DNA from: Methyloversatilis sp. XJ19-49
GTDB lineage: Bacteria > Pseudomonadota > Gammaproteobacteria > Burkholderiales > Rhodocyclaceae
Direction of reading: 5' to 3'
NCBI RefSeq assembly: GCF_024580145.1
Contig: NZ_JANINI010000001.1
Location: 67,550-131,549, forward strand
DNA: 64,000 bases
How positions within the stretch are numbered: the stretch's first letter is position 1; each line of letters opens with the position of its first letter. Positions 1-64,000 of this stretch are shown piece by piece. The notes under the pieces are model-generated. The model was not told where the DNA came from. It made no database searches and saw only the letters and a program-made list of their open reading frames with translations. Made by a program: the position numbers and the translations under genes.

Positions 1-1
1 G

Positions 2-88
2 GCGGGTGGCGCGCTGGCCAGCGCGGCACCGCAGGGCTATCGCAATGTGGTCGAGATCAAGCTCGATGCGGTCGGTGGCGCCCGGTGA
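2..88 (+). CDS. YfgM-like TPR protein, C-terminal end only
   Basis: Only the last 28 codons lie in the window; the frame ends in a TGA at 86-88. The residual peptide ends in a KLDAVGGAR-type tail like that of betaproteobacterial YfgM/TPR proteins encoded directly before bamB. YfgM-type proteins are inner-membrane-anchored periplasmic partners of the Sec translocon. The stop overlaps the GTG start of bamB (GTGA), which implies translational coupling. Identification rests mainly on gene order (hisS-yfgM-bamB-der is common in this class), because the diagnostic TPR repeats are outside the window. Confidence 0.65.
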   Translation, partial: AGGALASAAPQGYRNVVEIKLDAVGGAR

Positions 89-1236
89 CGAGACTGATCG
101 TTCTGCTGGTGGCCAGCGCACTGCTGGCGGGGTGTGGCTCGACGCTCGACAGCCTGGACAGCCTCAATCCGTTCAGCGGCCCGCCCAAGCCCAAGATGCC
201 GCTACTCGAGCCGCTTGAAGCCAGTGTTCCGATGACCGAACTATGGCGCTACGAAGTCGGTCAGTCCGGCAATTCGGTTTTCGAACCGGCGGTGATCGGC
301 AGCAGCATCTTTGTCGCCGCGCGCGATGGCACGATCGCTCGTCTGGACGACGGCAGGCAGGTCTGGAAGATCAACGCCGGCAAGCCCTTGTCGGGTGGCA
401 TCGGCGCCAATGAGCGGCAACTTGTCGTCGGCACTGAAAAGGGCGATGTACTGGCGTTCGACCTCGACGGCAAGCCGATGTGGGTAGGCCTTGTAAGTTC
501 GGAAGTACTGAGCGCGCCGCTGGTGACCGATGACATGGTGTTCGTGCGAAGCGCCGACAGCCGTATCCAGGCTTTCACGGCGATCGACGGCGCGCGCAAG
601 TGGAATTACCAGCGACCGAATCCGTCGCTCACGCTGCGCACTCACGCCGGCGTGATCAGCACACCGTCCTTGCTGATTGCAGGATTCCCCGGCGGCAAGC
701 TCGTTGCGATCAATCGCAGCACCGGTGTCGCGGTGTGGGAATCGAACGTGGCGCTGTCGCGCGGTGCGACGGAGCTCGAACGCATCGCCGACGTATCCAG
801 CCTGCCGGTCATCGTCGGTCGGGACGTGTGCGCCTCGGCCTTTCAGGGGCGTGTGGCGTGCTTCGAACTGAGTACCGGAAAGTCGATCTGGACGCGCGAC
901 ATATCGAGTGCCGCCGGCATCGATATCGATGCCCAGAACCTCTACGTCAGCGACGACAATGGTTCCATTCACGCCCTGGATCGCGCGACCGGCGCCAGCG
1001 TCTGGAAGCAGGACAAGCTCAAGCGCCGCTATCCAGGGCGGCCACTTGCGCTCGAGGGCGCCGTGGCCGTCGCCGATGGCGAGGGACTGCTGCATCTGCT
1101 GAGCACCGAGAACGGCGCCTTCCTCGCCCGGGTCAAGGGTGACGGCAGCACGGTCAATGCGTCGCTGCGCCCTTATGGCACCGCTTTCGTGGCGCAGAGC
1201 CGCGCCGGCATCGTGCGGGCCCTGGCGGCCCGCTGA
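85..1236 (+). CDS. bamB: Outer membrane assembly lipoprotein BamB
   Basis: A 383-residue lipoprotein with a classic signal peptide and lipobox (LLAGCGS, lipidated Cys at residue 17). The rest shows repeated PQQ-like beta-propeller blades with recurring G-x-x-x-A-x-D and W-x-x motifs. BamB is an accessory lipoprotein of the BAM complex and helps BamA insert beta-barrel proteins into the outer membrane. The start is GTG at 85, overlapping the stop of the upstream YfgM-like gene. der follows nine bases after the stop, the standard proteobacterial order. Length and domain content are normal for the family. Confidence 0.95.
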   Translation: MTRLIVLLVASALLAGCGSTLDSLDSLNPFSGPPKPKMPLLEPLEASVPMTELWRYEVGQSGNSVFEPAVIGSSIFVAARDGTIARLDDGRQVWKINAGKPLSGGIGANERQLVVGTEKGDVLAFDLDGKPMWVGLVSSEVLSAPLVTDDMVFVRSADSRIQAFTAIDGARKWNYQRPNPSLTLRTHAGVISTPSLLIAGFPGGKLVAINRSTGVAVWESNVALSRGATELERIADVSSLPVIVGRDVCASAFQGRVACFELSTGKSIWTRDISSAAGIDIDAQNLYVSDDNGSIHALDRATGASVWKQDKLKRRYPGRPLALEGAVAVADGEGLLHLLSTENGAFLARVKGDGSTVNASLRPYGTAFVAQSRAGIVRALAAR

Positions 1237-1245
1237 GGATATAGC

Positions 1246-2574
1246 TTGAAACCCGTCCTGGTACTTGTAGGTCGCCCCAACGTCGGCAAGTCGACACTGT
1301 TCAACCGGCTGACCAAAACCCGAGACGCGCTCGTCGCCGATTTTCCCGGTCTGACGCGCGACCGTCATTACGGCAACGGCCGCCTCGGCGACCGGCCGTT
1401 TCTTGTCGTGGACACCGGTGGATTCGAGCCGACCGCACGCGACGGAATCATGGTCGAGATGGCGGCGCAGGCCGAACAGGCGATTGCCGAAGCGGATGTA
1501 CTGATTTTCCTCGTAGATGGTCGAGCCGGTCTGACCGCGCATGACCGGGAAATCGCCGCTCGTCTGCGCCGTGTCGGCAAGCCTCTGGTGGTTGCAGTGA
1601 ACAAGGCAGAAGGCATGCGGCAGGAAATCGTCGCGGCCGAGTTTCACGAGCTCGGGCTGGGTGAGCTGCACGTGATTTCCTCCGCCCACGGCGAAGGCGT
1701 CCGCAACCTGCTTGATCATTGCCTGAGCGGGTTTGCCGACGACGAAGAAACGGAGCCGGATGATCGCGTCCCGAAGATTGCCGTGGCCGGTCGCCCGAAC
1801 GTCGGGAAATCGACACTGATCAATGCGCTGCTGGGCGAAGAGCGTGTCATCGCCTTCGATCAGGCGGGTACGACGCGCGACGCGATCAGCATCCCTTTCG
1901 AACGCAACGGCAAGCGCTACACGCTGATCGATACGGCGGGGCTGCGCCGCAAGGGCCGGGTATTCGAAACGATCGAGAAGTTTTCGGTCATCAAGACGGT
2001 GCAGGCGATCGAGCAGGCGAATGTCTGTGTGCTGGTGCTTGATGCGACGCAGGAAGTGTCCGATCAGGACGCCCATATCGGTGGTTTCATCGTCGAAAGC
2101 GGCCGTGCCCTGGTGCTGGCGGTCAACAAGTGGGACGCCGTGGACAGTTACCGGCGCGAAATCTTCAAGCGTGAAATCGCGCGCAAGCTGGGTTTTCTGG
2201 GGTTCGCGCGTCACCTGTACATTTCGGCGCTCGAGGGACTGGGTGTGAGCGGCCTCTTTGGCGCGGTCGACGCCGCCTACGCAGCGGCGATGACCAAACT
2301 GCCCACGCCGAGGCTGACGCGCGCGCTGCAGGCGGCTGTCGAGAAACAGTCGCCTCCGAAGCACGGCCTGTTCAGGCCCAAGATGCGCTATGCCCACCAG
2401 GGTGGAATGAATCCACCGATCATCGTCATCCACGGCGCCGCACTCGAACATATTGCCGAAAGTTACCGGCGCTATCTCGAACACTATTTTCTGGAAATAT
2501 TCCGGCTTCAGGGCACGCCGCTGAGGGTTGAATTCCGCACCGCGCACAACCCGTTCGTAGCATCGAAGAAATGA
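1246..2574 (+). CDS. der: Ribosome-assembly GTPase Der (EngA)
   Basis: A 442-residue protein with two tandem Era-like GTPase domains. Each carries a [10 protein letters not shown]-loop (near residues 9 and 183) and a DT-G switch II motif (DTGGF in the first, DTAG in the second). The C-terminal KH-like domain includes a GGMNPP loop typical of Der. Der is an essential GTPase needed for maturation of the 50S subunit. The start is TTG at 1246, with a purine-rich GAGGAT stretch shortly upstream; no ATG or GTG fits better. Spacing to bamB is nine bases, so the two are probably co-transcribed. Confidence 0.96.
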
Positions 2575-2674
2575 TGACGCAATCGGGGATCAAAATGCGT
2601 GGCGGGGGGTCCGAAGCTGCGGTGCATCAAAAAATCCAGTAGAGTCCTATTTCAAATAAACAAGAGGTGTCCAC

Positions 2675-2914
2675 ATGAGCAACAAAGGGCAAATGCTACA
2701 AGACCCCTTCCTCAACACCCTGCGCCGTGAGCACGTACCGGTCGCGATCTACCTTGTTAATGGCATCAAGCTCCAGGGTCAGATCGAGTCGTTCGACCAG
2801 TACGTTGTACTGCTCAAGAACACGGTGACGCAGATGGTCTACAAGCACGCAATTTCAACTGTCGTGCCCGCGCGTCCGGTGAATATCCAGCACGACCAGG
2901 GCGACGGCGCTTGA
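2675..2914 (+). CDS. hfq: RNA chaperone Hfq
   Basis: A 79-residue Sm-like protein. Both signature motifs are present: the Sm1 strand region with [14 protein letters not shown], and the Sm2 motif YKHAIST (Tyr56, Lys57, His58) that lines the proximal RNA-binding pore. Hfq forms a hexameric ring that pairs small RNAs with mRNAs. An AGAGGTG ribosome site lies 7-12 bases before the ATG. The C-terminal tail is short, as in other betaproteobacteria. It is followed 36 bases later by hflX, the conserved hfq-hflX-hflK-hflC order. The 100-base gap before it probably holds the promoter, but I cannot assign clear -35/-10 boxes. Confidence 0.97.
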
Positions 2915-2950
2915 CCGGCGAAAGCGGTCAACGGCAGGTACTTCGTTCAC

Positions 2951-4249
2951 ATGATTGAGCGGCCGGAAACCGGCGAGCGTGCGGTCATCGTCCAGCTTGA
3001 TCTCGGCAAAGGCGATTACGAAGACCGACTGGACGAATTCACGCTGCTCGCACTGAGCGCGGGTGCGGTGCCGGTAGCGCGAGCAGGCGGCAAGCGGCAA
3101 GCTCCCGATCCGGCGACCTTCGCCGGAAAGGGCAAGGTGGCCGAGATTCTCGACCTCGCCAATGCCAACGAAGCGGACATCGTCCTGTTCAATCACGAGT
3201 TGTCGGCCAGCCAGCAGCGCAATCTCGAGCGGGCGCTCTCGCGACGCGTAATCGATCGCAATGCGCTCATCCTCGATATCTTTGCGCTGCGCGCGCGCAG
3301 TCATGAGGGCAAGCTGCAGGTCGAACTGGCCCAACTCGAACATCTGTCGACCCGTCTGGTCCGCGGATGGACCCACCTGGAACGGCAGAAGGGCGGCATC
3401 GGCTTGCGTGGTCCGGGTGAAACGCAGCTTGAAACCGACCGCCGCCTGCTCGGCCACCGGGTGAAGGCGCTGAAGGAGCGGCTTGAAAAGGTCGAGCGCC
3501 AACGCGGCGTGCGTCGGAAGTCGCGCGAGCGGCAGTCGACGCCTGTGGTAGCGCTGGTCGGTTACACGAATGCGGGCAAGTCCACGTTGTTCAATGCGCT
3601 GACGAAGGCGGGCAGCTACGCCGCGGATCAGTTGTTCGCGACGCTGGATACGACTTCTCGACAGCTCTATCTAGGCGAATTCGGGCAGGTGGTGCTGTCG
3701 GACACGGTGGGTTTCATACGCGACCTGCCGCATACACTGGTTGCCGCGTTTCACGCGACGCTTGAAGAAACGGCCGGCGCAGACCTTCTGCTGCACGTCA
3801 TCGACTCGTCGGCGCCGGATCGCGATGCGCAGATCGAAGCGGTTGATCGTGTGCTGGCCGAAATCGGCGCCGATGCAGTGCCGCAGATACGGGTGCTGAA
3901 CAAGGTAGACCTGATGCCTGCGCTGCAGCCGGGAGCCGATCCGGCAGGCTGTGATAACATTTGCAAAGTGCGCGTGAGTGCTCGCACCGGTGCGGGTTTG
4001 GCTGATTTGCGGTCAGTCATCGCGGCGCGATTGCAGGCTGAGAGGATTGCCGCCGCGAAGCGGGTGCCTCCAAATGACGATCCCCGAGGCCTGAACCTGG
4101 AACCGCGGACGAATTCCGCACTCCGAGTGATCAGCTCAGCAGAGAGCGGTGACACGTCTTCCACGGAAGACGACAAGCGCTCCCCTCAACTTTCATCCTT
4201 ACCTGTCCAATCCGAACGTGCTGAATGCGATCTTGATGTCGCTGAATGA
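2951..4249 (+). CDS. hflX: Ribosome-associated GTPase HflX
   Basis: A 432-residue HflX-type GTPase. The N-terminal HflX domain is followed by a coiled, glycine-rich linker (GPGETQLETDRR near 154-165) and an Era-like G domain with P-loop GYTNAGKS at 204-211 and a DTVGF switch. HflX binds the 50S exit/peptidyl-transferase region and splits stalled or heat-damaged ribosomes. The last ~60 residues, after the Ala/Arg-rich end of the usual domain, form a polar Ser/Asp/Glu-rich tail that I do not recognise; it overlaps the start region of hflK. The frame is otherwise intact. Co-transcription with hfq upstream and hflKC downstream is expected. Confidence 0.94.
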   Translation: MIERPETGERAVIVQLDLGKGDYEDRLDEFTLLALSAGAVPVARAGGKRQAPDPATFAGKGKVAEILDLANANEADIVLFNHELSASQQRNLERALSRRVIDRNALILDIFALRARSHEGKLQVELAQLEHLSTRLVRGWTHLERQKGGIGLRGPGETQLETDRRLLGHRVKALKERLEKVERQRGVRRKSRERQSTPVVALVGYTNAGKSTLFNALTKAGSYAADQLFATLDTTSRQLYLGEFGQVVLSDTVGFIRDLPHTLVAAFHATLEETAGADLLLHVIDSSAPDRDAQIEAVDRVLAEIGADAVPQIRVLNKVDLMPALQPGADPAGCDNICKVRVSARTGAGLADLRSVIAARLQAERIAAAKRVPPNDDPRGLNLEPRTNSALRVISSAESGDTSSTEDDKRSPQLSSLPVQSERAECDLDVAE

Positions 4250-5453
4250 CCCCCGCTGGGGCAATCAGGGCGGCAATGGCAACAAAGGCGGCAACCAGGG
4301 ACCTCCCGATCTGGAAGACCTGTGGCGCGATTTCAACAAGCGTCTGGCCGGGCTTTTCGGCGGCAAGTCGAACAATGGCGGTGGCGAAAGCCGTCCGCCG
4401 GTGACACCACGTCAGTTTGGCAGTGGCATCGGCGTGGTGCTCGGCCTGATCGTCATCGTCTGGCTGGCCAGCGGTCTTTACATCGTTGACGCAAGCCAGC
4501 GCGGCGTCGTGCTGCGTTTCGGCAAACTTGTCGAGACGACCGACCCGGGACTGCAGTGGCGCCTGCCGTATCCGATCGACTCGCACGAGCTGGTCAATCT
4601 GACCGGCGTGCGCACGGTCGAAGTGGGCTATCGCGGTGCGGAACGCAACAAGGTGCTCAAGGAAGCACTGATGCTCACCGACGACGAGAACATCATCAAC
4701 ATCCAGTTCGCGGTGCAGTACATTCTGAAGGATCCCGTGGCCTACCTGTTTCAGAACCGACTGCCCGAAGAGTCGGTCGTACATGCCGCTGAAACCGCAA
4801 TGCGGGAGGTAGTCGGCAAGAGCAAGATGGACTTCGTTCTTTATGAAGGACGGGAACAGATCGCCGTCGATGCGCAGCGCATCATGCAGCAGATACTCGA
4901 TCGCTATCAGACCGGCATCCAGATCAGTCGCCTGACGCTGCAGAACGCCCAGCCGCCCGAGCAGGTACAGGCCGCCTTCGACGACGCCGTCAAGGCCGGG
5001 CAGGATCTGGAACGGCAGAAGAACGAAGGTCAGGCGTACGCCAATGACGTCATTCCGAAGGCGCGCGGCACGGCATCGCGACTGCTCGAAGAGGCCAACG
5101 GCTACAAGGAACGGATCATCGCGACTTCGCAGGGTGATGCGAGTCGCTTCAAGCAGATTCTTGCCGAATACGTGAAAGCGCCGGAAGTCACACGCCAGCG
5201 TATGTATATCGACACGGTACAACAGGTCATGATGAATACGAGCAAGGTGCTGCTCGACGCGAAGGGCGGCAATAACCTGCTGTATCTCCCGCTCGACAAG
5301 CTGATGCAACAGGCAGGCGCCGCTGCGGTCGATGTTGCGGCGGGCAGCCGCAGCAACGACACGATGCCGCTTCCGTCGATGTCGGGTGATGCGGCAGCCG
5401 CCGACATGCGATCGCGCGATGCGCTGCGCGCCCGCGAGCGGGGAGAGCGTTGA
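4236..5453 (+). CDS. hflK: FtsH protease regulator subunit HflK
   Basis: About 405 residues: a Gly/Asn-rich cytoplasmic start, one membrane segment near residues 65-88, then a large periplasmic SPFH/prohibitin domain and a coiled-coil region. HflK and HflC form the membrane cage around the FtsH AAA protease. I place the start at ATG 4236 because MSLNDPRWG is the usual beginning in betaproteobacteria. The frame stays open 29 codons further upstream (to 4149), but that part lies within hflX and is not family-like. The chosen start overlaps hflX by 14 bases. No strong Shine-Dalgarno sequence is visible, so translation may depend on coupling. Confidence 0.94.
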   Translation: MSLNDPRWGNQGGNGNKGGNQGPPDLEDLWRDFNKRLAGLFGGKSNNGGGESRPPVTPRQFGSGIGVVLGLIVIVWLASGLYIVDASQRGVVLRFGKLVETTDPGLQWRLPYPIDSHELVNLTGVRTVEVGYRGAERNKVLKEALMLTDDENIINIQFAVQYILKDPVAYLFQNRLPEESVVHAAETAMREVVGKSKMDFVLYEGREQIAVDAQRIMQQILDRYQTGIQISRLTLQNAQPPEQVQAAFDDAVKAGQDLERQKNEGQAYANDVIPKARGTASRLLEEANGYKERIIATSQGDASRFKQILAEYVKAPEVTRQRMYIDTVQQVMMNTSKVLLDAKGGNNLLYLPLDKLMQQAGAAAVDVAAGSRSNDTMPLPSMSGDAAAADMRSRDALRARERGER

Positions 5454-6334
5454 TGCGCGAAAAACTACCTCTCTTCTTCGGCGGCATCATCGTCGCCCTG
5501 ATCGTGCTGTCCAGCTCGCTGTTCACGGTCGATCAACGCCAGTACGCCATCGTGTTCCAGCTCGGAGAAGTGCGCACCGTGATCGAGCAACCCGGCCTGC
5601 ATTTCAAATGGCCGCTGGTGCAGAACGTGCGCCTGTTTGACCGCCGCATCCTGACGCTCGACAGCGCTGACCCCGAGCGCTACATCACGTCGGAAAAGAA
5701 GAACGTGCTGGTCGATCTGTTCATCAAATGGAGGATCACCGACGTCAAGCAGTACTACATCTCGGTCGGCGGCAACGAGCGACTTGCGGAAACGCGCCTG
5801 CTGCAGACAGTGAACGCAGGATTGCGCGAGGAGTTCGGTCGGCGCACGGTCAATGAGGTCGTGTCGGGCGAGCGCGAAAAGATCATGGAAGACATGCGCA
5901 GCAAGGCCAATGTCGATGCGGTCAAGATCGGTGTGGAGATCGTCGATGTGCGGTTGAAGCGCGTTGATCTGCCGACCGAGGTGTCGGAATCGGTGTACCG
6001 CCGGATGGAAGCGGAGCGCAAGCGGGTTGCCAACGAGCTGCGCTCATTGGGTTCGGCGGAAGCGGAGAAGATCCGTGCCGACGCCGACCGTCAGCGCGAA
6101 ATCATCGTCGCGGAAGCCTATCGCGAAGCACAGAAGGTCAAGGGTGACGGCGACGCGCAGGCGGCGGCCATCTACTCCGACGCATTTGGCGCAAACCCTG
6201 AGTTCTATGCCTTCTACCGCAGCATGGACGCCTATCAGAAGAGCTTCCGCAACAAGAGCGACCTGATGGTCGTCGAGCCGACGTCCGACTTCTTCCGTTA
6301 TCTCAACAACAGTGGCCGGCAGCCCGTGAAATGA
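5453..6334 (+). CDS. hflC: FtsH protease regulator subunit HflC
   Basis: A 293-residue SPFH-domain protein with an N-terminal membrane anchor (about residues 7-25), the SPFH core, and a C-terminal alanine/glutamate-rich coiled coil ending in the GANPEFYAFYRSMDAY region typical of HflC. It partners HflK in the periplasmic FtsH-modulating complex. The ATG at 5453 overlaps the hflK stop as TGATG, so the two subunits are translationally coupled. It appears to be the last gene before the intrinsic terminator at 6411-6437. Confidence 0.95.
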   Translation: MREKLPLFFGGIIVALIVLSSSLFTVDQRQYAIVFQLGEVRTVIEQPGLHFKWPLVQNVRLFDRRILTLDSADPERYITSEKKNVLVDLFIKWRITDVKQYYISVGGNERLAETRLLQTVNAGLREEFGRRTVNEVVSGEREKIMEDMRSKANVDAVKIGVEIVDVRLKRVDLPTEVSESVYRRMEAERKRVANELRSLGSAEAEKIRADADRQREIIVAEAYREAQKVKGDGDAQAAAIYSDAFGANPEFYAFYRSMDAYQKSFRNKSDLMVVEPTSDFFRYLNNSGRQPVK

Positions 6335-6410
6335 GCGTCGGACCCCTTGGCGTCCGAGCTGCTGTATAGTCCACCGGTTATTTATTCGCCGTACGGAATG
6401 AAAAGTCACC

Positions 6411-6437
6411 AGCCCGCAATGCGGGCTGTGCTTTTTT
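6411..6437 (+). terminator. Intrinsic terminator after hflC
   Basis: A perfect 7-bp stem (AGCCCGC / GCGGGCT) with a 3-base AAT loop is followed after GTGC by six T residues. It should end the hfq-hflX-hflK-hflC transcript. The T tract lies one base before the ATG of the DUF2065 gene, which leaves no room for a normal ribosome-binding site there. Confidence 0.8.
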
Positions 6438-6438
6438 C

Positions 6439-6626
6439 ATGATGGATTCAATTCTGCTCATCGCCTTGGGTTTGATGCTCGTCATCGAGGGCGTTCTGCC
6501 TTTCGTGGCGCCGCGCCTGTGGCGCGAAACCTTCCGCAGAGCGACCGAGCTGGCCGACGGCCAGCTTCGTTTCGTCGGTCTGACCTCAATGATTATCGGT
6601 ATTGCGCTGATTGCGCTGTTCAAGTG

Positions 6627-6627
<1 letters not shown>
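6439..6627 (+). CDS. Small inner-membrane protein, DUF2065 (YjeT-like)
   Basis: A 62-residue protein made of two hydrophobic helices (about residues 3-23 and 44-61) separated by a short polar loop with WRETFRRATEL, the typical DUF2065/YjeT layout. Function is unknown. Two adjacent ATG codons (6439 and 6442) could both serve as start. The usual ribosome-binding position is occupied by the terminator T tract, so initiation would be leaderless-like or weak. It overlaps hisZ by one base (TGATG). DUF2065 genes between hflC and hisZ or purA recur in proteobacteria. Confidence 0.85.
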
Positions 6628-9094
<2,467 letters not shown>

Positions 9095-9203
9095 GTGATG
9101 GCGGGGCCGGGGACCGCATGTCCGTAAAGGCCATGCGGTTCATAATGGGTACAGTGACCGATGCAGTCAGGAACGTCGGCAGGAACAAAGCGGACAGGAA
9201 AAG

Positions 9204-9230
9204 AAAAAAGCCGACATCGCTGTCGGCTTT
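9204..9230 (-). terminator. Intrinsic terminator downstream of tRNA-Leu
   Basis: Read on the minus strand, a 10-bp stem (AAAGCCGACA / TGTCGGCTTT) with a 4-base loop runs into a T tract, about 13 bases after the CCA end of the tRNA gene. In the plus direction it has only three T residues, so it may act weakly for purA as well. The remaining 110 bases back to purA show nothing else convincing. Confidence 0.75.
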
Positions 9231-9243
9231 CGTCCTTGCTTCT

Positions 9244-9328
9244 TGGTGCCCAGGAGAGGACTCGAACCTCCACACCTTGCGGCACTAGTACCTGAAACTA
9301 GCGCGTCTACCAATTTCGCCACCTGGGC
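9244..9328 (-). tRNA. tRNA-Leu (anticodon CAG)
   Basis: An 85-base tRNA read on the minus strand, starting GCCCAGG and ending CCTGGGCACCA with CCA encoded. The anticodon stem CTAGT/ACTAG encloses the loop TTCAGGT, giving anticodon CAG for CUG leucine codons. It has the long variable arm expected of a class II tRNA, a D loop AAATTGGTAGA and a T arm GGTTCGAGTCC. It stands alone between purA and rnr. Confidence 0.96.
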
Positions 9329-9361
9329 AAGAGGCTGCGCATTCTAAAGAAAGCATTCACG

Positions 9362-12085
9362 TTGTCAAGAGAAACAGAGAAGAAGAATTCACCGAGCAAG
9401 ATTCGACGCGCCGACCCGTTCTTCGAACGCGAGTCGACGCGTTACGACAATCCCCTGCCGAGCCGCGAGTACATCGTGCAGATGCTCGAAGAGGCCGGAA
9501 TGCCGATGAGCGCCGACGAGCTCGTGCAAGCGCTCGACATCCAGCCCGAGGAGCGCGAGCACTTCGTGCGCCGCCTTAGCGCGATGGAGCGCGAGGCACA
9601 ACTGATGCGCAACCGGCGCGATGCCTACATCATTCCCGACAAGGCAGACCTCGTTGCAGGTCGGGTCGAAGGACACCCGGACGGGTTCGGCTTCGTCATC
9701 ACCGGTGACGGCAAGGACAAGAAGGGCGAAAAAGGCGACAAGGGCGACATCTTCCTCAGCGCACAGGAAATGCGCAGCGTGCTGCATGGCGACCGTGTGC
9801 TGGTGCGCGTGACCGGGCTAGATCGGCGCGGCCGCCGTGAGGGCAGGGTGGTTGAGGTCACCGAGCGCGGCAATACGCGTCTGGTCGCACGCGTCGTCGA
9901 AGAGCACGGCGTGCAGTTCTGCATTGCAGAGAACCGCCGCATCCGCCAGCAGATCGTGCTGGCTGCACCCGAAAAGGGGAAGCGGGCACTGAAGGCCGCA
10001 GCCGGCAGCGTGGTCGAAGTCGAACTGATCGAACAGCCGACCCGCTACACGCCGCCGATCGGTCGCGTGGTCGAGGTCCTGGGCAATTTCGGCGATTCCG
10101 GCATGGAGATCGAAATCGCGCTGCGCAAGCACGACATGCCGCACGAATTTTCCGCCAAGGCACTGGCTGCGGCAAAACGCCTGCCCGACGAAGTGAGGCC
10201 GGAAGACATCGGCAAGCGCGAAGATCTGCGCGCGTTGCCGCTGGTCACCATCGACGGTGAAACCGCGCGCGACTTCGACGATGCGGTCTACGCCGAACGC
10301 CAGGGCAAGGGCTTCCGCCTGATCGTCGCCATCGCCGATGTCAGTCACTACGTGAAGCCCGACGCGCCGCTCGACATCGACGCCTTCGAACGCGGCAATT
10401 CGGTGTACTTCCCGCGCCGCGTCATTCCGATGCTGCCCGAGAAACTGTCGAATGGTCTGTGTTCGCTGAACCCCGAAGTCGATCGACTGTGCATGGTGTG
10501 CGACATGGACGTGTCGGCCACCGGCGCCATCCAGCACTACAGCTTTTACGCTGCAGTGATGAATTCGAAGGCACGGCTGACCTACACCGACGTGGCGGCG
10601 GCGATTTACGAAAAGGACCCTGCGACACGCGAACGCCTGAAGCCTTTGCTGCCGCGCCTCGAAGCGCTCGATGCGGTGTTCCGCGTGTTCGAGAAGGCGC
10701 GTGCCAAGCGCGGCGCAATCGACTTCGAAACCGTCGAAACGCTGATGCTGTTCAACGATGAAGGCAAGATCGACCGCATCGTTCCGTATGCCCGCAATGA
10801 TGCGCACCGGCTGATCGAGGAATGCATGCTCGCGGCCAATGTGTGCGCGTCACGCTTTCTCGAAGACAGCAAGCAGGCGACGCTGTATCGCGTGCACGAA
10901 GGCCCGAGCGAGGACCGGTTGCAGAAGCTGCGCGCCTTCCTCGGCGAATTCGGCTTCCAGCTCGGCGGTGGCGACAAGCCGCACGCGAAGGACTATGCCG
11001 CACTGTTGACGCAGATCGGCGACCGCCCGGACCGTCAGTTGCTGCAGACCGTGATGCTGCGTTCACTGCGTCAGGCTGTTTACAGCCCCGACAACGTGGG
11101 CCACTTCGGTCTTGCCTACGAGGCCTACACCCACTTCACTTCGCCGATTCGCCGTTATCCCGATCTGCTGGTGCATCGCGCGATCAAGGCGGCGCTGGCG
11201 AAGAAGCGCTACGAGCCGGGTGACTGGTCGGACATCGGCCTGCACTGCTCGACCACCGAGCGGCGTGCCGACGAAGCCAGCCGCGACGTCCAGAACTGGC
11301 TCAAGTGCTATTTCATGCAGGATCGCGTCGGCGAAGAGTTCGAAGGCAGCGTATCGGCCGTCGTGCCGTTCGGTCTGTTCGTCGCGCTGGACAATGTCTT
11401 CATCGAAGGGCTTGTGCACATTTCCGAACTGGGCGCCGATTACTTTCACTACGAAGAGGGCAAGCATCGTCTGGTTGGGGAGCGAAGCGGACGCATGTAT
11501 CGCCTCGCGGACCGGGTGCGCATTCAGGTCGTGCGGGTCGATCTGGACAACACCCGCATCGAATTCAGACTGGCGGGCGGTAGCGAAGATTTCGGCCGCG
11601 TGCCGCGCGCATCGCTGACGCCCAAGGCCGCGCCGACCGGTCCTTCATCGCGCAAGCGGGTCGCGGTTGAACCGGTCGAGCCGGCGCCGCCGCCGAAGAC
11701 GGTGAAGACCGGTAGGGGTCGGGCAGCCAGGAAAGCGGCTCAGGCGTCTGCGGCAGCTGCATCCCCGTACGCTGCTCCGGACAAGCCGTCCGTTGGCAAA
11801 AAATCGAAAGCGGCATCGAAGCCAGCGCCTGACGCACCAGCCAAGCCAGCCAAAAGCGGCGCGAAAAAGGCTGCGAAGCCCAAGGCTGCAAAGCCGGAGC
11901 CCGCGAAGCGCGAAGCTGCAAAATCGCAGGCCACGAAGCCGGCTGCGAAAGCTGCCGGCAAGCCCGCGGCCTTGCTGCTGTCGAAGTCGCCCGCCAAATC
12001 TTCGAAGCCGGCCGCAGCAAACGGCGGCGGGACGAAGGACACCCCGCCTGAGCCGGCCGCACCGAAGCGTGGTGGCCGGAAATGA
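9362..12085 (+). CDS. rnr: Ribonuclease R
   Basis: A 907-residue processive 3'-5' exoribonuclease of the RNB family. Order: N-terminal helix-turn-helix and cold-shock domains, the RNB catalytic domain with IDGETARDFDDAVYA (metal-binding aspartates), the SPIRRYPDLLVHR signature near 595, an S1 RNA-binding domain (FEGSVSAVVPFGLFV), and a ~165-residue tail rich in Lys, Ala and Pro. RNase R degrades structured RNA, including defective rRNA and trans-translation targets. The start is TTG at 9362, chosen because MSRETEKK precedes the family-like FFERESTRYDNPLPSREYI and no ATG or GTG lies nearby. It overlaps rlmB by ATGA. Confidence 0.94.
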   Translation: MSRETEKKNSPSKIRRADPFFERESTRYDNPLPSREYIVQMLEEAGMPMSADELVQALDIQPEEREHFVRRLSAMEREAQLMRNRRDAYIIPDKADLVAGRVEGHPDGFGFVITGDGKDKKGEKGDKGDIFLSAQEMRSVLHGDRVLVRVTGLDRRGRREGRVVEVTERGNTRLVARVVEEHGVQFCIAENRRIRQQIVLAAPEKGKRALKAAAGSVVEVELIEQPTRYTPPIGRVVEVLGNFGDSGMEIEIALRKHDMPHEFSAKALAAAKRLPDEVRPEDIGKREDLRALPLVTIDGETARDFDDAVYAERQGKGFRLIVAIADVSHYVKPDAPLDIDAFERGNSVYFPRRVIPMLPEKLSNGLCSLNPEVDRLCMVCDMDVSATGAIQHYSFYAAVMNSKARLTYTDVAAAIYEKDPATRERLKPLLPRLEALDAVFRVFEKARAKRGAIDFETVETLMLFNDEGKIDRIVPYARNDAHRLIEECMLAANVCASRFLEDSKQATLYRVHEGPSEDRLQKLRAFLGEFGFQLGGGDKPHAKDYAALLTQIGDRPDRQLLQTVMLRSLRQAVYSPDNVGHFGLAYEAYTHFTSPIRRYPDLLVHRAIKAALAKKRYEPGDWSDIGLHCSTTERRADEASRDVQNWLKCYFMQDRVGEEFEGSVSAVVPFGLFVALDNVFIEGLVHISELGADYFHYEEGKHRLVGERSGRMYRLADRVRIQVVRVDLDNTRIEFRLAGGSEDFGRVPRASLTPKAAPTGPSSRKRVAVEPVEPAPPPKTVKTGRGRAARKAAQASAAAASPYAAPDKPSVGKKSKAASKPAPDAPAKPAKSGAKKAAKPKAAKPEPAKREAAKSQATKPAAKAAGKPAALLLSKSPAKSSKPAAANGGGTKDTPPEPAAPKRGGRK

Positions 12086-12837
12086 GTGGCGATACGCGTT
12101 ATATCTTCGGCTTCCACGCGGTGACGGCAAAAATCCGTCACGCCGCGGACAGTGTGAAGGAGGTGTTCGTTTCGACGGCACGGACCGACGGCCGCATGCG
12201 CGACCTCGTCCGCGCGGCCGAAGCCGCCGGTGTGAAACTGGTGCAAACCGACCCGGCGCGCCTCGACGGGCTGGCAGGTGGGGCAGCCCGCCATCAGGGC
12301 GTAGTGGCGCGCGTGCTGGCGCAGATTCCCTACCGCTCGCTGGACGACGTGCTCGATGCGCTGTCCGAACCGCCGCTGCTGCTGGTACTCGACGGCATCC
12401 AGGATCCGCACAATCTCGGCGCCTGCCTGCGAGTCGCCGATGCGGCGGGTGCCCATGCCGTGGTCGCGCCGCGCGACCGTGCGGTCGGCCTGAACGCCAC
12501 CGCGATCAAGGTGGCCAGCGGCGCGGCGGATACCGTGCCCTATGTGACCGTCACCAACCTCGCGCGCAGCCTGCGCGAGATGAAGGAGCGCGACATCCTG
12601 ACCATCGGCGCGGCCGGCGAGGCGACGCAGTCGATGTATGCCGTCGACCAGTCGGGCGCGGTGGCCTGGGTGCTCGGCGCCGAAGGCGACGGCCTGCGCC
12701 GGCTGACGCGCGAAACCGCCGACGTGCTGGCGATGATTCCGATGCACGGCACCGTTGAAAGCCTGAACGTATCGGTCGCCAGCGGCATCTGCCTGTTCGA
12801 GGCCAGACGCCAGCGCAGCGCCCGGTCCGGCTTGTGA
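12082..12837 (+). CDS. rlmB: 23S rRNA (guanosine-2251-2'-O)-methyltransferase RlmB
   Basis: A 251-residue SpoU/TrmH-type SPOUT methyltransferase. The N-terminal substrate-binding domain (IFGFHAV start) is followed by the three SPOUT motifs: DGIQDPHNLGACLRVADA, WVLGAEGDGL, and VESLNVSVASGICLFE, which form the knotted SAM site. RlmB methylates G2251 in the peptidyl-transferase P loop. The ATG overlaps the rnr stop by four bases, an rnr-rlmB coupling found widely. Its stop codon overlaps the -35 element of the rpsF promoter. Confidence 0.95.
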   Translation: MSGDTRYIFGFHAVTAKIRHAADSVKEVFVSTARTDGRMRDLVRAAEAAGVKLVQTDPARLDGLAGGAARHQGVVARVLAQIPYRSLDDVLDALSEPPLLLVLDGIQDPHNLGACLRVADAAGAHAVVAPRDRAVGLNATAIKVASGAADTVPYVTVTNLARSLREMKERDILTIGAAGEATQSMYAVDQSGAVAWVLGAEGDGLRRLTRETADVLAMIPMHGTVESLNVSVASGICLFEARRQRSARSGL

Positions 12838-12861
12838 GGCCTTGATTTTCCGGGCTATAAT
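12832..12861 (+). promoter_or_regulatory. Sigma-70-type promoter of the rpsF operon
   Basis: A consensus -10 TATAAT at 12856-12861 is preceded by TTGTGA at 12832-12837 with an 18-base spacer. The -35 matches TTGACA at four of six positions and overlaps the rlmB stop codon. Transcription would start near 12868, giving a leader of roughly 90 bases before rpsF. Confidence 0.65.
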
Positions 12862-12875
12862 GTTTGGCTTACCTT

Positions 12876-12930
12876 GCCTCACCGGACTCGCATGCCGGGA
12901 GGCTTAACCGCCAGGTCTGCCGCAGGGCAG
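12876..12930 (+). promoter_or_regulatory. Structured rpsF leader, candidate S6:S18 regulatory element
   Basis: Two hairpins lie between the promoter and rpsF. The first (12876-12903) has GCCTC and CCGG arms pairing with CCGG and GAGGC around a single bulged A and a 9-base loop. The second (12917-12930) pairs CTGCC with GGCAG. In many bacteria the ribosomal proteins S6 and S18 bind an rpsF leader element containing CCG and repress the operon. Position and CCGG content fit, but I have not matched the full consensus. Confidence 0.45.
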
Positions 12931-12956
12931 GCGGGCAAAAACCGCAAGGAGATTAC

Positions 12957-13358
12957 ATGCGACATTACGAAGTGGTTTTCATCGTCCATCCGGACCAGAG
13001 CGAGCAGGTGCCCGCAATGGTCGAGCGCTACCGCACGCTCGTCACCGGTCGCAGTGGCAGCATTCACCGTCTGGAAGACTGGGGCCGCCGTCAGCTGGCC
13101 TATCCGATCCAGAAGGTACACAAGGCCCACTACGTGCTCATGAACATCGAGTGCGACAACGAAACGCTGGCCGAACTCGAGCACGCCTTCAAATTCAACG
13201 ACGCCGTCCTGCGCCATCTGACGATCAAGATGCGCAAGGCTGTCGTGACGCCTTCGCCGATGATGAAGGAAGAGAAGTCGCGTTCGCTGCTGGCACCGTC
13301 CGCTGACTCGGCACCGGCTGCAGAAGCCGAGCCGGTCGCCGAACAGCCGGCCGCTTGA
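12957..13358 (+). CDS. rpsF: 30S ribosomal protein S6
   Basis: A 133-residue protein starting [19 protein letters not shown], the standard S6 beta-alpha-beta core, followed by an alanine/glutamate-rich C-terminal tail. S6 binds S18 in the platform of the 30S subunit. A strong AAGGAG ribosome site lies six bases before the ATG at 12957. It is the first gene of rpsF-priB-rpsR-rplI and overlaps the TTG start of priB by four bases (TTGA). Confidence 0.97.
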
Positions 13359-13708
13359 TCGACGGCGGAACGGATACGGAGCGCAAGGCGAATCCGTCCG
13401 GTCAGGCGGTCAACAGTTTCACGTTGCACGCCACCCTGATCGAACGTGACTCGCTGAGGCACACACCGGCTGGCGTGCCGATCCTGAGGGGATGTCTCGA
13501 ACACCACTCGCAGCAGATCGAAAACGGCGTGCCGCGCGAAGTCAGGCTTGAAACCGACTTCGTGCTGCTCGGAGACCAGGCCGGATTGCTTGCCGCCGCA
13601 CCGCTCGGAACCGCGTTGATCGCACAGGGATTCATGGCTGCCCGCAGCGCACGAAGCAGGCAGGCAGTCATGCACATGAACAGCATTGAATTCGTGACGG
13701 AACGCTGA
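13355..13708 (+). CDS. priB: Primosomal replication protein N (PriB)
   Basis: A single OB-fold protein of about 117 residues with the PriB pattern F-x-L-x-A-x-L-I-E-R-D-x-L-R-H-x-P-A-G-V-P near residues 22-42. PriB binds single-stranded DNA and stabilises PriA during restart of stalled forks. It sits between rpsF and rpsR as in most betaproteobacteria. The only usable in-frame start is TTG at 13355, overlapping the rpsF stop. This gives about 18 polar residues before the OB fold that most PriB proteins lack; a non-standard start nearer the fold cannot be excluded. Confidence 0.9.
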
Positions 13709-13742
13709 CCCGCGAACCGTCGCAAAATTGGAAGGAACCACC

Positions 13743-14015
13743 ATGGCTTTCAGACCGAAGAATGCAAAGAAGAAGGACGATCGCGGATCGCGCAGCATGT
13801 TCAAGCGCCGCAAGTTCTGCCGCTTCAGCGCCGAGAAGATCGAAGAAATCGACTACAAGGACGTCGAAATCCTGAAGGATTTCATCTCCGAGAACGGCAA
13901 GATCATGCCGGCCCGACTGACCGGCACCCGTGCCGGCTATCAGCGCCAGCTGTCCACGGCCATCAAGCGCGCACGCTTCCTTGCGCTGATGCCTTTCACT
14001 GACCTGCACCAGTAA
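13743..14015 (+). CDS. rpsR: 30S ribosomal protein S18
   Basis: A 90-residue basic protein with the S18 signature ([28 protein letters not shown] as overall pattern, [10 protein letters not shown] near 64-73). S18 pairs with S6 on the 30S platform. The ATG at 13743 follows a GGAAGG ribosome site about 7 bases upstream. A TTG 15 bases earlier is in frame but would consume the ribosome site. Spacing to priB is 34 bases and to rplI 14 bases, consistent with one operon. Confidence 0.97.
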
Positions 14016-14029
14016 GCGAGGAGACGACC

Positions 14030-14479
14030 ATGCAAGTCATCCTGATGGATAAAGTGGCCAAGCTCGGCGATCTGGGCGATGTGGTGAAGGTGCGTGACGG
14101 TTACGCCCGCAATTTCCTGATTCCGACCGGCCGCGCCAAGCGCGTTACGCCGGAAAATCTGGCGGTGTTCGAAACACGTCGCGCCGAACTGGAAAAGGCG
14201 GCTGCCGAACGTCTGGCGAGCGCCAAGACCGTTGCCGAAAAGATGGAAGGCGTGACCGTCCAGGTCGTGCGCAAGGCCGGTGTCGATGGTCGCCTGTTCG
14301 GCTCGGTGTCGACGTCCGACATCGCCGAGGCACTCGTCGCCCAGTCCTTCCCGGTCGACAAGTCGATGGTCCGCATGCCCGACGGTCCGCTGAAGACGAC
14401 CGGTGAAAACAAGTTCGAAATCGCGCTGCACTCGGATGTGCTGGTCAATGTGACGGTGGCAGTGGTCGGCGAAAGCTGA
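14030..14479 (+). CDS. rplI: 50S ribosomal protein L9
   Basis: A 149-residue protein starting [19 protein letters not shown], the L9 N-terminal rRNA-binding domain with GYARNFLIP near residues 24-32, followed by the long connecting helix and C-terminal domain. L9 protrudes from the base of the L1 stalk and affects frame maintenance. An AGGAGACG ribosome site precedes the ATG. It is the last gene before the terminator at 14516. Confidence 0.97.
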
Positions 14480-14515
14480 TCATTACTTCCGGCCAGCCGG
14501 CCGGTTCGCAGCTGG

Positions 14516-14545
14516 AAAGCCACCCTCGGGTGGCTTTTTTCTTTT
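14516..14545 (+). terminator. Intrinsic terminator of the rpsF-rplI operon
   Basis: A stem AAAGCCACCC / GGGTGGCTTT with a 2-base TC apex is followed by a run of T interrupted by one C. It lies 37 bases after the rplI stop and separates the ribosomal operon from dnaB. Confidence 0.88.
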
Positions 14546-14574
14546 GCGATACGGCTTCCAGATGTCCTTCCAGA

Positions 14575-14606
14575 ATATCCACATTGCTGCCCACAGCTTA
14601 TCCACA
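14575..14606 (+). promoter_or_regulatory. Two DnaA-box-like sites upstream of dnaB
   Basis: TTATCCACA, an exact high-affinity DnaA box, is at 14598-14606. ATATCCACA, one mismatch away, is at 14575-14583 in the same orientation, 23 bases apart, just over two helical turns. They lie 80-110 bases before the dnaB ATG, where a promoter would be expected. No AT-rich unwinding region accompanies them, so transcriptional control by DnaA is likelier than an origin. Confidence 0.55.
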
Positions 14607-14687
14607 GCTTGTGCCGTTGTGCCGCTTGCCCGGCGGGACTAGATTGCCGGATTGACGGCGCAGCTTCCAGGAAATGAAAACAACACA

Positions 14688-16103
14688 ATGAGTATCGTCC
14701 GCAACGCAGGCAACCCCGACGCACAGGCGGCGCAGGCTTCGCAGGACAGACAGATCGCTGCCCTGAAACTGCCGCCACATTCTATCGAGGCAGAACAATC
14801 GCTGATCGGCGGACTGCTGCTCGACAACAGCACGTGGGACCGCGTCGGTGACCAGGTCGGCGAGTCCGATTTCTACCGCGACGACCATCGCCGCATCTTC
14901 CGCCACATCGCAAAACTCATCGAACAAGGCAAGCCGGCCGACGTCGTCACGGTGTACGAGTCGATCGAAAAGTCGGACGAGGGGCAGCAGACCGGCGGTC
15001 TTGCCTATCTGGGCGAAATCGCCAACAACACGCCGTCTGCAGCGAACATCCGCCGTTACGCGGAAATCGTCCGCGAGCGCGCCATTCTGCGCAAACTGGT
15101 CAGCGTGGGCGATGAAATCGCAGCGAGTGCACTGTCGCCCCGCGGGCGCGATGCAAAAACCTTGCTCGACGAAGCGGAATCGAAGATCTTCGAGATTGCG
15201 GAAGCCGGTGCCAGCAGCGGCTCAGGCTTCGTCGCCATCCAGCCCTTGCTGGTCCAGGTGGTGAACCGTATCCAGGAACTGTACGACCGCGATGATCCGT
15301 CCGACGTCACCGGTGTTCCGACCGGCTACATCGACCTCGACGCGAAGACGGCAGGCCTGCAACCGGGCGACATGATCATCGTCGCCGGCCGTCCGGCCAT
15401 GGGCAAAACCTCGTTCGCGCTGAATATCGCCGAGCACATCGCCGTCGACATTGGTCTGCCGGTCGCCATCTTCTCGCTCGAAATGCCGGGCACCCAGCTG
15501 GCCATGCGTTTCGTGTCATCGGTCGCCAAGATCGATCAGGGCCGTCTGCGCACCGGACGGCTGACCGACGATGACTGGGGCCGGCTGACGATGGCACTGG
15601 GCAAGCTGCATGAAGCGCCCATCCACATCGATGAAACGGGCGGCATCAATCCGACCGACCTGCGCGCCCGTGCGCGGCGGCTGTACCGGCAGTGCGGCAA
15701 GCTCGGCCTGATCGTGGTCGATTACCTGCAGCTGATGTCAGGCACGCGCGATGGCGAGAACCGAACGGCGGAGATTTCCGAAATTTCCCGTTCCATCAAG
15801 TCGCTGGCCAAGGAACTGCACGTGCCCATCATCGCGCTATCGCAGCTGAACCGGGCACTGGAACAACGACCCAACAAGCGTCCGGTAATGAGCGACCTGC
15901 GCGAATCCGGCGCCATCGAACAGGACGCCGACATCATCATGTTCATCTACCGGGACGAGGTCTACAACCCGGACACACAGGACAAGGGACTGGCCGAAAT
16001 CATCATCGGCAAGCACCGTAACGGCCCGACCGGCACGGTTACGCTCGGCTTTCAGGGCGAACACACCCGCTTCGTCAACGCGGCGCGGCCGGGTTCCTAC
16101 TGA
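14688..16103 (+). CDS. dnaB: Replicative DNA helicase DnaB
   Basis: A 471-residue RecA-fold hexameric helicase that unwinds DNA ahead of the replisome. The N-terminal domain with LPPHSIEAEQSLIGGLLLDN is followed by a linker helix and a C-terminal motor with Walker A GRPAMGKTSFALN, Walker B LIVVDYLQLM, and the SDLRESGAIEQDADIIMF sensor region. I place the start at ATG 14688, preceded by an AGGAAA element. An earlier TTG at 14652 is in frame but less likely. No intein is present. Its usual partner position after rplI is conserved in this class. Confidence 0.96.
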   Translation: MSIVRNAGNPDAQAAQASQDRQIAALKLPPHSIEAEQSLIGGLLLDNSTWDRVGDQVGESDFYRDDHRRIFRHIAKLIEQGKPADVVTVYESIEKSDEGQQTGGLAYLGEIANNTPSAANIRRYAEIVRERAILRKLVSVGDEIAASALSPRGRDAKTLLDEAESKIFEIAEAGASSGSGFVAIQPLLVQVVNRIQELYDRDDPSDVTGVPTGYIDLDAKTAGLQPGDMIIVAGRPAMGKTSFALNIAEHIAVDIGLPVAIFSLEMPGTQLAMRFVSSVAKIDQGRLRTGRLTDDDWGRLTMALGKLHEAPIHIDETGGINPTDLRARARRLYRQCGKLGLIVVDYLQLMSGTRDGENRTAEISEISRSIKSLAKELHVPIIALSQLNRALEQRPNKRPVMSDLRESGAIEQDADIIMFIYRDEVYNPDTQDKGLAEIIIGKHRNGPTGTVTLGFQGEHTRFVNAARPGSY

Positions 16104-16110
16104 CGCGCAC

Positions 16111-17220
16111 ATGCGTTCCGGGCTGCGTCGCGCCGTTCTGCTCCTGGTCCTGACGGGCGTGGCGTTGCTCGGCGCCTTCCTGCTTGCGCCGCTGCTGCTT
16201 CGCAATCAGATCGAGACGGCCCTCGGGCCGCGCGGCGAGGTTGCGAAGATCGATATCGGATTCGGGTCAGTCGTGCTGCACGACGTTCGCATTCGCGCCG
16301 TGCGCGATGGCAAGCAGGGATGGCCGACCGATGACGAGCTGCGTGCGCAACGCGTCGAAGTGCGTCCGCAGCTGCGCGACCTGCTGTCGGCACGCGTGCG
16401 CATCGAGCGCATCACCATCGATGGCGCCTATCTGTCGATGTTGCGCACACGTGACGGCGCACTGCGGGTGCTGCCGACGCTGCTCGAGAAGTCGCCTGTT
16501 CAGGAAGGCGCTCAGGACGCATCTCCCCAGAAGCCCGTTCCGGTTCATGTATCGCGCATCGAATTGCGTGACGCGGCGCTCGATTTCTACGACGCCAGTG
16601 TGCGCAGGACACCGCATCGGCTGACGCTGCAGGCGCTGAACGCCGAGATCGGGCCGCTGGATCTTCCTGCTCTGGATACCGCCTGCACGCTCAAGTTAGA
16701 AGGCGTCGTAAAAGGCGTGCGACAGGACGGCCGCCTGACGCTGCAGGGCGAAGTGGTGCCCGCGACTCGCGATGCAAGGCTGGAGCTGTCACTGCGCGGA
16801 GTCGATCTGGTGGCCTTCCAGCCCTACCTGATCCGCGCTGCGGAAACCGGCGTCAAGCGCGGCACGATGGATCTGGACATCCAGCCGGTCGTCGTCGCCC
16901 AGCGCCTGAAGGCCCCCGGCACGCTGACGCTGAAAGGACTGGAGCTTGCCTCCGGCGGCTCGTTCATGGGCTTGCCACGGGCGGCCGTGGTCGGGCTGAT
17001 GAAGGACAGGGATGAGCGCATCAGCGTCGACTTCACGCTGGAAGGCCGCATCGATGATCCATCGTTCTCGCTGAACGAAGGGTTCGCCACCCGCGTCACC
17101 GGCGCTGTCGCCGAATCGGTCGGCATCAGTCTTGGCGGCCTGGTGCGCGGGGTAGGCAGCGCCGGAAGTTCGGTCGTGAAAGGCGTCGGCGACGCGGTGG
17201 GCAAACTGTTCGGGGACTGA
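16111..17220 (+). CDS. AsmA/DUF748-like envelope protein
   Basis: A 369-residue protein with one N-terminal membrane anchor (about residues 8-29), then a long beta-rich region with repeated short hydrophobic strands such as KIDIGFGSVVLHDVRIRA and RVRIERITIDGAYLSMLR. This pattern matches AsmA-like/DUF748 proteins, which span the periplasm and are linked to outer-membrane lipid homeostasis. The C-terminus (about 340-369) is glycine/serine/valine-rich and predicted flexible. It starts seven bases after dnaB and may be read from the same transcript. The specific function is unknown. Confidence 0.7.
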   Translation: MRSGLRRAVLLLVLTGVALLGAFLLAPLLLRNQIETALGPRGEVAKIDIGFGSVVLHDVRIRAVRDGKQGWPTDDELRAQRVEVRPQLRDLLSARVRIERITIDGAYLSMLRTRDGALRVLPTLLEKSPVQEGAQDASPQKPVPVHVSRIELRDAALDFYDASVRRTPHRLTLQALNAEIGPLDLPALDTACTLKLEGVVKGVRQDGRLTLQGEVVPATRDARLELSLRGVDLVAFQPYLIRAAETGVKRGTMDLDIQPVVVAQRLKAPGTLTLKGLELASGGSFMGLPRAAVVGLMKDRDERISVDFTLEGRIDDPSFSLNEGFATRVTGAVAESVGISLGGLVRGVGSAGSSVVKGVGDAVGKLFGD

Positions 17221-17246
17221 GTGGCTGGCTGCGAGCGACGGCTTGT

Positions 17247-17702
17247 TCAGCCGGCGCCGTGGGCTGCCTGATCATGCTGCTTCAGGTGCGCGCTCAGCAT
17301 GTGCAGTTCGGTGCGCATCCGCGCAAAGACGTCCGGCGGCAGACCGGACTGTTCGGCCACCCCGGCATGCACGGGCCGCGCCTGTTCCCGCAGTGCACGT
17401 CCGGCATCGGTCAGCCGGATTTCCAGCGCCCGCTCGTCGAGCCGGCTGCGCGCCCGCGTGATGTAGCCAGCGCCTTCAAGCCGCTTGAGCAGCGGCGTCA
17501 GCGTGGGCGAATCGAGATCCAGACGTTCGGCAAGCGCCTTTAGCGTCAGTGCGTCCTCCTGCCACAGAACCAGCATCACCAGATATTGCGGGTAGGTCAG
17601 GCCAAGGGCCTTGAGGCCTGGCGAGTAACAACGGGTGATGGCATGCGTCGCTGCATAGAGGGCGAAACACAACTGCTGGTCAAGAAGCATGGGATCAATC
17701 AT
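17247..17702 (-). CDS. ohrR: MarR-family regulator, OhrR type
   Basis: A 151-residue winged-helix regulator. The segment [15 protein letters not shown] carries a cysteine at residue 12 in the position of the peroxide-sensing Cys of OhrR, and [12 protein letters not shown] plus [21 protein letters not shown] match the OhrR dimerisation and recognition-helix regions. OhrR repressors respond to organic hydroperoxides through that Cys and normally control an adjacent ohr peroxidase. No ohr gene is present here, but a thiol peroxidase (bcp) lies two genes upstream on the same strand. It starts 34 bases after the phoH stop. Confidence 0.85.
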
Positions 17703-17736
17703 GGTTGCGGCTCCTTCATCACTTCACACATGGCAC

Positions 17737-19191
17737 TCATAGCACTTCGGCTGCATGGTCGGCAAGGCGCGAGCGCTCGCCGCGCTGCAAGGTCACATGA
17801 CCACTGTGCGGCCAGCCCTTGAAACGGTCAACGACATAGGTCAAACCGGAACTGCCTTCGGTCAGGTAAGGCGTATCGATCTGCGCAATATTGCCCAGGC
17901 AGATCACCTTGGTACCGGGGCCGGCGCGGGTGATCAGCGTTTTCATCTGCTTGGGCGTCAGGTTCTGCGCCTCGTCGATGATCAGGAACTTGTTCAGGAA
18001 GGTGCGCCCGCGCATGAAATTGAGCGACTTGACCTTGATCCTGCTGCGGATCAGGTCGAGCGTGGCGGCGCGGCCCCACTCCCCGGAGGCATTCGGGTCG
18101 TCGGTCTTGTTCAGAACGTCGAGGTTGTCTTCGAGGGCACCCATCCACGGCGTCATCTTTTCTTCTTCTGTACCCGGCAGGAAACCGATGTCTTCGCCGA
18201 CCGGCACGGTCACGCGCGTCATGATGATTTCGCTGTAGAGCTTGCTTTCCAGCACCTGGGTCAGTCCGGCAGCGAGCGTCAACAGCGTTTTTCCGGTCCC
18301 GGCCTGGCCGAGCAGGGTGACGAAATCGATGTCCGGATTCATCAGCAGGTTCAGAGCGAAGTTCTGTTCGCGGTTGCGCGCCAGAATGCCCCAGACCGAA
18401 TTCTTGTGGTGTCCGTAGTCGACCAGCGTTTCCAGCACGGCGGTCTTGCCGCTGCGCTCCCGCACTGCAGCATGGAAGGGTTTGTCCTGCTTCGCACCCG
18501 CTTCCCTGTAAACGAACTCATTGATCAGCAGATCGGGGCACAGCGGCCCTCTGACCCGATAAAGCGTGCGACCGCTTTCCTTCCACGATTCAAGATTGCC
18601 GCCATGCTCGTCCCAGAATTTCTCCGGCAGCTCACGCGTGCCGGTGTAGAGCATGTCGGTGTCTTCGAGCACCTTGTCGTTGAAGTAATCCTGCGCATGC
18701 AGCCCGAGCGCGCGGGCCTTGATGCGCATGTTGATGTCCTTCGACACCAGGATGACCTGACGCGCCGGGTAGCGCTGCGACAGATGCATCACGACCGCGA
18801 TGATCTGGTTGTCCGCCTTGGCGGTGGGCAGGCCGGCCGGCAGCACGCCGTCGATCGCCTCGGTCTGCAGCAGCAGGTGGCCACTTGCCAGGTCGCTCGA
18901 CGCCGCCGCCAGCGGAATTCCCAGGGCGATGCGGTCTTCCGCGCCGCTGACGATCTCGTCCAGCAGCCGGCTGGCCTGGCGCGCGTTTCGCGCGACCTCG
19001 GTCATGCCCTTCTTGTTGTTGTCCAGCTCTTCGAGCGTCATGATAGGCACGAAGATGTCGTGCTCCTCGAAGCGGAACAGGCTGGTCGGGTCGTGCATCA
19101 GCACGTTGGTGTCGAGGATGAAAAGCTTGGTGGCGGGGGCGGACTTGCGAGTGCGCGGTGCGGGTGCTGCGGCGGGGCGTCGGGTGGCCAT
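17737..19191 (-). CDS. PhoH-family ATPase with N-terminal PIN domain
   Basis: A 484-residue protein. The N-terminal PIN nuclease-like domain (FILDTNVLMHDP near residues 25-36, acidic residues conserved) is fused to a PhoH ATPase domain with Walker A GQAGTGKTLLTL and Walker B FLIIDEAQNLTPKQM. This PhoH2/YlaK-type architecture is associated with RNA unwinding and cleavage. I set the start at ATG 19191 (MATRRPAAAPAP); the frame is open further upstream but enters the bcp gene region. Spacing to bcp is 32 bases, so it is probably in one operon. Confidence 0.9.
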   Translation of the reverse strand: MATRRPAAAPAPRTRKSAPATKLFILDTNVLMHDPTSLFRFEEHDIFVPIMTLEELDNNKKGMTEVARNARQASRLLDEIVSGAEDRIALGIPLAAASSDLASGHLLLQTEAIDGVLPAGLPTAKADNQIIAVVMHLSQRYPARQVILVSKDINMRIKARALGLHAQDYFNDKVLEDTDMLYTGTRELPEKFWDEHGGNLESWKESGRTLYRVRGPLCPDLLINEFVYREAGAKQDKPFHAAVRERSGKTAVLETLVDYGHHKNSVWGILARNREQNFALNLLMNPDIDFVTLLGQAGTGKTLLTLAAGLTQVLESKLYSEIIMTRVTVPVGEDIGFLPGTEEEKMTPWMGALEDNLDVLNKTDDPNASGEWGRAATLDLIRSRIKVKSLNFMRGRTFLNKFLIIDEAQNLTPKQMKTLITRAGPGTKVICLGNIAQIDTPYLTEGSSGLTYVVDRFKGWPHSGHVTLQRGERSRLADHAAEVL

Positions 19192-19223
19192 TGGATTTTT
19201 TTCTGCGTCGGTTGCGCCGGGTT

Positions 19224-19676
19224 TCAGAGTGTCTTGACGAAGTCGAGCACCTCGTCTGCGTGGCCCGGCACTTTCACACCGCGCCACTCGCGCAGGATCA
19301 GGTTGCCGGTGCCGATCACGAAAGTGCTCCGCTCCACGCCACGCACCTGCTTGCCGTACATGTTCTTCATCTTCATGACATCGAACAACGCGCAGGCGAC
19401 TTCATCGGGATCGGATATCAGCTCGAACGGGAGCTCGAGCTTGCCTTTGAAATTCTGGTGCGACTTGATGCTGTCACGCGAAATGCCGATCACGCTGCAG
19501 CCGGCGGCAACCAACTGCGGATAAAGATCGCGAAAGGCTGCGCTTTCGGTGGTGCAGCCCGGTGTGCTGTCCTTCGGATAGAAGTAGATGACCAGCGGCT
19601 TGGCGGCAGCGGACAGGTTGAAGTCCTGTCCCGAGGTGGACGCGAGTGTGAAATCGTCGATCGGGGTGGTGCTCAT
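19224..19676 (-). CDS. bcp: Peroxiredoxin, Bcp/PrxQ family
   Basis: A 150-residue thioredoxin-fold peroxiredoxin with the peroxidatic motif YFYPKDSTPGCT (Cys41). Many Bcp proteins have the resolving cysteine five residues later; here that position is alanine (residue 46). Other cysteines, Cys60 and one near residue 95, could serve, or the enzyme may be 1-Cys. Bcp reduces hydrogen peroxide and organic peroxides with thioredoxin. The start is ATG 19676; upstream codons are in frame but not family-like. It follows the Mth938-like gene by 31 bases. Confidence 0.92.
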   Translation of the reverse strand: MSTTPIDDFTLASTSGQDFNLSAAAKPLVIYFYPKDSTPGCTTESAAFRDLYPQLVAAGCSVIGISRDSIKSHQNFKGKLELPFELISDPDEVACALFDVMKMKNMYGKQVRGVERSTFVIGTGNLILREWRGVKVPGHADEVLDFVKTL

Positions 19677-19707
19677 CTGAGCCGTCTCTCCTTGAGTGGT
19701 TTCGGGG

Positions 19708-20097
19708 TCACGCTGACGGCACGGGTTCCGGCAGGATGAGTGCTGCGGCCACGGCACGGCCTTCCGCGACCAGGATGTTGTAGGTGCGCGCAGCGGCCAG
19801 CGTGTCCATGACTTCAACGCCGATGCCTGCATCGATCAACGGACGCAGCAGGGAAGGGGGCGGGAACTGCTGTGTCGGGCCGGTGCCGAGCAGGAGGATC
19901 TGTGCGTCGAGCGTGGTCAGTTGCGCAAAGTCGGCGGCATCGAGCTGGTCGATGCTGCCGGCGCCCCAGTCCTCGCGCAGCAATCCGGGGCCGAGCACCA
20001 CGGTGCGCGTCAACTGGCGCTCGCCGATCTGCAGATAGCCGTCACCGAATCCGGTGACAAGGTAGGTGGTCGGGCGCGGGTTCTGGTGCAGCTTCAC
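19708..20097 (-). CDS. Mth938-like (DUF498) domain protein
   Basis: A 129-residue protein of the Mth938-like fold, with the pattern ITGYGDGYLQIG-like (here VTGFGDGYLQIGERQL) near the start and ILLLGTGPTQQFPPPSLL in the middle. Homologues occur next to peroxiredoxin or aminotransferase genes in betaproteobacteria and are related to complex I assembly factor NDUFAF3 in eukaryotes; the bacterial role is unknown. I choose GTG at 20095-20097 (VKLHQNPRPTTYLV) because that is where similarity normally begins. It is divergent from alaA. Confidence 0.8.
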   Translation of the reverse strand: MKLHQNPRPTTYLVTGFGDGYLQIGERQLTRTVVLGPGLLREDWGAGSIDQLDAADFAQLTTLDAQILLLGTGPTQQFPPPSLLRPLIDAGIGVEVMDTLAAARTYNILVAEGRAVAAALILPEPVPSA

Positions 20098-20153
20098 GGT
20101 GGTTCGGTCGGAGAGGATCCAAGGGGCCTTCGGGTGCCGCCGGCAACCGGCTT

Positions 20154-20182
20154 TTGCCCTGTCTTGCGGGCTCGCATACAAT
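20154..20182 (+). promoter_or_regulatory. Promoter of alaA-GNAT-hom
   Basis: TTGCCC at 20154-20159 and TACAAT at 20177-20182 are separated by exactly 17 bases. The -10 matches the sigma-70 consensus at five of six positions and the -35 at four. Transcription would start near 20190, leaving a ~65-base leader before the alaA ATG. The short ATG frame at 20206 ends after six codons and looks incidental. Confidence 0.55.
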
Positions 20183-20256
20183 CATATCTTTTTTCGCCGA
20201 CGGACAATGAAGTCCGCGCGACGGTAGTCATTCCGGTGACTGCCGCACTCTGCCCC

Positions 20257-21528
20257 ATGCCCAGTCATCCAATCATCGCCTCTCCAGATCGCCCCATCGT
20301 GCATCCTCCGGTTTCGAAGTCTTCAAAGCTCGCCAACGTCTGTTACGACATCCGCGGCCCCGTGCTCGCCCGGGCCCGCCAGATGGAGGAAGAGGGGCAG
20401 CGCGTCATCAAGCTCAACATCGGCAACCTCGCGCCCTTCGGTTTCGAAGCGCCAGAGGAAATCGTGCAGGATGTGATCCGCAACCTGCCCGACGCATCCG
20501 GCTACACCGATTCGCGCGGCCTGTTCGCGCCGCGCAAGGCCATCATGCAGTACAGCCAGGAAAAGCGGATTCCGGGCGTGGGTGTGGACGACATCTTCAT
20601 CGGCAACGGCGCGTCCGAGCTCATCGTGATGGCCATGCAGGGTCTGCTCAACAGCGGCGACGAAGTACTCGTGCCGGCGCCCGACTACCCGCTGTGGACC
20701 GCGGCAGTGACGCTGGCAGGCGGCACGGCGCGTCACTACATCTGCGACGAAGGCGCCGACTGGATGCCCGATCTGGCCGACATCCGCGCCAAGATCACGG
20801 CCAACACGCGCGCCATCGTCATCATCAACCCGAACAATCCGACCGGCGCGCTGTACTCCGACGCGCTGCTGCAGGATCTGGTGGAGATCGCGCGCCAGAA
20901 CAACCTGATCGTGTTTGCCGACGAAATCTACGACAAGACGCTGTACGACGGCGCCACCCACACGTCGATCGCCTCGCTGGCCGACGACCTGCTGTTCGTC
21001 ACCTTCAACGGCCTGTCGAAGAACTACCGCGCCTGCGGCTACCGCGCCGGCTGGATGGTCGTGTCGGGCGACAAGCGTCATGCGCGCGACTACATCGACG
21101 GGCTGAACATGCTGGCGTCGATGCGACTGTGCTCCAACGTGCCGGGCCAGTTCGCGATCCAGACCGCACTCGGCGGCTATCAGACGATCAACGATCTGGT
21201 TGCGCCGGGCGGACGACTGGCGCGACAGCGCGACACCGCGTGGGAGCTGCTGACGCAGATCCCGGGCGTCAGCTGCGTCAAGCCGCGCGCCTCGCTCTAC
21301 CTTTTTCCGCGGCTTGACCCGAAGCTCTACCCGATCGAGGACGATCAGCGCTTCATTCTCGAACTGCTGGAAGAGCAGCGTGTGCTGCTGGTGCAGGGCA
21401 CCGGCTTCAACTGGCCGCGGCCGGACCACTTCCGCGTCGTCTTCCTGCCGCACGAGGACGACCTGCGCGAAGCCATCGGACGCATCGCCCGCTTCCTCGA
21501 CGGCTTCCGAAAGCGTCATGGCCGCTGA
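20257..21528 (+). CDS. alaA: Alanine/glutamate-pyruvate-type aminotransferase (AlaA-like)
   Basis: A 423-residue fold-type I PLP aminotransferase. Visible signatures: KLNIGNLAPFGFEAPEE near the start, NPNNPTGALYS substrate region, FADEIYDKTLYDG, and the PLP lysine in FNGLSKNYRACGYRAGW. Homologues convert pyruvate and glutamate to alanine and 2-oxoglutarate. The start is ATG 20257; the frame continues open upstream, but a promoter lies in that part. The gene precedes hom, the conserved betaproteobacterial order, and overlaps the GNAT gene by 11 bases. Confidence 0.9.
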   Translation: MPSHPIIASPDRPIVHPPVSKSSKLANVCYDIRGPVLARARQMEEEGQRVIKLNIGNLAPFGFEAPEEIVQDVIRNLPDASGYTDSRGLFAPRKAIMQYSQEKRIPGVGVDDIFIGNGASELIVMAMQGLLNSGDEVLVPAPDYPLWTAAVTLAGGTARHYICDEGADWMPDLADIRAKITANTRAIVIINPNNPTGALYSDALLQDLVEIARQNNLIVFADEIYDKTLYDGATHTSIASLADDLLFVTFNGLSKNYRACGYRAGWMVVSGDKRHARDYIDGLNMLASMRLCSNVPGQFAIQTALGGYQTINDLVAPGGRLARQRDTAWELLTQIPGVSCVKPRASLYLFPRLDPKLYPIEDDQRFILELLEEQRVLLVQGTGFNWPRPDHFRVVFLPHEDDLREAIGRIARFLDGFRKRHGR

Positions 21529-22003
21529 GGTCACCGTCGTGCGGGTGGCCGCCCGGCGCGCCGTTCTCGAACCATCCTGGCTGGCGCGCGCGGAAGCGGT
21601 GCATCGCGCACTCCGGCCCGATCTGCCTGCGGATTACGTCGGCACATTGCAGGGCATTTTCGACGACGGCGGCGAAATGGTCGTGGCCGTCCGCGATGAC
21701 CAGGTGCTCGGCGTGGCGGTCTTCCGCTGTCACCGCAACACGTCGAGCGGTGTGCACTTCTATATAGATGACCTGGTCACCGCACCGGCGGCTCGCTCGC
21801 AGGGGGTCGGCAAGACCCTTCTCGACTGGCTTGCGCACGAGGCAACAGAACGCGGGGCCACGCGCCTCAGGCTTGACTCCGGCACACAGCGCGTCGATGC
21901 GCACCGCTTCTACCATCGCGAAGGCATGCACATCGCCTGTTTCCTTTTTTCGCGGGATCTGGATACGGTCCCGCAACGACATTCCACACGAGGCAAGGCA
22001 TGA
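21518..22003 (+). CDS. GNAT-family N-acetyltransferase
   Basis: A 161-residue acetyltransferase with the acetyl-CoA binding segment VTAPAARSQGVGKTLLDWL (Q/R-x-x-G-x-G/A type) near residues 87-106 and a conserved strand FYIDDLVT before it. The late segment RLDSGTQRVDAHRFYHREGM resembles the terminal helix of small-molecule acetyltransferases of the aac(6')/PhnO kind. Substrate unknown. It overlaps alaA by 11 bases and hom by four (ATGA), so it is translated as part of the alaA-hom operon, an addition not found in every related genome. Confidence 0.85.
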   Translation: MAAEVTVVRVAARRAVLEPSWLARAEAVHRALRPDLPADYVGTLQGIFDDGGEMVVAVRDDQVLGVAVFRCHRNTSSGVHFYIDDLVTAPAARSQGVGKTLLDWLAHEATERGATRLRLDSGTQRVDAHRFYHREGMHIACFLFSRDLDTVPQRHSTRGKA

Positions 22004-23313
22004 AACCCATCAATGTAGGTCTGCTCGGCATCGGCACCGTCGGTGGCGGAACCTGGACGGTCCTGACCCGCAACCAGGAAGAAATCACCCGTCGCGCCGG
22101 TCGGCCGATCCAGATCACCGCGGTAGCCGACCGCGATACCGCCCGCGCGCAGCAGCTGACCGGTGGCAAGGTGAAAGTGACCGGCGATGCCTTCGAGGTC
22201 GTGCGCGACCCGAACATCGACATCGTGGTCGAACTGATCGGTGGCTACACCATCGCGAAGGAACTGGTGCTCGAGGCGATCGCCCATGGCAAGCATGTGG
22301 TGACCGCCAACAAGGCGCTGCTGGCCACGCACGGGCAGGAAATATTCGCCGCGGCGCAGGCCAAGGGCGTCATGGTGGCGTTCGAGGCTGCGGTCGCCGG
22401 TGGCATCCCCATCATCAAGGCGGTGCGTGAAGGGCTGACGGCCAACCGCATCGAGTGGGTGGCCGGCATCATCAACGGAACCACCAACTACATCCTGTCG
22501 GAAATGCGCGACAAGGGCCTGACCTTCGCCGACGCGCTGGCCGACGCACAGCGGCTGGGCTACGCCGAAGCCGATCCGACCTTCGACATCGAAGGCGTCG
22601 ATGCCGCACACAAGATCACCTTGCTGTCGTCGATCGCGTTCGGCATCCCGGTCCAGTTCGACCGCGCGCACATCGAAGGCATCACGAAACTGACCGCCGA
22701 CGACATACGCTACGCCGAAGCGCTGGGCTATCGCATCAAGCTGCTGGGCATCACCAAGCGCAAGGCCGACGGTTTCGAACTGCGCGTGCACCCGACGCTG
22801 ATCCCGTCGAAGCGCCTGATCGCCAATGTCGAGGGCGTGATGAACGCCGTGCTGGTGAAGGGCGACGCGGTCGGCGCCACGCTGTATTACGGTCGCGGCG
22901 CCGGCGCCGAGCCGACAGCGAGCTCGGTGATCGCCGACCTGGTCGACGTGACCCGTCTGCACACGGCTGACCCGGAACATCGCGTGCCGCATCTGGCATT
23001 CCGCGCCGATCAGCTGTCCGACACCCCCATCCTTCCGATCAGCGAAGTCGAGAGCGCCTACTATCTGCGCCTGCGCGTGCAGGACAGGCCGGGGGTGCTG
23101 GCCGACATCACGCGCATCCTCGCCGACCAGGAAATCAGCATCGACGCCATGCTGCAGAAAGAGCCGTCGGAAGGCGAACAGCAGGCGAACATCATCATGC
23201 TGACCCACGTGACGCGGGAGAAAAAGGTCGATGCCGCCATCGCGCGCATCGAAGCACTCGACAGCACGGTGGGCAGCGTGACGCGTCTGCGTCTCGAGGA
23301 GCTGAACGGCTGA
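22000..23313 (+). CDS. hom: Homoserine dehydrogenase
   Basis: A 437-residue enzyme reducing aspartate semialdehyde to homoserine on the path to threonine and methionine. Order: NAD(P)-binding Rossmann domain with GLLGIGTVGGGT, the catalytic domain with GIINGTTNYILSEM and DPTFDIEGVDAAHK, and a C-terminal ACT domain starting around YYLRLRVQDRPGVLADI, the likely threonine feedback site. The ATG overlaps the GNAT stop. thrC lies 1.4 kb downstream, separated by an antisense gene. Confidence 0.96.
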   Translation: MKPINVGLLGIGTVGGGTWTVLTRNQEEITRRAGRPIQITAVADRDTARAQQLTGGKVKVTGDAFEVVRDPNIDIVVELIGGYTIAKELVLEAIAHGKHVVTANKALLATHGQEIFAAAQAKGVMVAFEAAVAGGIPIIKAVREGLTANRIEWVAGIINGTTNYILSEMRDKGLTFADALADAQRLGYAEADPTFDIEGVDAAHKITLLSSIAFGIPVQFDRAHIEGITKLTADDIRYAEALGYRIKLLGITKRKADGFELRVHPTLIPSKRLIANVEGVMNAVLVKGDAVGATLYYGRGAGAEPTASSVIADLVDVTRLHTADPEHRVPHLAFRADQLSDTPILPISEVESAYYLRLRVQDRPGVLADITRILADQEISIDAMLQKEPSEGEQQANIIMLTHVTREKKVDAAIARIEALDSTVGSVTRLRLEELNG

Positions 23314-23330
23314 ACCGGCGGGGCCGGCAT

Positions 23331-24533
23331 TCAGCCGGTCTGCGCCGGTGCGGCACTCGACGCTTCGCTTCTTGCGTCGATCAGTGCCATCCGGTGATAC
23401 AGCGCCGCGACCAGACCGGTGCGGTCGAGCAGCCCGACCAGGCGGTCGGCACCGTTGATCACCGGCACCGCAGTCTGACGGCCGGCGGCAATCGCCTCGG
23501 CTGCCGCGGCCACGCTATCGTGCTGGCGCAACACCAGCACGCCGTCGCGCACGTCGCGCATCATCTGTCCGGCCACCTCCGCCTTGTCGGAATGCATCTG
23601 CGGCGAACGCGCGAGCAGGTGGCGTAACGCATCGCCCCTCGTGCGACTCCCCTCAGGCGACAGCTCGCGCAGAAAATCTTCCAGCGACATCAGACCAATC
23701 ACGCGCCGGCTGCGGTCGACCACCGGCAGGGTGTCGACGCGCAGCGTACGCATCAATTGCCAGGCATCAGCGAGCGGTGTGGCGAACTCGAGCGCAGGCG
23801 CAGCCCTGTCCGAACGCTCGATCAGGTCGCTGCAGCGCATTTGATGGACGCGCATGAAGGCGTGTCGGAGCGTGCGTTCGTACAGTTCGACGAGGTCGTC
23901 GTCACGCACGTCGAGAAAACCGTCGATCTCGCCCAGCGCCGCCTCGAGATCGCGGTGTGCGATCACCGGCGGCGCCCGGTGCATCCGCTGCTGCGCGGCG
24001 GGTGGCGTACCCTGCGGATAGTGGCGGCCGGGAATCAGGTTATTCACCACCATGACCGCCACCATGATGGCAATCGTGTTCGCGACGGTCGCCATCAGCG
24101 CCGGCTCGATCGCAGCGCCCTGAGCGGCGGCCAGCGCCATGGTCAGCGCCATCGCGCCGGCCGGCGGATGGATGCAGCGTGCCCAGGCGGTAAGCCAGAT
24201 CGATGCGGCCAGTGCCACCGCCATCACCCACGGCCCGCTCGGCAGCCAGTAACCGCAGGCGTAACCGAGCGGCGCGGATATCAGCAGACCGCCGATGACC
24301 GACCACGGCTGCGCCAGCGGGCTGTGCGGCAACGCGAACAGGATGACCGACGTCGCCCCCAGCGGTGCCAGGATGCGCTTCTCGTCCGCGCCGAGCGGCA
24401 GCACATGCAGCACGCCCTCAAACAACAGCAGGCCGAGAAAGCCCGCCAGCGTGCTGCGCCACCTTTCGGCGGGAGACAGCGGCGGGGCGTCGGACACCAG
24501 ATGTCGGCGCAGCAGTTCGGACATGCCGATCAT
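23331..24533 (-). CDS. HPP-family membrane protein with tandem CBS domains
   Basis: A 400-residue protein. The N-terminal half is an HPP domain of four membrane segments (HPPAGAMALTMAL near residues 125-137 is the signature). The C-terminal half has two CBS motifs, around VDTLPVVDRSRRVIGLMSL and QTAVPVINGADRLVGLLDR. HPP proteins are linked to nitrite or small-ion transport in cyanobacteria and plants, and CBS pairs usually bind adenine nucleotides. The start is ATG 24533, with a GGAAAG ribosome site; ATG 24524 is an alternative. It lies antisense between hom and thrC. Confidence 0.85.
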   Translation of the reverse strand: MIGMSELLRRHLVSDAPPLSPAERWRSTLAGFLGLLLFEGVLHVLPLGADEKRILAPLGATSVILFALPHSPLAQPWSVIGGLLISAPLGYACGYWLPSGPWVMAVALAASIWLTAWARCIHPPAGAMALTMALAAAQGAAIEPALMATVANTIAIMVAVMVVNNLIPGRHYPQGTPPAAQQRMHRAPPVIAHRDLEAALGEIDGFLDVRDDDLVELYERTLRHAFMRVHQMRCSDLIERSDRAAPALEFATPLADAWQLMRTLRVDTLPVVDRSRRVIGLMSLEDFLRELSPEGSRTRGDALRHLLARSPQMHSDKAEVAGQMMRDVRDGVLVLRQHDSVAAAAEAIAAGRQTAVPVINGADRLVGLLDRTGLVAALYHRMALIDARSEASSAAPAQTG

Positions 24534-24725
24534 GGGGACTTTCCGGTCGAGACGCTGCAGTGTAGCGGTGCGCCCTAATTTGGTGCATTCATGTCGCCAT
24601 AACACGGGGAAGGCATCGGCGCAGGCGGGGAGGGCGTGCTGTGCTAGATTAACGCCCCTTGTATTGACGCTCTCGAGCGCGCCGCGCCCTAACGCCTCCC
24701 GACCACGACTCCGATGCACGACGCG

Positions 24726-26159
24726 ATGTATTACGTATCCACCCGCGGCCTCGCGCCGCAGAAGCGCTTCACCGACATCCTGCTGGGCGGACTGATGGAG
24801 GATGGCGGTCTCGCCATGCCTGTGCGCTACCCGACGTTCACGCCGGTCGAGCTCGGGTCCATGCGCGGCATGGATTACCGCCAACTGGCCTTTGCGGTGC
24901 TGTCGCGCTTCGCCGACGACCTGCCGGCCGATGACCTGCGCAATTTGATCGAACGCACCTATCGGCCCGAGGTTTACTGCAACACCGTGTCGGGCTCCGA
25001 TGCCCGCGACATCACGCCGCTGTACACGCTGGAGCCGGACCTGCACCTGCTCGAACTGTCGAATGGCCCGACGCTGGCATTCAAGGACATGGCGATGCAG
25101 CTGCTCGGCAACCTGTTCGAGTATGCGCTGGCGAAAAATGGTGCCGAGCTGAACATCTTCGGTGCCACGTCGGGCGATACCGGTTCGAGCGCCGAATACG
25201 CAATGCGCGGCAAGCGCGGCATCCGCGTGTTCATGCTGAGTCCGCACGGCAAGATGAGCCGCTTCCAGAGCGCCCAGATGTTCAGCCTGCAGGACCCGAA
25301 CATCTTCAACATCGCGGTGCGCGGTGTGTTCGACGACTGCCAGGACATGGTGAAGGCGGTATCGAACGACCTCGATTTCAAGGCGAAGTACCGCATCGGC
25401 ACCGTCAACTCGATCAACTGGGCGCGCGTGTCGGCCCAGGTTGTCTACTATTTCAAGGCGTACTTCGCCGCGACGCAGCGCGATGACCAGCAGGTGAGCT
25501 TCACCGTGCCGTCCGGCAACTTCGGCAATGTGTGCGCCGGTCACATCGCCCGCATGATGGGCCTGCCGATCCGGCATCTGGTGGTGGCCACGAACGAAAA
25601 CGACGTCCTCGACGAGTTTTTCCGTACCGGCGTCTATCGGCCGCGCGGCAATGCGGAAACGCTGCACACGACGAGCCCGTCGATGGATATTTCCAAGGCG
25701 AGCAATTTCGAGCGCTTCATCTTCGATCTCACCGGTCGCGACACCGAGCGGGTGAGGGCGATGTGGAGCGAAGTCGATCGCGGCCGCCCGTTCGATCTGT
25801 CGGGCACCGGACTGTTCGCCAAGGTCGCGTCCGAGTATGGCTTCCAGTCCGGTTCGAGCAACCATGCTCACCGTGTCGCCACCATGCGGCTGGCGCATCA
25901 GCGCTGGGGGCGCGCCATCGACACGCATACCGCCGACGGCCTGAAGGTGGCGCTTGAGCGGCGCGAAGCGGGCGTACCCATGGTTGTGCTCGAAACTGCA
26001 CTGCCTGCCAAGTTCTCGGAAACCGTGGTCGAAGCACTGGGCTGCGAGCCGGTCCGCCCGCACGGGATGGAGCACCTCGAATCGCTGCCGCAGCGTTACG
26101 AAGTGATGGGTGCCGACGTGGCTGCCATGAAGGCCTTCATTGCCCGCAACACTGGATAA
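24726..26159 (+). CDS. thrC: Threonine synthase
   Basis: A 477-residue PLP enzyme converting phosphohomoserine to threonine. Signatures: YYVSTRGLAPQKRFTDILLGGL at the N-terminus, the PLP lysine in LSNGPTLAFKDMAMQLLG near residue 116, and the phosphate loop FGATSGDTGSSAEYA. I prefer ATG 24726, which gives the usual MYYVSTRG start; ATG 24714 is four codons earlier. Neither has a strong ribosome site. It completes the alaA-hom-thrC set. Confidence 0.95.
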   Translation: MYYVSTRGLAPQKRFTDILLGGLMEDGGLAMPVRYPTFTPVELGSMRGMDYRQLAFAVLSRFADDLPADDLRNLIERTYRPEVYCNTVSGSDARDITPLYTLEPDLHLLELSNGPTLAFKDMAMQLLGNLFEYALAKNGAELNIFGATSGDTGSSAEYAMRGKRGIRVFMLSPHGKMSRFQSAQMFSLQDPNIFNIAVRGVFDDCQDMVKAVSNDLDFKAKYRIGTVNSINWARVSAQVVYYFKAYFAATQRDDQQVSFTVPSGNFGNVCAGHIARMMGLPIRHLVVATNENDVLDEFFRTGVYRPRGNAETLHTTSPSMDISKASNFERFIFDLTGRDTERVRAMWSEVDRGRPFDLSGTGLFAKVASEYGFQSGSSNHAHRVATMRLAHQRWGRAIDTHTADGLKVALERREAGVPMVVLETALPAKFSETVVEALGCEPVRPHGMEHLESLPQRYEVMGADVAAMKAFIARNTG

Positions 26160-26276
26160 TCGGCAGGCAGGCGGCAGCGGCGCGGGCTGAATCGGGGATC
26201 AAGTCGGACCCGCACGCTGCCGTATACACAGACATCGAACCACATGCGCACCTCGGTGCGTCACGGAGAACATGTC

Positions 26277-27134
26277 ATGGGTGAGCCGGTGAATTCATCG
26301 CTTGAGGCACTGCAGCGGCTTTCAGCCGAACTTGAATCGGGCGACATCGTCTTCCCGACCAGCATCGATGTGTCGCTGCGCATCCGGCAGGCGCTTGAAA
26401 ACCCCGACATCAACGTCAACGAGGTGTGCCGGCTGGTTGGCGCCGAGCCGGTGCTCAGCGCGAAGGCATTGCGCCTCGCCAATTCGGTCGCCTACAACCG
26501 CAGCGGCAACGAAATCACCGACGTCCGCACCGCGGTGACACGCGTCGGTACCGAGCCGATCCGCATGCTCACGATGTCGCTCATCGTCCGCCAGATGGTC
26601 GATGCGCGCGCCGACGAACGTCTGCGCGTACTGACGCACGACCTGTGGCGGCACACCATCCACGTTTCGGCGCTGAGTTACGTGATCGCGCGTCGCCTTT
26701 CGCGGCTCAACGCCGATACGGCCATGTTCGCCGGTCTGGTCCATGAGATCGGCCAGTTCTACCTGCTGGCCCGCGCATCGGCCTTTCCTGCGCTGCTGCA
26801 GCGGGAAGCTGAACTCGGCGGACTGATGTTCAGTTTCAGCCAGAGTGTCGGCCGCGCTGTACTCGAATCGCTCAAGGTACCGGAACAGGTCATCGCAGCC
26901 GTCGATGGACCGTCGTTCGAGGGTGCCGTCGTGCCGCCCCGTTCGCTGGGTGATGTGCTGTTCCTTGCGGAAAGCATGGCGGCCTTCCCGAACCCGTTCA
27001 CCAACCTGTCGCCGGAAGAGGATGTTCTGCTTGCCGATGCAGCGACCTCTGAGATCGACAACGAAACGCTGGAGGCCGTGGTCGCGGAATCCAGGGAAGA
27101 GATCGATTCCATCATCGCCACTTTGCAGATATGA
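26277..27134 (+). CDS. HDOD-domain signalling protein
   Basis: A 285-residue single-domain HDOD protein. The pattern FPTSIDVSLRIRQALENPD..VCRLVGAEPVLSAKALRLANSVAYN is typical, and the degenerate HD region LVHEIGQFYLLARA near residues 163-176 shows an HE in place of the catalytic HD pair, as expected for the non-hydrolytic family. HDOD proteins act as scaffolds in cyclic-di-GMP signalling and chemotaxis-like pathways. I use ATG 26277 with a GGAGAA ribosome site; an ATG 33 bases earlier lacks one. It precedes a cyclic-di-GMP riboswitch and the DUF1631 gene. Confidence 0.85.
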   Translation: MGEPVNSSLEALQRLSAELESGDIVFPTSIDVSLRIRQALENPDINVNEVCRLVGAEPVLSAKALRLANSVAYNRSGNEITDVRTAVTRVGTEPIRMLTMSLIVRQMVDARADERLRVLTHDLWRHTIHVSALSYVIARRLSRLNADTAMFAGLVHEIGQFYLLARASAFPALLQREAELGGLMFSFSQSVGRAVLESLKVPEQVIAAVDGPSFEGAVVPPRSLGDVLFLAESMAAFPNPFTNLSPEEDVLLADAATSEIDNETLEAVVAESREEIDSIIATLQI

Positions 27135-27254
27135 GCGCCCGGGGTCTGTTCACAATTGGTCCGTGCGCGGCCAGCGCATGATTTACGAATCGAATGCGAA
27201 CAGGCCCTCAAGTCTTCCGCAGCGCAGTCGTTAAATGATGTGACGACATATTGA

Positions 27255-27345
27255 AGCTGAACCAGGGCAAACCCACCGAAAGGTGGCGACGCAAAGTTTC
27301 CGGTCTACCGGGTGCCCAGCGCCCCATGACAGCGGGGCCGCCGCG
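27255..27345 (+). promoter_or_regulatory. Cyclic-di-GMP class I (GEMM-I) riboswitch
   Basis: The sequence follows the GEMM-I consensus part by part: CCAGGGCAAACC at 27262-27273, a P1b hairpin CCACC-GAAA-GGTGG with the conserved GAAA tetraloop, then GACGCAAAG, TTCCGGTCTACC, and the second helix ending GACAGCGGGGCCGCCG near 27329-27344. These elements form the ligand pocket and the tetraloop-receptor contact in characterised examples. It lies about 90 bases before the start codon of the DUF1631 gene and fills most of the 298-base gap after the HDOD gene. Confidence 0.92.
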
Positions 27346-27376
27346 AAGCTGCACGCCGCCTCGCGTCCGGTCCTGA

Positions 27377-27426
27377 CTTTGCGCCCCGTTTCAGCCTTTA
27401 CCGACCGCCGTGTGCGGCCGCAAAGG
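27377..27426 (+). promoter_or_regulatory. Candidate expression platform of the riboswitch (ribosome-site helix)
   Basis: CTTTGCG at 27377-27383 is exactly complementary to CGCAAAG at 27419-27425. The latter runs into the AAAGGTGA Shine-Dalgarno stretch of the DUF1631 gene. A smaller CCGC/GCGG hairpin can form inside the loop. No T tract is present, so control of translation is likelier than of termination. Whether ligand turns expression on or off cannot be read from the sequence. Confidence 0.5.
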
Positions 27427-27432
27427 TGAATC

Positions 27433-29808
27433 ATGAGCGCTGTACCCCTGCCGAAACAGACCGCCGTACCGCCCGAACGAGGGCGGGTGATCAGCGACTG
27501 CCGGGATTTCACGATCCGGCGCCTGCGTGATTCGCTGCGCGGCATGCTCGAAAAGATCGAGGAAGATCTGGTCGCCCGGGCCGAGGCGGAACTCGACCGC
27601 GATCAACGCAATCTGTACATGTTCACCTGCGGCAAGGCCCGCCAGCAGTGGGCCGGCATCGAACAAACCTTCATCGATCACCTGACCCGCTATTTCGACG
27701 CGCGCGTACGTGGCGAACCGATCGAATCATCACGATCCGCAGTGCCGACGTCGCTGGACGAACTCAGTCTGGTCGGCGAAGACGACCTGACGCAGGATCT
27801 GGCCGTTCATGAACTGACCCGCAAGCTGAAGGAACACTGCGACGAGGAGCTGTTCGGCGTCGAACAGCGTCTGGGCTCGCTGCTCGGCAAGACGGATCCG
27901 ACCGATCAGGACAACCCGCTGGGCACCGAAGGCGTCGCCAAGGCGCTGCGCGCGGCGTGCGAAGAAGTCGATGCCAGCGTGCAGATGCGTCTGGTGCTCC
28001 TGCAGTCGCTCGAATCGCAGATTTCACGCGAACTTTCAAAGCTGTACCAGGACCTGAACGTACGATTGCAGCGGCAGAATGTGCTGCCGGGCCTGCGTCG
28101 TGGTTTCCGTCGCCACGCCGGCTCGCGCTCCGGCGTGGCCGGCGTGGCGCATGGACAGGGCGTCAGCGCAGCCGGTGATCAGGCAGGTGTGGCCGGCAGC
28201 GGCTATGCACCGTCCACCAGCGGACAGGGCGGCTTTCCTGCAATAGGCGGTGCCCACGACGCGGGCCCCACCGCATCGATGCCCGGTTTCGGCATTTCGT
28301 CGGTGGATGGCGGCTTCGGCGAACAGGCTGCGTTTGGCGCCGCAGCGGAGGCTGACGGCGATATCTACGCCATGCTGTCGCAACTGGTCCAGGGCCAGAT
28401 GGCGGCACAGGGCATTACGCTGCCGCCGATCGGCGCAGCCGGAGCAAACCCGGCCGGGCTGGCGTCGCCCTTCGTGTTCGAGGCGCTCAGCGCACTGCAG
28501 TCCGACGCCGACCTTTCTGTGCCGGCCGCTGCGTCCTTCAACCTCGGCATTCCGCCCAATCTGCTGCGCAATTTCCGTACCTCCGAACTGGGCCGCCATC
28601 TCGGGCAGTTCGATGCGATCACGGTCGACATCGTCGCCATGCTGTTCGATCTCATCTTCGACGACGCCGATATCGCCGATCCGATCAAGGCGCTGGTCGG
28701 CCGGCTGCAGATTCCGCTGGTCAAGGTGGCCATGCTGGACCGCAGCTTCTTCTCCAGCAAGGCGCATCCGGCGCGCCGACTGCTCGACCTGATTTCCAAC
28801 TCGATGATGCGCTGGGGGCGCGACGTCGGTCACGAAGACCCCCTCTACATCAAGCTGGCGGAAATCGTCGACCGCATCCTGCGAGATTTCGATCGCGATC
28901 TGAGCCTGTTCGAGGCCTGCAGCGACGACCTGCGCGCCTTCGTCATCGAACTGGAAGCAGACGAGACGCAGCGCGCCGAAGCGGCAGCGCTGATCGCCAG
29001 CGCGCGCGAGCAGGAAAGACTGCGCCGCGAGGATGCGCGGCGAGTCGCCGACGACGAGATCGATGACCGGCTGCGCAAGCCGCTGCCCGGTGTGGTGCAA
29101 AGTCTGCTCGATGGCGTATGGCGGCGACTGCTGCGCAAGCATGTCGATACCGGTCCGGACGCGGCGGTCGATTACCAGCAGGCGCTCGCCACCATCGACG
29201 AATTGATCTGGAGCGTGCAGGCCAAGGCCGATGCGGATGAGCGCCGTGCCCTGGTCGTGGCGCTGCCCGGTTTGCTGCGCCGTCTCAACCAGGGCTTCGA
29301 CCTGGCAGGCGCCCATCCGGCCGACAAGCTGATGCTGCTCAACGGCCTGTTCGATCTGCACGCGCAGTGGCTCAAACCTGGTGCAGCGACAGCGCCGCCG
29401 GCGGTTGAACAGTGGGTGCCCGAGGCATACTCCGCGAATGACGATGTGCCGGCACCGGAAGTGGTCAGCGAGCATGTCGAACAGGACGGCCTGGAACTCA
29501 ATGACATTTCGTTGAATCTGCCGTCACCGCTCGACATCCAGGAGCAGGACCGCGTGTTCGAACTCAAGCGCGGCGACTGGATCGAGTTTCGCCAGGTTGA
29601 CGGTAGTTTCGTGCGCATGCGCCTGAACTGGGTCAGCCCGCAACGCGGCATCTACCTGTTCACCAATCCCGGTTCGACGCGGGCCACCTCGATCGCACCC
29701 GACGCGCTGGCGCTGCAACTGGCGAACGGCGAAGCACGCGTGGTCAACAATGAGCCGATGTTCGACCGGGCGGTCAGCCAGGCGCTCGGCCAGCAGCGCG
29801 CACATTAA
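27433..29808 (+). CDS. DUF1631 family protein under cyclic-di-GMP riboswitch
   Basis: A 791-residue, mostly helical cytoplasmic protein of the DUF1631 family, whose members are sometimes mislabelled thymidine phosphorylase. The N-terminal helical part (1-215) is followed by a Gly/Ala/Ser-rich linker (about 216-300), a long helical domain, and a C-terminal module, KRGDWIEFRQVDGSFVRMRLNWVSPQRGIYLFTNP as overall pattern near 710-745, that resembles a small beta-barrel. No enzymatic motif is visible. The upstream riboswitch and HDOD neighbour point to a surface, motility or biofilm role; this is inference. A GGTGA ribosome site precedes the ATG. Confidence 0.85.
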   Translation: MSAVPLPKQTAVPPERGRVISDCRDFTIRRLRDSLRGMLEKIEEDLVARAEAELDRDQRNLYMFTCGKARQQWAGIEQTFIDHLTRYFDARVRGEPIESSRSAVPTSLDELSLVGEDDLTQDLAVHELTRKLKEHCDEELFGVEQRLGSLLGKTDPTDQDNPLGTEGVAKALRAACEEVDASVQMRLVLLQSLESQISRELSKLYQDLNVRLQRQNVLPGLRRGFRRHAGSRSGVAGVAHGQGVSAAGDQAGVAGSGYAPSTSGQGGFPAIGGAHDAGPTASMPGFGISSVDGGFGEQAAFGAAAEADGDIYAMLSQLVQGQMAAQGITLPPIGAAGANPAGLASPFVFEALSALQSDADLSVPAAASFNLGIPPNLLRNFRTSELGRHLGQFDAITVDIVAMLFDLIFDDADIADPIKALVGRLQIPLVKVAMLDRSFFSSKAHPARRLLDLISNSMMRWGRDVGHEDPLYIKLAEIVDRILRDFDRDLSLFEACSDDLRAFVIELEADETQRAEAAALIASAREQERLRREDARRVADDEIDDRLRKPLPGVVQSLLDGVWRRLLRKHVDTGPDAAVDYQQALATIDELIWSVQAKADADERRALVVALPGLLRRLNQGFDLAGAHPADKLMLLNGLFDLHAQWLKPGAATAPPAVEQWVPEAYSANDDVPAPEVVSEHVEQDGLELNDISLNLPSPLDIQEQDRVFELKRGDWIEFRQVDGSFVRMRLNWVSPQRGIYLFTNPGSTRATSIAPDALALQLANGEARVVNNEPMFDRAVSQALGQQRAH

Positions 29809-29826
29809 GGTAAGGGCGGCCGACCG

Positions 29827-30159
29827 TCAGCGACGCATCTGAGGGTCATGCTTCTGATGCCGGATGCTGGCATTGGCGCGATCCTGCATGCGTTCCATCC
29901 TGACCGCTTCCTTGCGATCGATCGCGCCATCGGCCAGTGCCCGGTTCTCCACGCGATCGATATGCGCCTGCTGATGTTCCAGCCGGGCGGCTTCGTGCGC
30001 GGTGACCGTCCCGTTCGCGATGCCGCGGTCGGTCCGCGTTTCCTGTCTGTCCTGCCGGTTGTCAATGCGGGTTTCCATGCGGTCGGACGGCGCGGGCTGA
30101 GCGTGTGCCGCGGTGCTGAAGGCAAGGGCGAGCAGGGCGGCGAGCGGCAGGGCTTTCAT
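29827..30159 (-). CDS. Small exported Arg/Asp-rich protein
   Basis: A 110-residue protein with a clear signal peptide (residues 1-20, cut after AAHA) and a highly charged, fully helical mature part of about 90 residues. Two repeat-like units, G-x-V/I-x-x-x-E-A-x-R-L/M-E and A-D-G-x-I-D-R-K-E, suggest a duplicated helical hairpin. Similar small periplasmic proteins occur near stress sigma factors or two-component systems; no function is known. The ATG at 30159 has a GGAGA ribosome site. It converges with the DUF1631 gene and diverges from the DUF3106-like gene across a region with repeated GTAAG sites. Confidence 0.7.
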   Translation of the reverse strand: MKALPLAALLALAFSTAAHAQPAPSDRMETRIDNRQDRQETRTDRGIANGTVTAHEAARLEHQQAHIDRVENRALADGAIDRKEAVRMERMQDRANASIRHQKHDPQMRR

Positions 30160-30231
30160 GGTGGTCTCCGGAAAATCAACGGCGTGCGAATGCAACGCCT
30201 GCATCGCTTGAACGCTGCGCGCCCGCCACTT

Positions 30232-30292
30232 CTTACGTCGCCCGCATGTAAGCGGATGTAAGGGTTTGCGGCGGCCCCGGATGTCGCGTAAG
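30232..30292. promoter_or_regulatory. Cluster of GTAAG half-sites between two exported-protein genes
   Basis: GTAAG occurs at 30248-30252 and 30258-30262, separated by five bases (10-base period), again at 30288-30292, and reversed as CTTAC at 30232-30236. A tandem GTAA-N5-GTAA repeat is the form of an OmpR-class response-regulator box such as that of CpxR (GTAAA-N5-GTAAA). The cluster sits in the 212-base divergent gap between genes for two small periplasmic proteins. Confidence 0.4.
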
Positions 30293-30371
30293 AATCCGGC
30301 GTCCCGCGCGTTCAATGGCGGTGACCGTGAAGCCTGGAACCGACGTGTTCGCACTTTCCTCCGATTACGCC

Positions 30372-30830
30372 ATGTGCCAGCCGTACCGCCCGATCCCGAT
30401 CCTGCTCCTGGTCGCGTGCATGCTCGCGTTCGGGCTCCGGTCGGGCGGCGCGCAGGCTGCGTTGCCCGAAGTACCCGACCCGCAGGCGTGGAGCACCCTG
30501 CCGGCCGCCGAACGCGATGCGCGTGCCGGCGCCTTGCGCGAGAAACTGCGCGCCGCCACGCCGGACGAGCGCCGGCAGTTTCGCGAACGTCTGCGCGAAC
30601 GCCTGTCGGCGATTCCGCCGGAGCAGAGGCGCGAAATCGCTGACCGGCTGCGCGAAGACTGGAAAGCCATGAGTGATGCAGACCGGGATCGCCTGCGTGC
30701 CGAGCGGCGGGATTACATCCGCTCCCTGTCGGCGGAAGAACGCAAGGCCCTGCTGCGCGAGCGGCGCGAACTGCTCGACCGCATGACACCTGAAGAGCGT
30801 CGCCGCTGGCAGCGCGAGATCGGACGCTAG
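30372..30830 (+). CDS. Exported DUF3106-like protein
   Basis: A 152-residue protein with a signal peptide ending near residue 30 (GGAQAA) and a mature part built from about four repeats of a helical unit with the pattern L/M-S/T-x-x-E/D-R-x-x-x-R-x-R. DUF3106-type proteins of this kind are periplasmic and often sit beside an ECF sigma factor and a small membrane anti-sigma protein, as here. I choose ATG 30372, directly before the hydrophobic core; an earlier in-frame start at 30315 would bury the signal peptide. The sigma factor gene follows 20 bases later. Confidence 0.65.
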   Translation: MCQPYRPIPILLLVACMLAFGLRSGGAQAALPEVPDPQAWSTLPAAERDARAGALREKLRAATPDERRQFRERLRERLSAIPPEQRREIADRLREDWKAMSDADRDRLRAERRDYIRSLSAEERKALLRERRELLDRMTPEERRRWQREIGR

Positions 30831-30850
30831 ACCTGTGGCTGCAGACATCC

Positions 30851-31444
30851 GTGGCTGCTGAATTCGGCCTGCCGGCACTGGATGGGCTGCTGCCGCGCGC
30901 CTGGCGCAGTGACGCTGCGTTGCTGCAGCAGGCGCATGCGGGGATGCGGGCCGCCTCCGACGAACTGGTGCGACGCCTGCTGCCACGGGCCCACGCACTT
31001 GCGTGGCGGCTGACTGGCAACAGGGCGGACGCGGAGGATGTCGTGCAGGAAGCGTTCTGTCGTCTTTGGCAGCACGCGCCACGCTTCGAGCCCCGCGCAT
31101 CGGTGACGACCTGGTTCCTGACCATCGTGCGCAATCTGTGCATGGACCGCTTCCGCCGCGAGGTGGAACGCGCTGACCCATCGGTGCTCGACGATCTGGT
31201 TGATCCGGCAGCCACACCGGAGCAGCACTGGCTGGCGGGCGTGCGCAGCGCGCGACTGCACGAGGCCCTCGAACGGTTGCCGGCGCGCCAGCGCAGCGCG
31301 CTGATGATGTGGGCGTGGGAAGAATGCGACATCGCGGCCATTGCACACGAACTGGGGCTGGCCGAAAATGCAGTCCACCAACTGTTGTTCCGGGCCCGGG
31401 CCCGGCTCAAGACCCTGCTGTCAGGAGGGGATGCACATGACTGA
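30851..31444 (+). CDS. ECF-type RNA polymerase sigma factor
   Basis: A 197-residue group 4 sigma factor. Region 2 is seen in AWRLTGNRADAEDVVQEAFCRLWQHA followed by TTWFLTIVRNLCMDRFRRE (regions 2.2-2.4), and region 4 in ALERLPARQRSALMMWAWEECDIAAIAHELGLAENAVHQLLFRARARLK. The start is GTG at 30851. Its stop overlaps the following small membrane-protein gene, the usual sigma/anti-sigma arrangement. Target promoters are not identifiable from the window. Confidence 0.9.
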   Translation: MAAEFGLPALDGLLPRAWRSDAALLQQAHAGMRAASDELVRRLLPRAHALAWRLTGNRADAEDVVQEAFCRLWQHAPRFEPRASVTTWFLTIVRNLCMDRFRREVERADPSVLDDLVDPAATPEQHWLAGVRSARLHEALERLPARQRSALMMWAWEECDIAAIAHELGLAENAVHQLLFRARARLKTLLSGGDAHD

Positions 31445-31739
31445 ACCACTGTCTGGTGTCAAACCGGATGCCGCATCGGGCCCGTTCGCCGACGATGCGC
31501 TGCGCAGTGCGCTGCGCGAATTGCCTGAACCGCAGCCGTCGCCGGACCTGCAGCAACGGCTGCGGGCCGGTGCGCCGGATCGCCGCCCGCGCGTGCTGCG
31601 TGGCTGGATGACCGGCCTGGTGCTGTGTTCCCTGTTGGCTGCGGTCGCGTTCGGCGTGATCGAGTACCGTGCCTGGCAGACCACCGAAGAACTGGCCCGG
31701 CTGGACGAGCTGTCGGTGGCGTCCATGCTGCTGCTCTGA
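31437..31739 (+). CDS. Probable membrane anti-sigma protein
   Basis: A 100-residue protein with a cytosolic N-terminal part (about 1-56) containing LRSALRELPEPQPSPDLQQRLRAG, one membrane segment (about 58-80), and a very short periplasmic end. Size, topology and overlap with the ECF sigma gene fit a small anti-sigma factor, perhaps DUF3619-like; no zinc-binding HxxxCxxC is present. The start is ATG 31437, seven bases after an AGGAGGGG ribosome site; the ATG at 31431 is too close to that site. Confidence 0.6.
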   Translation: MTEPLSGVKPDAASGPFADDALRSALRELPEPQPSPDLQQRLRAGAPDRRPRVLRGWMTGLVLCSLLAAVAFGVIEYRAWQTTEELARLDELSVASMLLL

Positions 31740-31807
31740 GCCGGGCGATGCCGGATGTCATCAACGGCTGTTAAGCTCATACGCAACAAGGATGGACGGA
31801 GTGTTCG

Positions 31808-32350
31808 ATGCTGATTGACCGCCACGGATCGTCGCTGCTGCTGATCGATATGCAGGAGCGCCTGTTGCCCGCGATGGATGACGCAGGACGCCTGCTTGAC
31901 AATGTCGTCTGGATGGTGCGCATCGCGCAACGTCTGTCGGTTCCGGTTTCGATCTGCGAGCAGAATCCGAAAGGTCTGGGCGCGACGGTGCAGGCGCTGC
32001 GTGACCTCGTACCGGTTCAGTCCATCGCGCCCAAGATGCGCTTTTCATGCGTCACCGATGGCTGTCTGGATACGATGACAGGGCTGCAGCGGCCGCAGGT
32101 CGTGATCTGCGGCATCGAAGCGCATATCTGCGTGCTGCAGAGTGCGCTGGACCTGCAGTCCAGCGGCAAGCAGGTGTTTGTCGCCGCCGATTGCATCGCG
32201 TCACGCGACCCGTCCAATCGCATGGTGGCCATCGACCGGATGCGTCAGCACGGCGTGATCGTGGTGTCGCGTGAAATGGTGGCATTCGAATGGCTCGGTG
32301 CGGCGGGCTCGGACGAATTCCGCGAAATCAGCCGGACTTTCCTGCGCTAG
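31808..32350 (+). CDS. Isochorismatase-family hydrolase
   Basis: A 180-residue cysteine hydrolase of the isochorismatase/nicotinamidase superfamily. The catalytic triad is visible: Asp14 in LLLIDMQERL, Lys76 in APKMRFSC, and Cys108 in VICGIEAHICVLQSA, the last with the usual cis-peptide pattern. It resembles the YcaC-like and stand-alone hydrolases of unknown substrate more than nicotinamidase, as it lacks obvious metal ligands. It converges with the downstream FMN oxidase gene, the two stops sharing a CTAG. Confidence 0.85.
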   Translation: MLIDRHGSSLLLIDMQERLLPAMDDAGRLLDNVVWMVRIAQRLSVPVSICEQNPKGLGATVQALRDLVPVQSIAPKMRFSCVTDGCLDTMTGLQRPQVVICGIEAHICVLQSALDLQSSGKQVFVAADCIASRDPSNRMVAIDRMRQHGVIVVSREMVAFEWLGAAGSDEFREISRTFLR

Positions 32351-33387
32351 GGTCTGCCGGGGCGGATGGCCGCCACGCCGGCATGGCCGCACAGCGCCAT
32401 GCTCTGTTCCAGTTCGTCGCGCAACAACCGAATGACGTGCGCAACACCGAACGCACCGTTGCCGGCAAGCCCCCAGATGCAAGGTCGCCCGATGAGTACC
32501 GCATGCGCGCCCTCCGCCAGTGCGCGATGCACGTCGATGCCACTGTCGATGCCGCTGTCGAGCAGCACCGGTACGCCGGGCCCGACGGCGCTCACGACGG
32601 CCGGCAGCGCCGCCAGGCTTGCCGGTGCCCCGGGCAGCACGCGTCCGCCGTGGTTGGACACGACAACGCCGTCACAGCCCCGACGCACCGCTTGCACCGC
32701 GTCGTCCGGGTGCAGCACGCCCTTGAGCAGCAGGGGCAGCGGCGTGAGGTCGCGCAGCCAGTCCAGATCGTCCCAGGTCGGTGCCTGCGCCATCCAGCCG
32801 TCGAACACCTGGCTCTGGCCGTCGGCGATTGCGACCGGGCGCGCAGGTGCATCGAGATTGACCGCACCGACCTGCGCCGGCAGCGCCAGCGCGGTCTGCT
32901 TCACAGGCGCATCGACCGTGAACACCACAGCGCGGACGCCGGCAGCGATGGCGCGATCGAGCAGCCGGCGTGTCGCTTCGCGGCTGCCTTGCCAGTAAAG
33001 CTGGAACCACGGCGCGCGCTCTGCGGCACGCGCGATGGCGTCGAATGGCTGACTGGCCAGCGAGCTGATGATCATCTGCCCGTCCTGCGCATTCGCTGCC
33101 ATGGCACTCGCCTGTTCGCCGTCCGGGTGATACAGGCGCTGATAGGCGAGCGGGGCGAGCAGCATCGGGTGAGCGAGCCGTTCGCCGAACAGTTCGATGC
33201 GGGTATGACCGCCGCGTACATCGGTCAGCGGGCGCGGCGTCAGCGGCGCAGCGTCGAACGCTGCGCGGTTGGCGCGCCCGCACGGCGTTTCGCGGCCGTC
33301 GTCGAGGTAGTGCCAGAGGTCAGGGTGCAGGCGTGTGCGCGCCAGCTCGCGATAATCGGCGATCGAACGCGGCGCAGGGATGGTCAC
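32347..33387 (-). CDS. FMN-dependent alpha-hydroxyacid oxidase/dehydrogenase
   Basis: A 346-residue TIM-barrel flavoprotein of the lactate/glycolate oxidase family. Key positions: Tyr28 region (HYLDDG), APLAYQRL, Gln129-Tyr131 (WFQLYW), Lys222 (LLKGVL), and the catalytic His246 with Arg249 in VVSNHGGR, followed by DSGIDSGIDVHRALAEGAHAVLIGR for FMN phosphate. It oxidises a 2-hydroxyacid to a 2-oxoacid; the substrate (lactate, mandelate, glycolate or other) is open. The start is GTG 33387, five bases after the PKHD gene on the same strand. Confidence 0.88.
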   Translation of the reverse strand: MTIPAPRSIADYRELARTRLHPDLWHYLDDGRETPCGRANRAAFDAAPLTPRPLTDVRGGHTRIELFGERLAHPMLLAPLAYQRLYHPDGEQASAMAANAQDGQMIISSLASQPFDAIARAAERAPWFQLYWQGSREATRRLLDRAIAAGVRAVVFTVDAPVKQTALALPAQVGAVNLDAPARPVAIADGQSQVFDGWMAQAPTWDDLDWLRDLTPLPLLLKGVLHPDDAVQAVRRGCDGVVVSNHGGRVLPGAPASLAALPAVVSAVGPGVPVLLDSGIDSGIDVHRALAEGAHAVLIGRPCIWGLAGNGAFGVAHVIRLLRDELEQSMALCGHAGVAAIRPGRP

Positions 33388-33389
33388 GT

Positions 33390-34073
33390 TCAGGTGTCAC
33401 CCCAGCGGCGCAGCAGGTTGTGATAGACACCGGTCAATCTGACCATGGATGGCGTTTCACCCAGCTGCTGGCGCAGCGCCAGCAATTCCATGTCGAGATC
33501 GAACAGCAGGCGTCGCTGTTCGGCGTCCCGCACCAGACTCTGGATGAACATGAAGCAGCCGATGCGCTCACCGCGCGTCACCGGCCGCACCTGATGCACC
33601 GACGAAGACGGATAGATGACCAGACTGCCGGCCGGCAGCTTCACTTCGTGACGGCCGTAGGTGTCTTCGATCACCAGTTCGCCACCGTCGTAATCGGCCG
33701 GATCGGACAGGAACAATGTGGCCGACACGTCGGCGCGCACATAGCCGCTGCCATCGGGCAGTGCGCGCATCGAATTGTCGATGTGCGCACCATAGCGGTC
33801 GGCGTCGTCGGCGTAGCGGTTGAAGCAGGGCGGCACGATGCGGTGCGGCAGCACTGCGGTGAAAAACATCGGCGAGCGGTTCAGTGCCGCCAGAACGATG
33901 CGCCGCAACTCAGGCAGCAGAGGCGCATCGTCGGCGATCTGCCAGTTGTTCTTGACGGTGACGGCCTGCGTACCCGCGGTGGCCGCACCGCTCGACCACT
34001 CGGCACGATCGAGCAGCGCGCACACCAGGGCGACTTCATCATTCGACAGCAGATCTTCTATCGTCAGCAACAT
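33390..34073 (-). CDS. Fe(II)/2-oxoglutarate PKHD-type hydroxylase (PiuC/YbiX-like)
   Basis: A 227-residue dioxygenase. Iron ligands are His97 and Asp99 (YGAHIDNSMR) and His160 (SSSVHQV), with Arg170 (GERIG) as the 2-oxoglutarate anchor. The family gene sits next to TonB siderophore-receptor genes such as fiu/piuA in many proteobacteria and is iron-regulated; its substrate is not firmly established. Here it lies 28 bases downstream of a TonB receptor on the same strand, so both are probably co-transcribed under the putative Fur site at 36435. Confidence 0.92.
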   Translation of the reverse strand: MLLTIEDLLSNDEVALVCALLDRAEWSSGAATAGTQAVTVKNNWQIADDAPLLPELRRIVLAALNRSPMFFTAVLPHRIVPPCFNRYADDADRYGAHIDNSMRALPDGSGYVRADVSATLFLSDPADYDGGELVIEDTYGRHEVKLPAGSLVIYPSSSVHQVRPVTRGERIGCFMFIQSLVRDAEQRRLLFDLDMELLALRQQLGETPSMVRLTGVYHNLLRRWGDT

Positions 34074-34101
34074 GGGCAGGGCAGTTCAGCAGGAATCGGG
34101 A

Positions 34102-36372
34102 TCAGAACGAGTGGATGGCCGACAGCACAGCGGCGCGACCGGCACCCGGGATGCTCTGGCCTCCGGCCACTTCGAACAGGTATTTCTCATCCATCAGGTT
34201 GTACACATTGAGCCTGAGCTTGAGGTCCTTGCTGACCTGATAGAGCGCGACTGCATCGAACAGCCAGTAGTCGTCAACCACGACCACAAGGTCGGTGCTG
34301 GCACTGCTGGCGATGATGTTGTTCCGGGTATCGACATACTGCACGCCGCCACCGACGCTCAGTTCATTGGTCAGCTGGTAGGTGGCCCACGCATTGAAGG
34401 TGTGGCGTGGCGTGTTGTCAAGTTCCTGTCCGAGCTGCACCGCGTCGTTCGACTTCTTCACTTCGCTGTCCTGGAAAGTGTAGCCGGCAAACAGGTTCAG
34501 CCGCGACGTCACGCGGCCGGTGGCCGACAGTTCGATGCCCTGCACTTCCTGTACGCCATTGAGCACCGTCGCAATGTCTGCCGGACCGCGCGTGCGGCCG
34601 TTGAACCGTTCGGTGCGGAACAGGGCGCCATGGATCAACAGCGATTCGCCCAGCGCATTCCACCTGGCACCGACTTCATAGCTTCGGGTGCGCTCCGGCT
34701 TCAGGTTGAAGTCGGCCACGGTGACCGGAAGATTGTTGTTGCCGCCGGCCAGCTGCACGATTTCGGCGCGGCCTGACGGATCGAAGGAACTGCCGTAGCC
34801 GGCGTACAGGCTCAGCGTCGGGACGGGCCGGAAGATGAGGCCGACATTGCCCGACACCTCGGTATCGGTGCGCGACAGGTCCTGGCTGTAGCCCGGCACG
34901 CGGCCGTCGTTCAGCGCCCGCACCGTCGTCTTCACCCGGTCCCAGCGCAGACCGGCGTTGATGTCCCATTGCGGCGTCAGCGTGATGATGTCCGACACAT
35001 AGAGCGCCGTGGTTTCCAGATCGAGCCGGGCGCGTGTGCCGTTGTAAGCAATCGGCGCGGCGGCACGCAACTGCGGATCCAGCAGATTGGTCGCCGGGCC
35101 GTTGGCATCGAGGCGGCGCTTGTTCTCACTGTCTTCGCGCGACAGTTCCAGACCGGTCACGAGGTGGTGACGAATGGCCCCGGTCATGAGCTTGAACGTC
35201 AGGTCGGTCTGGTTGATCAGCAGTTCGTTGTCCTGATCACGCGGCTTCTGGTTGCCGACCACCCGCGTATTCGCGTTGAAGGTGGTCAGGCCGCCGGGAG
35301 AAAAGCGCGGCGACGAGAAGATCGAATCATTGCTCGTGTGGCCGTAGCGCAGCTGGTTGCGGACACTGACCTTGTCGTTGAAGTCATGTTCGAACCTGAA
35401 CGTGGCCTGATGGGTTTCCAGGTCCTGGTAGTCGGTGCTGTGACCGTAGTAATTCGAGTAGTTGACCGGCGCCACCTTGCCGCCGAACCCTGAATTTTGC
35501 AGGCTGGCGTTGCGCGCATTCGGCAGGCCCGCGTCCGGCCGGTTGTCCTGCCGCATGTACATGTAGCTGAGCGTGAAACGGGTGGGCGTACCCAGGCCGA
35601 AGGCGATCGACGGTGCGATGCCGAAGCGCTTGTTCTCGACCTCGTCACGACCGGGTTGGTCGTTCTGGTGCGACATCAGGTTCAGCCGGAAAGCACCGCG
35701 GATGCTTTCGAGCGGCTGATTGATGTCGGCGGAGACTCGATACAGGCTGTCGGTGCCGATGCCGGCCTCGATTTCGCGTTTCTGCTTCAGCGATGGCGCC
35801 TTCGACACCTGATTGATCGTGCCGCCGGACGAGCCGCGACCGGCAAAAGCCGATGCCGGGCCCTTGGTCACTTCGATGGTTTCGACGTTGAACGGATCGC
35901 GGAAGAACACGCCCGCGTCGCGCACACCATCGACCAGGATGTCGTCGCGCGCCGAGAAGCCGCGGATCTTCAACTGGTCGCCGGACGGCGGATTGCCTTC
36001 GCCGGCCTGGAAGCTGATGCCGGTCACGTTGCGCAGCGCATCGCGCAGGGTTTTCGTGCCCTGGATCTCCAGCATCTCTTCGGTCAACACCTGCACCGTC
36101 TGCGGAATGTCCTGAATCGCCTGCGGTCGCTTAGGCGACGACAGTAGCTCGGCCTTGTAGGGCGGGGGCGCCTGAGCTTCGACGCTCACTTCCGGCAGCA
36201 CTTTGCCTTTCGGCGTCGCCTCGGCGGCCTGCGCAGCAAAACTGAAGCCTCCCGCCATCAGCGCCGCGCCCAGCGGCAGCACGGTACGGCCCCGCAGATC
36301 GACTGCCGCCCGGGTTTTTTCCCGATCTGCGCTGTTTCGGGCGGATGTGATGTCGTTCGATCGCTGCTTCAT
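34102..36372 (-). CDS. TonB-dependent siderophore receptor (Fiu/PiuA-like)
   Basis: A 756-residue outer-membrane receptor. An extended N-terminus leads to a signal sequence ending around SFAAQAAEA (residue ~50), then a plug domain with PQTVQVLTEEMLEIQGTKTLRDALRNVTGISFQAGEG and VDGVRDAGVFFRDPFNVETIEVTKGPASAFAGRGSSGG, then a 22-strand barrel ending in an aromatic Phe (AAVLSAIHSF). The pairing with a PiuC-type hydroxylase suggests a catecholate siderophore. No TonB box can be assigned with certainty. Confidence 0.93.
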   Translation of the reverse strand: MKQRSNDITSARNSADREKTRAAVDLRGRTVLPLGAALMAGGFSFAAQAAEATPKGKVLPEVSVEAQAPPPYKAELLSSPKRPQAIQDIPQTVQVLTEEMLEIQGTKTLRDALRNVTGISFQAGEGNPPSGDQLKIRGFSARDDILVDGVRDAGVFFRDPFNVETIEVTKGPASAFAGRGSSGGTINQVSKAPSLKQKREIEAGIGTDSLYRVSADINQPLESIRGAFRLNLMSHQNDQPGRDEVENKRFGIAPSIAFGLGTPTRFTLSYMYMRQDNRPDAGLPNARNASLQNSGFGGKVAPVNYSNYYGHSTDYQDLETHQATFRFEHDFNDKVSVRNQLRYGHTSNDSIFSSPRFSPGGLTTFNANTRVVGNQKPRDQDNELLINQTDLTFKLMTGAIRHHLVTGLELSREDSENKRRLDANGPATNLLDPQLRAAAPIAYNGTRARLDLETTALYVSDIITLTPQWDINAGLRWDRVKTTVRALNDGRVPGYSQDLSRTDTEVSGNVGLIFRPVPTLSLYAGYGSSFDPSGRAEIVQLAGGNNNLPVTVADFNLKPERTRSYEVGARWNALGESLLIHGALFRTERFNGRTRGPADIATVLNGVQEVQGIELSATGRVTSRLNLFAGYTFQDSEVKKSNDAVQLGQELDNTPRHTFNAWATYQLTNELSVGGGVQYVDTRNNIIASSASTDLVVVVDDYWLFDAVALYQVSKDLKLRLNVYNLMDEKYLFEVAGGQSIPGAGRAAVLSAIHSF

Positions 36373-36434
36373 GCGTGCTCCTTGCGGGGATTGTTACCTT
36401 GGATGACCCGGGTAATTTGCGCACGAATAGTAAC

Positions 36435-36453
36435 CGAAATGCAAATGCTTCTC
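36435..36453 (-). promoter_or_regulatory. Possible Fur box upstream of the TonB receptor
   Basis: Read on the minus strand, GAGAAGCATTTGCATTTCG matches the 19-base Fur consensus at about 10 of 19 positions, placed 60-80 bases before the receptor start in an AT-richer patch. Iron control is expected for this gene pair, but the match is weak. Confidence 0.35.
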
Positions 36454-36612
36454 ACCCCGATTTAGAATTCTATATTCAGAGCGACGGCAGCCGATACCCG
36501 TGCGTGGCCGCACCGGTGAGTGTCAGACAGAAGTCAAGGAGGAGAAGCAGCTACCGACCGGGCAGCCACTGCAGGGGCAGTCAGGCCGGAAGGGCGCCGG
36601 CTGATCTGCTTT

Positions 36613-36750
36613 CTAGAGGTAGAGCACCGCAGGGAATACGGTCACGGCCAGCACGAACACCAGCCATTCGATGTTGTTGCGGGCGAGAAAACCGGTGAAA
36701 TGCAGGATGAGAACAGTGATCGCAACGATGTAATACAGGATGAACCACAT
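36613..36750 (-). CDS. Small membrane protein downstream of nadC (45 residues)
   Basis: A 45-codon frame from ATG 36750 to TAG 36613. The product is almost wholly hydrophobic, with two membrane segments (residues 2-20, WFILYYIVAITVLILHFTG, and 28-44, EWLVFVLAVTVFPAVLYL) joined by a short polar loop LARNN. It lies 43 bases after the nadC stop on the same strand. A GGAG lies 12-15 bases before the ATG, slightly distant. Coding quality is supported by continuous hydrophobicity, but no homologue is recalled. Confidence 0.5.
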   Translation of the reverse strand: MWFILYYIVAITVLILHFTGFLARNNIEWLVFVLAVTVFPAVLYL

Positions 36751-36792
36751 CAGCCCGGGTCTCCGCAGGTATCGGTCGAGTATGCCGGACGC

Positions 36793-37641
36793 TCAGCGTT
36801 CGACATGACGAAGAGAAAGGTCGATCGCGCGTACGTTCTTGGTCAGCACGCCGATCGAAATGCGGTCCACACCGGTTTCCGCAATGGCGCGCACCCGGTC
36901 CAGATCCACGCCACCGGACGCTTCGAGTTCTGCCCGGTCGTCATTGATCGCCACCGCCTCGCGCATCTGGTCGATGCTCATGTTGTCCAGCAGCACCATG
37001 GTGGCTCCGGCGTCCAGCGCCTCGCGCAGCTGCGCCAGCGTCTCCACCTCGATCTGGATGAAGGCGTTCGACGGTGCAATGCCGCGCGCCCGCGCCAGCA
37101 CCGGGCGGATACCGCCAGCCGCCATGATGTGGTTTTCCTTGATCAGGATGCCGTCATACAGACCCATGCGGTGGTTCAGCCCGCCGCCGATGCGTACTGC
37201 GTACTTCTGCGCAAGTCGGAGCCCGGGCAGTGTCTTGCGCGTATCGACGATGCGCGCCGACGTACCTGAAATCGCATCGACGAAGCGCCGTGTCATCGTG
37301 GCGGTGGCCGACAGCAGCTGCACGAAATTCAGTGCAGCACGTTCGGCGGTCAGCAGCGCTCGCGTTTCCGACAGGATTTCGCACAGCTTCTGGTCCGGCG
37401 CCACCCATTCGCCTTCCGGTACATGCCAGGCGACCGTCGCTTTCGGATCAAGCGCGCGCAGGCAGGCTTCGAACCAGTCGCGACCGCACAGCACCGCTTC
37501 CTCGCGCGCCGTCACCAGGCCCTGTGCAGCACGCCCGGGCGGAATCAGGCGCGCCGTCAGGTCGCCGGTGCCGACATCCTCGGCAAGCGCCTGCGACACA
37601 TTGCGCTGGATTTCGATGGACAGCTGTTCATTTTCCCGCAT
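36793..37641 (-). CDS. nadC: Nicotinate-nucleotide pyrophosphorylase (carboxylating)
   Basis: A 282-residue quinolinate phosphoribosyltransferase that makes nicotinate mononucleotide from quinolinate in NAD synthesis. Motifs: EDVGTGDLTARLI near residues 18-30, LNFVQLLSATATMTRRFV, the RIVDTRKTLPGLRLAQKYAVRIGGGLNHRMGLYDGILIKENH core, and IEVETLAQLREAL. It is the penultimate gene of a long minus-strand run; a 45-residue membrane protein follows. Confidence 0.95.
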   Translation of the reverse strand: MRENEQLSIEIQRNVSQALAEDVGTGDLTARLIPPGRAAQGLVTAREEAVLCGRDWFEACLRALDPKATVAWHVPEGEWVAPDQKLCEILSETRALLTAERAALNFVQLLSATATMTRRFVDAISGTSARIVDTRKTLPGLRLAQKYAVRIGGGLNHRMGLYDGILIKENHIMAAGGIRPVLARARGIAPSNAFIQIEVETLAQLREALDAGATMVLLDNMSIDQMREAVAINDDRAELEASGGVDLDRVRAIAETGVDRISIGVLTKNVRAIDLSLRHVER

Positions 37642-37722
37642 GGCAGTGACCGGTAGATCGAAGCGGCGGATTCTAGCATCGCGCCCGTGCGCGCCATGCG
37701 GCGGCAGTCACACCGGACACGC

Positions 37723-38559
37723 TCAGCGTCGGTGCGCCAGCCAGGCACTCAGCAATCCGCTGGCCACGATGATGACTGCACCACCAATGGCACTGGCGCC
37801 GGGCAGGTCACCGAACACCAGCCAGCCCATCAGCGTCGCCCAGACCAGTTGTACATAGATGAGTGGGCTCAGCGTCGACGCCGGCGCGAAGGCCATCGCG
37901 CGGATCAGCAGGAAGTGACCGGCCATGCCGGACACGCCCAGCGACAGCACGAGCAGGGTGTCCTGCCAGCTCGGGATGTCACTGTCTGCAGCCGCCGGCA
38001 GCGCAACGGAGGAGACCCCGGCGCCGATCAGCGCGGTGTAGAACAGGGTGGTCAAAGGTCGCTCGGTCGGCGCCAGCGTGCGCGTCGCCAGCTGGTACAG
38101 CGCGTACAGCAGCGAGCCGGCCAGCAGCATCAGCACCGGCACCAGGGGCAGGTCGCCGTCCGGGCGGGCGATCAGCAACACGCCGGAAAAGCCGAACAGC
38201 GCGAGCAACCAGTGCGCCCCGGTCACCCGCTCGCCCAGCACCGGACCGGCCAGCAGCGTGACGATGAGCGGCGTGATGAAGAACAGCGACGTGCCTTCGG
38301 CCATCGGAATCGTGCGCAGGCCGCCCATGATCAGGAAGGACACACCGGCCAGCAGCGCGGCACGCACGATCTGCAGCCGCCAGCGAGCGGTGACCACGAG
38401 GGTGCGTCCCATGCGCGGGTAAAGCACGGCGCCCAGCACGATGGCCGGTACGAGATAGCGCGCCCACACCAATACGCCGACCGGATAACGCTGCGACAGG
38501 TATTTACCGGTCGTGTCCAGCACGGCGAAGCAGAACAGGGCCGCCAGCATCAGCATCAC
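37723..38559 (-). CDS. DMT-superfamily (EamA) transporter
   Basis: A 278-residue membrane protein with about ten helices arranged as two EamA repeats; AEGTSLFFITPLIVTLLAGPVLGERV and FAPASTLSPLIYVQLVWATLMGWLVFGDLP are the repeat-end motifs. Substrates of this family are amino acids, amines or nucleotide-like compounds; none can be assigned here. The start is GTG 38559, with ATG three bases later as alternative. It follows nnr by 22 bases. Confidence 0.85.
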   Translation of the reverse strand: MMLMLAALFCFAVLDTTGKYLSQRYPVGVLVWARYLVPAIVLGAVLYPRMGRTLVVTARWRLQIVRAALLAGVSFLIMGGLRTIPMAEGTSLFFITPLIVTLLAGPVLGERVTGAHWLLALFGFSGVLLIARPDGDLPLVPVLMLLAGSLLYALYQLATRTLAPTERPLTTLFYTALIGAGVSSVALPAAADSDIPSWQDTLLVLSLGVSGMAGHFLLIRAMAFAPASTLSPLIYVQLVWATLMGWLVFGDLPGASAIGGAVIIVASGLLSAWLAHRR

Positions 38560-38581
38560 GCCGATCAGCGGCTGCGAGCGG

Positions 38582-40126
38582 TCAGAGCGGGATATGGCTG
38601 ACTTCCTGCAGATCGGTGCCGGCGATCAGCGCATTGAAGGCAGCGCGCGCCGATTCGATCACTTCGCCGGCGGTCAGGCCATTCGGTCCCTTGCCCAGCG
38701 CGACCAGCCGGTCGCCGGCCAGCCCGTGCAGATGCACGCCGCCGATCAGCGCCAGATCGGCCGGCCAGCCCTGCGCCAGCAGACCGGCGATCAGCCCGGT
38801 CAGCACATCGCCCATGCCGGCCGACGCCATGCCCGGATTGCCGGTGGTGTTGATGAACCAGCGTCCGTCGGCCAATGCGATCACGCTGCCGCAGCCCTTT
38901 AGCACGGTCGCGGCGTGGTAGCGGCGCGCGATGGCGCAGGCCGAGGCGATGCGGTCTTCCTGCACCTGCGGCGTCGTGCTGCCGAGCAGACGCGCCGCTT
39001 CGGTGGGGTGTGGCGTGAGCAGTGTCGGCGCGCTGCGGTCGTGCACCGCCTGTGCCAGATCCGGATGTTGCGACAACAGATTCAGCGCGTCGGCGTCGAG
39101 CACCAGCGTGGCGGTGGTGGTAATCGCCTCGCGCATCAGTTCAAGCGCCGCCGGGCTCTGACCCAGACCCGGGCCGATGGCGACGCAGGTCGCCAGGTCG
39201 CCGGTCAGGATTTCACCCGGCGAGCGGATCATCAACTCGGGCTGTTCGGGATCGAGCGGCAGGGCGGCGTGGTCGAGCATGCCGACATAGACACGGCCGG
39301 CCCCCACCTTCAAGGCGGCGCGCCCGGCCAGCAGCGCGGCACCGGCCATGCCGCGCGCGCCGCCGATCAGCACCGCATTGCCGTTGGTGCCCTTGTGACT
39401 GTTGCGTGCGCGCGGGCGCAGCAGGTGGTCGAACAGCGCTCGGCCGACCTGCCAGCCGGACGGCCGCGCGACCAGCGCGCAGTCAAGTCCCAGATCGTGC
39501 AGCGACAGCTCGCCGCAGTGGTCAGGCCCGTCCAGCGTCAGCAGGCCGGGTTTCAGCGCGATCATCGTCGCCGTGTGCGACGCACGGATGGCGCGACCCA
39601 GCACGCGGCCGGTGTCGGCGTTCAATCCGCTCGGCACGTCGATGGCCAGCACCGGGCAGGTCATGTCATTGACCGCATCGATCCAGGCCGCGTGCTCGCC
39701 TTCGACCGGTCGGGTCAGGCCGATGCCGTACAGCGCATCGACCACCAGCGAGTACTCGCCCTGCGGCAGACGCGGCAGGGTGACACCGCCAATGGCACGC
39801 CAGGACGCCCAGGCCGATACTGCGTCGGTGGCTTGCGCATGCTCGTCGCCGATGTAGGCCACGATCACGTCGAAGCCGGTCTGACGCAGCTGACGGGCGA
39901 TGACGAAGCCATCGCCGCCGTTGTTGCCCGGCCCGCACATCACGAGCACGCGGCCGTGCCGGCCACCCATGATTTCCATCGCCTTGGCCGCCCCGGTCGC
40001 GCCGGCACGCTCCATCAGGCGCGGCGAGCTGCGCGGTGCATAGTGCCGCTCGATGCGCCGCAGCGCCTCTGCGCTGTAGAGCGCAGGCAGCGAAGCGGTG
40101 TTCAGGGCGTTCGGGCTGATTGGCAT
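38582..40126 (-). CDS. nnr: Bifunctional NAD(P)H-hydrate epimerase/dehydratase
   Basis: A 514-residue fusion of NnrE (epimerase, YjeF N-terminal) and NnrD (ADP/ATP-dependent dehydratase). The epimerase shows CGPGNNGGDGFVIARQL and VDALYGIGLTRPVEG. The dehydratase shows NGNAVLIGGARGMAGAALLAGRAAL, GPGLGQS, LTPHPTEAARLLG, and NTTGNPGMASAGMGDVLTGLIAGLLAQG. Together they repair hydrated NADH and NADPH. It follows pdeM by 54 bases. Confidence 0.94.
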   Translation of the reverse strand: MPISPNALNTASLPALYSAEALRRIERHYAPRSSPRLMERAGATGAAKAMEIMGGRHGRVLVMCGPGNNGGDGFVIARQLRQTGFDVIVAYIGDEHAQATDAVSAWASWRAIGGVTLPRLPQGEYSLVVDALYGIGLTRPVEGEHAAWIDAVNDMTCPVLAIDVPSGLNADTGRVLGRAIRASHTATMIALKPGLLTLDGPDHCGELSLHDLGLDCALVARPSGWQVGRALFDHLLRPRARNSHKGTNGNAVLIGGARGMAGAALLAGRAALKVGAGRVYVGMLDHAALPLDPEQPELMIRSPGEILTGDLATCVAIGPGLGQSPAALELMREAITTTATLVLDADALNLLSQHPDLAQAVHDRSAPTLLTPHPTEAARLLGSTTPQVQEDRIASACAIARRYHAATVLKGCGSVIALADGRWFINTTGNPGMASAGMGDVLTGLIAGLLAQGWPADLALIGGVHLHGLAGDRLVALGKGPNGLTAGEVIESARAAFNALIAGTDLQEVSHIPL

Positions 40127-40180
40127 TCGGATTCCGGAAAACGGGTGTCGCCGCGCGACGGATCATGCAAGCGCTGCATT

Positions 40181-40846
40181 TTAGGCCTTGCCGCGCCGGC
40201 GTGCCGAGGCATGCGGCACTTCCAGCACGCGGTCGGCGGCAGCGACGAAGCAGCGCATGCCGGCCTCGGGTTCCAGCGTCATGTGTCCGGTGAAGCTGCC
40301 GAAGGCCGGCAGCAGGCCGACATCCGGGCCGAAGGCGAAGCAAGGGAGGCGCAGCCGGTCGCCTCCCGCCTCGACGCGCAACGCCGGATGGATGTGGCCG
40401 GCCAGCACGTAATGGCCCGGTCGCGCATCCGGGTGATGGCACAGCGCGAACGGCGCCATCAGCATGGGCTCGTCGACCACGGTCAGCCCCAGTTCGGTCG
40501 GCACCCCTGCGTGCATGTCGTGGTTGCCGCGCACCAACACCCACTCGACGCCCGGTGTGCGCAGCCCGGCCAGCGACGTCATCAACGCCGGCTGGCGTGC
40601 TTCGCGGGCGTGCAGCAGGTCGCCGAGAAACACGACGCGGGCCGCCCCCGTGCGGGCGAGCAGTGCCGCCAGCCGGTCCATCGTGTCGTCGCTGGTACCC
40701 GAAGGCACGGCCACGCCGCGCGCGCGGAAGGTCAGACCCTTGCCGAAATGCGCATCGGCGATCAGCAGGGTGGATTGCGCCGGCCACCACAGCGCACGTT
40801 CGGCGAGCAGCGTCAGCGATTCGCCGGCAAGGTCGATCTGCAGCAT
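40181..40846 (-). CDS. pdeM: Ligase-associated DNA-damage-response endonuclease PdeM
   Basis: A 221-residue calcineurin-like phosphoesterase with complete metal motifs: IADAHFGKG, FLGDLLHAR, VRGNHDMHAG, CHHPD, and AGHIHPA. This arrangement and length match PdeM, described as part of a four-gene DNA repair set with an Lhr-type helicase, an exonuclease and an ATP-dependent ligase. Here it starts five bases after the stop of the Lhr-type helicase gene; the exonuclease and ligase are not in the window. Confidence 0.9.
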   Translation of the reverse strand: MLQIDLAGESLTLLAERALWWPAQSTLLIADAHFGKGLTFRARGVAVPSGTSDDTMDRLAALLARTGAARVVFLGDLLHAREARQPALMTSLAGLRTPGVEWVLVRGNHDMHAGVPTELGLTVVDEPMLMAPFALCHHPDARPGHYVLAGHIHPALRVEAGGDRLRLPCFAFGPDVGLLPAFGSFTGHMTLEPEAGMRCFVAAADRVLEVPHASARRRGKA

Positions 40847-40850
40847 GACT

Positions 40851-43541
40851 TCAGGGCCCGGCCGCTTTTTCCAGCAGCGCCACCATGCGTGCCACCCGCT
40901 CGGACAGCTGTTCGCTCGACAGCCGCTCGCGGAGCCGCGCCACCAGAAGCGGAAACGCGAAGGGCGTCATCGACGGCGGGCGGGTGATGCAGTGGCGGGC
41001 GGCGCGCATCGCAGCCAGCGTGCCGGCGATGCGGTCGGCATCCAGTTCGTCCTGCAGGGCTTCCAGCTTTGCCTGGTGCAGAAGCAGGTTGTCCGGGTCG
41101 TGGCGCGAAAACACGTCGAACAGCAATTCGCTGCTGACCTGCAGCTGGCGTGCGGTCTTGCCCTGTCCCGGATAGCCCTGGAAGGTCAGGCCGGCCACCC
41201 GGGCGACTTCGCGAAAGCGGCGGCGCGCGAGCTGGGCGGCGTTCAGGCAATGTTCGATGTCGGCATCCAGCGCGTTGCCGGACAGCAGACCGGCCGAGAA
41301 TTCCTGCGCCCAGTCAACCGGAGAGGCCGACAGCAGCTCGAAGCCGTAGTCGTTGAACGACAGCGAAAAGGTGATCGGCCGGCTGCGCGAAATGCGCCCG
41401 GCGAGCAATGCGGCCAGCCCGGCATGCACCGGCCGGCCGGCGAACGGGAAGAAAAAGGCGTGATGCCCTTCGCGCGACTGCATGACTTCGATCAGCAGTT
41501 CGTCTTCGCGCGGCAGCGCCGACCAGCCGCGCTGCACGTCGAGCAGCGGGCGCAGCGCCTGCATTTCCGGCTCCGGGTAGTCGCCTTGCGCGGCGAGTGC
41601 GATCAGCGTACGGATTTCCTGCGCCAGTTCGCTGGACAGCGGCATGCGTCCGCCAGCCCAGCGCGGCACCGTGCCGCGCGCCGCGTTGCCGGCGCGCACC
41701 AGCGCCTGCATGTCACGCACCGCGACCAGTTCGAGCACCCGGCCGGCGAACAGGAAACAGTCGCCCGGCTTCAGACGGCCGATGAAGGATTCCTCGACCT
41801 GACCGAGCCGGCCACCGGCCAATGCCGCAGCGCCGGACGCGGGGGCGCTCTGACCGCCGCTCTTTCCATTGCTCTTTCCACCCCTCGCCCAGCGCACATC
41901 GACAGCCGAATCGGCGGTGATGGTGCCGATCTGCATGCGGTGGCGGCGGGCGATGTCCGTGCGCGGCACGCAGTGACGACCGCCAGCATCGCGTTCGACC
42001 TTGCGGTAATCCGGATAGGCAGACAGCGACGCGCCGCCGCGGCTGACGAAATCCATCGCCCAGTCCCAGGTGCCGTCGTCCAGCGCGCGGTAGGCATGAG
42101 TGGTCCGGATTTCCGCCTTCAGCGCGTCAGCATCGAAACCGCCGGCCAGCGCCAGCGTCACCAGGTGCTGCACCAGCACGTCCACCGGTGCCTCCGGGCT
42201 GTGGCGCGGTTCGATGCGCCCGGCTGCGACTGCGCGGCGCGCGGCGGCCGAATCGATCAGTTCCAGGCCATGGCCGGGCACGCAGGTGGCGTGCGGTATG
42301 CGGCCGGGTGCGTGGCCCGAGCGGCCGGCGCGCTGCATCAGTCGCGCCACACCCTTCGGCGAGCCCAGCTGCAGCACGCGCTCCACCGGCAGGAAGTCCA
42401 CGCCCAGGTCCAGGCTGGAGGTGCATACCACGGCGCGCAGCGTGCCGTTCTTCAGCCCGGCTTCGACCCACTCGCGCACCTCTCGCGACAGCGAGCCGTG
42501 GTGCAGCGCGATCAGTCCGGCCCAGTCCGGGCGCGCCGCCAGCAACGCCTGGTACCACAGCTCGGCTTGCGACCGCGTGTTGGTGAACAGCAAGGTCGAC
42601 GGACTGGCGTCCAGTTCGGTCAGCACGGCGTCAAGCAGCTTCACACCCAGATGGCCGGCCCACGGAAAGCGTTCGGTGCGCGCCGGAATCAGGCTGTCCA
42701 GCTTGACCGGCCGGTCGACTTCGCCGGCGACCCGTGCGCCCCCCGGACCGCACAGCACCTGCATCGCATGGTCCGGATTACCCAATGTGGCGGATAGGCC
42801 CCATACCGGCAGCGCAGGATTCCACTGCCGCAGCCGGGCCAGCGCGAGTTGCGTCTGCACGCCGCGCTTGTTGGCGATCAGTTCATGCCACTCATCGACC
42901 ACTACGGCACACAGCCCGCCCAGCTGATCGCGCGCGGTGTCGTGCGACAGCATCAGCGTGAGGCTTTCCGGCGTGGTGACCAGCGCCTGCGGCCACGCGC
43001 GTGCCTGGCGGGCGCGCTCGGCCGAACCGGTGTCGCCGGTGCGCAGGCCGACATCCCAGTCCAGACCGAGCGCGCGCGCCGACTCGCCCAGCGTCAGCGC
43101 GGTGTCCGCAGCGAGTGCGCGCATAGGGGTGATCCACAGCACACGCAGCCCCGGGGCGGGCTGGGCCGCGGCCCGCAGCAGCGCCCCGAGCCACACCGCC
43201 AGGGTCTTGCCCGATCCGGTGCCGGCGTGCAGCAGGCCGCTGCGGCCCTGCTGCAGATATGCCCACACCGCGCGCTGGAACTCGAACACACGCCAACCCC
43301 GCTCGGCGTAAAGCCCTTCGATGCGCAGCTGCAACGCGGCGAAGTCGGGCAGCGAACCACCGGCACGCCGGGCACGTCGGGCCGGCCGGGGCGGCACGCG
43401 CTCGCCTGTCTGCCCGGCCGCCTGCTCGCGCTGCTGCTTCGCCCGCGCGGCGCGCAGCTGCCGGCCGAGCGAAGACGACGCGACAATGCGCCGGACGTCG
43501 GCACGCGTGGGTTCGTCGGACGGTATTTCCGGATCGGACAT
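40851..43541 (-). CDS. Ligase-associated DEXH-box helicase (Lhr family)
   Basis: An 896-residue SF2 helicase. The N-terminal Arg/Ala-rich leader is followed by the Q-like FEFQRAVWAYL, motif I HAGTGSGKTLAVWLGA, motif Ia TPMRALA, motif II VVDEWHEL (DEWH), motif III GLSATLGN, motif VI RLMQRAGRSGHAPG, and a long Lhr-type C-terminal domain. The start is ATG 43541; the frame is open further upstream but not family-like. Coupled to pdeM. Expected to act on DNA damage intermediates; Lhr-type proteins translocate 3'-5' on single-stranded DNA. Confidence 0.93.
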   Translation of the reverse strand: MSDPEIPSDEPTRADVRRIVASSSLGRQLRAARAKQQREQAAGQTGERVPPRPARRARRAGGSLPDFAALQLRIEGLYAERGWRVFEFQRAVWAYLQQGRSGLLHAGTGSGKTLAVWLGALLRAAAQPAPGLRVLWITPMRALAADTALTLGESARALGLDWDVGLRTGDTGSAERARQARAWPQALVTTPESLTLMLSHDTARDQLGGLCAVVVDEWHELIANKRGVQTQLALARLRQWNPALPVWGLSATLGNPDHAMQVLCGPGGARVAGEVDRPVKLDSLIPARTERFPWAGHLGVKLLDAVLTELDASPSTLLFTNTRSQAELWYQALLAARPDWAGLIALHHGSLSREVREWVEAGLKNGTLRAVVCTSSLDLGVDFLPVERVLQLGSPKGVARLMQRAGRSGHAPGRIPHATCVPGHGLELIDSAAARRAVAAGRIEPRHSPEAPVDVLVQHLVTLALAGGFDADALKAEIRTTHAYRALDDGTWDWAMDFVSRGGASLSAYPDYRKVERDAGGRHCVPRTDIARRHRMQIGTITADSAVDVRWARGGKSNGKSGGQSAPASGAAALAGGRLGQVEESFIGRLKPGDCFLFAGRVLELVAVRDMQALVRAGNAARGTVPRWAGGRMPLSSELAQEIRTLIALAAQGDYPEPEMQALRPLLDVQRGWSALPREDELLIEVMQSREGHHAFFFPFAGRPVHAGLAALLAGRISRSRPITFSLSFNDYGFELLSASPVDWAQEFSAGLLSGNALDADIEHCLNAAQLARRRFREVARVAGLTFQGYPGQGKTARQLQVSSELLFDVFSRHDPDNLLLHQAKLEALQDELDADRIAGTLAAMRAARHCITRPPSMTPFAFPLLVARLRERLSSEQLSERVARMVALLEKAAGP

Positions 43542-43602
43542 CAGGGGTGGGTGGCTGGCAGACGGTGCACAGACTATCCGTCCGCCGCGCGGTTCGTGCG
43601 CG

Positions 43603-44187
43603 TCAGGCCAGCGGACGCACCAGTTCGCGGTGACGGAAGCAGTCGACAATATGGTCATTCACGACGCCAACCGACTGCATCCAGGCATAGACGATGGTGC
43701 TGCCGACGAAGCGGAAGCCGCGCTGGGCAAGCCGCTTCGACAGCTGGTCCGACAGGTCCGTCGTCGCCGGGCAATCGGCCGGGCGGCGCCAGTGGTTGAT
43801 CAGCGGTTGTCCGTCCACGAGCTCCCACAGCAGTCCGGCGAGTGTTTCGCCGCGCTCGTGCAGCGCCAGCAGCGCGCGCGCATTGCCGATGGTGGCGTCG
43901 ATCTTCAGCCGATTGCGCACAATGCCGGCGTCGGCCATCAGTCGCGCACGATCTTCGTCACCGTAGCGCGCGATGCGTGCGGCGTCGAAACCCTCGAAGG
44001 CGCGCCGATAGGCTTCGCGCTTGCGTAGTATCGTGATCCACGCCAGACCGGCCTGCGCACCTTCGAGAATGAGCCGTTCGAACAGCGCCGCCTCATCGCG
44101 CACCGGCACGCCCCATTCGGTGTCGTGATAGGCGACGTACAGCGGGTCCTGTCCGCACCAGCTGCAGCGGGCAGACAGTGCGCTCAC
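43603..44187 (-). CDS. tag: DNA-3-methyladenine glycosylase I
   Basis: A 194-residue Tag glycosylase. It starts with the zinc-type CSWCG motif (RCSWCGQDPLYVAYHDTEWGVP), has ILRKREAYRRAFEGFD, and the late FVGSTIVYAWMQSVGVVNDH segment with the second zinc ligand region. Tag removes 3-methyladenine from alkylated DNA. The start is GTG 44187, whose last base is shared with the pat stop. It precedes the Lhr/PdeM genes, giving a DNA-repair block. Confidence 0.95.
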   Translation of the reverse strand: MSALSARCSWCGQDPLYVAYHDTEWGVPVRDEAALFERLILEGAQAGLAWITILRKREAYRRAFEGFDAARIARYGDEDRARLMADAGIVRNRLKIDATIGNARALLALHERGETLAGLLWELVDGQPLINHWRRPADCPATTDLSDQLSKRLAQRGFRFVGSTIVYAWMQSVGVVNDHIVDCFRHRELVRPLA

Positions 44188-46877
44188 TACGGACGCAGTT
44201 CCAGTTCGCCGTTGAACAGCGAACTGTCTTCCGGGTCGCGGTTGATGTGGAAACCCAGGCTCTGCACGAAGCGCAGCATGCGTTCATTGTTGGCGAGAAA
44301 CACGCCTTCCATCACCTTGAGCCCGCGTTCGCGCGCGGCTTCGATCAGCAAACCCATCATCGTGCGGGCGAGTCCCTGACGCTGCCACGCATCCGCAATC
44401 ACAATGGCGAATTCGCACGATTCACCATCCGGATTGACGACATAGCGACAGACGCCGATCTGCTCTTCGCTGTCGCCATCACCGGTAATGGCCACCAGCG
44501 CCATTTCGCGGTCGTAGTCAATCTGCGTCAGGCGGGCCAGCAAAGGGCCCGGCAACTCCTTGATCGTGCTCATGAATCTAAGATAGCGTGTTTCCGGCGA
44601 CAGGGCGCGCACAAAGTCGGCTTCGCGGTCGGAATCTTCCGGCCGGATCGGGCGGATGATGGCGCGTGCGCCATTGGGCAGATTCACCACGTGTTCCAGT
44701 CGCGCCGGATACGGGTGGATCGCCATGTGCGAGTAGGGCGTCGCGGTCGGCAACACGTCGGCAAGAATGATGCGCGCATCCACCGCCACGCAGCCGCGCT
44801 CGTCGACAAGCAGCGGGTTGATGTCCATCTCGCGTATCCAGGGCAGCTCGCACACCATTTCGGACACGCGGATCAGCACCCGCTCGAGCGCGTCCATGTC
44901 GATCGCCGGCATGCCGCGGAACTGGCCCAGCATGGCCGATACGCGGGTACGCTGGATGGCATCGCGCGCCAGTTCGACATTGATCGGCGGCAGCGTGACC
45001 GCGCGGTCGCGCAGCACCTCGATGCGGGTGCCGCCATGGCCGAAGCTGATGACCGGCCCGAACACATCGTCGTGCACCACGCCGACGAAAAGCTCGCGTG
45101 CATTGGGCTTGGTCACCATGGGTTCGATCGATACGCCGGTCAGCCGGGCATCGGGCTTGCGCCGGCCGACTTCCGCCATCAGTTCCTGCCAGCAGTCACG
45201 AACTGCGCGCAGGTTGTCGACATGCAGCCGCACGCCGCCGACATCGCTCTTGTGCGTGATGTCGGGCGAATCGATCTTCATGGCGACCGGCAGGCCCATT
45301 TCTTCAGCGTACACCATGGCTTCGGTCGCGCTGCGCGCGACCACGGTCTGTGCGATCGGAATACGGAAAGCGGCCAGCAGCGCCTTCGATTCCATTTCGG
45401 TCAGCACGGTGCGCCGCTCCGACAGCGCCGTCTCGATCACCAGACGGGCCGATTCGACCGACGGCGGATCGAGGTCCTGCGCCAGCGAGGCGGGTGCATG
45501 GCGCAACAGCTGCTGGTTCTGGTAATAGGACGAAATATGATGGAACAGCTCGACCGCCGGCTCAGGCGAGCGGAAGGTCGGCAAATGCGCCGCCTCGAAC
45601 AGCGCACGCGCGGCGCGTACCTGTTCGCCCCCCATCCAGCAGGTCATCAGCGGCTTGTGCGCGGTGGCGGCGATGGCGATGACGGTTTCAGCCACGGCAG
45701 TCGGCTGCGTCATGGCTTGCGGTGTCAGCAGCGTCAGCACGCCGTCGACACCCGGATCCGCCAGCACAGCCTTGAGTGCGGCGCCGTAACGTGCCGCATC
45801 GGCATCGCCGATCAGGTCGATCGGATTGGCATGCGACCAGGTCGGCGGCAGCGCACCATTCAGCGCAGCCATCGTTTCCGGCGACAGCGCGGCCAGTTCG
45901 ATGCCCAGATCGGCGGCGCGGTCGGCCGCCATGACGCCCGGCCCGCCGCCGTTGGTCACCACGGCGAGCCGCTTGCCCGAAGGCTTGAAGCCAGTAAACA
46001 GCGCGTTGGCCGCCGAGAACATCTGACCCATGTTCGCCAGGCGCACCACGCCGGCACGGCACAGCGCCGCGTCAAACACATCGTCCGAGCCCACCATGGC
46101 GCCGGTGTGCGACGCCACCGCCCTGTTGCCCGCCGGATGACGTCCGACCTTGATCGCCAGCACCGGCTTGACCCGAGCGGCGGCGCGTAGCGCACTCATG
46201 AAGCGGCGGGCATCGCGAATGCCCTCGATGTACATGAAGATGCTTTCGGTACGCGGGTCGGCAATCATGTAGTCGAGGATTTCCCCGAAATCGACATCGA
46301 TCGATGCACCCAGCGACACCACGGTCGAGAAGCCGACACCATTCGTCTGCGCCCAGTCGAGCAGGGCCGTGCAGATGGCGCCGGACTGAGAAATGAGACC
46401 GATGCTGCCGGAGATGCCGGCGGCGTGCGCAAAGGTGGCATTCAGGCCGATCGCCGGTCGCATCAGGCCGAGGCAGTTGGGGCCGATGATGCGCACGCCA
46501 CCGCGCTTGGCCGCGATACGGGTGCGCCGCTCCAGTTCGGCACCTGCCGGACCGCTTTCGGCGAAGCCGGCGCTGATGACGATCGCCGACTTGATACCGG
46601 CGCGGCCGCATTCCTCGATCAGTCCGGGCACCGTGGCCGCCGGCGTGCAGATCACCGCCAGATCGGGCCGCTTGCGCAGGTCATCGAGACGCGCCATGCA
46701 GGGCACACCCAGAACCGCATCATGTTTTGGATTGATCGCATGCAGCGCGCCGCTGTAGCGCGCGTCGAGCATATTGCGGATCAGCACCGCGCCGATCGAG
46801 TCGTGCCGCTCGCTGGCGCCGACGATGGCGACCGACTGCGGTTCGAACATGGATTTCAGATAGTGCTCGTACTGCAT
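44187..46877 (-). CDS. Acyl-CoA synthetase-like/GNAT fusion, protein lysine acetyltransferase (Pat-like)
   Basis: An 896-residue protein: an ADP-forming acyl-CoA synthetase-like part (CoA-binding domain with VAIVGASERHDSIGAVLIRN, then SHTGA with His257, then the ATP-grasp-like domain near 480-690) followed by a C-terminal GNAT domain (about 720-880, WQRQGLARTMMGLLIEAA). This layout is that of Pat/YfiQ, which acetylates acetyl-CoA synthetase and other proteins. Retention of the SHTGA histidine leaves open some synthetase activity. GGGAG precedes ATG 46877. First gene of the long minus-strand run. Confidence 0.88.
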   Translation of the reverse strand: MQYEHYLKSMFEPQSVAIVGASERHDSIGAVLIRNMLDARYSGALHAINPKHDAVLGVPCMARLDDLRKRPDLAVICTPAATVPGLIEECGRAGIKSAIVISAGFAESGPAGAELERRTRIAAKRGGVRIIGPNCLGLMRPAIGLNATFAHAAGISGSIGLISQSGAICTALLDWAQTNGVGFSTVVSLGASIDVDFGEILDYMIADPRTESIFMYIEGIRDARRFMSALRAAARVKPVLAIKVGRHPAGNRAVASHTGAMVGSDDVFDAALCRAGVVRLANMGQMFSAANALFTGFKPSGKRLAVVTNGGGPGVMAADRAADLGIELAALSPETMAALNGALPPTWSHANPIDLIGDADAARYGAALKAVLADPGVDGVLTLLTPQAMTQPTAVAETVIAIAATAHKPLMTCWMGGEQVRAARALFEAAHLPTFRSPEPAVELFHHISSYYQNQQLLRHAPASLAQDLDPPSVESARLVIETALSERRTVLTEMESKALLAAFRIPIAQTVVARSATEAMVYAEEMGLPVAMKIDSPDITHKSDVGGVRLHVDNLRAVRDCWQELMAEVGRRKPDARLTGVSIEPMVTKPNARELFVGVVHDDVFGPVISFGHGGTRIEVLRDRAVTLPPINVELARDAIQRTRVSAMLGQFRGMPAIDMDALERVLIRVSEMVCELPWIREMDINPLLVDERGCVAVDARIILADVLPTATPYSHMAIHPYPARLEHVVNLPNGARAIIRPIRPEDSDREADFVRALSPETRYLRFMSTIKELPGPLLARLTQIDYDREMALVAITGDGDSEEQIGVCRYVVNPDGESCEFAIVIADAWQRQGLARTMMGLLIEAARERGLKVMEGVFLANNERMLRFVQSLGFHINRDPEDSSLFNGELELRP

Positions 46878-46959
46878 GGGGACTCCCTTGGCGCGGCGAT
46901 GTCGTCAGCGGTGGCGGCGGTGATTGCCAGCCTTGCTGCTGCCGTACGCGGTGATGCCT

Positions 46960-47110
46960 GGCACCTTGACCTCAGTATATTGCATCGCAACACAAGTTCC
47001 GCCTGTGGAAATCCACAATCTTTATAAAGCTGAAATTAAATATATTAAATTAATTACTTGAGCAGTATTTCTAAGGTTGAATCTCGAAATAAATAAATGT
47101 GCAACTGCAA
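46960..47110. other. AT-rich intergenic segment upstream of pat
   Basis: The gap between the kinase and pat genes (46878-47132) contains a stretch, about 47020-47110, dominated by A and T (runs such as TTAAATATATTAAATTAATTA) in an otherwise very GC-rich region. It probably includes the pat promoter; on the minus strand TATACT near 46974-46979 could be a -10 element. A CCACAATC/TTTATAAAG patch is also present. No coding frame is visible. Confidence 0.5.
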
Positions 47111-47132
47111 TATCAACACATTGACACCGAAC

Positions 47133-48839
47133 TCAGCCAGCCGGGTCGGGCAAGGTGAAGTAGAAGCTTGCGCCTTTGCCGGGTGCGCCTTCGGCCCAGA
47201 TGCGACCGCCATGACGGTGCACGATACGCTGCACGGTCGCCAGTCCGATACCGGTGCCGCTGTTGTCGGCCTGATCGTGCAGTCGGTTGAAGGGGCGGAA
47301 CAGCTGTGACACGTGTGCCATGTCGAAGCCGGCACCGTTGTCGCGCACGTGGAACACGACTTCGCGATTGCGCAGCCGGGCATCGAATTCGATCTCGGCC
47401 GGTGCGCAGGCGGCAGTGAAGGCCCACGCATTGCGCAGCAGGTGTTCGAGCATGACGCGCGCAAGCATCGGGTCGACGCGCGCCATCAGGTGCAGGCCGA
47501 TCGACACGCGGGCTTCGCGTTCGGGCGCCTCCGCATGCAACTCGCGCGCGATGGTGCGTGCAATCGCCGACAGGTCGACCACCACCCGGCTGATCGGCGC
47601 CCGCGTCAGCCGCCCCAGTTCGATCAGGTCGTCGATCAGGGTCGACAGCTTCTGCGACGCGGCCCGTATGCGTGCGAGATGGCTGTGCGCCATCTTGTCG
47701 AGCTGATCGCCGTAGTCCTCGATGATGATCTGCGAAAAGCCGTCGATCGCGCGCAGCGGGTTGCGCAGGTCATGCGACACCGAGTAGGAAAAGGCCTCCA
47801 GTTCGCGATTCGACGCTTCAAGTTCAGCGGTACGACGCTTCACGCGCCGTTCGAGTTCGGCATTCATGTCATACAGCGTCGATTCGGCCTGCTTGCGCTG
47901 CGTGATGTCCTCAATGCTTCCGGACAGGCTCTCCAGGCCGCCGCTGCCGTCGAAGCGGGCACTGATCGCGATTTCGAGCCAGCGCGCCGGCTGACCGGCA
48001 GTGTGGGTGCGCACCTCCACCTGCATCGAATCGCGGCGACCGTCGAGCAGCGGTTCCAGCCGTGCCAGCAGATAGCGCGCTTCGTCCTTCGACAGCCAGC
48101 GCAGAACACGCTGGCCGATGGCCTGCGAAACCGGCTGACCGGTCAGGTCTTCCCAGGCGCGGTTCAGGTAAGTGAAGCGGCCCCGGGCATCGATGCGGAA
48201 AATGACTTCGCGCAGGTGATTCACCATTTCGCGGTGGCGCGTCTCCAGCTCACGCAGCGCGCGCGTGGACTGCACGAATGCACTTTCGTCGCGCCCGGTG
48301 CCGCGATAGCCGCAGAACTCGCCTTGCGCATCGGTCACCGGTCTGCCGCGCAGATCGATGTGGCGCACGCTGCTGTCAGGGAGCCGCAGCACCAGATGCA
48401 GTTGCATGGGCTGACGCGCCTGGATCATGCGATGGCACTCCTCCCAGTCACCGTGCACCGGGGACAGCGCGTCGATCTTCCAGAACTGAAGGCCGTTGAC
48501 CACAACGATGTCCAGCGCATTGCCGAGCACCGGACGGGTCTGCGACACGCGAAGCCTCATGCCGGAATCGGTTTCCCAGTGCCAGTCTGCCGCGAGGTCG
48601 GCAAAGTCCTGCTGGCGCAGGTTTTCGTTGTCCTGGACGGCCAGGCGCTCGGCGGCAAGGGTCAGCTGCCGTGCAGCCGCCGCACCGATGCCGCTGGCAA
48701 TGAGGAAAACGGCAAGGCCGATCGGTACGGACACGCTGGCCGCAACAACGCCGGCAAGAATGGCCAGTGGCAGCGCCCGCCACAGGAAGAAACCGCGGGC
48801 GGTCATGGGGGAGGCCGGCATATCGGCAGTGCGAAACAT
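47133..48839 (-). CDS. PAS-domain sensor histidine kinase
   Basis: A 568-residue kinase. Two N-terminal membrane helices (about 17-60) lead into two PAS-like domains (about 85-200 and 215-330, the second ending in a PAC motif GSIEDITQRKQAE), a HisKA domain with the phosphoacceptor in SYSVSHDLRNPLRAIDGF, and a HATPase domain with N (LLRNAWAF), G1 (VRDNGAGFDMAHV) and G2 (NSGTGIGLATVQRIV) boxes. No response regulator gene is adjacent, so it is an orphan kinase. Signal unknown. Confidence 0.92.
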   Translation of the reverse strand: MFRTADMPASPMTARGFFLWRALPLAILAGVVAASVSVPIGLAVFLIASGIGAAAARQLTLAAERLAVQDNENLRQQDFADLAADWHWETDSGMRLRVSQTRPVLGNALDIVVVNGLQFWKIDALSPVHGDWEECHRMIQARQPMQLHLVLRLPDSSVRHIDLRGRPVTDAQGEFCGYRGTGRDESAFVQSTRALRELETRHREMVNHLREVIFRIDARGRFTYLNRAWEDLTGQPVSQAIGQRVLRWLSKDEARYLLARLEPLLDGRRDSMQVEVRTHTAGQPARWLEIAISARFDGSGGLESLSGSIEDITQRKQAESTLYDMNAELERRVKRRTAELEASNRELEAFSYSVSHDLRNPLRAIDGFSQIIIEDYGDQLDKMAHSHLARIRAASQKLSTLIDDLIELGRLTRAPISRVVVDLSAIARTIARELHAEAPEREARVSIGLHLMARVDPMLARVMLEHLLRNAWAFTAACAPAEIEFDARLRNREVVFHVRDNGAGFDMAHVSQLFRPFNRLHDQADNSGTGIGLATVQRIVHRHGGRIWAEGAPGKGASFYFTLPDPAG

Positions 48840-48909
48840 TGTTTTCCTTGAAGTGCCTCGGATGATAATGCCGCCCTGACTGCTCGCATCCCCGAATAAA
48901 GGCCTGCCG

Positions 48910-49461
48910 ATGCCCTCTCATTCCCACTTTTCCGGTCAGACGCCATCGCAATGGGTCACCCGTTTCTCTGCGCTCTGTGCGCCGGGCTCGGAAATCCTCG
49001 ATTTCGCCAGCGGCGCCGGGCGGAATGCCCGTTGGCTCGCCGGCCACGGATTCAGCGTGCTGGCGGCCGATCGTGATCCGGCAGCGCTGGCCGAACTGGC
49101 CGATGTGCAAGGCGTGCGCACTCTGTGCACCGATCTCGAAAAGGAGCCGTGGCCCTGGGTCGCAGACAGCTTCGATGCGGTGGTGGTGGCGCGCTACCTG
49201 TTCCGGCCGCGACTGGCGGAGCTGGCCGCGTTGCTGCGACCGGGCGGCGTGCTGATCTACGAAACCTTCATGCTGGGCAACGAGCGCTTCGGCAAGCCGA
49301 CGAACCCGGATTTCCTGCTGCGGCCGGACGAACTGTTCGACTGGGCGCGCAGTTGGGGACGCGTTCTGGCCTTCGAACAGGGCGAACTGAGCGCGCCGGC
49401 GCCGGCGATGATTCAGCGCATCTGCGCGGTGCGCGCCGACACGTCGTCGAGAGTGCCCTGA
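48910..49461 (+). CDS. Class I SAM-dependent methyltransferase
   Basis: A 183-residue Rossmann-fold methyltransferase with motif I EILDFASGAGRNARWLA, an acidic end of strand 2 (LAADRDPAAL), and VADSFDAVVVARYLFRPRL at motif II/post-I. It resembles TehB/UbiE-like small methyltransferases; substrate unknown. The 3' end overlaps the convergent mnmH gene by 49 bases. It is divergent from the histidine kinase gene across about 70 bases. Confidence 0.8.
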   Translation: MPSHSHFSGQTPSQWVTRFSALCAPGSEILDFASGAGRNARWLAGHGFSVLAADRDPAALAELADVQGVRTLCTDLEKEPWPWVADSFDAVVVARYLFRPRLAELAALLRPGGVLIYETFMLGNERFGKPTNPDFLLRPDELFDWARSWGRVLAFEQGELSAPAPAMIQRICAVRADTSSRVP

Positions 49462-50531
49462 GCGGTTTGCAGGATGATCCGTGCCGCCAACGCATCTATA
49501 CCTGCTGCGTCCAGCCTGTCGGCCTCGAAGGTGGGCGCATCGGGGTGGCGTGCAAAGTTGTACTGCTGTGATCGTCGGTACAGCGGGTCATAGTGCTGTT
49601 CCAGCAGTGCCGCGACGAGGGTGCGCCAGTCGCCGGCGCGCGCCAGCGCCGACCAGGCGTCTATCGTTTCATGTCCGCGCAGATCGGTCAGCCGTTCAAG
49701 CTCGGCAATCAGCGCCTCGGCATCGCTCGTGAGGTAGTCGTAGTCGCGCAGCAGGAAGTCCGTACGGGCGGCCACCGAAGCATCGATGCGCAGGCAGGGC
49801 GCCGCCCTCATGCGCTCGATCAACTCGTTCGGCAGCGAAACCCGGCCGATGCGCCGGCTTTCCGCTTCGGTGAACACCGGACGCGCCGGATCAAAGGTCG
49901 CCAGCACCGCATGCAGCTGAGATTCGAACCAGCGTTGCGGCGGTTGCGGCTGGCCCGGCTGTCTGCCCAGTACCGAACCCTTGTGCACGGCCAGCGCCTC
50001 CAGATCGAGCACCTGTTCGCCACGTGCGGCCAGCCTTTCGAGCACCCGGCTCTTGGCGCTGCCGGTCGGTCCGCTCAGCACGCGGAAATCAAGCTGGGCG
50101 GGGGCTGCGGCGAGCCGGTCGAGCACATCGCGACGGTAGCGCTTGTAGCCACCTTCGAGCTGGTGCGCGTCCCAGCCGACCTGGCGAAGTACGGTGACGA
50201 AGGCGCCGCTGCGCTTGCCGCCCCGCCAGCAATAGATCAGCGGACGCCAGTCCGGCCCCTTGTCGTGGAAGGTTTCCTGCAGGTGGCGGCCGATGTTCAG
50301 GGCAACCAGCGCCGCACCGCGCCGCTTGGCGACGAAGGGCGACACCTGCTTGTAAAGCGTGCCGATTTCGGCGCGCTGCGCGTCGTCGAGTGCCGGGCAG
50401 TTGATCGCGCCCGGCACATGGTCGAGCGCAAACTCGGCTGGCGAACGGGTATCGATGAGGGCGTCGAAGTCGTGCAACTGAAGGATCGACGCCATTCCCG
50501 CCGGTCGCCGCAGAATGGGAGCGTCGCTCAT
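49413..50531 (-). CDS. mnmH: tRNA 2-selenouridine synthase MnmH (SelU)
   Basis: A 372-residue protein with an N-terminal rhodanese domain (active cysteine 101 in IYCWRGGKRSG) and a C-terminal P-loop domain (GPTGSAKS at 154-161). It replaces the 2-thio group of mnm5s2U34 in tRNA by selenium through a geranylated intermediate, using selenophosphate. selD is not in the window, but a TIGR03169-type flavoprotein, a family often fused to SelD, lies 1.6 kb downstream. It converges on and overlaps the methyltransferase gene. Confidence 0.93.
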   Translation of the reverse strand: MSDAPILRRPAGMASILQLHDFDALIDTRSPAEFALDHVPGAINCPALDDAQRAEIGTLYKQVSPFVAKRRGAALVALNIGRHLQETFHDKGPDWRPLIYCWRGGKRSGAFVTVLRQVGWDAHQLEGGYKRYRRDVLDRLAAAPAQLDFRVLSGPTGSAKSRVLERLAARGEQVLDLEALAVHKGSVLGRQPGQPQPPQRWFESQLHAVLATFDPARPVFTEAESRRIGRVSLPNELIERMRAAPCLRIDASVAARTDFLLRDYDYLTSDAEALIAELERLTDLRGHETIDAWSALARAGDWRTLVAALLEQHYDPLYRRSQQYNFARHPDAPTFEADRLDAAGIDALAARIILQTAQGTLDDVSARTAQMR

Positions 50532-50676
50532 TGCCGGTTGTTCCTGTGCATGACAGCCTTGTCAGGGAGAACTGCGGCCGGCGATGGTAGCGTGCCGGAC
50601 GATGGTCGAGTGATGGGTTGCCGCGTTACGACATCTATGTATGCAGCGCCTGTTCGACCCGCAGGCCGGACCGCAA

Positions 50677-51318
50677 TCACCGCTGGCGCGTGGCCGAAGC
50701 CGTGTCGGCCACCTTGCCGAGCAGAGGCTTGAGCGGCGTCCAGATGTTGTCGACGATGCGCGACTGTGCGCTGGCAACCGGATGAATGCCGTCCGGCAGG
50801 AAGCTGCGCGGATCGGTGGCGAAACCATCGAGCAGGAAAGGCAGCAGCGCCGAGCGGGTCGTTGTGGCCACCTCGCTGAAGGCAGCGGAGAACTTTTGCG
50901 TGTAGTCGGGGCCGTAGTTCGGCGGCAGCTGCATGCCGGCGATCAGCACCCGGGCGCCGGCCGCCTGTGCCTTGCGCGTCATGGATTCGATGTTGTCGCG
51001 CATGCTTTTGACGGGCAGGCCGCGCAGGCCGTCGTTGGCGCCGAGCGCGAGAATGACGATGGCCGGCTTGTGCGCCGCAAGCGCTGCGTCTATGCGCGAC
51101 AGGCCGTTGGCCGTCGTGTCACCGCTGGTGCTTGCATTGACGACCGAATGGGCGTAACCCGCCTGCGCCAGCTTCTGCCCGAGCAACACAGGCCATGCCT
51201 CATGCTGGCGCAGACCGTAGCCGGCTGACAGACTGTCGCCGACCACCAGCAGTGTCTGCGCCTGCAACGGCAGCGCAGCGAACACCATGCACAACATCGA
51301 GAACAACACTTTTTTCAT
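50677..51318 (-). CDS. tesA: GDSL-type arylesterase / thioesterase I (TesA-like)
   Basis: A 213-residue periplasmic SGNH hydrolase. Signal peptide at 1-20 (cut after LQAQ region), nucleophile Ser29 in VVGDSLSAGYG, block III GANDGLRG, and the catalytic Asp/His in LPDGIHP. TesA hydrolyses acyl-CoA, aryl esters and lysophospholipids. I choose ATG 51318 because MKKVLFSM begins the signal peptide; upstream frame is within the divergent ABC gene. Its ATG shares the CATG at 51316-51319 with that gene. Confidence 0.92.
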   Translation of the reverse strand: MKKVLFSMLCMVFAALPLQAQTLLVVGDSLSAGYGLRQHEAWPVLLGQKLAQAGYAHSVVNASTSGDTTANGLSRIDAALAAHKPAIVILALGANDGLRGLPVKSMRDNIESMTRKAQAAGARVLIAGMQLPPNYGPDYTQKFSAAFSEVATTTRSALLPFLLDGFATDPRSFLPDGIHPVASAQSRIVDNIWTPLKPLLGKVADTASATRQR

Positions 51319-52006
51319 GCCTACAGACACTCCGGAAACTCGCCCGACCGTCCTTGAAGTCATCGGGCTGGGCAAGCAGGTGAGCAGCGGGAACGCGCCG
51401 CTGCAGATTCTTCAGGATATCGCCTTCACGGTTCGTGCCGGCGAAGCTTTGGCCATTGTCGGCGCCAGCGGTTCAGGAAAATCGACCTTGCTCGGTCTTC
51501 TGGCCGGGCTCGACCTGCCATCTGCCGGCTCGGTCAGCATCGCCGGGCAGGACATCTTTGCGCTCGACGAAGACGCCCGCGCCCAGCTGCGCGGCGAAAA
51601 GGTCGGCTTCGTATTCCAGTCCTTCCAGCTTCTGCCGGCGCTGACCGCGCTCGAAAACGTCATGCTGCCGCTGGAACTCGCAGGCGTCGACCGGGTGCGC
51701 GAGCGCTCGGTGGCACTGCTGGAACGGGTCGGCCTGGGCGGGCGGATGACGCACTACCCGCGCCAGCTGTCGGGTGGCGAGCAGCAGCGGGTCGCGCTGG
51801 CGCGCGCCTTTGCGCCCGAACCCGGACTGCTGCTGGCAGACGAACCTACCGGCAATCTCGACGCCGCGACCGGCGCATCGGTCATTGACCTTATGTTCGA
51901 CATGAATGCCGAACAAGGCACCACGCTCATCCTGGTGACGCACGACGAAGCGCTGGCGTCGCGCTGCACACGCCGCATCCGCCTCGCCGCCGGCAGGATG
52001 ACCTGA
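51317..52006 (+). CDS. ABC transporter ATP-binding protein (YbbA/LolD type)
   Basis: A 229-residue ABC ATPase: Walker A GASGSGKST, Q-loop VFQSFQLLPALTALENV, signature LSGGEQQRVALARAF, Walker B LLLADEPTGNLD, and H-loop VTHDEA. It matches YbbA, which in E. coli is divergent from tesA and followed by the large permease ybbP. Here no permease follows; the next gene is on the other strand. The ATG at 51317 overlaps the tesA start on the opposite strand. An in-frame ATG at 51287 is unlikely. Confidence 0.88.
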   Translation: MPTDTPETRPTVLEVIGLGKQVSSGNAPLQILQDIAFTVRAGEALAIVGASGSGKSTLLGLLAGLDLPSAGSVSIAGQDIFALDEDARAQLRGEKVGFVFQSFQLLPALTALENVMLPLELAGVDRVRERSVALLERVGLGGRMTHYPRQLSGGEQQRVALARAFAPEPGLLLADEPTGNLDAATGASVIDLMFDMNAEQGTTLILVTHDEALASRCTRRIRLAAGRMT

Positions 52007-52076
52007 GATGCAAGATTCAAGATGAAAGATGCAAGTAGGTCGTTCCTTGAATCTTGAATCTTGCAACTTGAATCTG
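52006..52076. repeat. Inverted repeat between ABC ATPase and flavoprotein genes
   Basis: TGCAAGATTCAAG at 52009-52021 pairs perfectly (13 bp) with CTTGAATCTTGCA at 52053-52065. Shorter copies surround it: AGATGCAAG occurs at 52006-52014-like and 52027-52035, and CTTGAATC occurs three times between 52046 and 52074. It lies at the convergence of two genes and is AT-rich for the region. It could be a REP-like element or a two-way terminator. Confidence 0.65.
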
Positions 52077-52079
52077 CCG

Positions 52080-53153
52080 CTAGCCGCCGAAACGGCGCAT
52101 GAATGCGCGGTCAATGCGGTCCTTCCAGCGCCATACCCAATCTCCCTGCAGCGACCAGCCGCCGCGTGAGGCGATGGCGTGGCGACGGCCGCAGGCAAGC
52201 AGCAGCAGGGCCTGTGTCTGGGGTGTCCAGAGCTGCAGCGTGTCGCCCCGCGCGGCGCGCAGCAGGTTGGCGGCCAGTGGCGGACCGGCGCGCACGGCAA
52301 AAACGCCCGACTTCGGGCGAGGCGAATCGATCATCGTCGCCACGTCGCCGGCGGCGAACACTTCAGGGTGTGACAGTGATTGCAGCGTCGGGCCGGTCGC
52401 GATGAAACCGCGTTCGTCGTTTGCCAGACCGCTGCCGCGCAGCCAGGCCGGCGGGGCGGCGCCGGTGGCCCACACGGTGAACTGGCTCGGAATGCTGCGA
52501 CCGTCTCCGAGATTCAGCGCGTCGCCATCGACTCCGGACACGCGCGCATCGGTCACCACGTCTATCCGCTGACGCGCCAGTTCGATCATCACCCGCCGCT
52601 GCAGGCGCACTGACAGTCCGTCGAGTATGTGGGGCGCGCGGTCGATCAGGGTGCAGCGCATCCGTGGTTGGCGGTGATGCAGCGCCATGATGATTTCGAC
52701 GCCGGCCGCCCCGGCGCCGACGACTGCAGCAGAACGAGCGGCGCGGGCGGTGTGCCAGCTTTCGAGCAGTTGACCGATCGGCTTCACCGGGTGCGCGCAG
52801 GTGTCGGCACCCGGCAGATCGGGGATGCGCGGCGTCGAACCGGTGTCGATCGACAGCATGTCGTAGTCGATCACCTCGCCGCTGGCCAGCCGGATCTGCC
52901 GCTGCCCGGCATCCAGTGACACCGCGGCATCCAGCCTGAGCGCGCAGCCCGCCCGCGCTGCCAGCGGGGCGAGATCGATGCAGGCCTGCCGGTAGTCGTA
53001 ATGGCCGGCGATGACGCCCGGCATCATGCCGGAGTACGGCGTCAGCGCATCGGGCGTGATCAGGCTGACCACCGCGTCGGGCTGTTCGCGCGCAAAAGCT
53101 TCCAGCACGAACAGGTGGGCGTGACCGCCGCCGAGCAGGACGAGACGTTTCAT
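52080..53153 (-). CDS. Pyridine-nucleotide flavoprotein, TIGR03169-like (SelD-associated NDH type)
   Basis: A 357-residue two-dinucleotide-binding flavoprotein. The FAD motif LVLLGGGHAHLFVLEAF, the segment TPYSGMMPGVIAGHY, and the NAD(P) motif AAVVGAGAAGVEIIMAL fit the NADH-dehydrogenase-like family found fused N-terminal to selenophosphate synthetase in many bacteria; VFAAGDVATM is the FAD-tail motif. Here it is a stand-alone protein. No Cys-x-x-Cys redox centre is visible. It overlaps DUF3047 by four bases and is the last gene of the arsS cluster. Confidence 0.8.
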   Translation of the reverse strand: MKRLVLLGGGHAHLFVLEAFAREQPDAVVSLITPDALTPYSGMMPGVIAGHYDYRQACIDLAPLAARAGCALRLDAAVSLDAGQRQIRLASGEVIDYDMLSIDTGSTPRIPDLPGADTCAHPVKPIGQLLESWHTARAARSAAVVGAGAAGVEIIMALHHRQPRMRCTLIDRAPHILDGLSVRLQRRVMIELARQRIDVVTDARVSGVDGDALNLGDGRSIPSQFTVWATGAAPPAWLRGSGLANDERGFIATGPTLQSLSHPEVFAAGDVATMIDSPRPKSGVFAVRAGPPLAANLLRAARGDTLQLWTPQTQALLLLACGRRHAIASRGGWSLQGDWVWRWKDRIDRAFMRRFGG

Positions 53154-53905
53154 GGGGGTGGCTGCAGCGGTGACCGGGCGGTGACCGACAGGTCTCCGAA
53201 ATAACCGAGGGTCTGTCCGCCGGTGTTGTCGCTGTCGCTCGCCACGACGATGCCGGTCACGGCCGGCGGGTCTTCGCCGAAAGCTTCCCGGAAATCCTCG
53301 ACCAGATTGCGGGTCACGTCGCGCCAGCTGCCGGTCGGCGAACCGGCGCCGTCGACGGCGATCATGCGTACCCGGTCGGTGTAGGCGCTCCATGCGCGCG
53401 AGCCCGGCGCGGCGCGCGTGTCCCACACGTAGCACAGCACGGCGGTTGGAATCTGCTCGCCGTAGAAGGTGCGCGCCAGCCGGATTTTCGTGCGCGTGCC
53501 GAAAGACAGCTTCGACAGATCGAGATCGAACAGCACATAGACGCGCAGCGCGTAGTCGTCGCCGTCCCGCGTCGCGAAGCGCCCGGCGGCTGGCAGTACA
53601 TCGGCGCGCCAGCGCCAGTTCAGCCAGGGCGTGGCGAGCGGATCGAAGCGGCGGGTGTGGATCAGCGCCGAGGCGGCATTCGACGCCTCGACACGAAGCA
53701 CGGTCAGGCCATCCAGTTCGGCCAGCCGGAAATCGGCCGGCGCTGCCTTGCCGCCCAGCGTGTAGGCGGTCCAGCCCGACACGGTCGATCCGGCGGGCTG
53801 AGTCGAAAAGGCGGGCAGCGACAACGAGTCTGCCGCGGCCGCCGACACTTCGCAGGTCAGCGCCAGCGCGATGGCCAGCAGCAGCGCGCGCAGGCGGGTC
53901 AGCAC
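53150..53905 (-). CDS. Exported DUF3047 protein
   Basis: A 251-residue protein with a signal peptide (about 1-25, ALTCEVSAAAADS) and the DUF3047 pattern: WRWRADVLPAAGRFATRDGDDYALRVYVLFD, ARTFYGEQIPTAVLCYVWD, and the late DSDNTGGQTLGYFGDLSV, suggestive of a beta-sandwich carbohydrate-binding-like fold. No catalytic assignment is possible. GTG 53905 start, overlapping the upstream transferase gene by seven bases. Its position implies that part of the cluster's pathway acts in the periplasm. Confidence 0.8.
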   Translation of the reverse strand: MLTRLRALLLAIALALTCEVSAAAADSLSLPAFSTQPAGSTVSGWTAYTLGGKAAPADFRLAELDGLTVLRVEASNAASALIHTRRFDPLATPWLNWRWRADVLPAAGRFATRDGDDYALRVYVLFDLDLSKLSFGTRTKIRLARTFYGEQIPTAVLCYVWDTRAAPGSRAWSAYTDRVRMIAVDGAGSPTGSWRDVTRNLVEDFREAFGEDPPAVTGIVVASDSDNTGGQTLGYFGDLSVTARSPLQPPP

Positions 53906-54531
53906 GGTTCGGGCACCAGCAGACCTTCGGCCACGGCGCGTCGATAGTCATCCGGCCGGTCGAGGTCGTAACCGGTCGCGAGCACATGCGTGAGCAGGCC
54001 GAGCCGCTCGATCACCGCAAGGGTTTGCGACCACACCCCGGCGCTGCCCCACGCGATGCCTTCGAACAGGGTGGCTTGCCGTACGCGCAGCCCCACCAGC
54101 AGATAGCCGCCATCCTCTGCCGGAGCGAACACCGCATCGTGGCGGCGCAACGCAACACCCGCTGCGCGCAGGTCGGTCGACTGCAGCGACACGGCGTCGG
54201 CGCCGATCAGCAGCGCACCTGCATGGCGACGAAGGGCGTCGTCGAAGGCCTGCGTCATGCGCGTGCCGATGTCGCCGTCGCTCTGGGCGTGCAGCGACAC
54301 GCCGTACCGGTCGCGACAGCGTTCGAAGAAGTCATGGCTGCAGTCCGGTGCACACCACAGTTCGACCGGTCCGATGGCCGCGTCGGCGGCCACCTGCAGC
54401 GCACGTTCGGTCAGCTGCGCACCGATACGCGCCGCGCCGTCGGCGCCCAGCAGGGGCATCAGCCGCGTCTTGCTGCGGCCGGATTCGGGCGCCCGCGCAA
54501 ACACCAGTACCGCCGTTCCGGATTCACTCAT
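53899..54531 (-). CDS. TIGR04282-type (DUF2064) glycosyl/nucleotidyl transferase
   Basis: A 210-residue GT-A-like protein of the CofC/MobA-related group: VLVFARAPESGRSKTRLMP near the N-terminus, LLIGADAVSLQSTDLRAA, and APAEDGGYLLVGLR. This family is named after its association with arsenosugar biosynthesis clusters (TIGR04282). The residue after IGAD is Ala where many have Cys or Ser (GADCP). The true donor and acceptor are not known. It overlaps the next-upstream TIGR04283 gene by eight bases. Confidence 0.88.
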   Translation of the reverse strand: MSESGTAVLVFARAPESGRSKTRLMPLLGADGAARIGAQLTERALQVAADAAIGPVELWCAPDCSHDFFERCRDRYGVSLHAQSDGDIGTRMTQAFDDALRRHAGALLIGADAVSLQSTDLRAAGVALRRHDAVFAPAEDGGYLLVGLRVRQATLFEGIAWGSAGVWSQTLAVIERLGLLTHVLATGYDLDRPDDYRRAVAEGLLVPEPC

Positions 54532-55210
54532 GATGCGGCCGGTAGTCGCGCGCCAGATCGACCGGATCGGCACCGAAGAAATAACGCAGGCGCAGGCGCC
54601 ACATCAGCAAGATGGTGCGCAGTACCCCCTGGCGCTCCCAGCGGCGGCCCGACGTGATGACGCGCGCGCGCAGACAGGCCGGTCGCGACCTCGCCCTCGC
54701 ACGGGTGGAAAAGTCGATGTCTTCCATCAGCGCGATCGGCGCGTAGCCATCCAGTGCATCGAACAGTGTGCGCGTGCAGAAGATCGCCTGATCGCCAGTG
54801 GCGATGCCGGTCAGGCGGGAACGCAGGTTCATCATGGCGGCGACGACCGCGAGCAGCGGGTGGCGACCTTCGATGCGCACATCGAACCGCCCCCACTGCG
54901 CACCGGCTGCGATCGCTCGATCGATGCGTGCGAGCGCGTCGGGCGGCAGCTGCGTGTCGGCGTGCAGGAACAGCAGCACGTCGCCGGTCGCCTCCTGCGC
55001 ACCGGCGTTCATCTGCAGCGCACGACCGCGCGGCGCGCGTACGACGCGGGCGCCATGCGCGGCGGCGATCGATGCGGTGGCGTCGAGACTGCCGCCGTCG
55101 GCGACAATGAGTTGCATGCCGCAGACGTCGGTTGCCGGCACGCGCGACAACGCATCGCCGATGGTCGCGGCTTCGTTCAGCACCGGCAGCACGACGGACA
55201 GTCGACTCAT
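54524..55210 (-). CDS. TIGR04283-type family 2 glycosyltransferase
   Basis: A 228-residue GT2 transferase: SVVLPVLNEAATIGDAL, IVADGGSLDATASIA (usual DGGS-x-D), LFLHADTQLP for metal/nucleotide binding, and ALMEDIDFSTRARARSRP. TIGR04283 proteins co-occur with TIGR04282 and ArsS and are thought to glycosylate arsenic-containing nucleosides or related products, though this is not established by biochemistry that I can name for this protein. It overlaps the upstream membrane flavoprotein gene by four bases. Confidence 0.9.
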   Translation of the reverse strand: MSRLSVVLPVLNEAATIGDALSRVPATDVCGMQLIVADGGSLDATASIAAAHGARVVRAPRGRALQMNAGAQEATGDVLLFLHADTQLPPDALARIDRAIAAGAQWGRFDVRIEGRHPLLAVVAAMMNLRSRLTGIATGDQAIFCTRTLFDALDGYAPIALMEDIDFSTRARARSRPACLRARVITSGRRWERQGVLRTILLMWRLRLRYFFGADPVDLARDYRPHHE

Positions 55211-57357
55211 CCGCGCATCCAGGCGTGATAGCGCGCGACCCACGCGAGCAGCGTCTGTGGCGCATGCGCCTTCTTCCAGACGCCGGCGGCAAACTTGTTC
55301 GCCTCATTCATCGTCGGGTAGATGTGGATGGTGCCCAGCAGTTTGTTGAGCCCGAGGCCGTGCTTCATCGCCAGCACGTATTCGGCGATCAGTTCGCCCG
55401 CGTGTTCGCCTACGATAGTCACGCCCAGGATGCGGTCGCGCCCGGGTACGGTGAGCACCTTGACGAAGCCGTGCGCCACCTCGTCGGTGATCGCGCGGTC
55501 GAGGTCATCCAGTTCGTAGATCGTCACTTCGTGCGGAATGTTGCGCGCCTTCGCGTCGGTTTCGTTCAGACCGACGCGCGCCACCTCGGGTTCGGTGAAG
55601 GTGGCCCACGGAATGACCGAGTAGTCGACCGCAAAGCGTCTGAAGCGGCCGAACAGGGCATTGACTGCGGCATACCACGCCTGGTGCGCCGCGGTGTGCG
55701 TGAACTGGAAAGGGCCGGTCACGTCGCCGCAGGCGAAGATGTTGGGGTAGAGCGTTTCCAGGTAGTCGTTGGTATCGACCGTCCGGTTGGCCCGCAGCGT
55801 GATGCCCAGTTCTTCCAGACCATAGCCGCTGACGTTGGGCGTGCGTCCGACGGCGCACAGCAGCGTGTCGAATTCGATGCGTACTTCACCCTCAGGGCCT
55901 TCGGCGTACAGTACTTTCGCATCGCCTTCCCGCGCAAAGCGCACCGCCTTGTGGCCGGTCAGCGCACGCACGCCTTCTTCCGCAAAACGCGCTTCGACCA
56001 GCGCCGACACGTCAGGGTCTTCCCGTCCCATCAGTCGCGGTGCCATTTCGACCTGGGTGACCGCCGCGCCGAAGCGCGCAAATGCCTGCGACAGTTCGCA
56101 GCCGATCGGGCCGCCACCGAGCACCAGCAGACGGCCGGGCAGGGTGCGCAGCGACCACAGCGTGTCCGAGGTGAGCAGATCCATCGTCTCGATGCCGGGT
56201 ATCGGTGGCACGAAGGGGCGGGCGCCGGCTGCGATGACGATGTTGCGCGTGCTCAGCGTGCGCGTGCTGCCGTCGTGCTGCGTCACCTCGACCGTCCACG
56301 GCGAGGTGATGCGCGCCCTGGCGTCGAAGCAATCGACACCCAGCGCGGTATAGCGGTCCACCGAATCATGCGGTTCGATTGCACGCACCACGCGCGCGAC
56401 GCGCTCCATCACATCGGCGAAATCGAACTGAGCGCTCGCTTCGCGCACGCCGAGCGATTTCGAGTGCGCGATCTGTGACAGCAGCCGCGCCGAGCGGATC
56501 AGCGCCTTCGACGGCACGCAGCCGGTGTTCAGGCAGTCGCCGCCCATGCTGTGCTGCTCGACCAGCGCCACCTTCGCCTTCACTGCGGCGCCGATGTAGG
56601 CGGTGACCAGACCGGCACTGCCGCCGCCGATCACCAGCAGGTTGTAGTCAAAGTGCGCCGGCTTCGGCCAGCGGCTGAACACGGCACGACTGCGTACCGC
56701 ATCGATCACCTTGCGGGCGATCAGCGGAAACACGCCCAGCAGCACGAAGGCCCCGATCAGCCCGGGCGACAGGATGCCGGACAGCGATTCGATACGACCG
56801 ATCTGGGTGCCTGCATTCACGAACACGATGGTGCCGGCCAGCATGCCGAGCTGGCTCACCCAGTAGAAGGTGCGTGCCGGCAGCGCGGTCAGTGCCATCG
56901 CCAGATTGACCGCGAAGAACGGGAACGCGGGCACCAGACGCAGCGTGAACAGATAGAAGGCACCGTCCTTCTCGACGCCGCGGTTGATCGACTCGAGCGC
57001 CGTGCCGAAGCGCGCCTGCACCCAGTCGCGCAACAGGAAGCGCGCGATCAGGAAGGCGAGCAGGGCGCCCAGACTGGATGCGAAGGACACGATGACCAGT
57101 GCCTTGGCGAAACCGAACAGGGCGCCGCCGGCCAGCGTCATGATCGCCGCACCTGGCAGCGACAGCGCCGTCACGACGACGTAGATCGCGAAGAACACCG
57201 CGGCCGCCCCCCAGGGCGCCGCATCGACCTGGTCGGTCAGCATGCGCTGCTGCGCCTTGAACCAGGCCAGATCGAAGAAGCGGCCGAGATCGAGGATGAA
57301 GAAGGCGGCGACCAGCGCCACGACCACCCCGAGCAGGGCGAGCTTGCGTGCGTTCAT
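55207..57357 (-). CDS. TVP38/DedA membrane domain fused to FAD disulfide oxidoreductase
   Basis: A 716-residue fusion. Residues 1-225 form a TVP38/TMEM64 (VTT) membrane domain, with GAAIMTLAGGALFGF and RLVPAFPFFAVNLAMAL. Residues ~235-716 form a class I pyridine-nucleotide disulfide oxidoreductase: FAD motif LVIGGGSAGLVTA, redox pair Cys275/Cys280 in GGDCLNTGCVPSKA, NAD motif LVLGGGPIGCELSQAF, and FACGDVTG. The C-terminal catalytic position normally His-Pro is Tyr680-Pro681 in HIYPTMNE, as in mercuric reductase rather than lipoamide dehydrogenase. Membrane-tethered reductase of unknown substrate. Confidence 0.88.
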   Translation of the reverse strand: MNARKLALLGVVVALVAAFFILDLGRFFDLAWFKAQQRMLTDQVDAAPWGAAAVFFAIYVVVTALSLPGAAIMTLAGGALFGFAKALVIVSFASSLGALLAFLIARFLLRDWVQARFGTALESINRGVEKDGAFYLFTLRLVPAFPFFAVNLAMALTALPARTFYWVSQLGMLAGTIVFVNAGTQIGRIESLSGILSPGLIGAFVLLGVFPLIARKVIDAVRSRAVFSRWPKPAHFDYNLLVIGGGSAGLVTAYIGAAVKAKVALVEQHSMGGDCLNTGCVPSKALIRSARLLSQIAHSKSLGVREASAQFDFADVMERVARVVRAIEPHDSVDRYTALGVDCFDARARITSPWTVEVTQHDGSTRTLSTRNIVIAAGARPFVPPIPGIETMDLLTSDTLWSLRTLPGRLLVLGGGPIGCELSQAFARFGAAVTQVEMAPRLMGREDPDVSALVEARFAEEGVRALTGHKAVRFAREGDAKVLYAEGPEGEVRIEFDTLLCAVGRTPNVSGYGLEELGITLRANRTVDTNDYLETLYPNIFACGDVTGPFQFTHTAAHQAWYAAVNALFGRFRRFAVDYSVIPWATFTEPEVARVGLNETDAKARNIPHEVTIYELDDLDRAITDEVAHGFVKVLTVPGRDRILGVTIVGEHAGELIAEYVLAMKHGLGLNKLLGTIHIYPTMNEANKFAAGVWKKAHAPQTLLAWVARYHAWMRG

Positions 57358-58316
57358 GGTGCCGCCTCTTCAGGTGTCCAGTCAGGGCCGTGATCAATGC
57401 GATCGCGGTAGTTCAGTGCGGCCGCCGAGCCGTCGGGCCACTGCGCGGTGAATTCGGCTCGCCAGGCCGCCGGATCGTAGTCGAGCGCGAGCGCATCGAC
57501 ATGCAGCGCGCCGACGCGCGTGCCGTACAGCACCGGATGCGGCGACGGCGTCAGTGCGATGCGGCTGATGACGCCGCACAGACGGCCGCGGAAATTGGGC
57601 ATGCCTGCAGCGCCGTTGTTGATGACCGCATGACCGTCGAATCGCCTCAGCGCCGGCAGGCAGGTATGGCTGCTGGCGAACACGTCGCAGCGTGCGCGGG
57701 CAAACAGCTCCGCGTAGCGGGCGCCGTACGCCGGCTGTCGCAACGCTCGCGCGTCAAAGGACCAGCCAGCCAGCGAATCGGCGTCGCCATGGACCACGCC
57801 GACGCGGGCGTCGCCGATGCGTACGCCGCGCCAGAAATCGAGCGCCGCCAGTTCGCCGCGCCAGTGCGGGCCGTGACAGGCGGTGCGCGACAGCTGTGAG
57901 TGGATGAGGTTGGAGCGGTCGACCAGCGCCTGGGGCACGTCGTCCGGGTAGCTGCAGCCGCAACCGGCATCCCCGGATCCATCGGCCAGTTCGGCTTCGA
58001 CGTTGCCGGCGATCACGTCATGCGCGAGCACACGCCGCTGCACGTCGCCAAAGCGGGCCGGGTCGATGTCGAACCAGTGGAAGTCACCGTTGAAGAGCAG
58101 GCGTGCGTCGCCGTACTCACCGTTGAACAGGTGCTCTACCGCATCAAGCGCCGGCCGGTTGCCGTACAGGCCGCCGACGACATACAGCGTATCCGTCACC
58201 AGGTCGGCGCGGGTGTCTGCCAGCGCGGCCGCACCGTAGCGGTAATGCAGCGGACAACTGCGGCCGGGGTCGGCGAGACCGTCGTCGGCCGTGCTGTCGA
58301 CGAGATCGGAGTTCAT
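57354..58316 (-). CDS. Metallophosphoesterase-fold protein with degenerate metal motifs
   Basis: A 320-residue protein with the calcineurin-like fold pattern, but the motifs are altered: the first is VVGGLYGN (46-53) instead of GDxHGN, the second NGDFHWFD (76-83) is kept, the third is GNVE (104-107) instead of GNHE, then VVHGD (His176) is kept, and the last is SSHTC (215-219) rather than GHTH. A Cys119-x-Cys121 pair follows the third motif. It may bind one metal or have a changed activity. It overlaps its neighbours on both sides by four bases. Confidence 0.75.
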   Translation of the reverse strand: MNSDLVDSTADDGLADPGRSCPLHYRYGAAALADTRADLVTDTLYVVGGLYGNRPALDAVEHLFNGEYGDARLLFNGDFHWFDIDPARFGDVQRRVLAHDVIAGNVEAELADGSGDAGCGCSYPDDVPQALVDRSNLIHSQLSRTACHGPHWRGELAALDFWRGVRIGDARVGVVHGDADSLAGWSFDARALRQPAYGARYAELFARARCDVFASSHTCLPALRRFDGHAVINNGAAGMPNFRGRLCGVISRIALTPSPHPVLYGTRVGALHVDALALDYDPAAWRAEFTAQWPDGSAAALNYRDRIDHGPDWTPEEAAP

Positions 58317-59707
58317 CGCATCCGCCCTGCAATCAGCGGCGGCAGCAGATAGCCTGCGGTGCATAGCAGCAGTCCGTAAAGGTTCACGCCGAGCAGTTTG
58401 GCGTACTTGCCGGTGCCTATGGCCCAGCTTTCCGGAATCAGCCCGGCCGCCAGCAGCACACCCAGCGCGAGCCCGGTCCAGAACGCCAGATGGAAGGACC
58501 ACATCGCGGCTCGCGTGCCCGGCTGCGTGAAGCCGGCGAGCAGGAAGATGGGCGCCAAGCCGATCACCATGGTGCCACTGATGGTCGTCGCCTTCAGGAT
58601 ATCGGTGCCGGCAATCATCGGCAGATTGCCGATGATCGAGAACAGCGCCATGGCGCCCATGCCGAGGGCGATGGCGCGCTTCGGCTCCGGGCGCCCGGCC
58701 AGTTGCGGCAGTTCCTGCGCCACATGCCGGGCCAGGGACGAGAAAGTCGAATCGAGCGTGGAACCTGCGGCGGCCACCATGACGATGGTCATCAGGAACA
58801 GCGCCGCCGGACCCATGCTTCGGGCGAGTGCTGCCGGCACGTTGTCGCCGCCGGCAAGACCTTCCAGCCGGGCATGCACACCAACCAGCGAAAACAGCAG
58901 GATGCACACGAAGCCAAGCGCGCCGGCCCAGACGAAGGCGCGCAGCATGCGCTTTTCTTCGGTGATGAAGCCGCGGTCGGTCAGCACCGGATCGTGGAAG
59001 GGGTAGGACAGCACCTGCAGTGCAGCGACCAGCAGCAGGTCGACACCGGCATCGAGCCGGAAATCGCCGGTGCTCGCGAGCGCCACCGGTCCGTGCGTCG
59101 GCAGTACCAGCAGCAGCACGACGGCGAAGAACAGCACGAACAGGCCGGTCTGCAGCACGTCGGTGTAGATCGACGAGCGCAGGCCACCTTTCAGGCTGTA
59201 GAACAACGTGGCGGCGGTGAACAGCAGCGCGGCACCGATGAATTCGGTCGAACCGGCCGGGCCGTAGTAGCCGCCGACGACCGCCGTATTGCTCCACACC
59301 TCGTTGAACAGGCGCACCAGGATAGCGATCGAGAAGGCCAGCGCCGCCAGCCTGCCGTGGCGGCCGGTCAGGAAGGACATCAGGCTGGTGGCGCCGTAGC
59401 GCCTGCGCAGTCTCAGGATGGCCCAGCCAGCCAGCGGAATCGACAACCAGTAGGTCGCATACGCCAGACCGCCGACGATGCCATAGGTCGCGCCAAGATT
59501 GGCCGCGTTGGTGATCGACTTGGCGAAGATCCACGAAATGAAGATGCTGGCGCCGAGCGCCCAGGTGCCGGCCGGGCGACCCGCTTCGTCGTGGCCGTCG
59601 AAGAAGCCGGCCCGCCCGACGGCACGCGGCGAAAGCGCATACATGCCGACGCCGTACAGCACCAGAAAGCCCCAGAAGGCGACACCGAACACCACCGGAT
59701 CATTCAT
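58313..59707 (-). CDS. Sodium:solute symporter-family transporter
   Basis: A 464-residue membrane protein with about 12-13 helices. ASIFISWIFAKSITNAANLGATYGIVGGLAYATYW and YYGPAGSTEFIGAALLFTAATLFYSLKGGLRSSIYTDVLQTG match the SSS (LeuT-fold) family; the unwound TM1 and the SLKGG-x-x-x-x-x-x-T-D-x-x-Q motif are clear. Substrate unknown, possibly an organic product or precursor of the arsS pathway. It starts ten bases after the arsS stop and overlaps the metallophosphoesterase gene by four. Confidence 0.88.
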   Translation of the reverse strand: MNDPVVFGVAFWGFLVLYGVGMYALSPRAVGRAGFFDGHDEAGRPAGTWALGASIFISWIFAKSITNAANLGATYGIVGGLAYATYWLSIPLAGWAILRLRRRYGATSLMSFLTGRHGRLAALAFSIAILVRLFNEVWSNTAVVGGYYGPAGSTEFIGAALLFTAATLFYSLKGGLRSSIYTDVLQTGLFVLFFAVVLLLVLPTHGPVALASTGDFRLDAGVDLLLVAALQVLSYPFHDPVLTDRGFITEEKRMLRAFVWAGALGFVCILLFSLVGVHARLEGLAGGDNVPAALARSMGPAALFLMTIVMVAAAGSTLDSTFSSLARHVAQELPQLAGRPEPKRAIALGMGAMALFSIIGNLPMIAGTDILKATTISGTMVIGLAPIFLLAGFTQPGTRAAMWSFHLAFWTGLALGVLLAAGLIPESWAIGTGKYAKLLGVNLYGLLLCTAGYLLPPLIAGRMR

Positions 59708-59717
59708 GCTGGACCCT

Positions 59718-60680
59718 TCAGACGAGCGCGCCGGCGCAGGACGAGCCCTGTCCCGCGGTGCAGCCGTAGCAGTGATCCATGACGACGATGGGCGTGCCTG
59801 ACACGTCGCGGCCGATCAGTTCGGAGAGGTGCACACGCGGCCGGCCATCGATGCGCAGCGACAGACCCAGCATCTGGTTGAAGTCACAGTCGTAGACATG
59901 GCCTTCCCAATCGACGCTCAGCAGATTGCGGCACATCACGCTGTCCAGGTTATCGTCGCGGTGGGCGGTGCGCAGCGTCTGCATGTAGCTGTTGAACTGC
60001 CCCTTCGATACCAGCGTCGACCCGAAACGCTGGATCGGCATGTTGGCCAGTGTGTAAAGGCGGGTGAACACGATGCCGAATGCGCTGCCGAGGTGATCGC
60101 GATACGACTGCTCCAGTGCTGCCTGTGGCGGTGGCAGCGACGGCCCCTGCGGGTTGAACACCAGATTCAGTTCGAGCCCGGAACCGGGCTGTCCATAGCC
60201 GAGCGCGTTGAGTTGCTGCAGTGCAGCGATGCTGCGCGCGAACACGCCATCGCCGCGCTGGCGGTCGACGTTGTCCTCGAGATAGCAGGGCAGCGACGCG
60301 GTGACCTGCACCTGATGGTCGGCCAGAAACCGCGCCATGTCCTCGTAGCCGGGTTCGGACAGGATGGTCAGGTTGCAGCGGTCGATCACGGCGACGTCCA
60401 GCTTCCGCGCCTCGCCGACCAGCCAGCGGAAGTGCCGATTCATTTCCGGCGCGCCACCGGTCAGATCGATCAGGCGCACGTCGGAGGCGCGGATGAAGTC
60501 GAGTACGACCTGCAGAGTCGCCAGACTCATCTGTTCGGTGCGGCCGGGCCCCGCGTTGACATGGCAGTGCAGGCAGCTCTGGTTGCAGGTGTAGCCCAGA
60601 TTCAGCTGCAGGATTTCTGTGTGGCGGCGGGCAAGCGGCGGGAAGTCGGTCGTTCGCAGGAGCGGAAGTGTGGCGTGCAT
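59718..60680 (-). CDS. arsS: Arsenosugar biosynthesis radical SAM protein ArsS
   Basis: A 320-residue radical SAM enzyme (TIGR04167-like). The 4Fe-4S motif is CNQSCLHC in LGYTCNQSCLHCHVNAGP (about residues 32-39), with LTGGAPEMNRHFRWLV for SAM contacts. The C-terminus has a Cys-rich end, DHCYGCTAGQGSSCAGA, where some family members carry selenocysteine; here all are ordinary Cys. Characterised ArsS adenosylates a dimethylarsenic compound to make a 5'-deoxyadenosyl arsenical, the first step to arsenosugars. It heads the eight-gene cluster and is divergent from acuI. Confidence 0.92.
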   Translation of the reverse strand: MHATLPLLRTTDFPPLARRHTEILQLNLGYTCNQSCLHCHVNAGPGRTEQMSLATLQVVLDFIRASDVRLIDLTGGAPEMNRHFRWLVGEARKLDVAVIDRCNLTILSEPGYEDMARFLADHQVQVTASLPCYLEDNVDRQRGDGVFARSIAALQQLNALGYGQPGSGLELNLVFNPQGPSLPPPQAALEQSYRDHLGSAFGIVFTRLYTLANMPIQRFGSTLVSKGQFNSYMQTLRTAHRDDNLDSVMCRNLLSVDWEGHVYDCDFNQMLGLSLRIDGRPRVHLSELIGRDVSGTPIVVMDHCYGCTAGQGSSCAGALV

Positions 60681-60814
60681 GCGTGATTGAGCCCTGTGGC
60701 GATGCGATGGAGAATGTGAGTGGAAGACCGTTGTCGCCGCCGCAACCTTACTGCTTTGCGGGCCAGCAAGTATCCTGCGCGCTGCAGACCGTCAATGACC
60801 GGAGGAAACCGAAG

Positions 60815-61804
60815 ATGTTCAAGGCCATATTGCTGGAGCAGGGCGCAGACGGCAAGACGATCGCCCGCCTGAGCGATGTCGAGGACGCGGCACTGCCCGA
60901 AGCCGATGTGCGCGTTGCCGTGCAGTGGTCCAGCCTCAATTACAAGGATGCGCTGGCGATCACCGGGCGCAGCCCCATCGTGCGCAAGTGGCCGATGGTG
61001 CCGGGCATCGATTTCGCAGGCGTGATCGAGCACAGCGACCATCCGTGCTGGAAGGTCGGCGACAAGGTCGTGCTGACCGGCTTCGGCGTGGGCGAGGGCC
61101 ACTGGGGCGGTCTTGCACAACGTGCTTCGATCAAGGGTGACTGGCTGGTTGCGCTGCCGACCGGCTTCGATGCGAAGCATGCGATGGCCGTCGGCACCGC
61201 CGGCTTCACGGCCATGCTCTGCCTGCTGGCGCTGGAACGTCACGGCCTGAAGCCGGGCGACGGCGAAGTACTGGTGACCGGCGCCAGCGGCGGCGTGGGT
61301 TCGGTGGCCGTGGCACTGCTGGCCAGTCTGGGCTATCGCGTGGTGGCGAGCACCGGCCGTCTCGACGAAACCGACTACCTGAAGTCGCTCGGCGCCGAAT
61401 CGGTCATCGATCGCGCGACGCTTTCGGCACCGGGCAAGCCGCTGGCGCGCGAGCGCTGGGCCGGTGTCGTGGACAGCGTCGGCTCGCACACACTGGCAAA
61501 CGCCTGCGCCGCCACGCGCGAGAACGGCGCAGTCGCCGCCTGCGGGCTGGCCCAGGGCATGGATTTTCCGGCCACCGTCGCGCCGTTCATCCTGCGTGGC
61601 GTGACGCTGTACGGCATCAACAGCGTCACCGTGGCGCACGGACCGCGCGAACAAGCCTGGGCGCGCATCGTGCGCGACATGCCGATGGCCAAGCTCGACG
61701 CCATGACGCAGGTGGTAAGGCTCGATGAAGTGCTCGACGTCGCGCCTCGTTTCCTCGAAGGGAAAGTACGCGGTCGCCTGGTGGTCGATACGGCGGCAGC
61801 CTGA
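60815..61804 (+). CDS. acuI: Acryloyl-CoA reductase AcuI/YhdH-type quinone oxidoreductase
   Basis: A 329-residue MDR-superfamily NADPH oxidoreductase without zinc ligands. Features: SSLNYKDALAITG near 44-56, PGIDFAGVIE, GTAGFTAMLCLLALE, and the nucleotide motif VTGASGGVGSVAVALL. AcuI reduces acryloyl-CoA to propionyl-CoA and protects against this toxic electrophile; the related YhdH name is also used. GGAGGA precedes ATG 60815 by eight bases. The frame is open ~50 codons upstream but that part is not family-like. Divergent from arsS across 134 bases, where I see no clear operator. Confidence 0.9.
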   Translation: MFKAILLEQGADGKTIARLSDVEDAALPEADVRVAVQWSSLNYKDALAITGRSPIVRKWPMVPGIDFAGVIEHSDHPCWKVGDKVVLTGFGVGEGHWGGLAQRASIKGDWLVALPTGFDAKHAMAVGTAGFTAMLCLLALERHGLKPGDGEVLVTGASGGVGSVAVALLASLGYRVVASTGRLDETDYLKSLGAESVIDRATLSAPGKPLARERWAGVVDSVGSHTLANACAATRENGAVAACGLAQGMDFPATVAPFILRGVTLYGINSVTVAHGPREQAWARIVRDMPMAKLDAMTQVVRLDEVLDVAPRFLEGKVRGRLVVDTAAA

Positions 61805-61833
61805 ATCTGCATGCCGCGCAGCACGCAGCGGTT

Positions 61834-61862
61834 TTGACGGTCACCCCGTCCTTCGCTACACT
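61834..61862 (+). promoter_or_regulatory. Promoter of the cytochrome c pair
   Basis: TTGACG at 61834-61839 (five of six consensus) and TACACT at 61857-61862 (four of six) with a 17-base spacer, 30 bases after the acuI stop. A start near 61869 would leave a 40-base leader before the first cytochrome. Confidence 0.6.
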
Positions 61863-61910
61863 GCGCGGCGATTTTCCGAAATAAGTTCAACCTTCAAAAA
61901 GAGATCATCG

Positions 61911-62228
61911 ATGAGCGCCAGAACCGTTCTCGCTGTCGCAGCCCTCTGTGTCAGCCCGCTTGCCTTCGCCGTCGAAGGCAATGCAGAAGCCGCCAAGGAC
62001 AAGGTCGCCATGTGCATCGGCTGCCACGGCATTCCGGGTTACCAGACCGTGTTTCCGAAAACCTACAAGGTGCCGCTGATCGGTGGCCAGTACCCCGAAT
62101 ACATCGTCGCCGCGCTGCAGGCCTACAAGAGCGGTGACCGCAATCACCCGTCGATGAAGGGCATTGCCGCCAGCCTGACCGAACAGGACATGGCCGACAT
62201 CGCGGCGTACTACTCCGCGCAGAAATGA
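61911..62228 (+). CDS. Small periplasmic cytochrome c
   Basis: A 105-residue protein with a signal peptide (1-20, cut after AFA) and one heme-binding motif CIGCH (Cys35, Cys38, His39); a methionine near residue 81 (SMKGIA) is the probable sixth ligand. The GGQYPEYIVAALQAYKSGDR pattern is that of the cytochrome c553/c4-domain family. The ATG at 61911 follows an AAAGAG element. It overlaps the next cytochrome gene region by a few bases, and together they look like the two halves of a c4 diheme cytochrome made as separate proteins. Confidence 0.92.
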   Translation: MSARTVLAVAALCVSPLAFAVEGNAEAAKDKVAMCIGCHGIPGYQTVFPKTYKVPLIGGQYPEYIVAALQAYKSGDRNHPSMKGIAASLTEQDMADIAAYYSAQK

Positions 62229-62239
62229 GGAAGGTCGTG

Positions 62240-62563
62240 ATGATCAAGAAAACGATGGTGGTTGCAGCCGCTGTGCTGCTGGGCAGCAGCTTCGCGTTCG
62301 CAGGTGACGTGGCGCGCGGCAAGGAAAAATCGGCTGCATGCGCGGCCTGTCACGGTGCCGACGGCAACAGCCCGGCGCCGGCTTTCCCGCGCATCGGCGG
62401 GCAGCACGAGGACTATCTGTTGCAGTCGCTGCTGTCGTACAAGAGCGGTGCGCGCAAGAATGCCATCATGGCCGCCCAGGTCGGTGCGCTGAGCAAGCAG
62501 GACATGGCGGATCTGGCGGCGTACTTCGCATCGCAAGCCGGACCGCTGGTGTCGCGTCGCTGA
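62240..62563 (+). CDS. Small periplasmic cytochrome c, second of a pair
   Basis: A 107-residue protein with a signal peptide (1-21, cut after AFA) and CAACH (Cys34, Cys37, His38); GGQHEDYLLQSLLSYKSGAR and a Met in NAIMAAQVG match the same c4-like family as its neighbour. I choose ATG 62240, seven bases after AGGAAGG; an in-frame ATG at 62225 would overlap the ribosome site. Likely an electron carrier to a terminal oxidase. Confidence 0.92.
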   Translation: MIKKTMVVAAAVLLGSSFAFAGDVARGKEKSAACAACHGADGNSPAPAFPRIGGQHEDYLLQSLLSYKSGARKNAIMAAQVGALSKQDMADLAAYFASQAGPLVSRR

Positions 62564-62582
62564 ACATCCGCTTCGGCAATGG

Positions 62583-62609
62583 AAAAAGCCGGCATTGCCG
62601 GCTTTTTTT
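62583..62609. terminator. Bidirectional intrinsic terminator
   Basis: A stem AAAAAGCCGGC / GCCGGCTTTTT with an ATT loop, with T tracts on both strands, lies between the convergent cytochrome and SpeE-like genes. It should stop both transcripts. Confidence 0.9.
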
Positions 62610-62642
62610 GTGCGTCCCGAGGTCTGAAGCAGGCGCGCTCGT

Positions 62643-63422
62643 TCAGATCACCAGGCGGCCCCCCGCGCAATAACCAGCCTGTTCGATCCGGCTCAGGCTG
62701 GGTGCCAGATTCAACCCGGTATCGGCACGCAGACGCTGCGCCCGGGCGCGCAGCACGTCCATCGACAAGCCAGTTCCATGGTCGGTCGACGCGATGCAGA
62801 TCGCGTTGCCCTCGTTGAGCGAGGGCAGTACCAGCGCGCGCCCATCGTAGGCATCCATCACCCGCTGTGCGCTGGCGCGAAAACCGCGCGTGCGACCGAA
62901 CAGGTTCAGACAGACCCGTCCGCCGGGCGCGAGCCTGGCCCGACAGGCGCGATGGAAGGCTTCGGTATCCAGTGAGTTGGCCCGCGCACGGTGATCGTAG
63001 CCATCGACCAGGATCAGGTCCCATTGCTGCTCGCTGGCCGCGACGAATGTCGCGCCGTCGTCGATCACGATGCGCAGTCTTCCGTCTTCCGGCGGCAGGC
63101 GGAAGTAACTGGCGGCCGCCGCCGGCATGCGCGGATCGATCTCGACCACGGTCAAAGCCGACTGCGCGCAGTTTCGGTACAGGAATTTGGTGACCGATGC
63201 GGCACCCAGGCCGATGATCAGCACCTGCGCAGGCCAGCTCTCGTCTGCCGCCAGCAGCAGCGGCAACATCATTTCACGCGTGTATTCCAGTTCCAGCGCA
63301 AACGGGCGCGCGACGCGCATCGCACCCTGTATCCACTCCGAACCGAAGTGCAGGTAACGCACGCCGGCCCCCTCGGACACGTCGATCGAATGACGCGGCG
63401 CGCGCGGTACGGTGAGGTTCAA
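62643..63422 (-). CDS. Spermidine-synthase-like (SpeE-fold) protein
   Basis: A 259-residue Rossmann-fold protein: [18 protein letters not shown] in the motif I place, [16 protein letters not shown] for the acidic loop, [12 protein letters not shown], and [10 protein letters not shown]. This matches polyamine-synthase-like proteins. The catalytic GGGDG segment is changed to IGLGA, so polyamine synthesis is uncertain and a methyltransferase or other role is possible. The start is TTG 63422 overlapping the minE stop (TTGA), which couples it to the min operon. Confidence 0.8.
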
Positions 63423-63676
63423 TTGCGCTGATCGGGCAGCACGATGTTGACTTCAAGCACCTCGTAGTTGTCCTGCTTTTCGAGCTGTACCTTGATGTCT
63501 TCCGGATTAACGCGCACGTATTTCGAGATGACCGCCACCAGTTCCTGCTGCAGCGCCGGCAGGAAGTCGGCCGACGAATTCGCGCCGCGTTCGCGGGCAA
63601 TGATCAGTTGCAGCCTTTCCTTCGCGATCGATGCAGTTTTCGGCTTCTGGCCGAAAATCAGTGACAGCAGCGACAT
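63419..63676 (-). CDS. minE: Cell division topological specificity factor MinE
   Basis: An 85-residue protein starting [30 protein letters not shown], the membrane-targeting and anti-MinCD domain, followed by the topological specificity domain ([20 protein letters not shown]). MinE drives MinD oscillation and confines the division inhibitor to the poles. One base separates its ATG from the minD stop. Position after minD is standard. Confidence 0.96.
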
Positions 63677-63677
63677 G

Positions 63678-64000
63678 TCACTTCCCTCCGAACAGGCGCT
63701 TGAGCAGGCCGGGCTTTTCGTAATCGACGAAGCGCAGCGGGCGCTCTTCGCCGAGGAAACGGGCCACCACGTCGGCGTAGGCCTGCGCGACATCGCTGCC
63801 TTCCATGTGAATCGCCGGCGTACCCTGATTCGACGCCTGCAGCACGATTTCAGACTCCGGGATGACGCCCAGAACCGGAATGCGCAGGATTTCCTGCACG
63901 TCGCCGTAGCTGAGCATTTCGCCGTCGTTGGCGCGCTTGGGCGAATAGCGGGTGATGACCAGATGCTCCTTCACCGGCTCGCGGCTTTCCTTGGCACGAC
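63678..64000 (-). CDS. minD: Septum site-determining ATPase MinD, C-terminal part
   Basis: The C-terminal 106 or so codons of MinD; the P-loop half lies beyond the window. The segment [48 protein letters not shown] and the amphipathic end [12 protein letters not shown] (membrane-targeting helix) are characteristic. The frame runs uninterrupted to the window edge, so it is partial only because the window stops. Confidence 0.95.

Follow-up and report, generated by a model that had tools for sequence, protein, structure and literature searches.

Vc2 of Vibrio cholerae, which we take as the example of the c-di-GMP-I (GEMM-I) riboswitches collected in Rfam family RF01051, is the closest described counterpart of the RNA reported here. 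On the side of the motility genes, the closest system is the FliA-dependent flagellar regulon, which has YcgR as a c-di-GMP effector. In the window (the whole stretch of 64,000 nucleotides of Methyloversatilis sp. XJ19-49 that was analysed), we found a c-di-GMP-I aptamer at 27256..27345 on the forward strand, in front of a gene for a protein of the DUF1631 family (27433..29808, forward strand, 791 aa). Like Vc2, this RNA lies in a 5' leader, here with no terminator-like site detected, and it shares the aptamer fold and the core letters. It differs from Vc2-like riboswitches by its DUF1631 target and its FliA-type promoter, and also by a strand that can pair either with the aptamer or with the ribosome-site region, a feature that we followed in Methyloversatilis only. 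The same promoter motif stands before YcgR-type, motA, MCP and EAL genes in the genome; in contrast to YcgR, DUF1631 has no detected PilZ domain, and c-di-GMP would act on the DUF1631 message instead.

The riboswitch class has long been known, and DUF1631 is a recurrent target of it that is without a description in the searchable literature. A search for literature linking DUF1631 to a c-di-GMP-I riboswitch found none, most subscription journals lying outside that search, and no description of DUF1631 was found in literature on c-di-GMP-I riboswitches in Betaproteobacteria or Rhodocyclaceae. In the literature covered, DUF1631 appears as a table entry.

A class I c-di-GMP riboswitch linked to DUF1631

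Infernal matched RF01051 to 27256-27345 of the forward strand over the full model length (59.0 bits against a gathering threshold of 35, E 5.6e-9 in the 64-kb window), and a tRNA is the sole other gathering-level Rfam match in the window. This element is a genuine class I c-di-GMP riboswitch. The earlier note had recognized the GEMM-I core elements from the sequence and proposed the search with RF01051; the score supports that recognition, and all of the motifs can be read in the sequence, namely GGGCAAACC at 27265-27273, GACGCAAAG, CCGGTCTACC, AGCGGGGCCGCCG and a GAAA-capped stem. The ligand-contacting letters, which we take to be G20, A47 and C92 in Vc2 numbering, are kept: read against that numbering, G is at 27266 and A at 27293, and CC at 27341-27342 stands at the CC of the consensus. 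The letters equivalent to G20 and A47, with the same numbering, are invariant in 16 aligned aptamers. The aptamer would be expected to bind c-di-GMP.

Two variant ligand types were considered. The cAMP-GMP (GEMM-Ib) variant is marked by A at position 20, and the window has G (27266) at the matching place, so it is not a member of that group. The c-di-GMP-I-GGC family, RF03167, belongs to the same clan as RF01051, and its consensus is GACGCGAA (CGCGAA), whereas the window reads CGCAAA. The G that would replace the first A of CGCAAA is missing from the window, whose best family is RF01051. Rfam gives the RF03167 label to four linked loci (L038, L041, L056 and L063). Because their letters are also CGCAAA and not CGCGAA, we did not adopt the label, which looks like a scoring effect rather than a sign of variant letters; a GGC-variant ligand was rejected for these loci because of the letters.

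Two more c-di-GMP-I matches, of 65.9 bits each, are found on two other contigs of the genome. These loci (G000:C15 and G000:C16, or L001 and L002) have an identical ORF list over 3 kb, so they could reflect either a duplication in the assembly or a recent repeat. The c-di-GMP-I riboswitches of the genus that do not precede DUF1631 include these two (positions 1501-1590 of each locus) as well as L020, L064-L068 and L070. In L020 and L067, the gene at the riboswitch encodes a domain of the M12B-type metallopeptidases. Ten of the non-DUF1631 riboswitch loci were scored for sigma-28-like sites, and eight have a weaker one (9.5-12.5 of 16) at a distance of 9-10 nt upstream of the aptamer.

The aptamer is found directly upstream of DUF1631, on the same strand, in all 13 genomes of the genus that were examined, with 84-88 nt from its end to the start codon (for G154, the start codon was taken as the conserved MSAAP position). 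A comparison of DUF1631 leaders had been suggested beforehand, and it shows the riboswitch kept before the gene in 13/13 genus genomes. Among 150 genomes of the family, we found 144 riboswitch matches in 75 genomes, and 21 of these matches, in 21 genomes, precede a same-strand DUF1631 gene. The sample contains 37 DUF1631 genes above 380 bits, of which 21 are linked and 16 unlinked. For this count, the 144 riboswitches were paired with 56 DUF1631 rows, comprising 54 of at least 286 bits and two partial tandem copies; weaker rows were checked by eye, and none adjoined a riboswitch. G053 and G106 (L053 and L054), both among the 21, carry two tandem DUF1631-like ORFs behind one riboswitch.

A riboswitch match is present in 54 of 80 named DUF1631 loci, always on the strand of the gene, and absent from the other 26, as scored with a covariance model built on 16 linked aptamers including that of the window. 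The 80 loci rank highest among 104 that were found, and several of them are near-copies; the query alignment was riboswitch-linked in 6 of its 8 rows. Since the query was thus mostly riboswitch-linked and the model (R1) was itself built from linked aptamers, 54/80 should not be taken as the frequency across DUF1631 genes in general. A quickly built tree of 70 DUF1631 proteins, the window's among them and 51 with a riboswitch, requires 8 changes of the riboswitch trait, compared to 16.9 for shuffled labels; the tree came with long-branch warnings, and 11 of the 80 loci were left out of it as short, lacking a single ORF or near a contig end. The trait is therefore clustered on the tree, with several gains or losses. 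Titles of the linked records include Methyloversatilis, Uliginosibacterium, Sulfuritalea, Accumulibacter, Propionivibrio, Azovibrio and Sulfuriferula, and many unplaced Betaproteobacteria are also among the linked loci.

The FliA-type promoter and the DUF1631 protein

At 27208..27234 of the forward strand stands a promoter of the sigma-28 (FliA) type, in which 11 nt separate TCAAGTCT from GTCGTTAA; it ends 21 nt before the aptamer. Compared to the sigma-28 consensus, which we take to be TAAAGTTT-N11-GCCGATAA, it matches 12 of 16 letters with the N11 spacer. All 13 genus genomes have such a site, scoring 11-14 of 16, and when 12 of the 13 genus loci are aligned, two short blocks stand out as conserved within an otherwise variable region upstream of the aptamer. 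Scans of 27100-27460 for a sigma-70 promoter and for an intrinsic terminator found neither.

Among the linked named loci, 15 of 53 score at least 12 within 100 nt upstream of the aptamer, a score that 0.4% of shuffled sequences and none of 1524 control windows attain, and the other 38 stay below 12 (L098, one of the 54 linked loci, lacks upstream sequence, and L132, which reads N upstream, was counted as a miss). Eight of the 15 belong to the Methyloversatilis clade and seven lie outside it (L096, L106, L111, L124, L135, L148 and L149). Since 37 of the 53 loci have no FliA-type site of at least 12 within 250 nt of the aptamer, the promoter is not general. In the riboswitch-less DUF1631 genes, of which 23 of 26 were scored, only L121 reaches 12 in the 350 nt upstream (1/23, with a control rate of 0.9%).

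We then searched the genome with an exact motif pattern. It has six sites, compared to two for the reversed pattern, and the five other than the one before DUF1631 precede motA, a YcgR-type gene (PilZNR-PilZ), two MCP (chemoreceptor) genes and an EAL gene. As DUF1631 promoters served to define the pattern, the match in the window is by construction, whereas the other five are independent. Across the 13 genus genomes, exact sites number 75, compared to 12 for the reversed pattern. When up to one mismatch is allowed, the genome has 22 sites, hardly more than the 20 of the reversed control. The one-mismatch sites are mixed, because the proteins at 5 of 16 that were scanned are a flagellin, a GH114 protein, a FimV-like protein and two without a family. 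The genome encodes the FliA sigma factor (273.6 bits) and has 33 GGDEF matches. Use of this promoter by FliA would place the gene in the swimming-versus-settling programme, and the motif suggests that DUF1631 belongs there. The earlier note had reasoned that direct c-di-GMP control would place DUF1631 in the sessile/motile network; the FliA-type promoter backs this independently, and it is the recurrent riboswitch linkage together with this promoter that leads us to count DUF1631 as part of the genus's motility network.

PF07793 matches the product of 27433-29808 with 518.8 bits (gathering 33.7, 3.6e-155) over residues 14-786, so that its earlier naming as DUF1631 holds across the whole protein. 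This is the single DUF1631 match in the genome, and its closest named relatives, with identities reaching 97%, come from Methyloversatilis. The Pfam description of DUF1631 states no function. The earlier note described the family as often mislabelled thymidine phosphorylase; two plasmid records that were checked both bear the DUF1631 annotation. An AlphaFold2 model from a 40-sequence alignment (mean pLDDT 80.2) is helical for the most part, with disorder in the middle and a small beta domain at the C-terminus. A single-sequence model of the C-terminal 135 residues reached a pLDDT of 58 and was set aside. Profile searches of solved structures gave 0 hits at E up to 10, and Foldseek against the PDB gave none at E 0.001 among the best 50 of 414 matches, where the best value is 0.48 and weak Tudor-like barrels occur. 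A PilZ-like C-terminus had been suspected from the sequence, but is unsupported by Pfam, motif and Foldseek: PilZ is not among the families listed for 40 DUF1631 members (the best 25 of 34 in Pfam), and the motif that we take for PilZ, RxxxR...[DN]x[SAG]xxG, is found in 0 of 40 DUF1631 C-termini. At E up to 5, the window's protein matches no profile other than DUF1631 and, weakly, an unrelated family.

The NCBIfam family PacR, NF058594, also resembles DUF1631 in the C-terminal half (residues 390-781, 210.5 bits). This is far below the cut-off of 1200, so that DUF1631 is not a PacR member; the likeness gives a relative of DUF1631 a gene name. Among the literature matches listed, no work on such a PacR was recognized. 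Upstream of the promoter lies a gene with an HDOD domain (26268..27134, forward strand, PF08668 with 108.6 bits). In an alignment of 160 nt inspected by eye, its 3' end is recognizable in 10 of 12 genus loci, reduced to a short remnant in L073 and not recognizable in L074; thus, the HDOD and DUF1631 genes tend to keep company.

Competing helices and the direction of the switch

We consider the following model fairly probable, at roughly 0.65. A sigma-28 (FliA)-type promoter would transcribe the DUF1631 leader, which begins with the aptamer. Without ligand, the strand 27376-27400 would be paired back onto the 5' strand and core of the aptamer. Binding of c-di-GMP would lock the aptamer and release this strand, whose 3' part would then close a hairpin over the Shine-Dalgarno sequence (27390-27399 with 27422-27430), and less DUF1631 protein would be made. 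DUF1631 would be a gene of the flagellar regulon that is read out at low c-di-GMP.

The switching strand (27376..27400, forward strand) has three possible partners in the leader: 27252-27268, the aptamer core at 27291-27297 and the Shine-Dalgarno region. In the minimum-energy fold of the leader alone, it lies on the aptamer 5' strand (27252-27268) and on the core (27291-27297), and the consensus fold of the 13 genus leaders likewise uses the aptamer 5' strand. The proposed ligand-free partner, consisting of this 5' strand and its lead-in, spans 27252..27272 of the forward strand. When the aptamer is forced to form, the 3' part of the switching strand (27390-27399) pairs with 27422-27430 instead, over the Shine-Dalgarno sequence, in a local hairpin (27390..27430, forward strand) of UUCA-G-CCUUU with AAAGGUGAA that holds an inner stem within 27402-27420. 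The same CCUUU strand of the window is thus on the aptamer lead-in in one fold and on the Shine-Dalgarno sequence in the other.

With the aptamer forced, the start site became costlier to open in 12 of 13 sequences, while the cost stayed unchanged in G154 (-0.06); for the window, it went from 3.5 to 5.0 kcal/mol. The mean openness of the Shine-Dalgarno sequence fell in 10 of 13. In eight representatives of the 13 genus sequences, the fraction of shuffled linkers with a rise at or above the natural one was 0.03, 0.07, 0.07, 0.12, 0.13, 0.47, 0.53 and 0.77, so that the rise is unusual in some species only. These model calculations point, weakly, to an OFF switch as likelier than an ON switch. 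The energy model charges 12.5-26.8 kcal/mol for forcing the aptamer, so either the fold is reached kinetically or tertiary contacts escape the model. Because of this large energy, switching would need to take place as the RNA is transcribed.

The same riboswitch and target could also work in the opposite direction, with c-di-GMP raising DUF1631, which would then act as a brake or settlement factor when swimming ends. The weakness of the direction calculation leaves room for an ON switch of this kind, and G154, G155 and G118 have a higher mean Shine-Dalgarno openness with the aptamer forced. In the ligand-free fold of the window, the start codon and 27425-27427 are also paired, in another structure, as an ON switch would have it, and the promoter motif is common to a YcgR-type gene, YcgR-type proteins being a known type of brake. 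The opening cost that is higher in 12 of 13 sequences, and unchanged in the remaining one, argues the other way, as does the course of the strand freed by the aptamer, which runs into the Shine-Dalgarno hairpin. We regard ON as unlikely, though as the most serious competitor of the OFF switch.

The earlier note had proposed a different lock for the ribosome site, namely CTTTGCG at 27377-27383 paired with CGCAAAG at 27419..27425 (forward strand), which overlaps the Shine-Dalgarno AAAGG at 27422-27426. The two segments are indeed a perfect 7-bp complement in the window. A second copy of CGCAAAG, which was absent as a partner from that proposal, lies inside the aptamer at 27290-27296, within the core CGCAAAGU (27290..27297, forward strand) that offers an alternative partner for 27376-27383. 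We counted the cells of each helix pair by pair over the 11 distinct genus sequences. The 5'-strand helix (27252-27272 with 27378-27395, 14 pairs) is paired in 91.6% of cells, the conserved core of the local Shine-Dalgarno hairpin in 89.4%, and the core helix and the CTTTGCG-CGCAAAG helix in 83.3% each. As a lock, the latter therefore competes with a partner in the aptamer core that is equally frequent and is the one chosen by the minimum-energy fold.

The anti-aptamer helices (5' strand and core) show none among the 11 distinct sequences. The complementarity behind them is conserved, and in all 8 representatives the best duplex that the aptamer 5' strand forms with the linker exceeds the mean of the shuffles in strength, the fraction of shuffles at or below it being 0.002-0.083 overall and 0.011 or less in 4 of the 8. 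The local hairpin has a covariation score of 0.124, reached by 0 of 500 shuffles; its inner-stem pairs change from CG to UA in three distinct sequences and from CG to GC in one, and its count of pairs changed on both sides is reached by 167 of 500 shuffles. The CTTTGCG-CGCAAAG helix scores higher, at 0.156, a value that 10 of 500 shuffles attain, and its both-sided changes are reached by only 1 of 500. However, its three both-sided changes are all confined to the divergent G158, in which the remaining half of this helix does not pair. G158 is poor in all four helices, with 3/6 pairs in this one, 1/6 in the core helix, 7/14 in the 5'-strand helix and 6/12 in the local hairpin. The CTTTGCG-CGCAAAG helix keeps 3/6 pairs in G154, G118 and G158 and 5/7 in G070, whereas the local hairpin keeps 12, 10, 6 and 11 of 12 pairs in G154, G118, G158 and G070, respectively, and appears to be better conserved in most species. 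On balance, the CTTTGCG-CGCAAAG helix is one of several competing pairings and not the best supported, and that it is exactly the lock of the ribosome site seems improbable.

The aptamer could also have decayed or become promiscuous and have lost its control of DUF1631. This would agree with the window copy having the second lowest score among the 21 linked ones of the 150-genome sample, but is very improbable, as the conserved core letters are kept and both aptamer and promoter persist in 13/13 genus genomes despite variation in the stretch that separates them from the gene.

Leaders in other genera take other forms. Outside the Methyloversatilis clade (L084-L092), a start codon lies 11 nt past the aptamer in 17 of 45 linked named loci. 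In 6 of 10 loci picked by eye (L108, L113, L116, L127, L142 and L161, on the Accumulibacter/Propionivibrio side of the tree), a small ORF begins 8-14 nt past the aptamer and ends on the DUF1631 start as ATGA, and translational coupling is possible at these six. A conserved leader peptide was considered for a separate, hand-picked set of nine loci. It was rejected for lack of coding constraint, because changes fall evenly on the codon positions (189, 195 and 181 in the six loci of equal length) and silent changes are not in excess in three pairs of close relatives.

Implications for the DUF1631 family

The recurrent linkage and the FliA-type promoter are what this analysis adds to the earlier note, whose observation is confirmed and whose core interpretation holds. 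Tentatively, and with doubt slightly outweighing belief, we propose that DUF1631 is an unrecognized family of the motility programme of Betaproteobacteria. In Methyloversatilis and some other lineages, its synthesis would pass a transcription gate, FliA, and a translation gate, the c-di-GMP riboswitch, and in Methyloversatilis a single strand would choose between the aptamer and the ribosome site. The recurrent riboswitch shows the signal that is answered by DUF1631 synthesis, and the FliA-type promoter, in the part of the family that has it, shows the programme. For a family of no described function, this yields a role in motility as a hypothesis that can be tested directly, and the c-di-GMP riboswitch regulon of the Rhodocyclaceae and their relatives, Accumulibacter included, gains a recurrent target.
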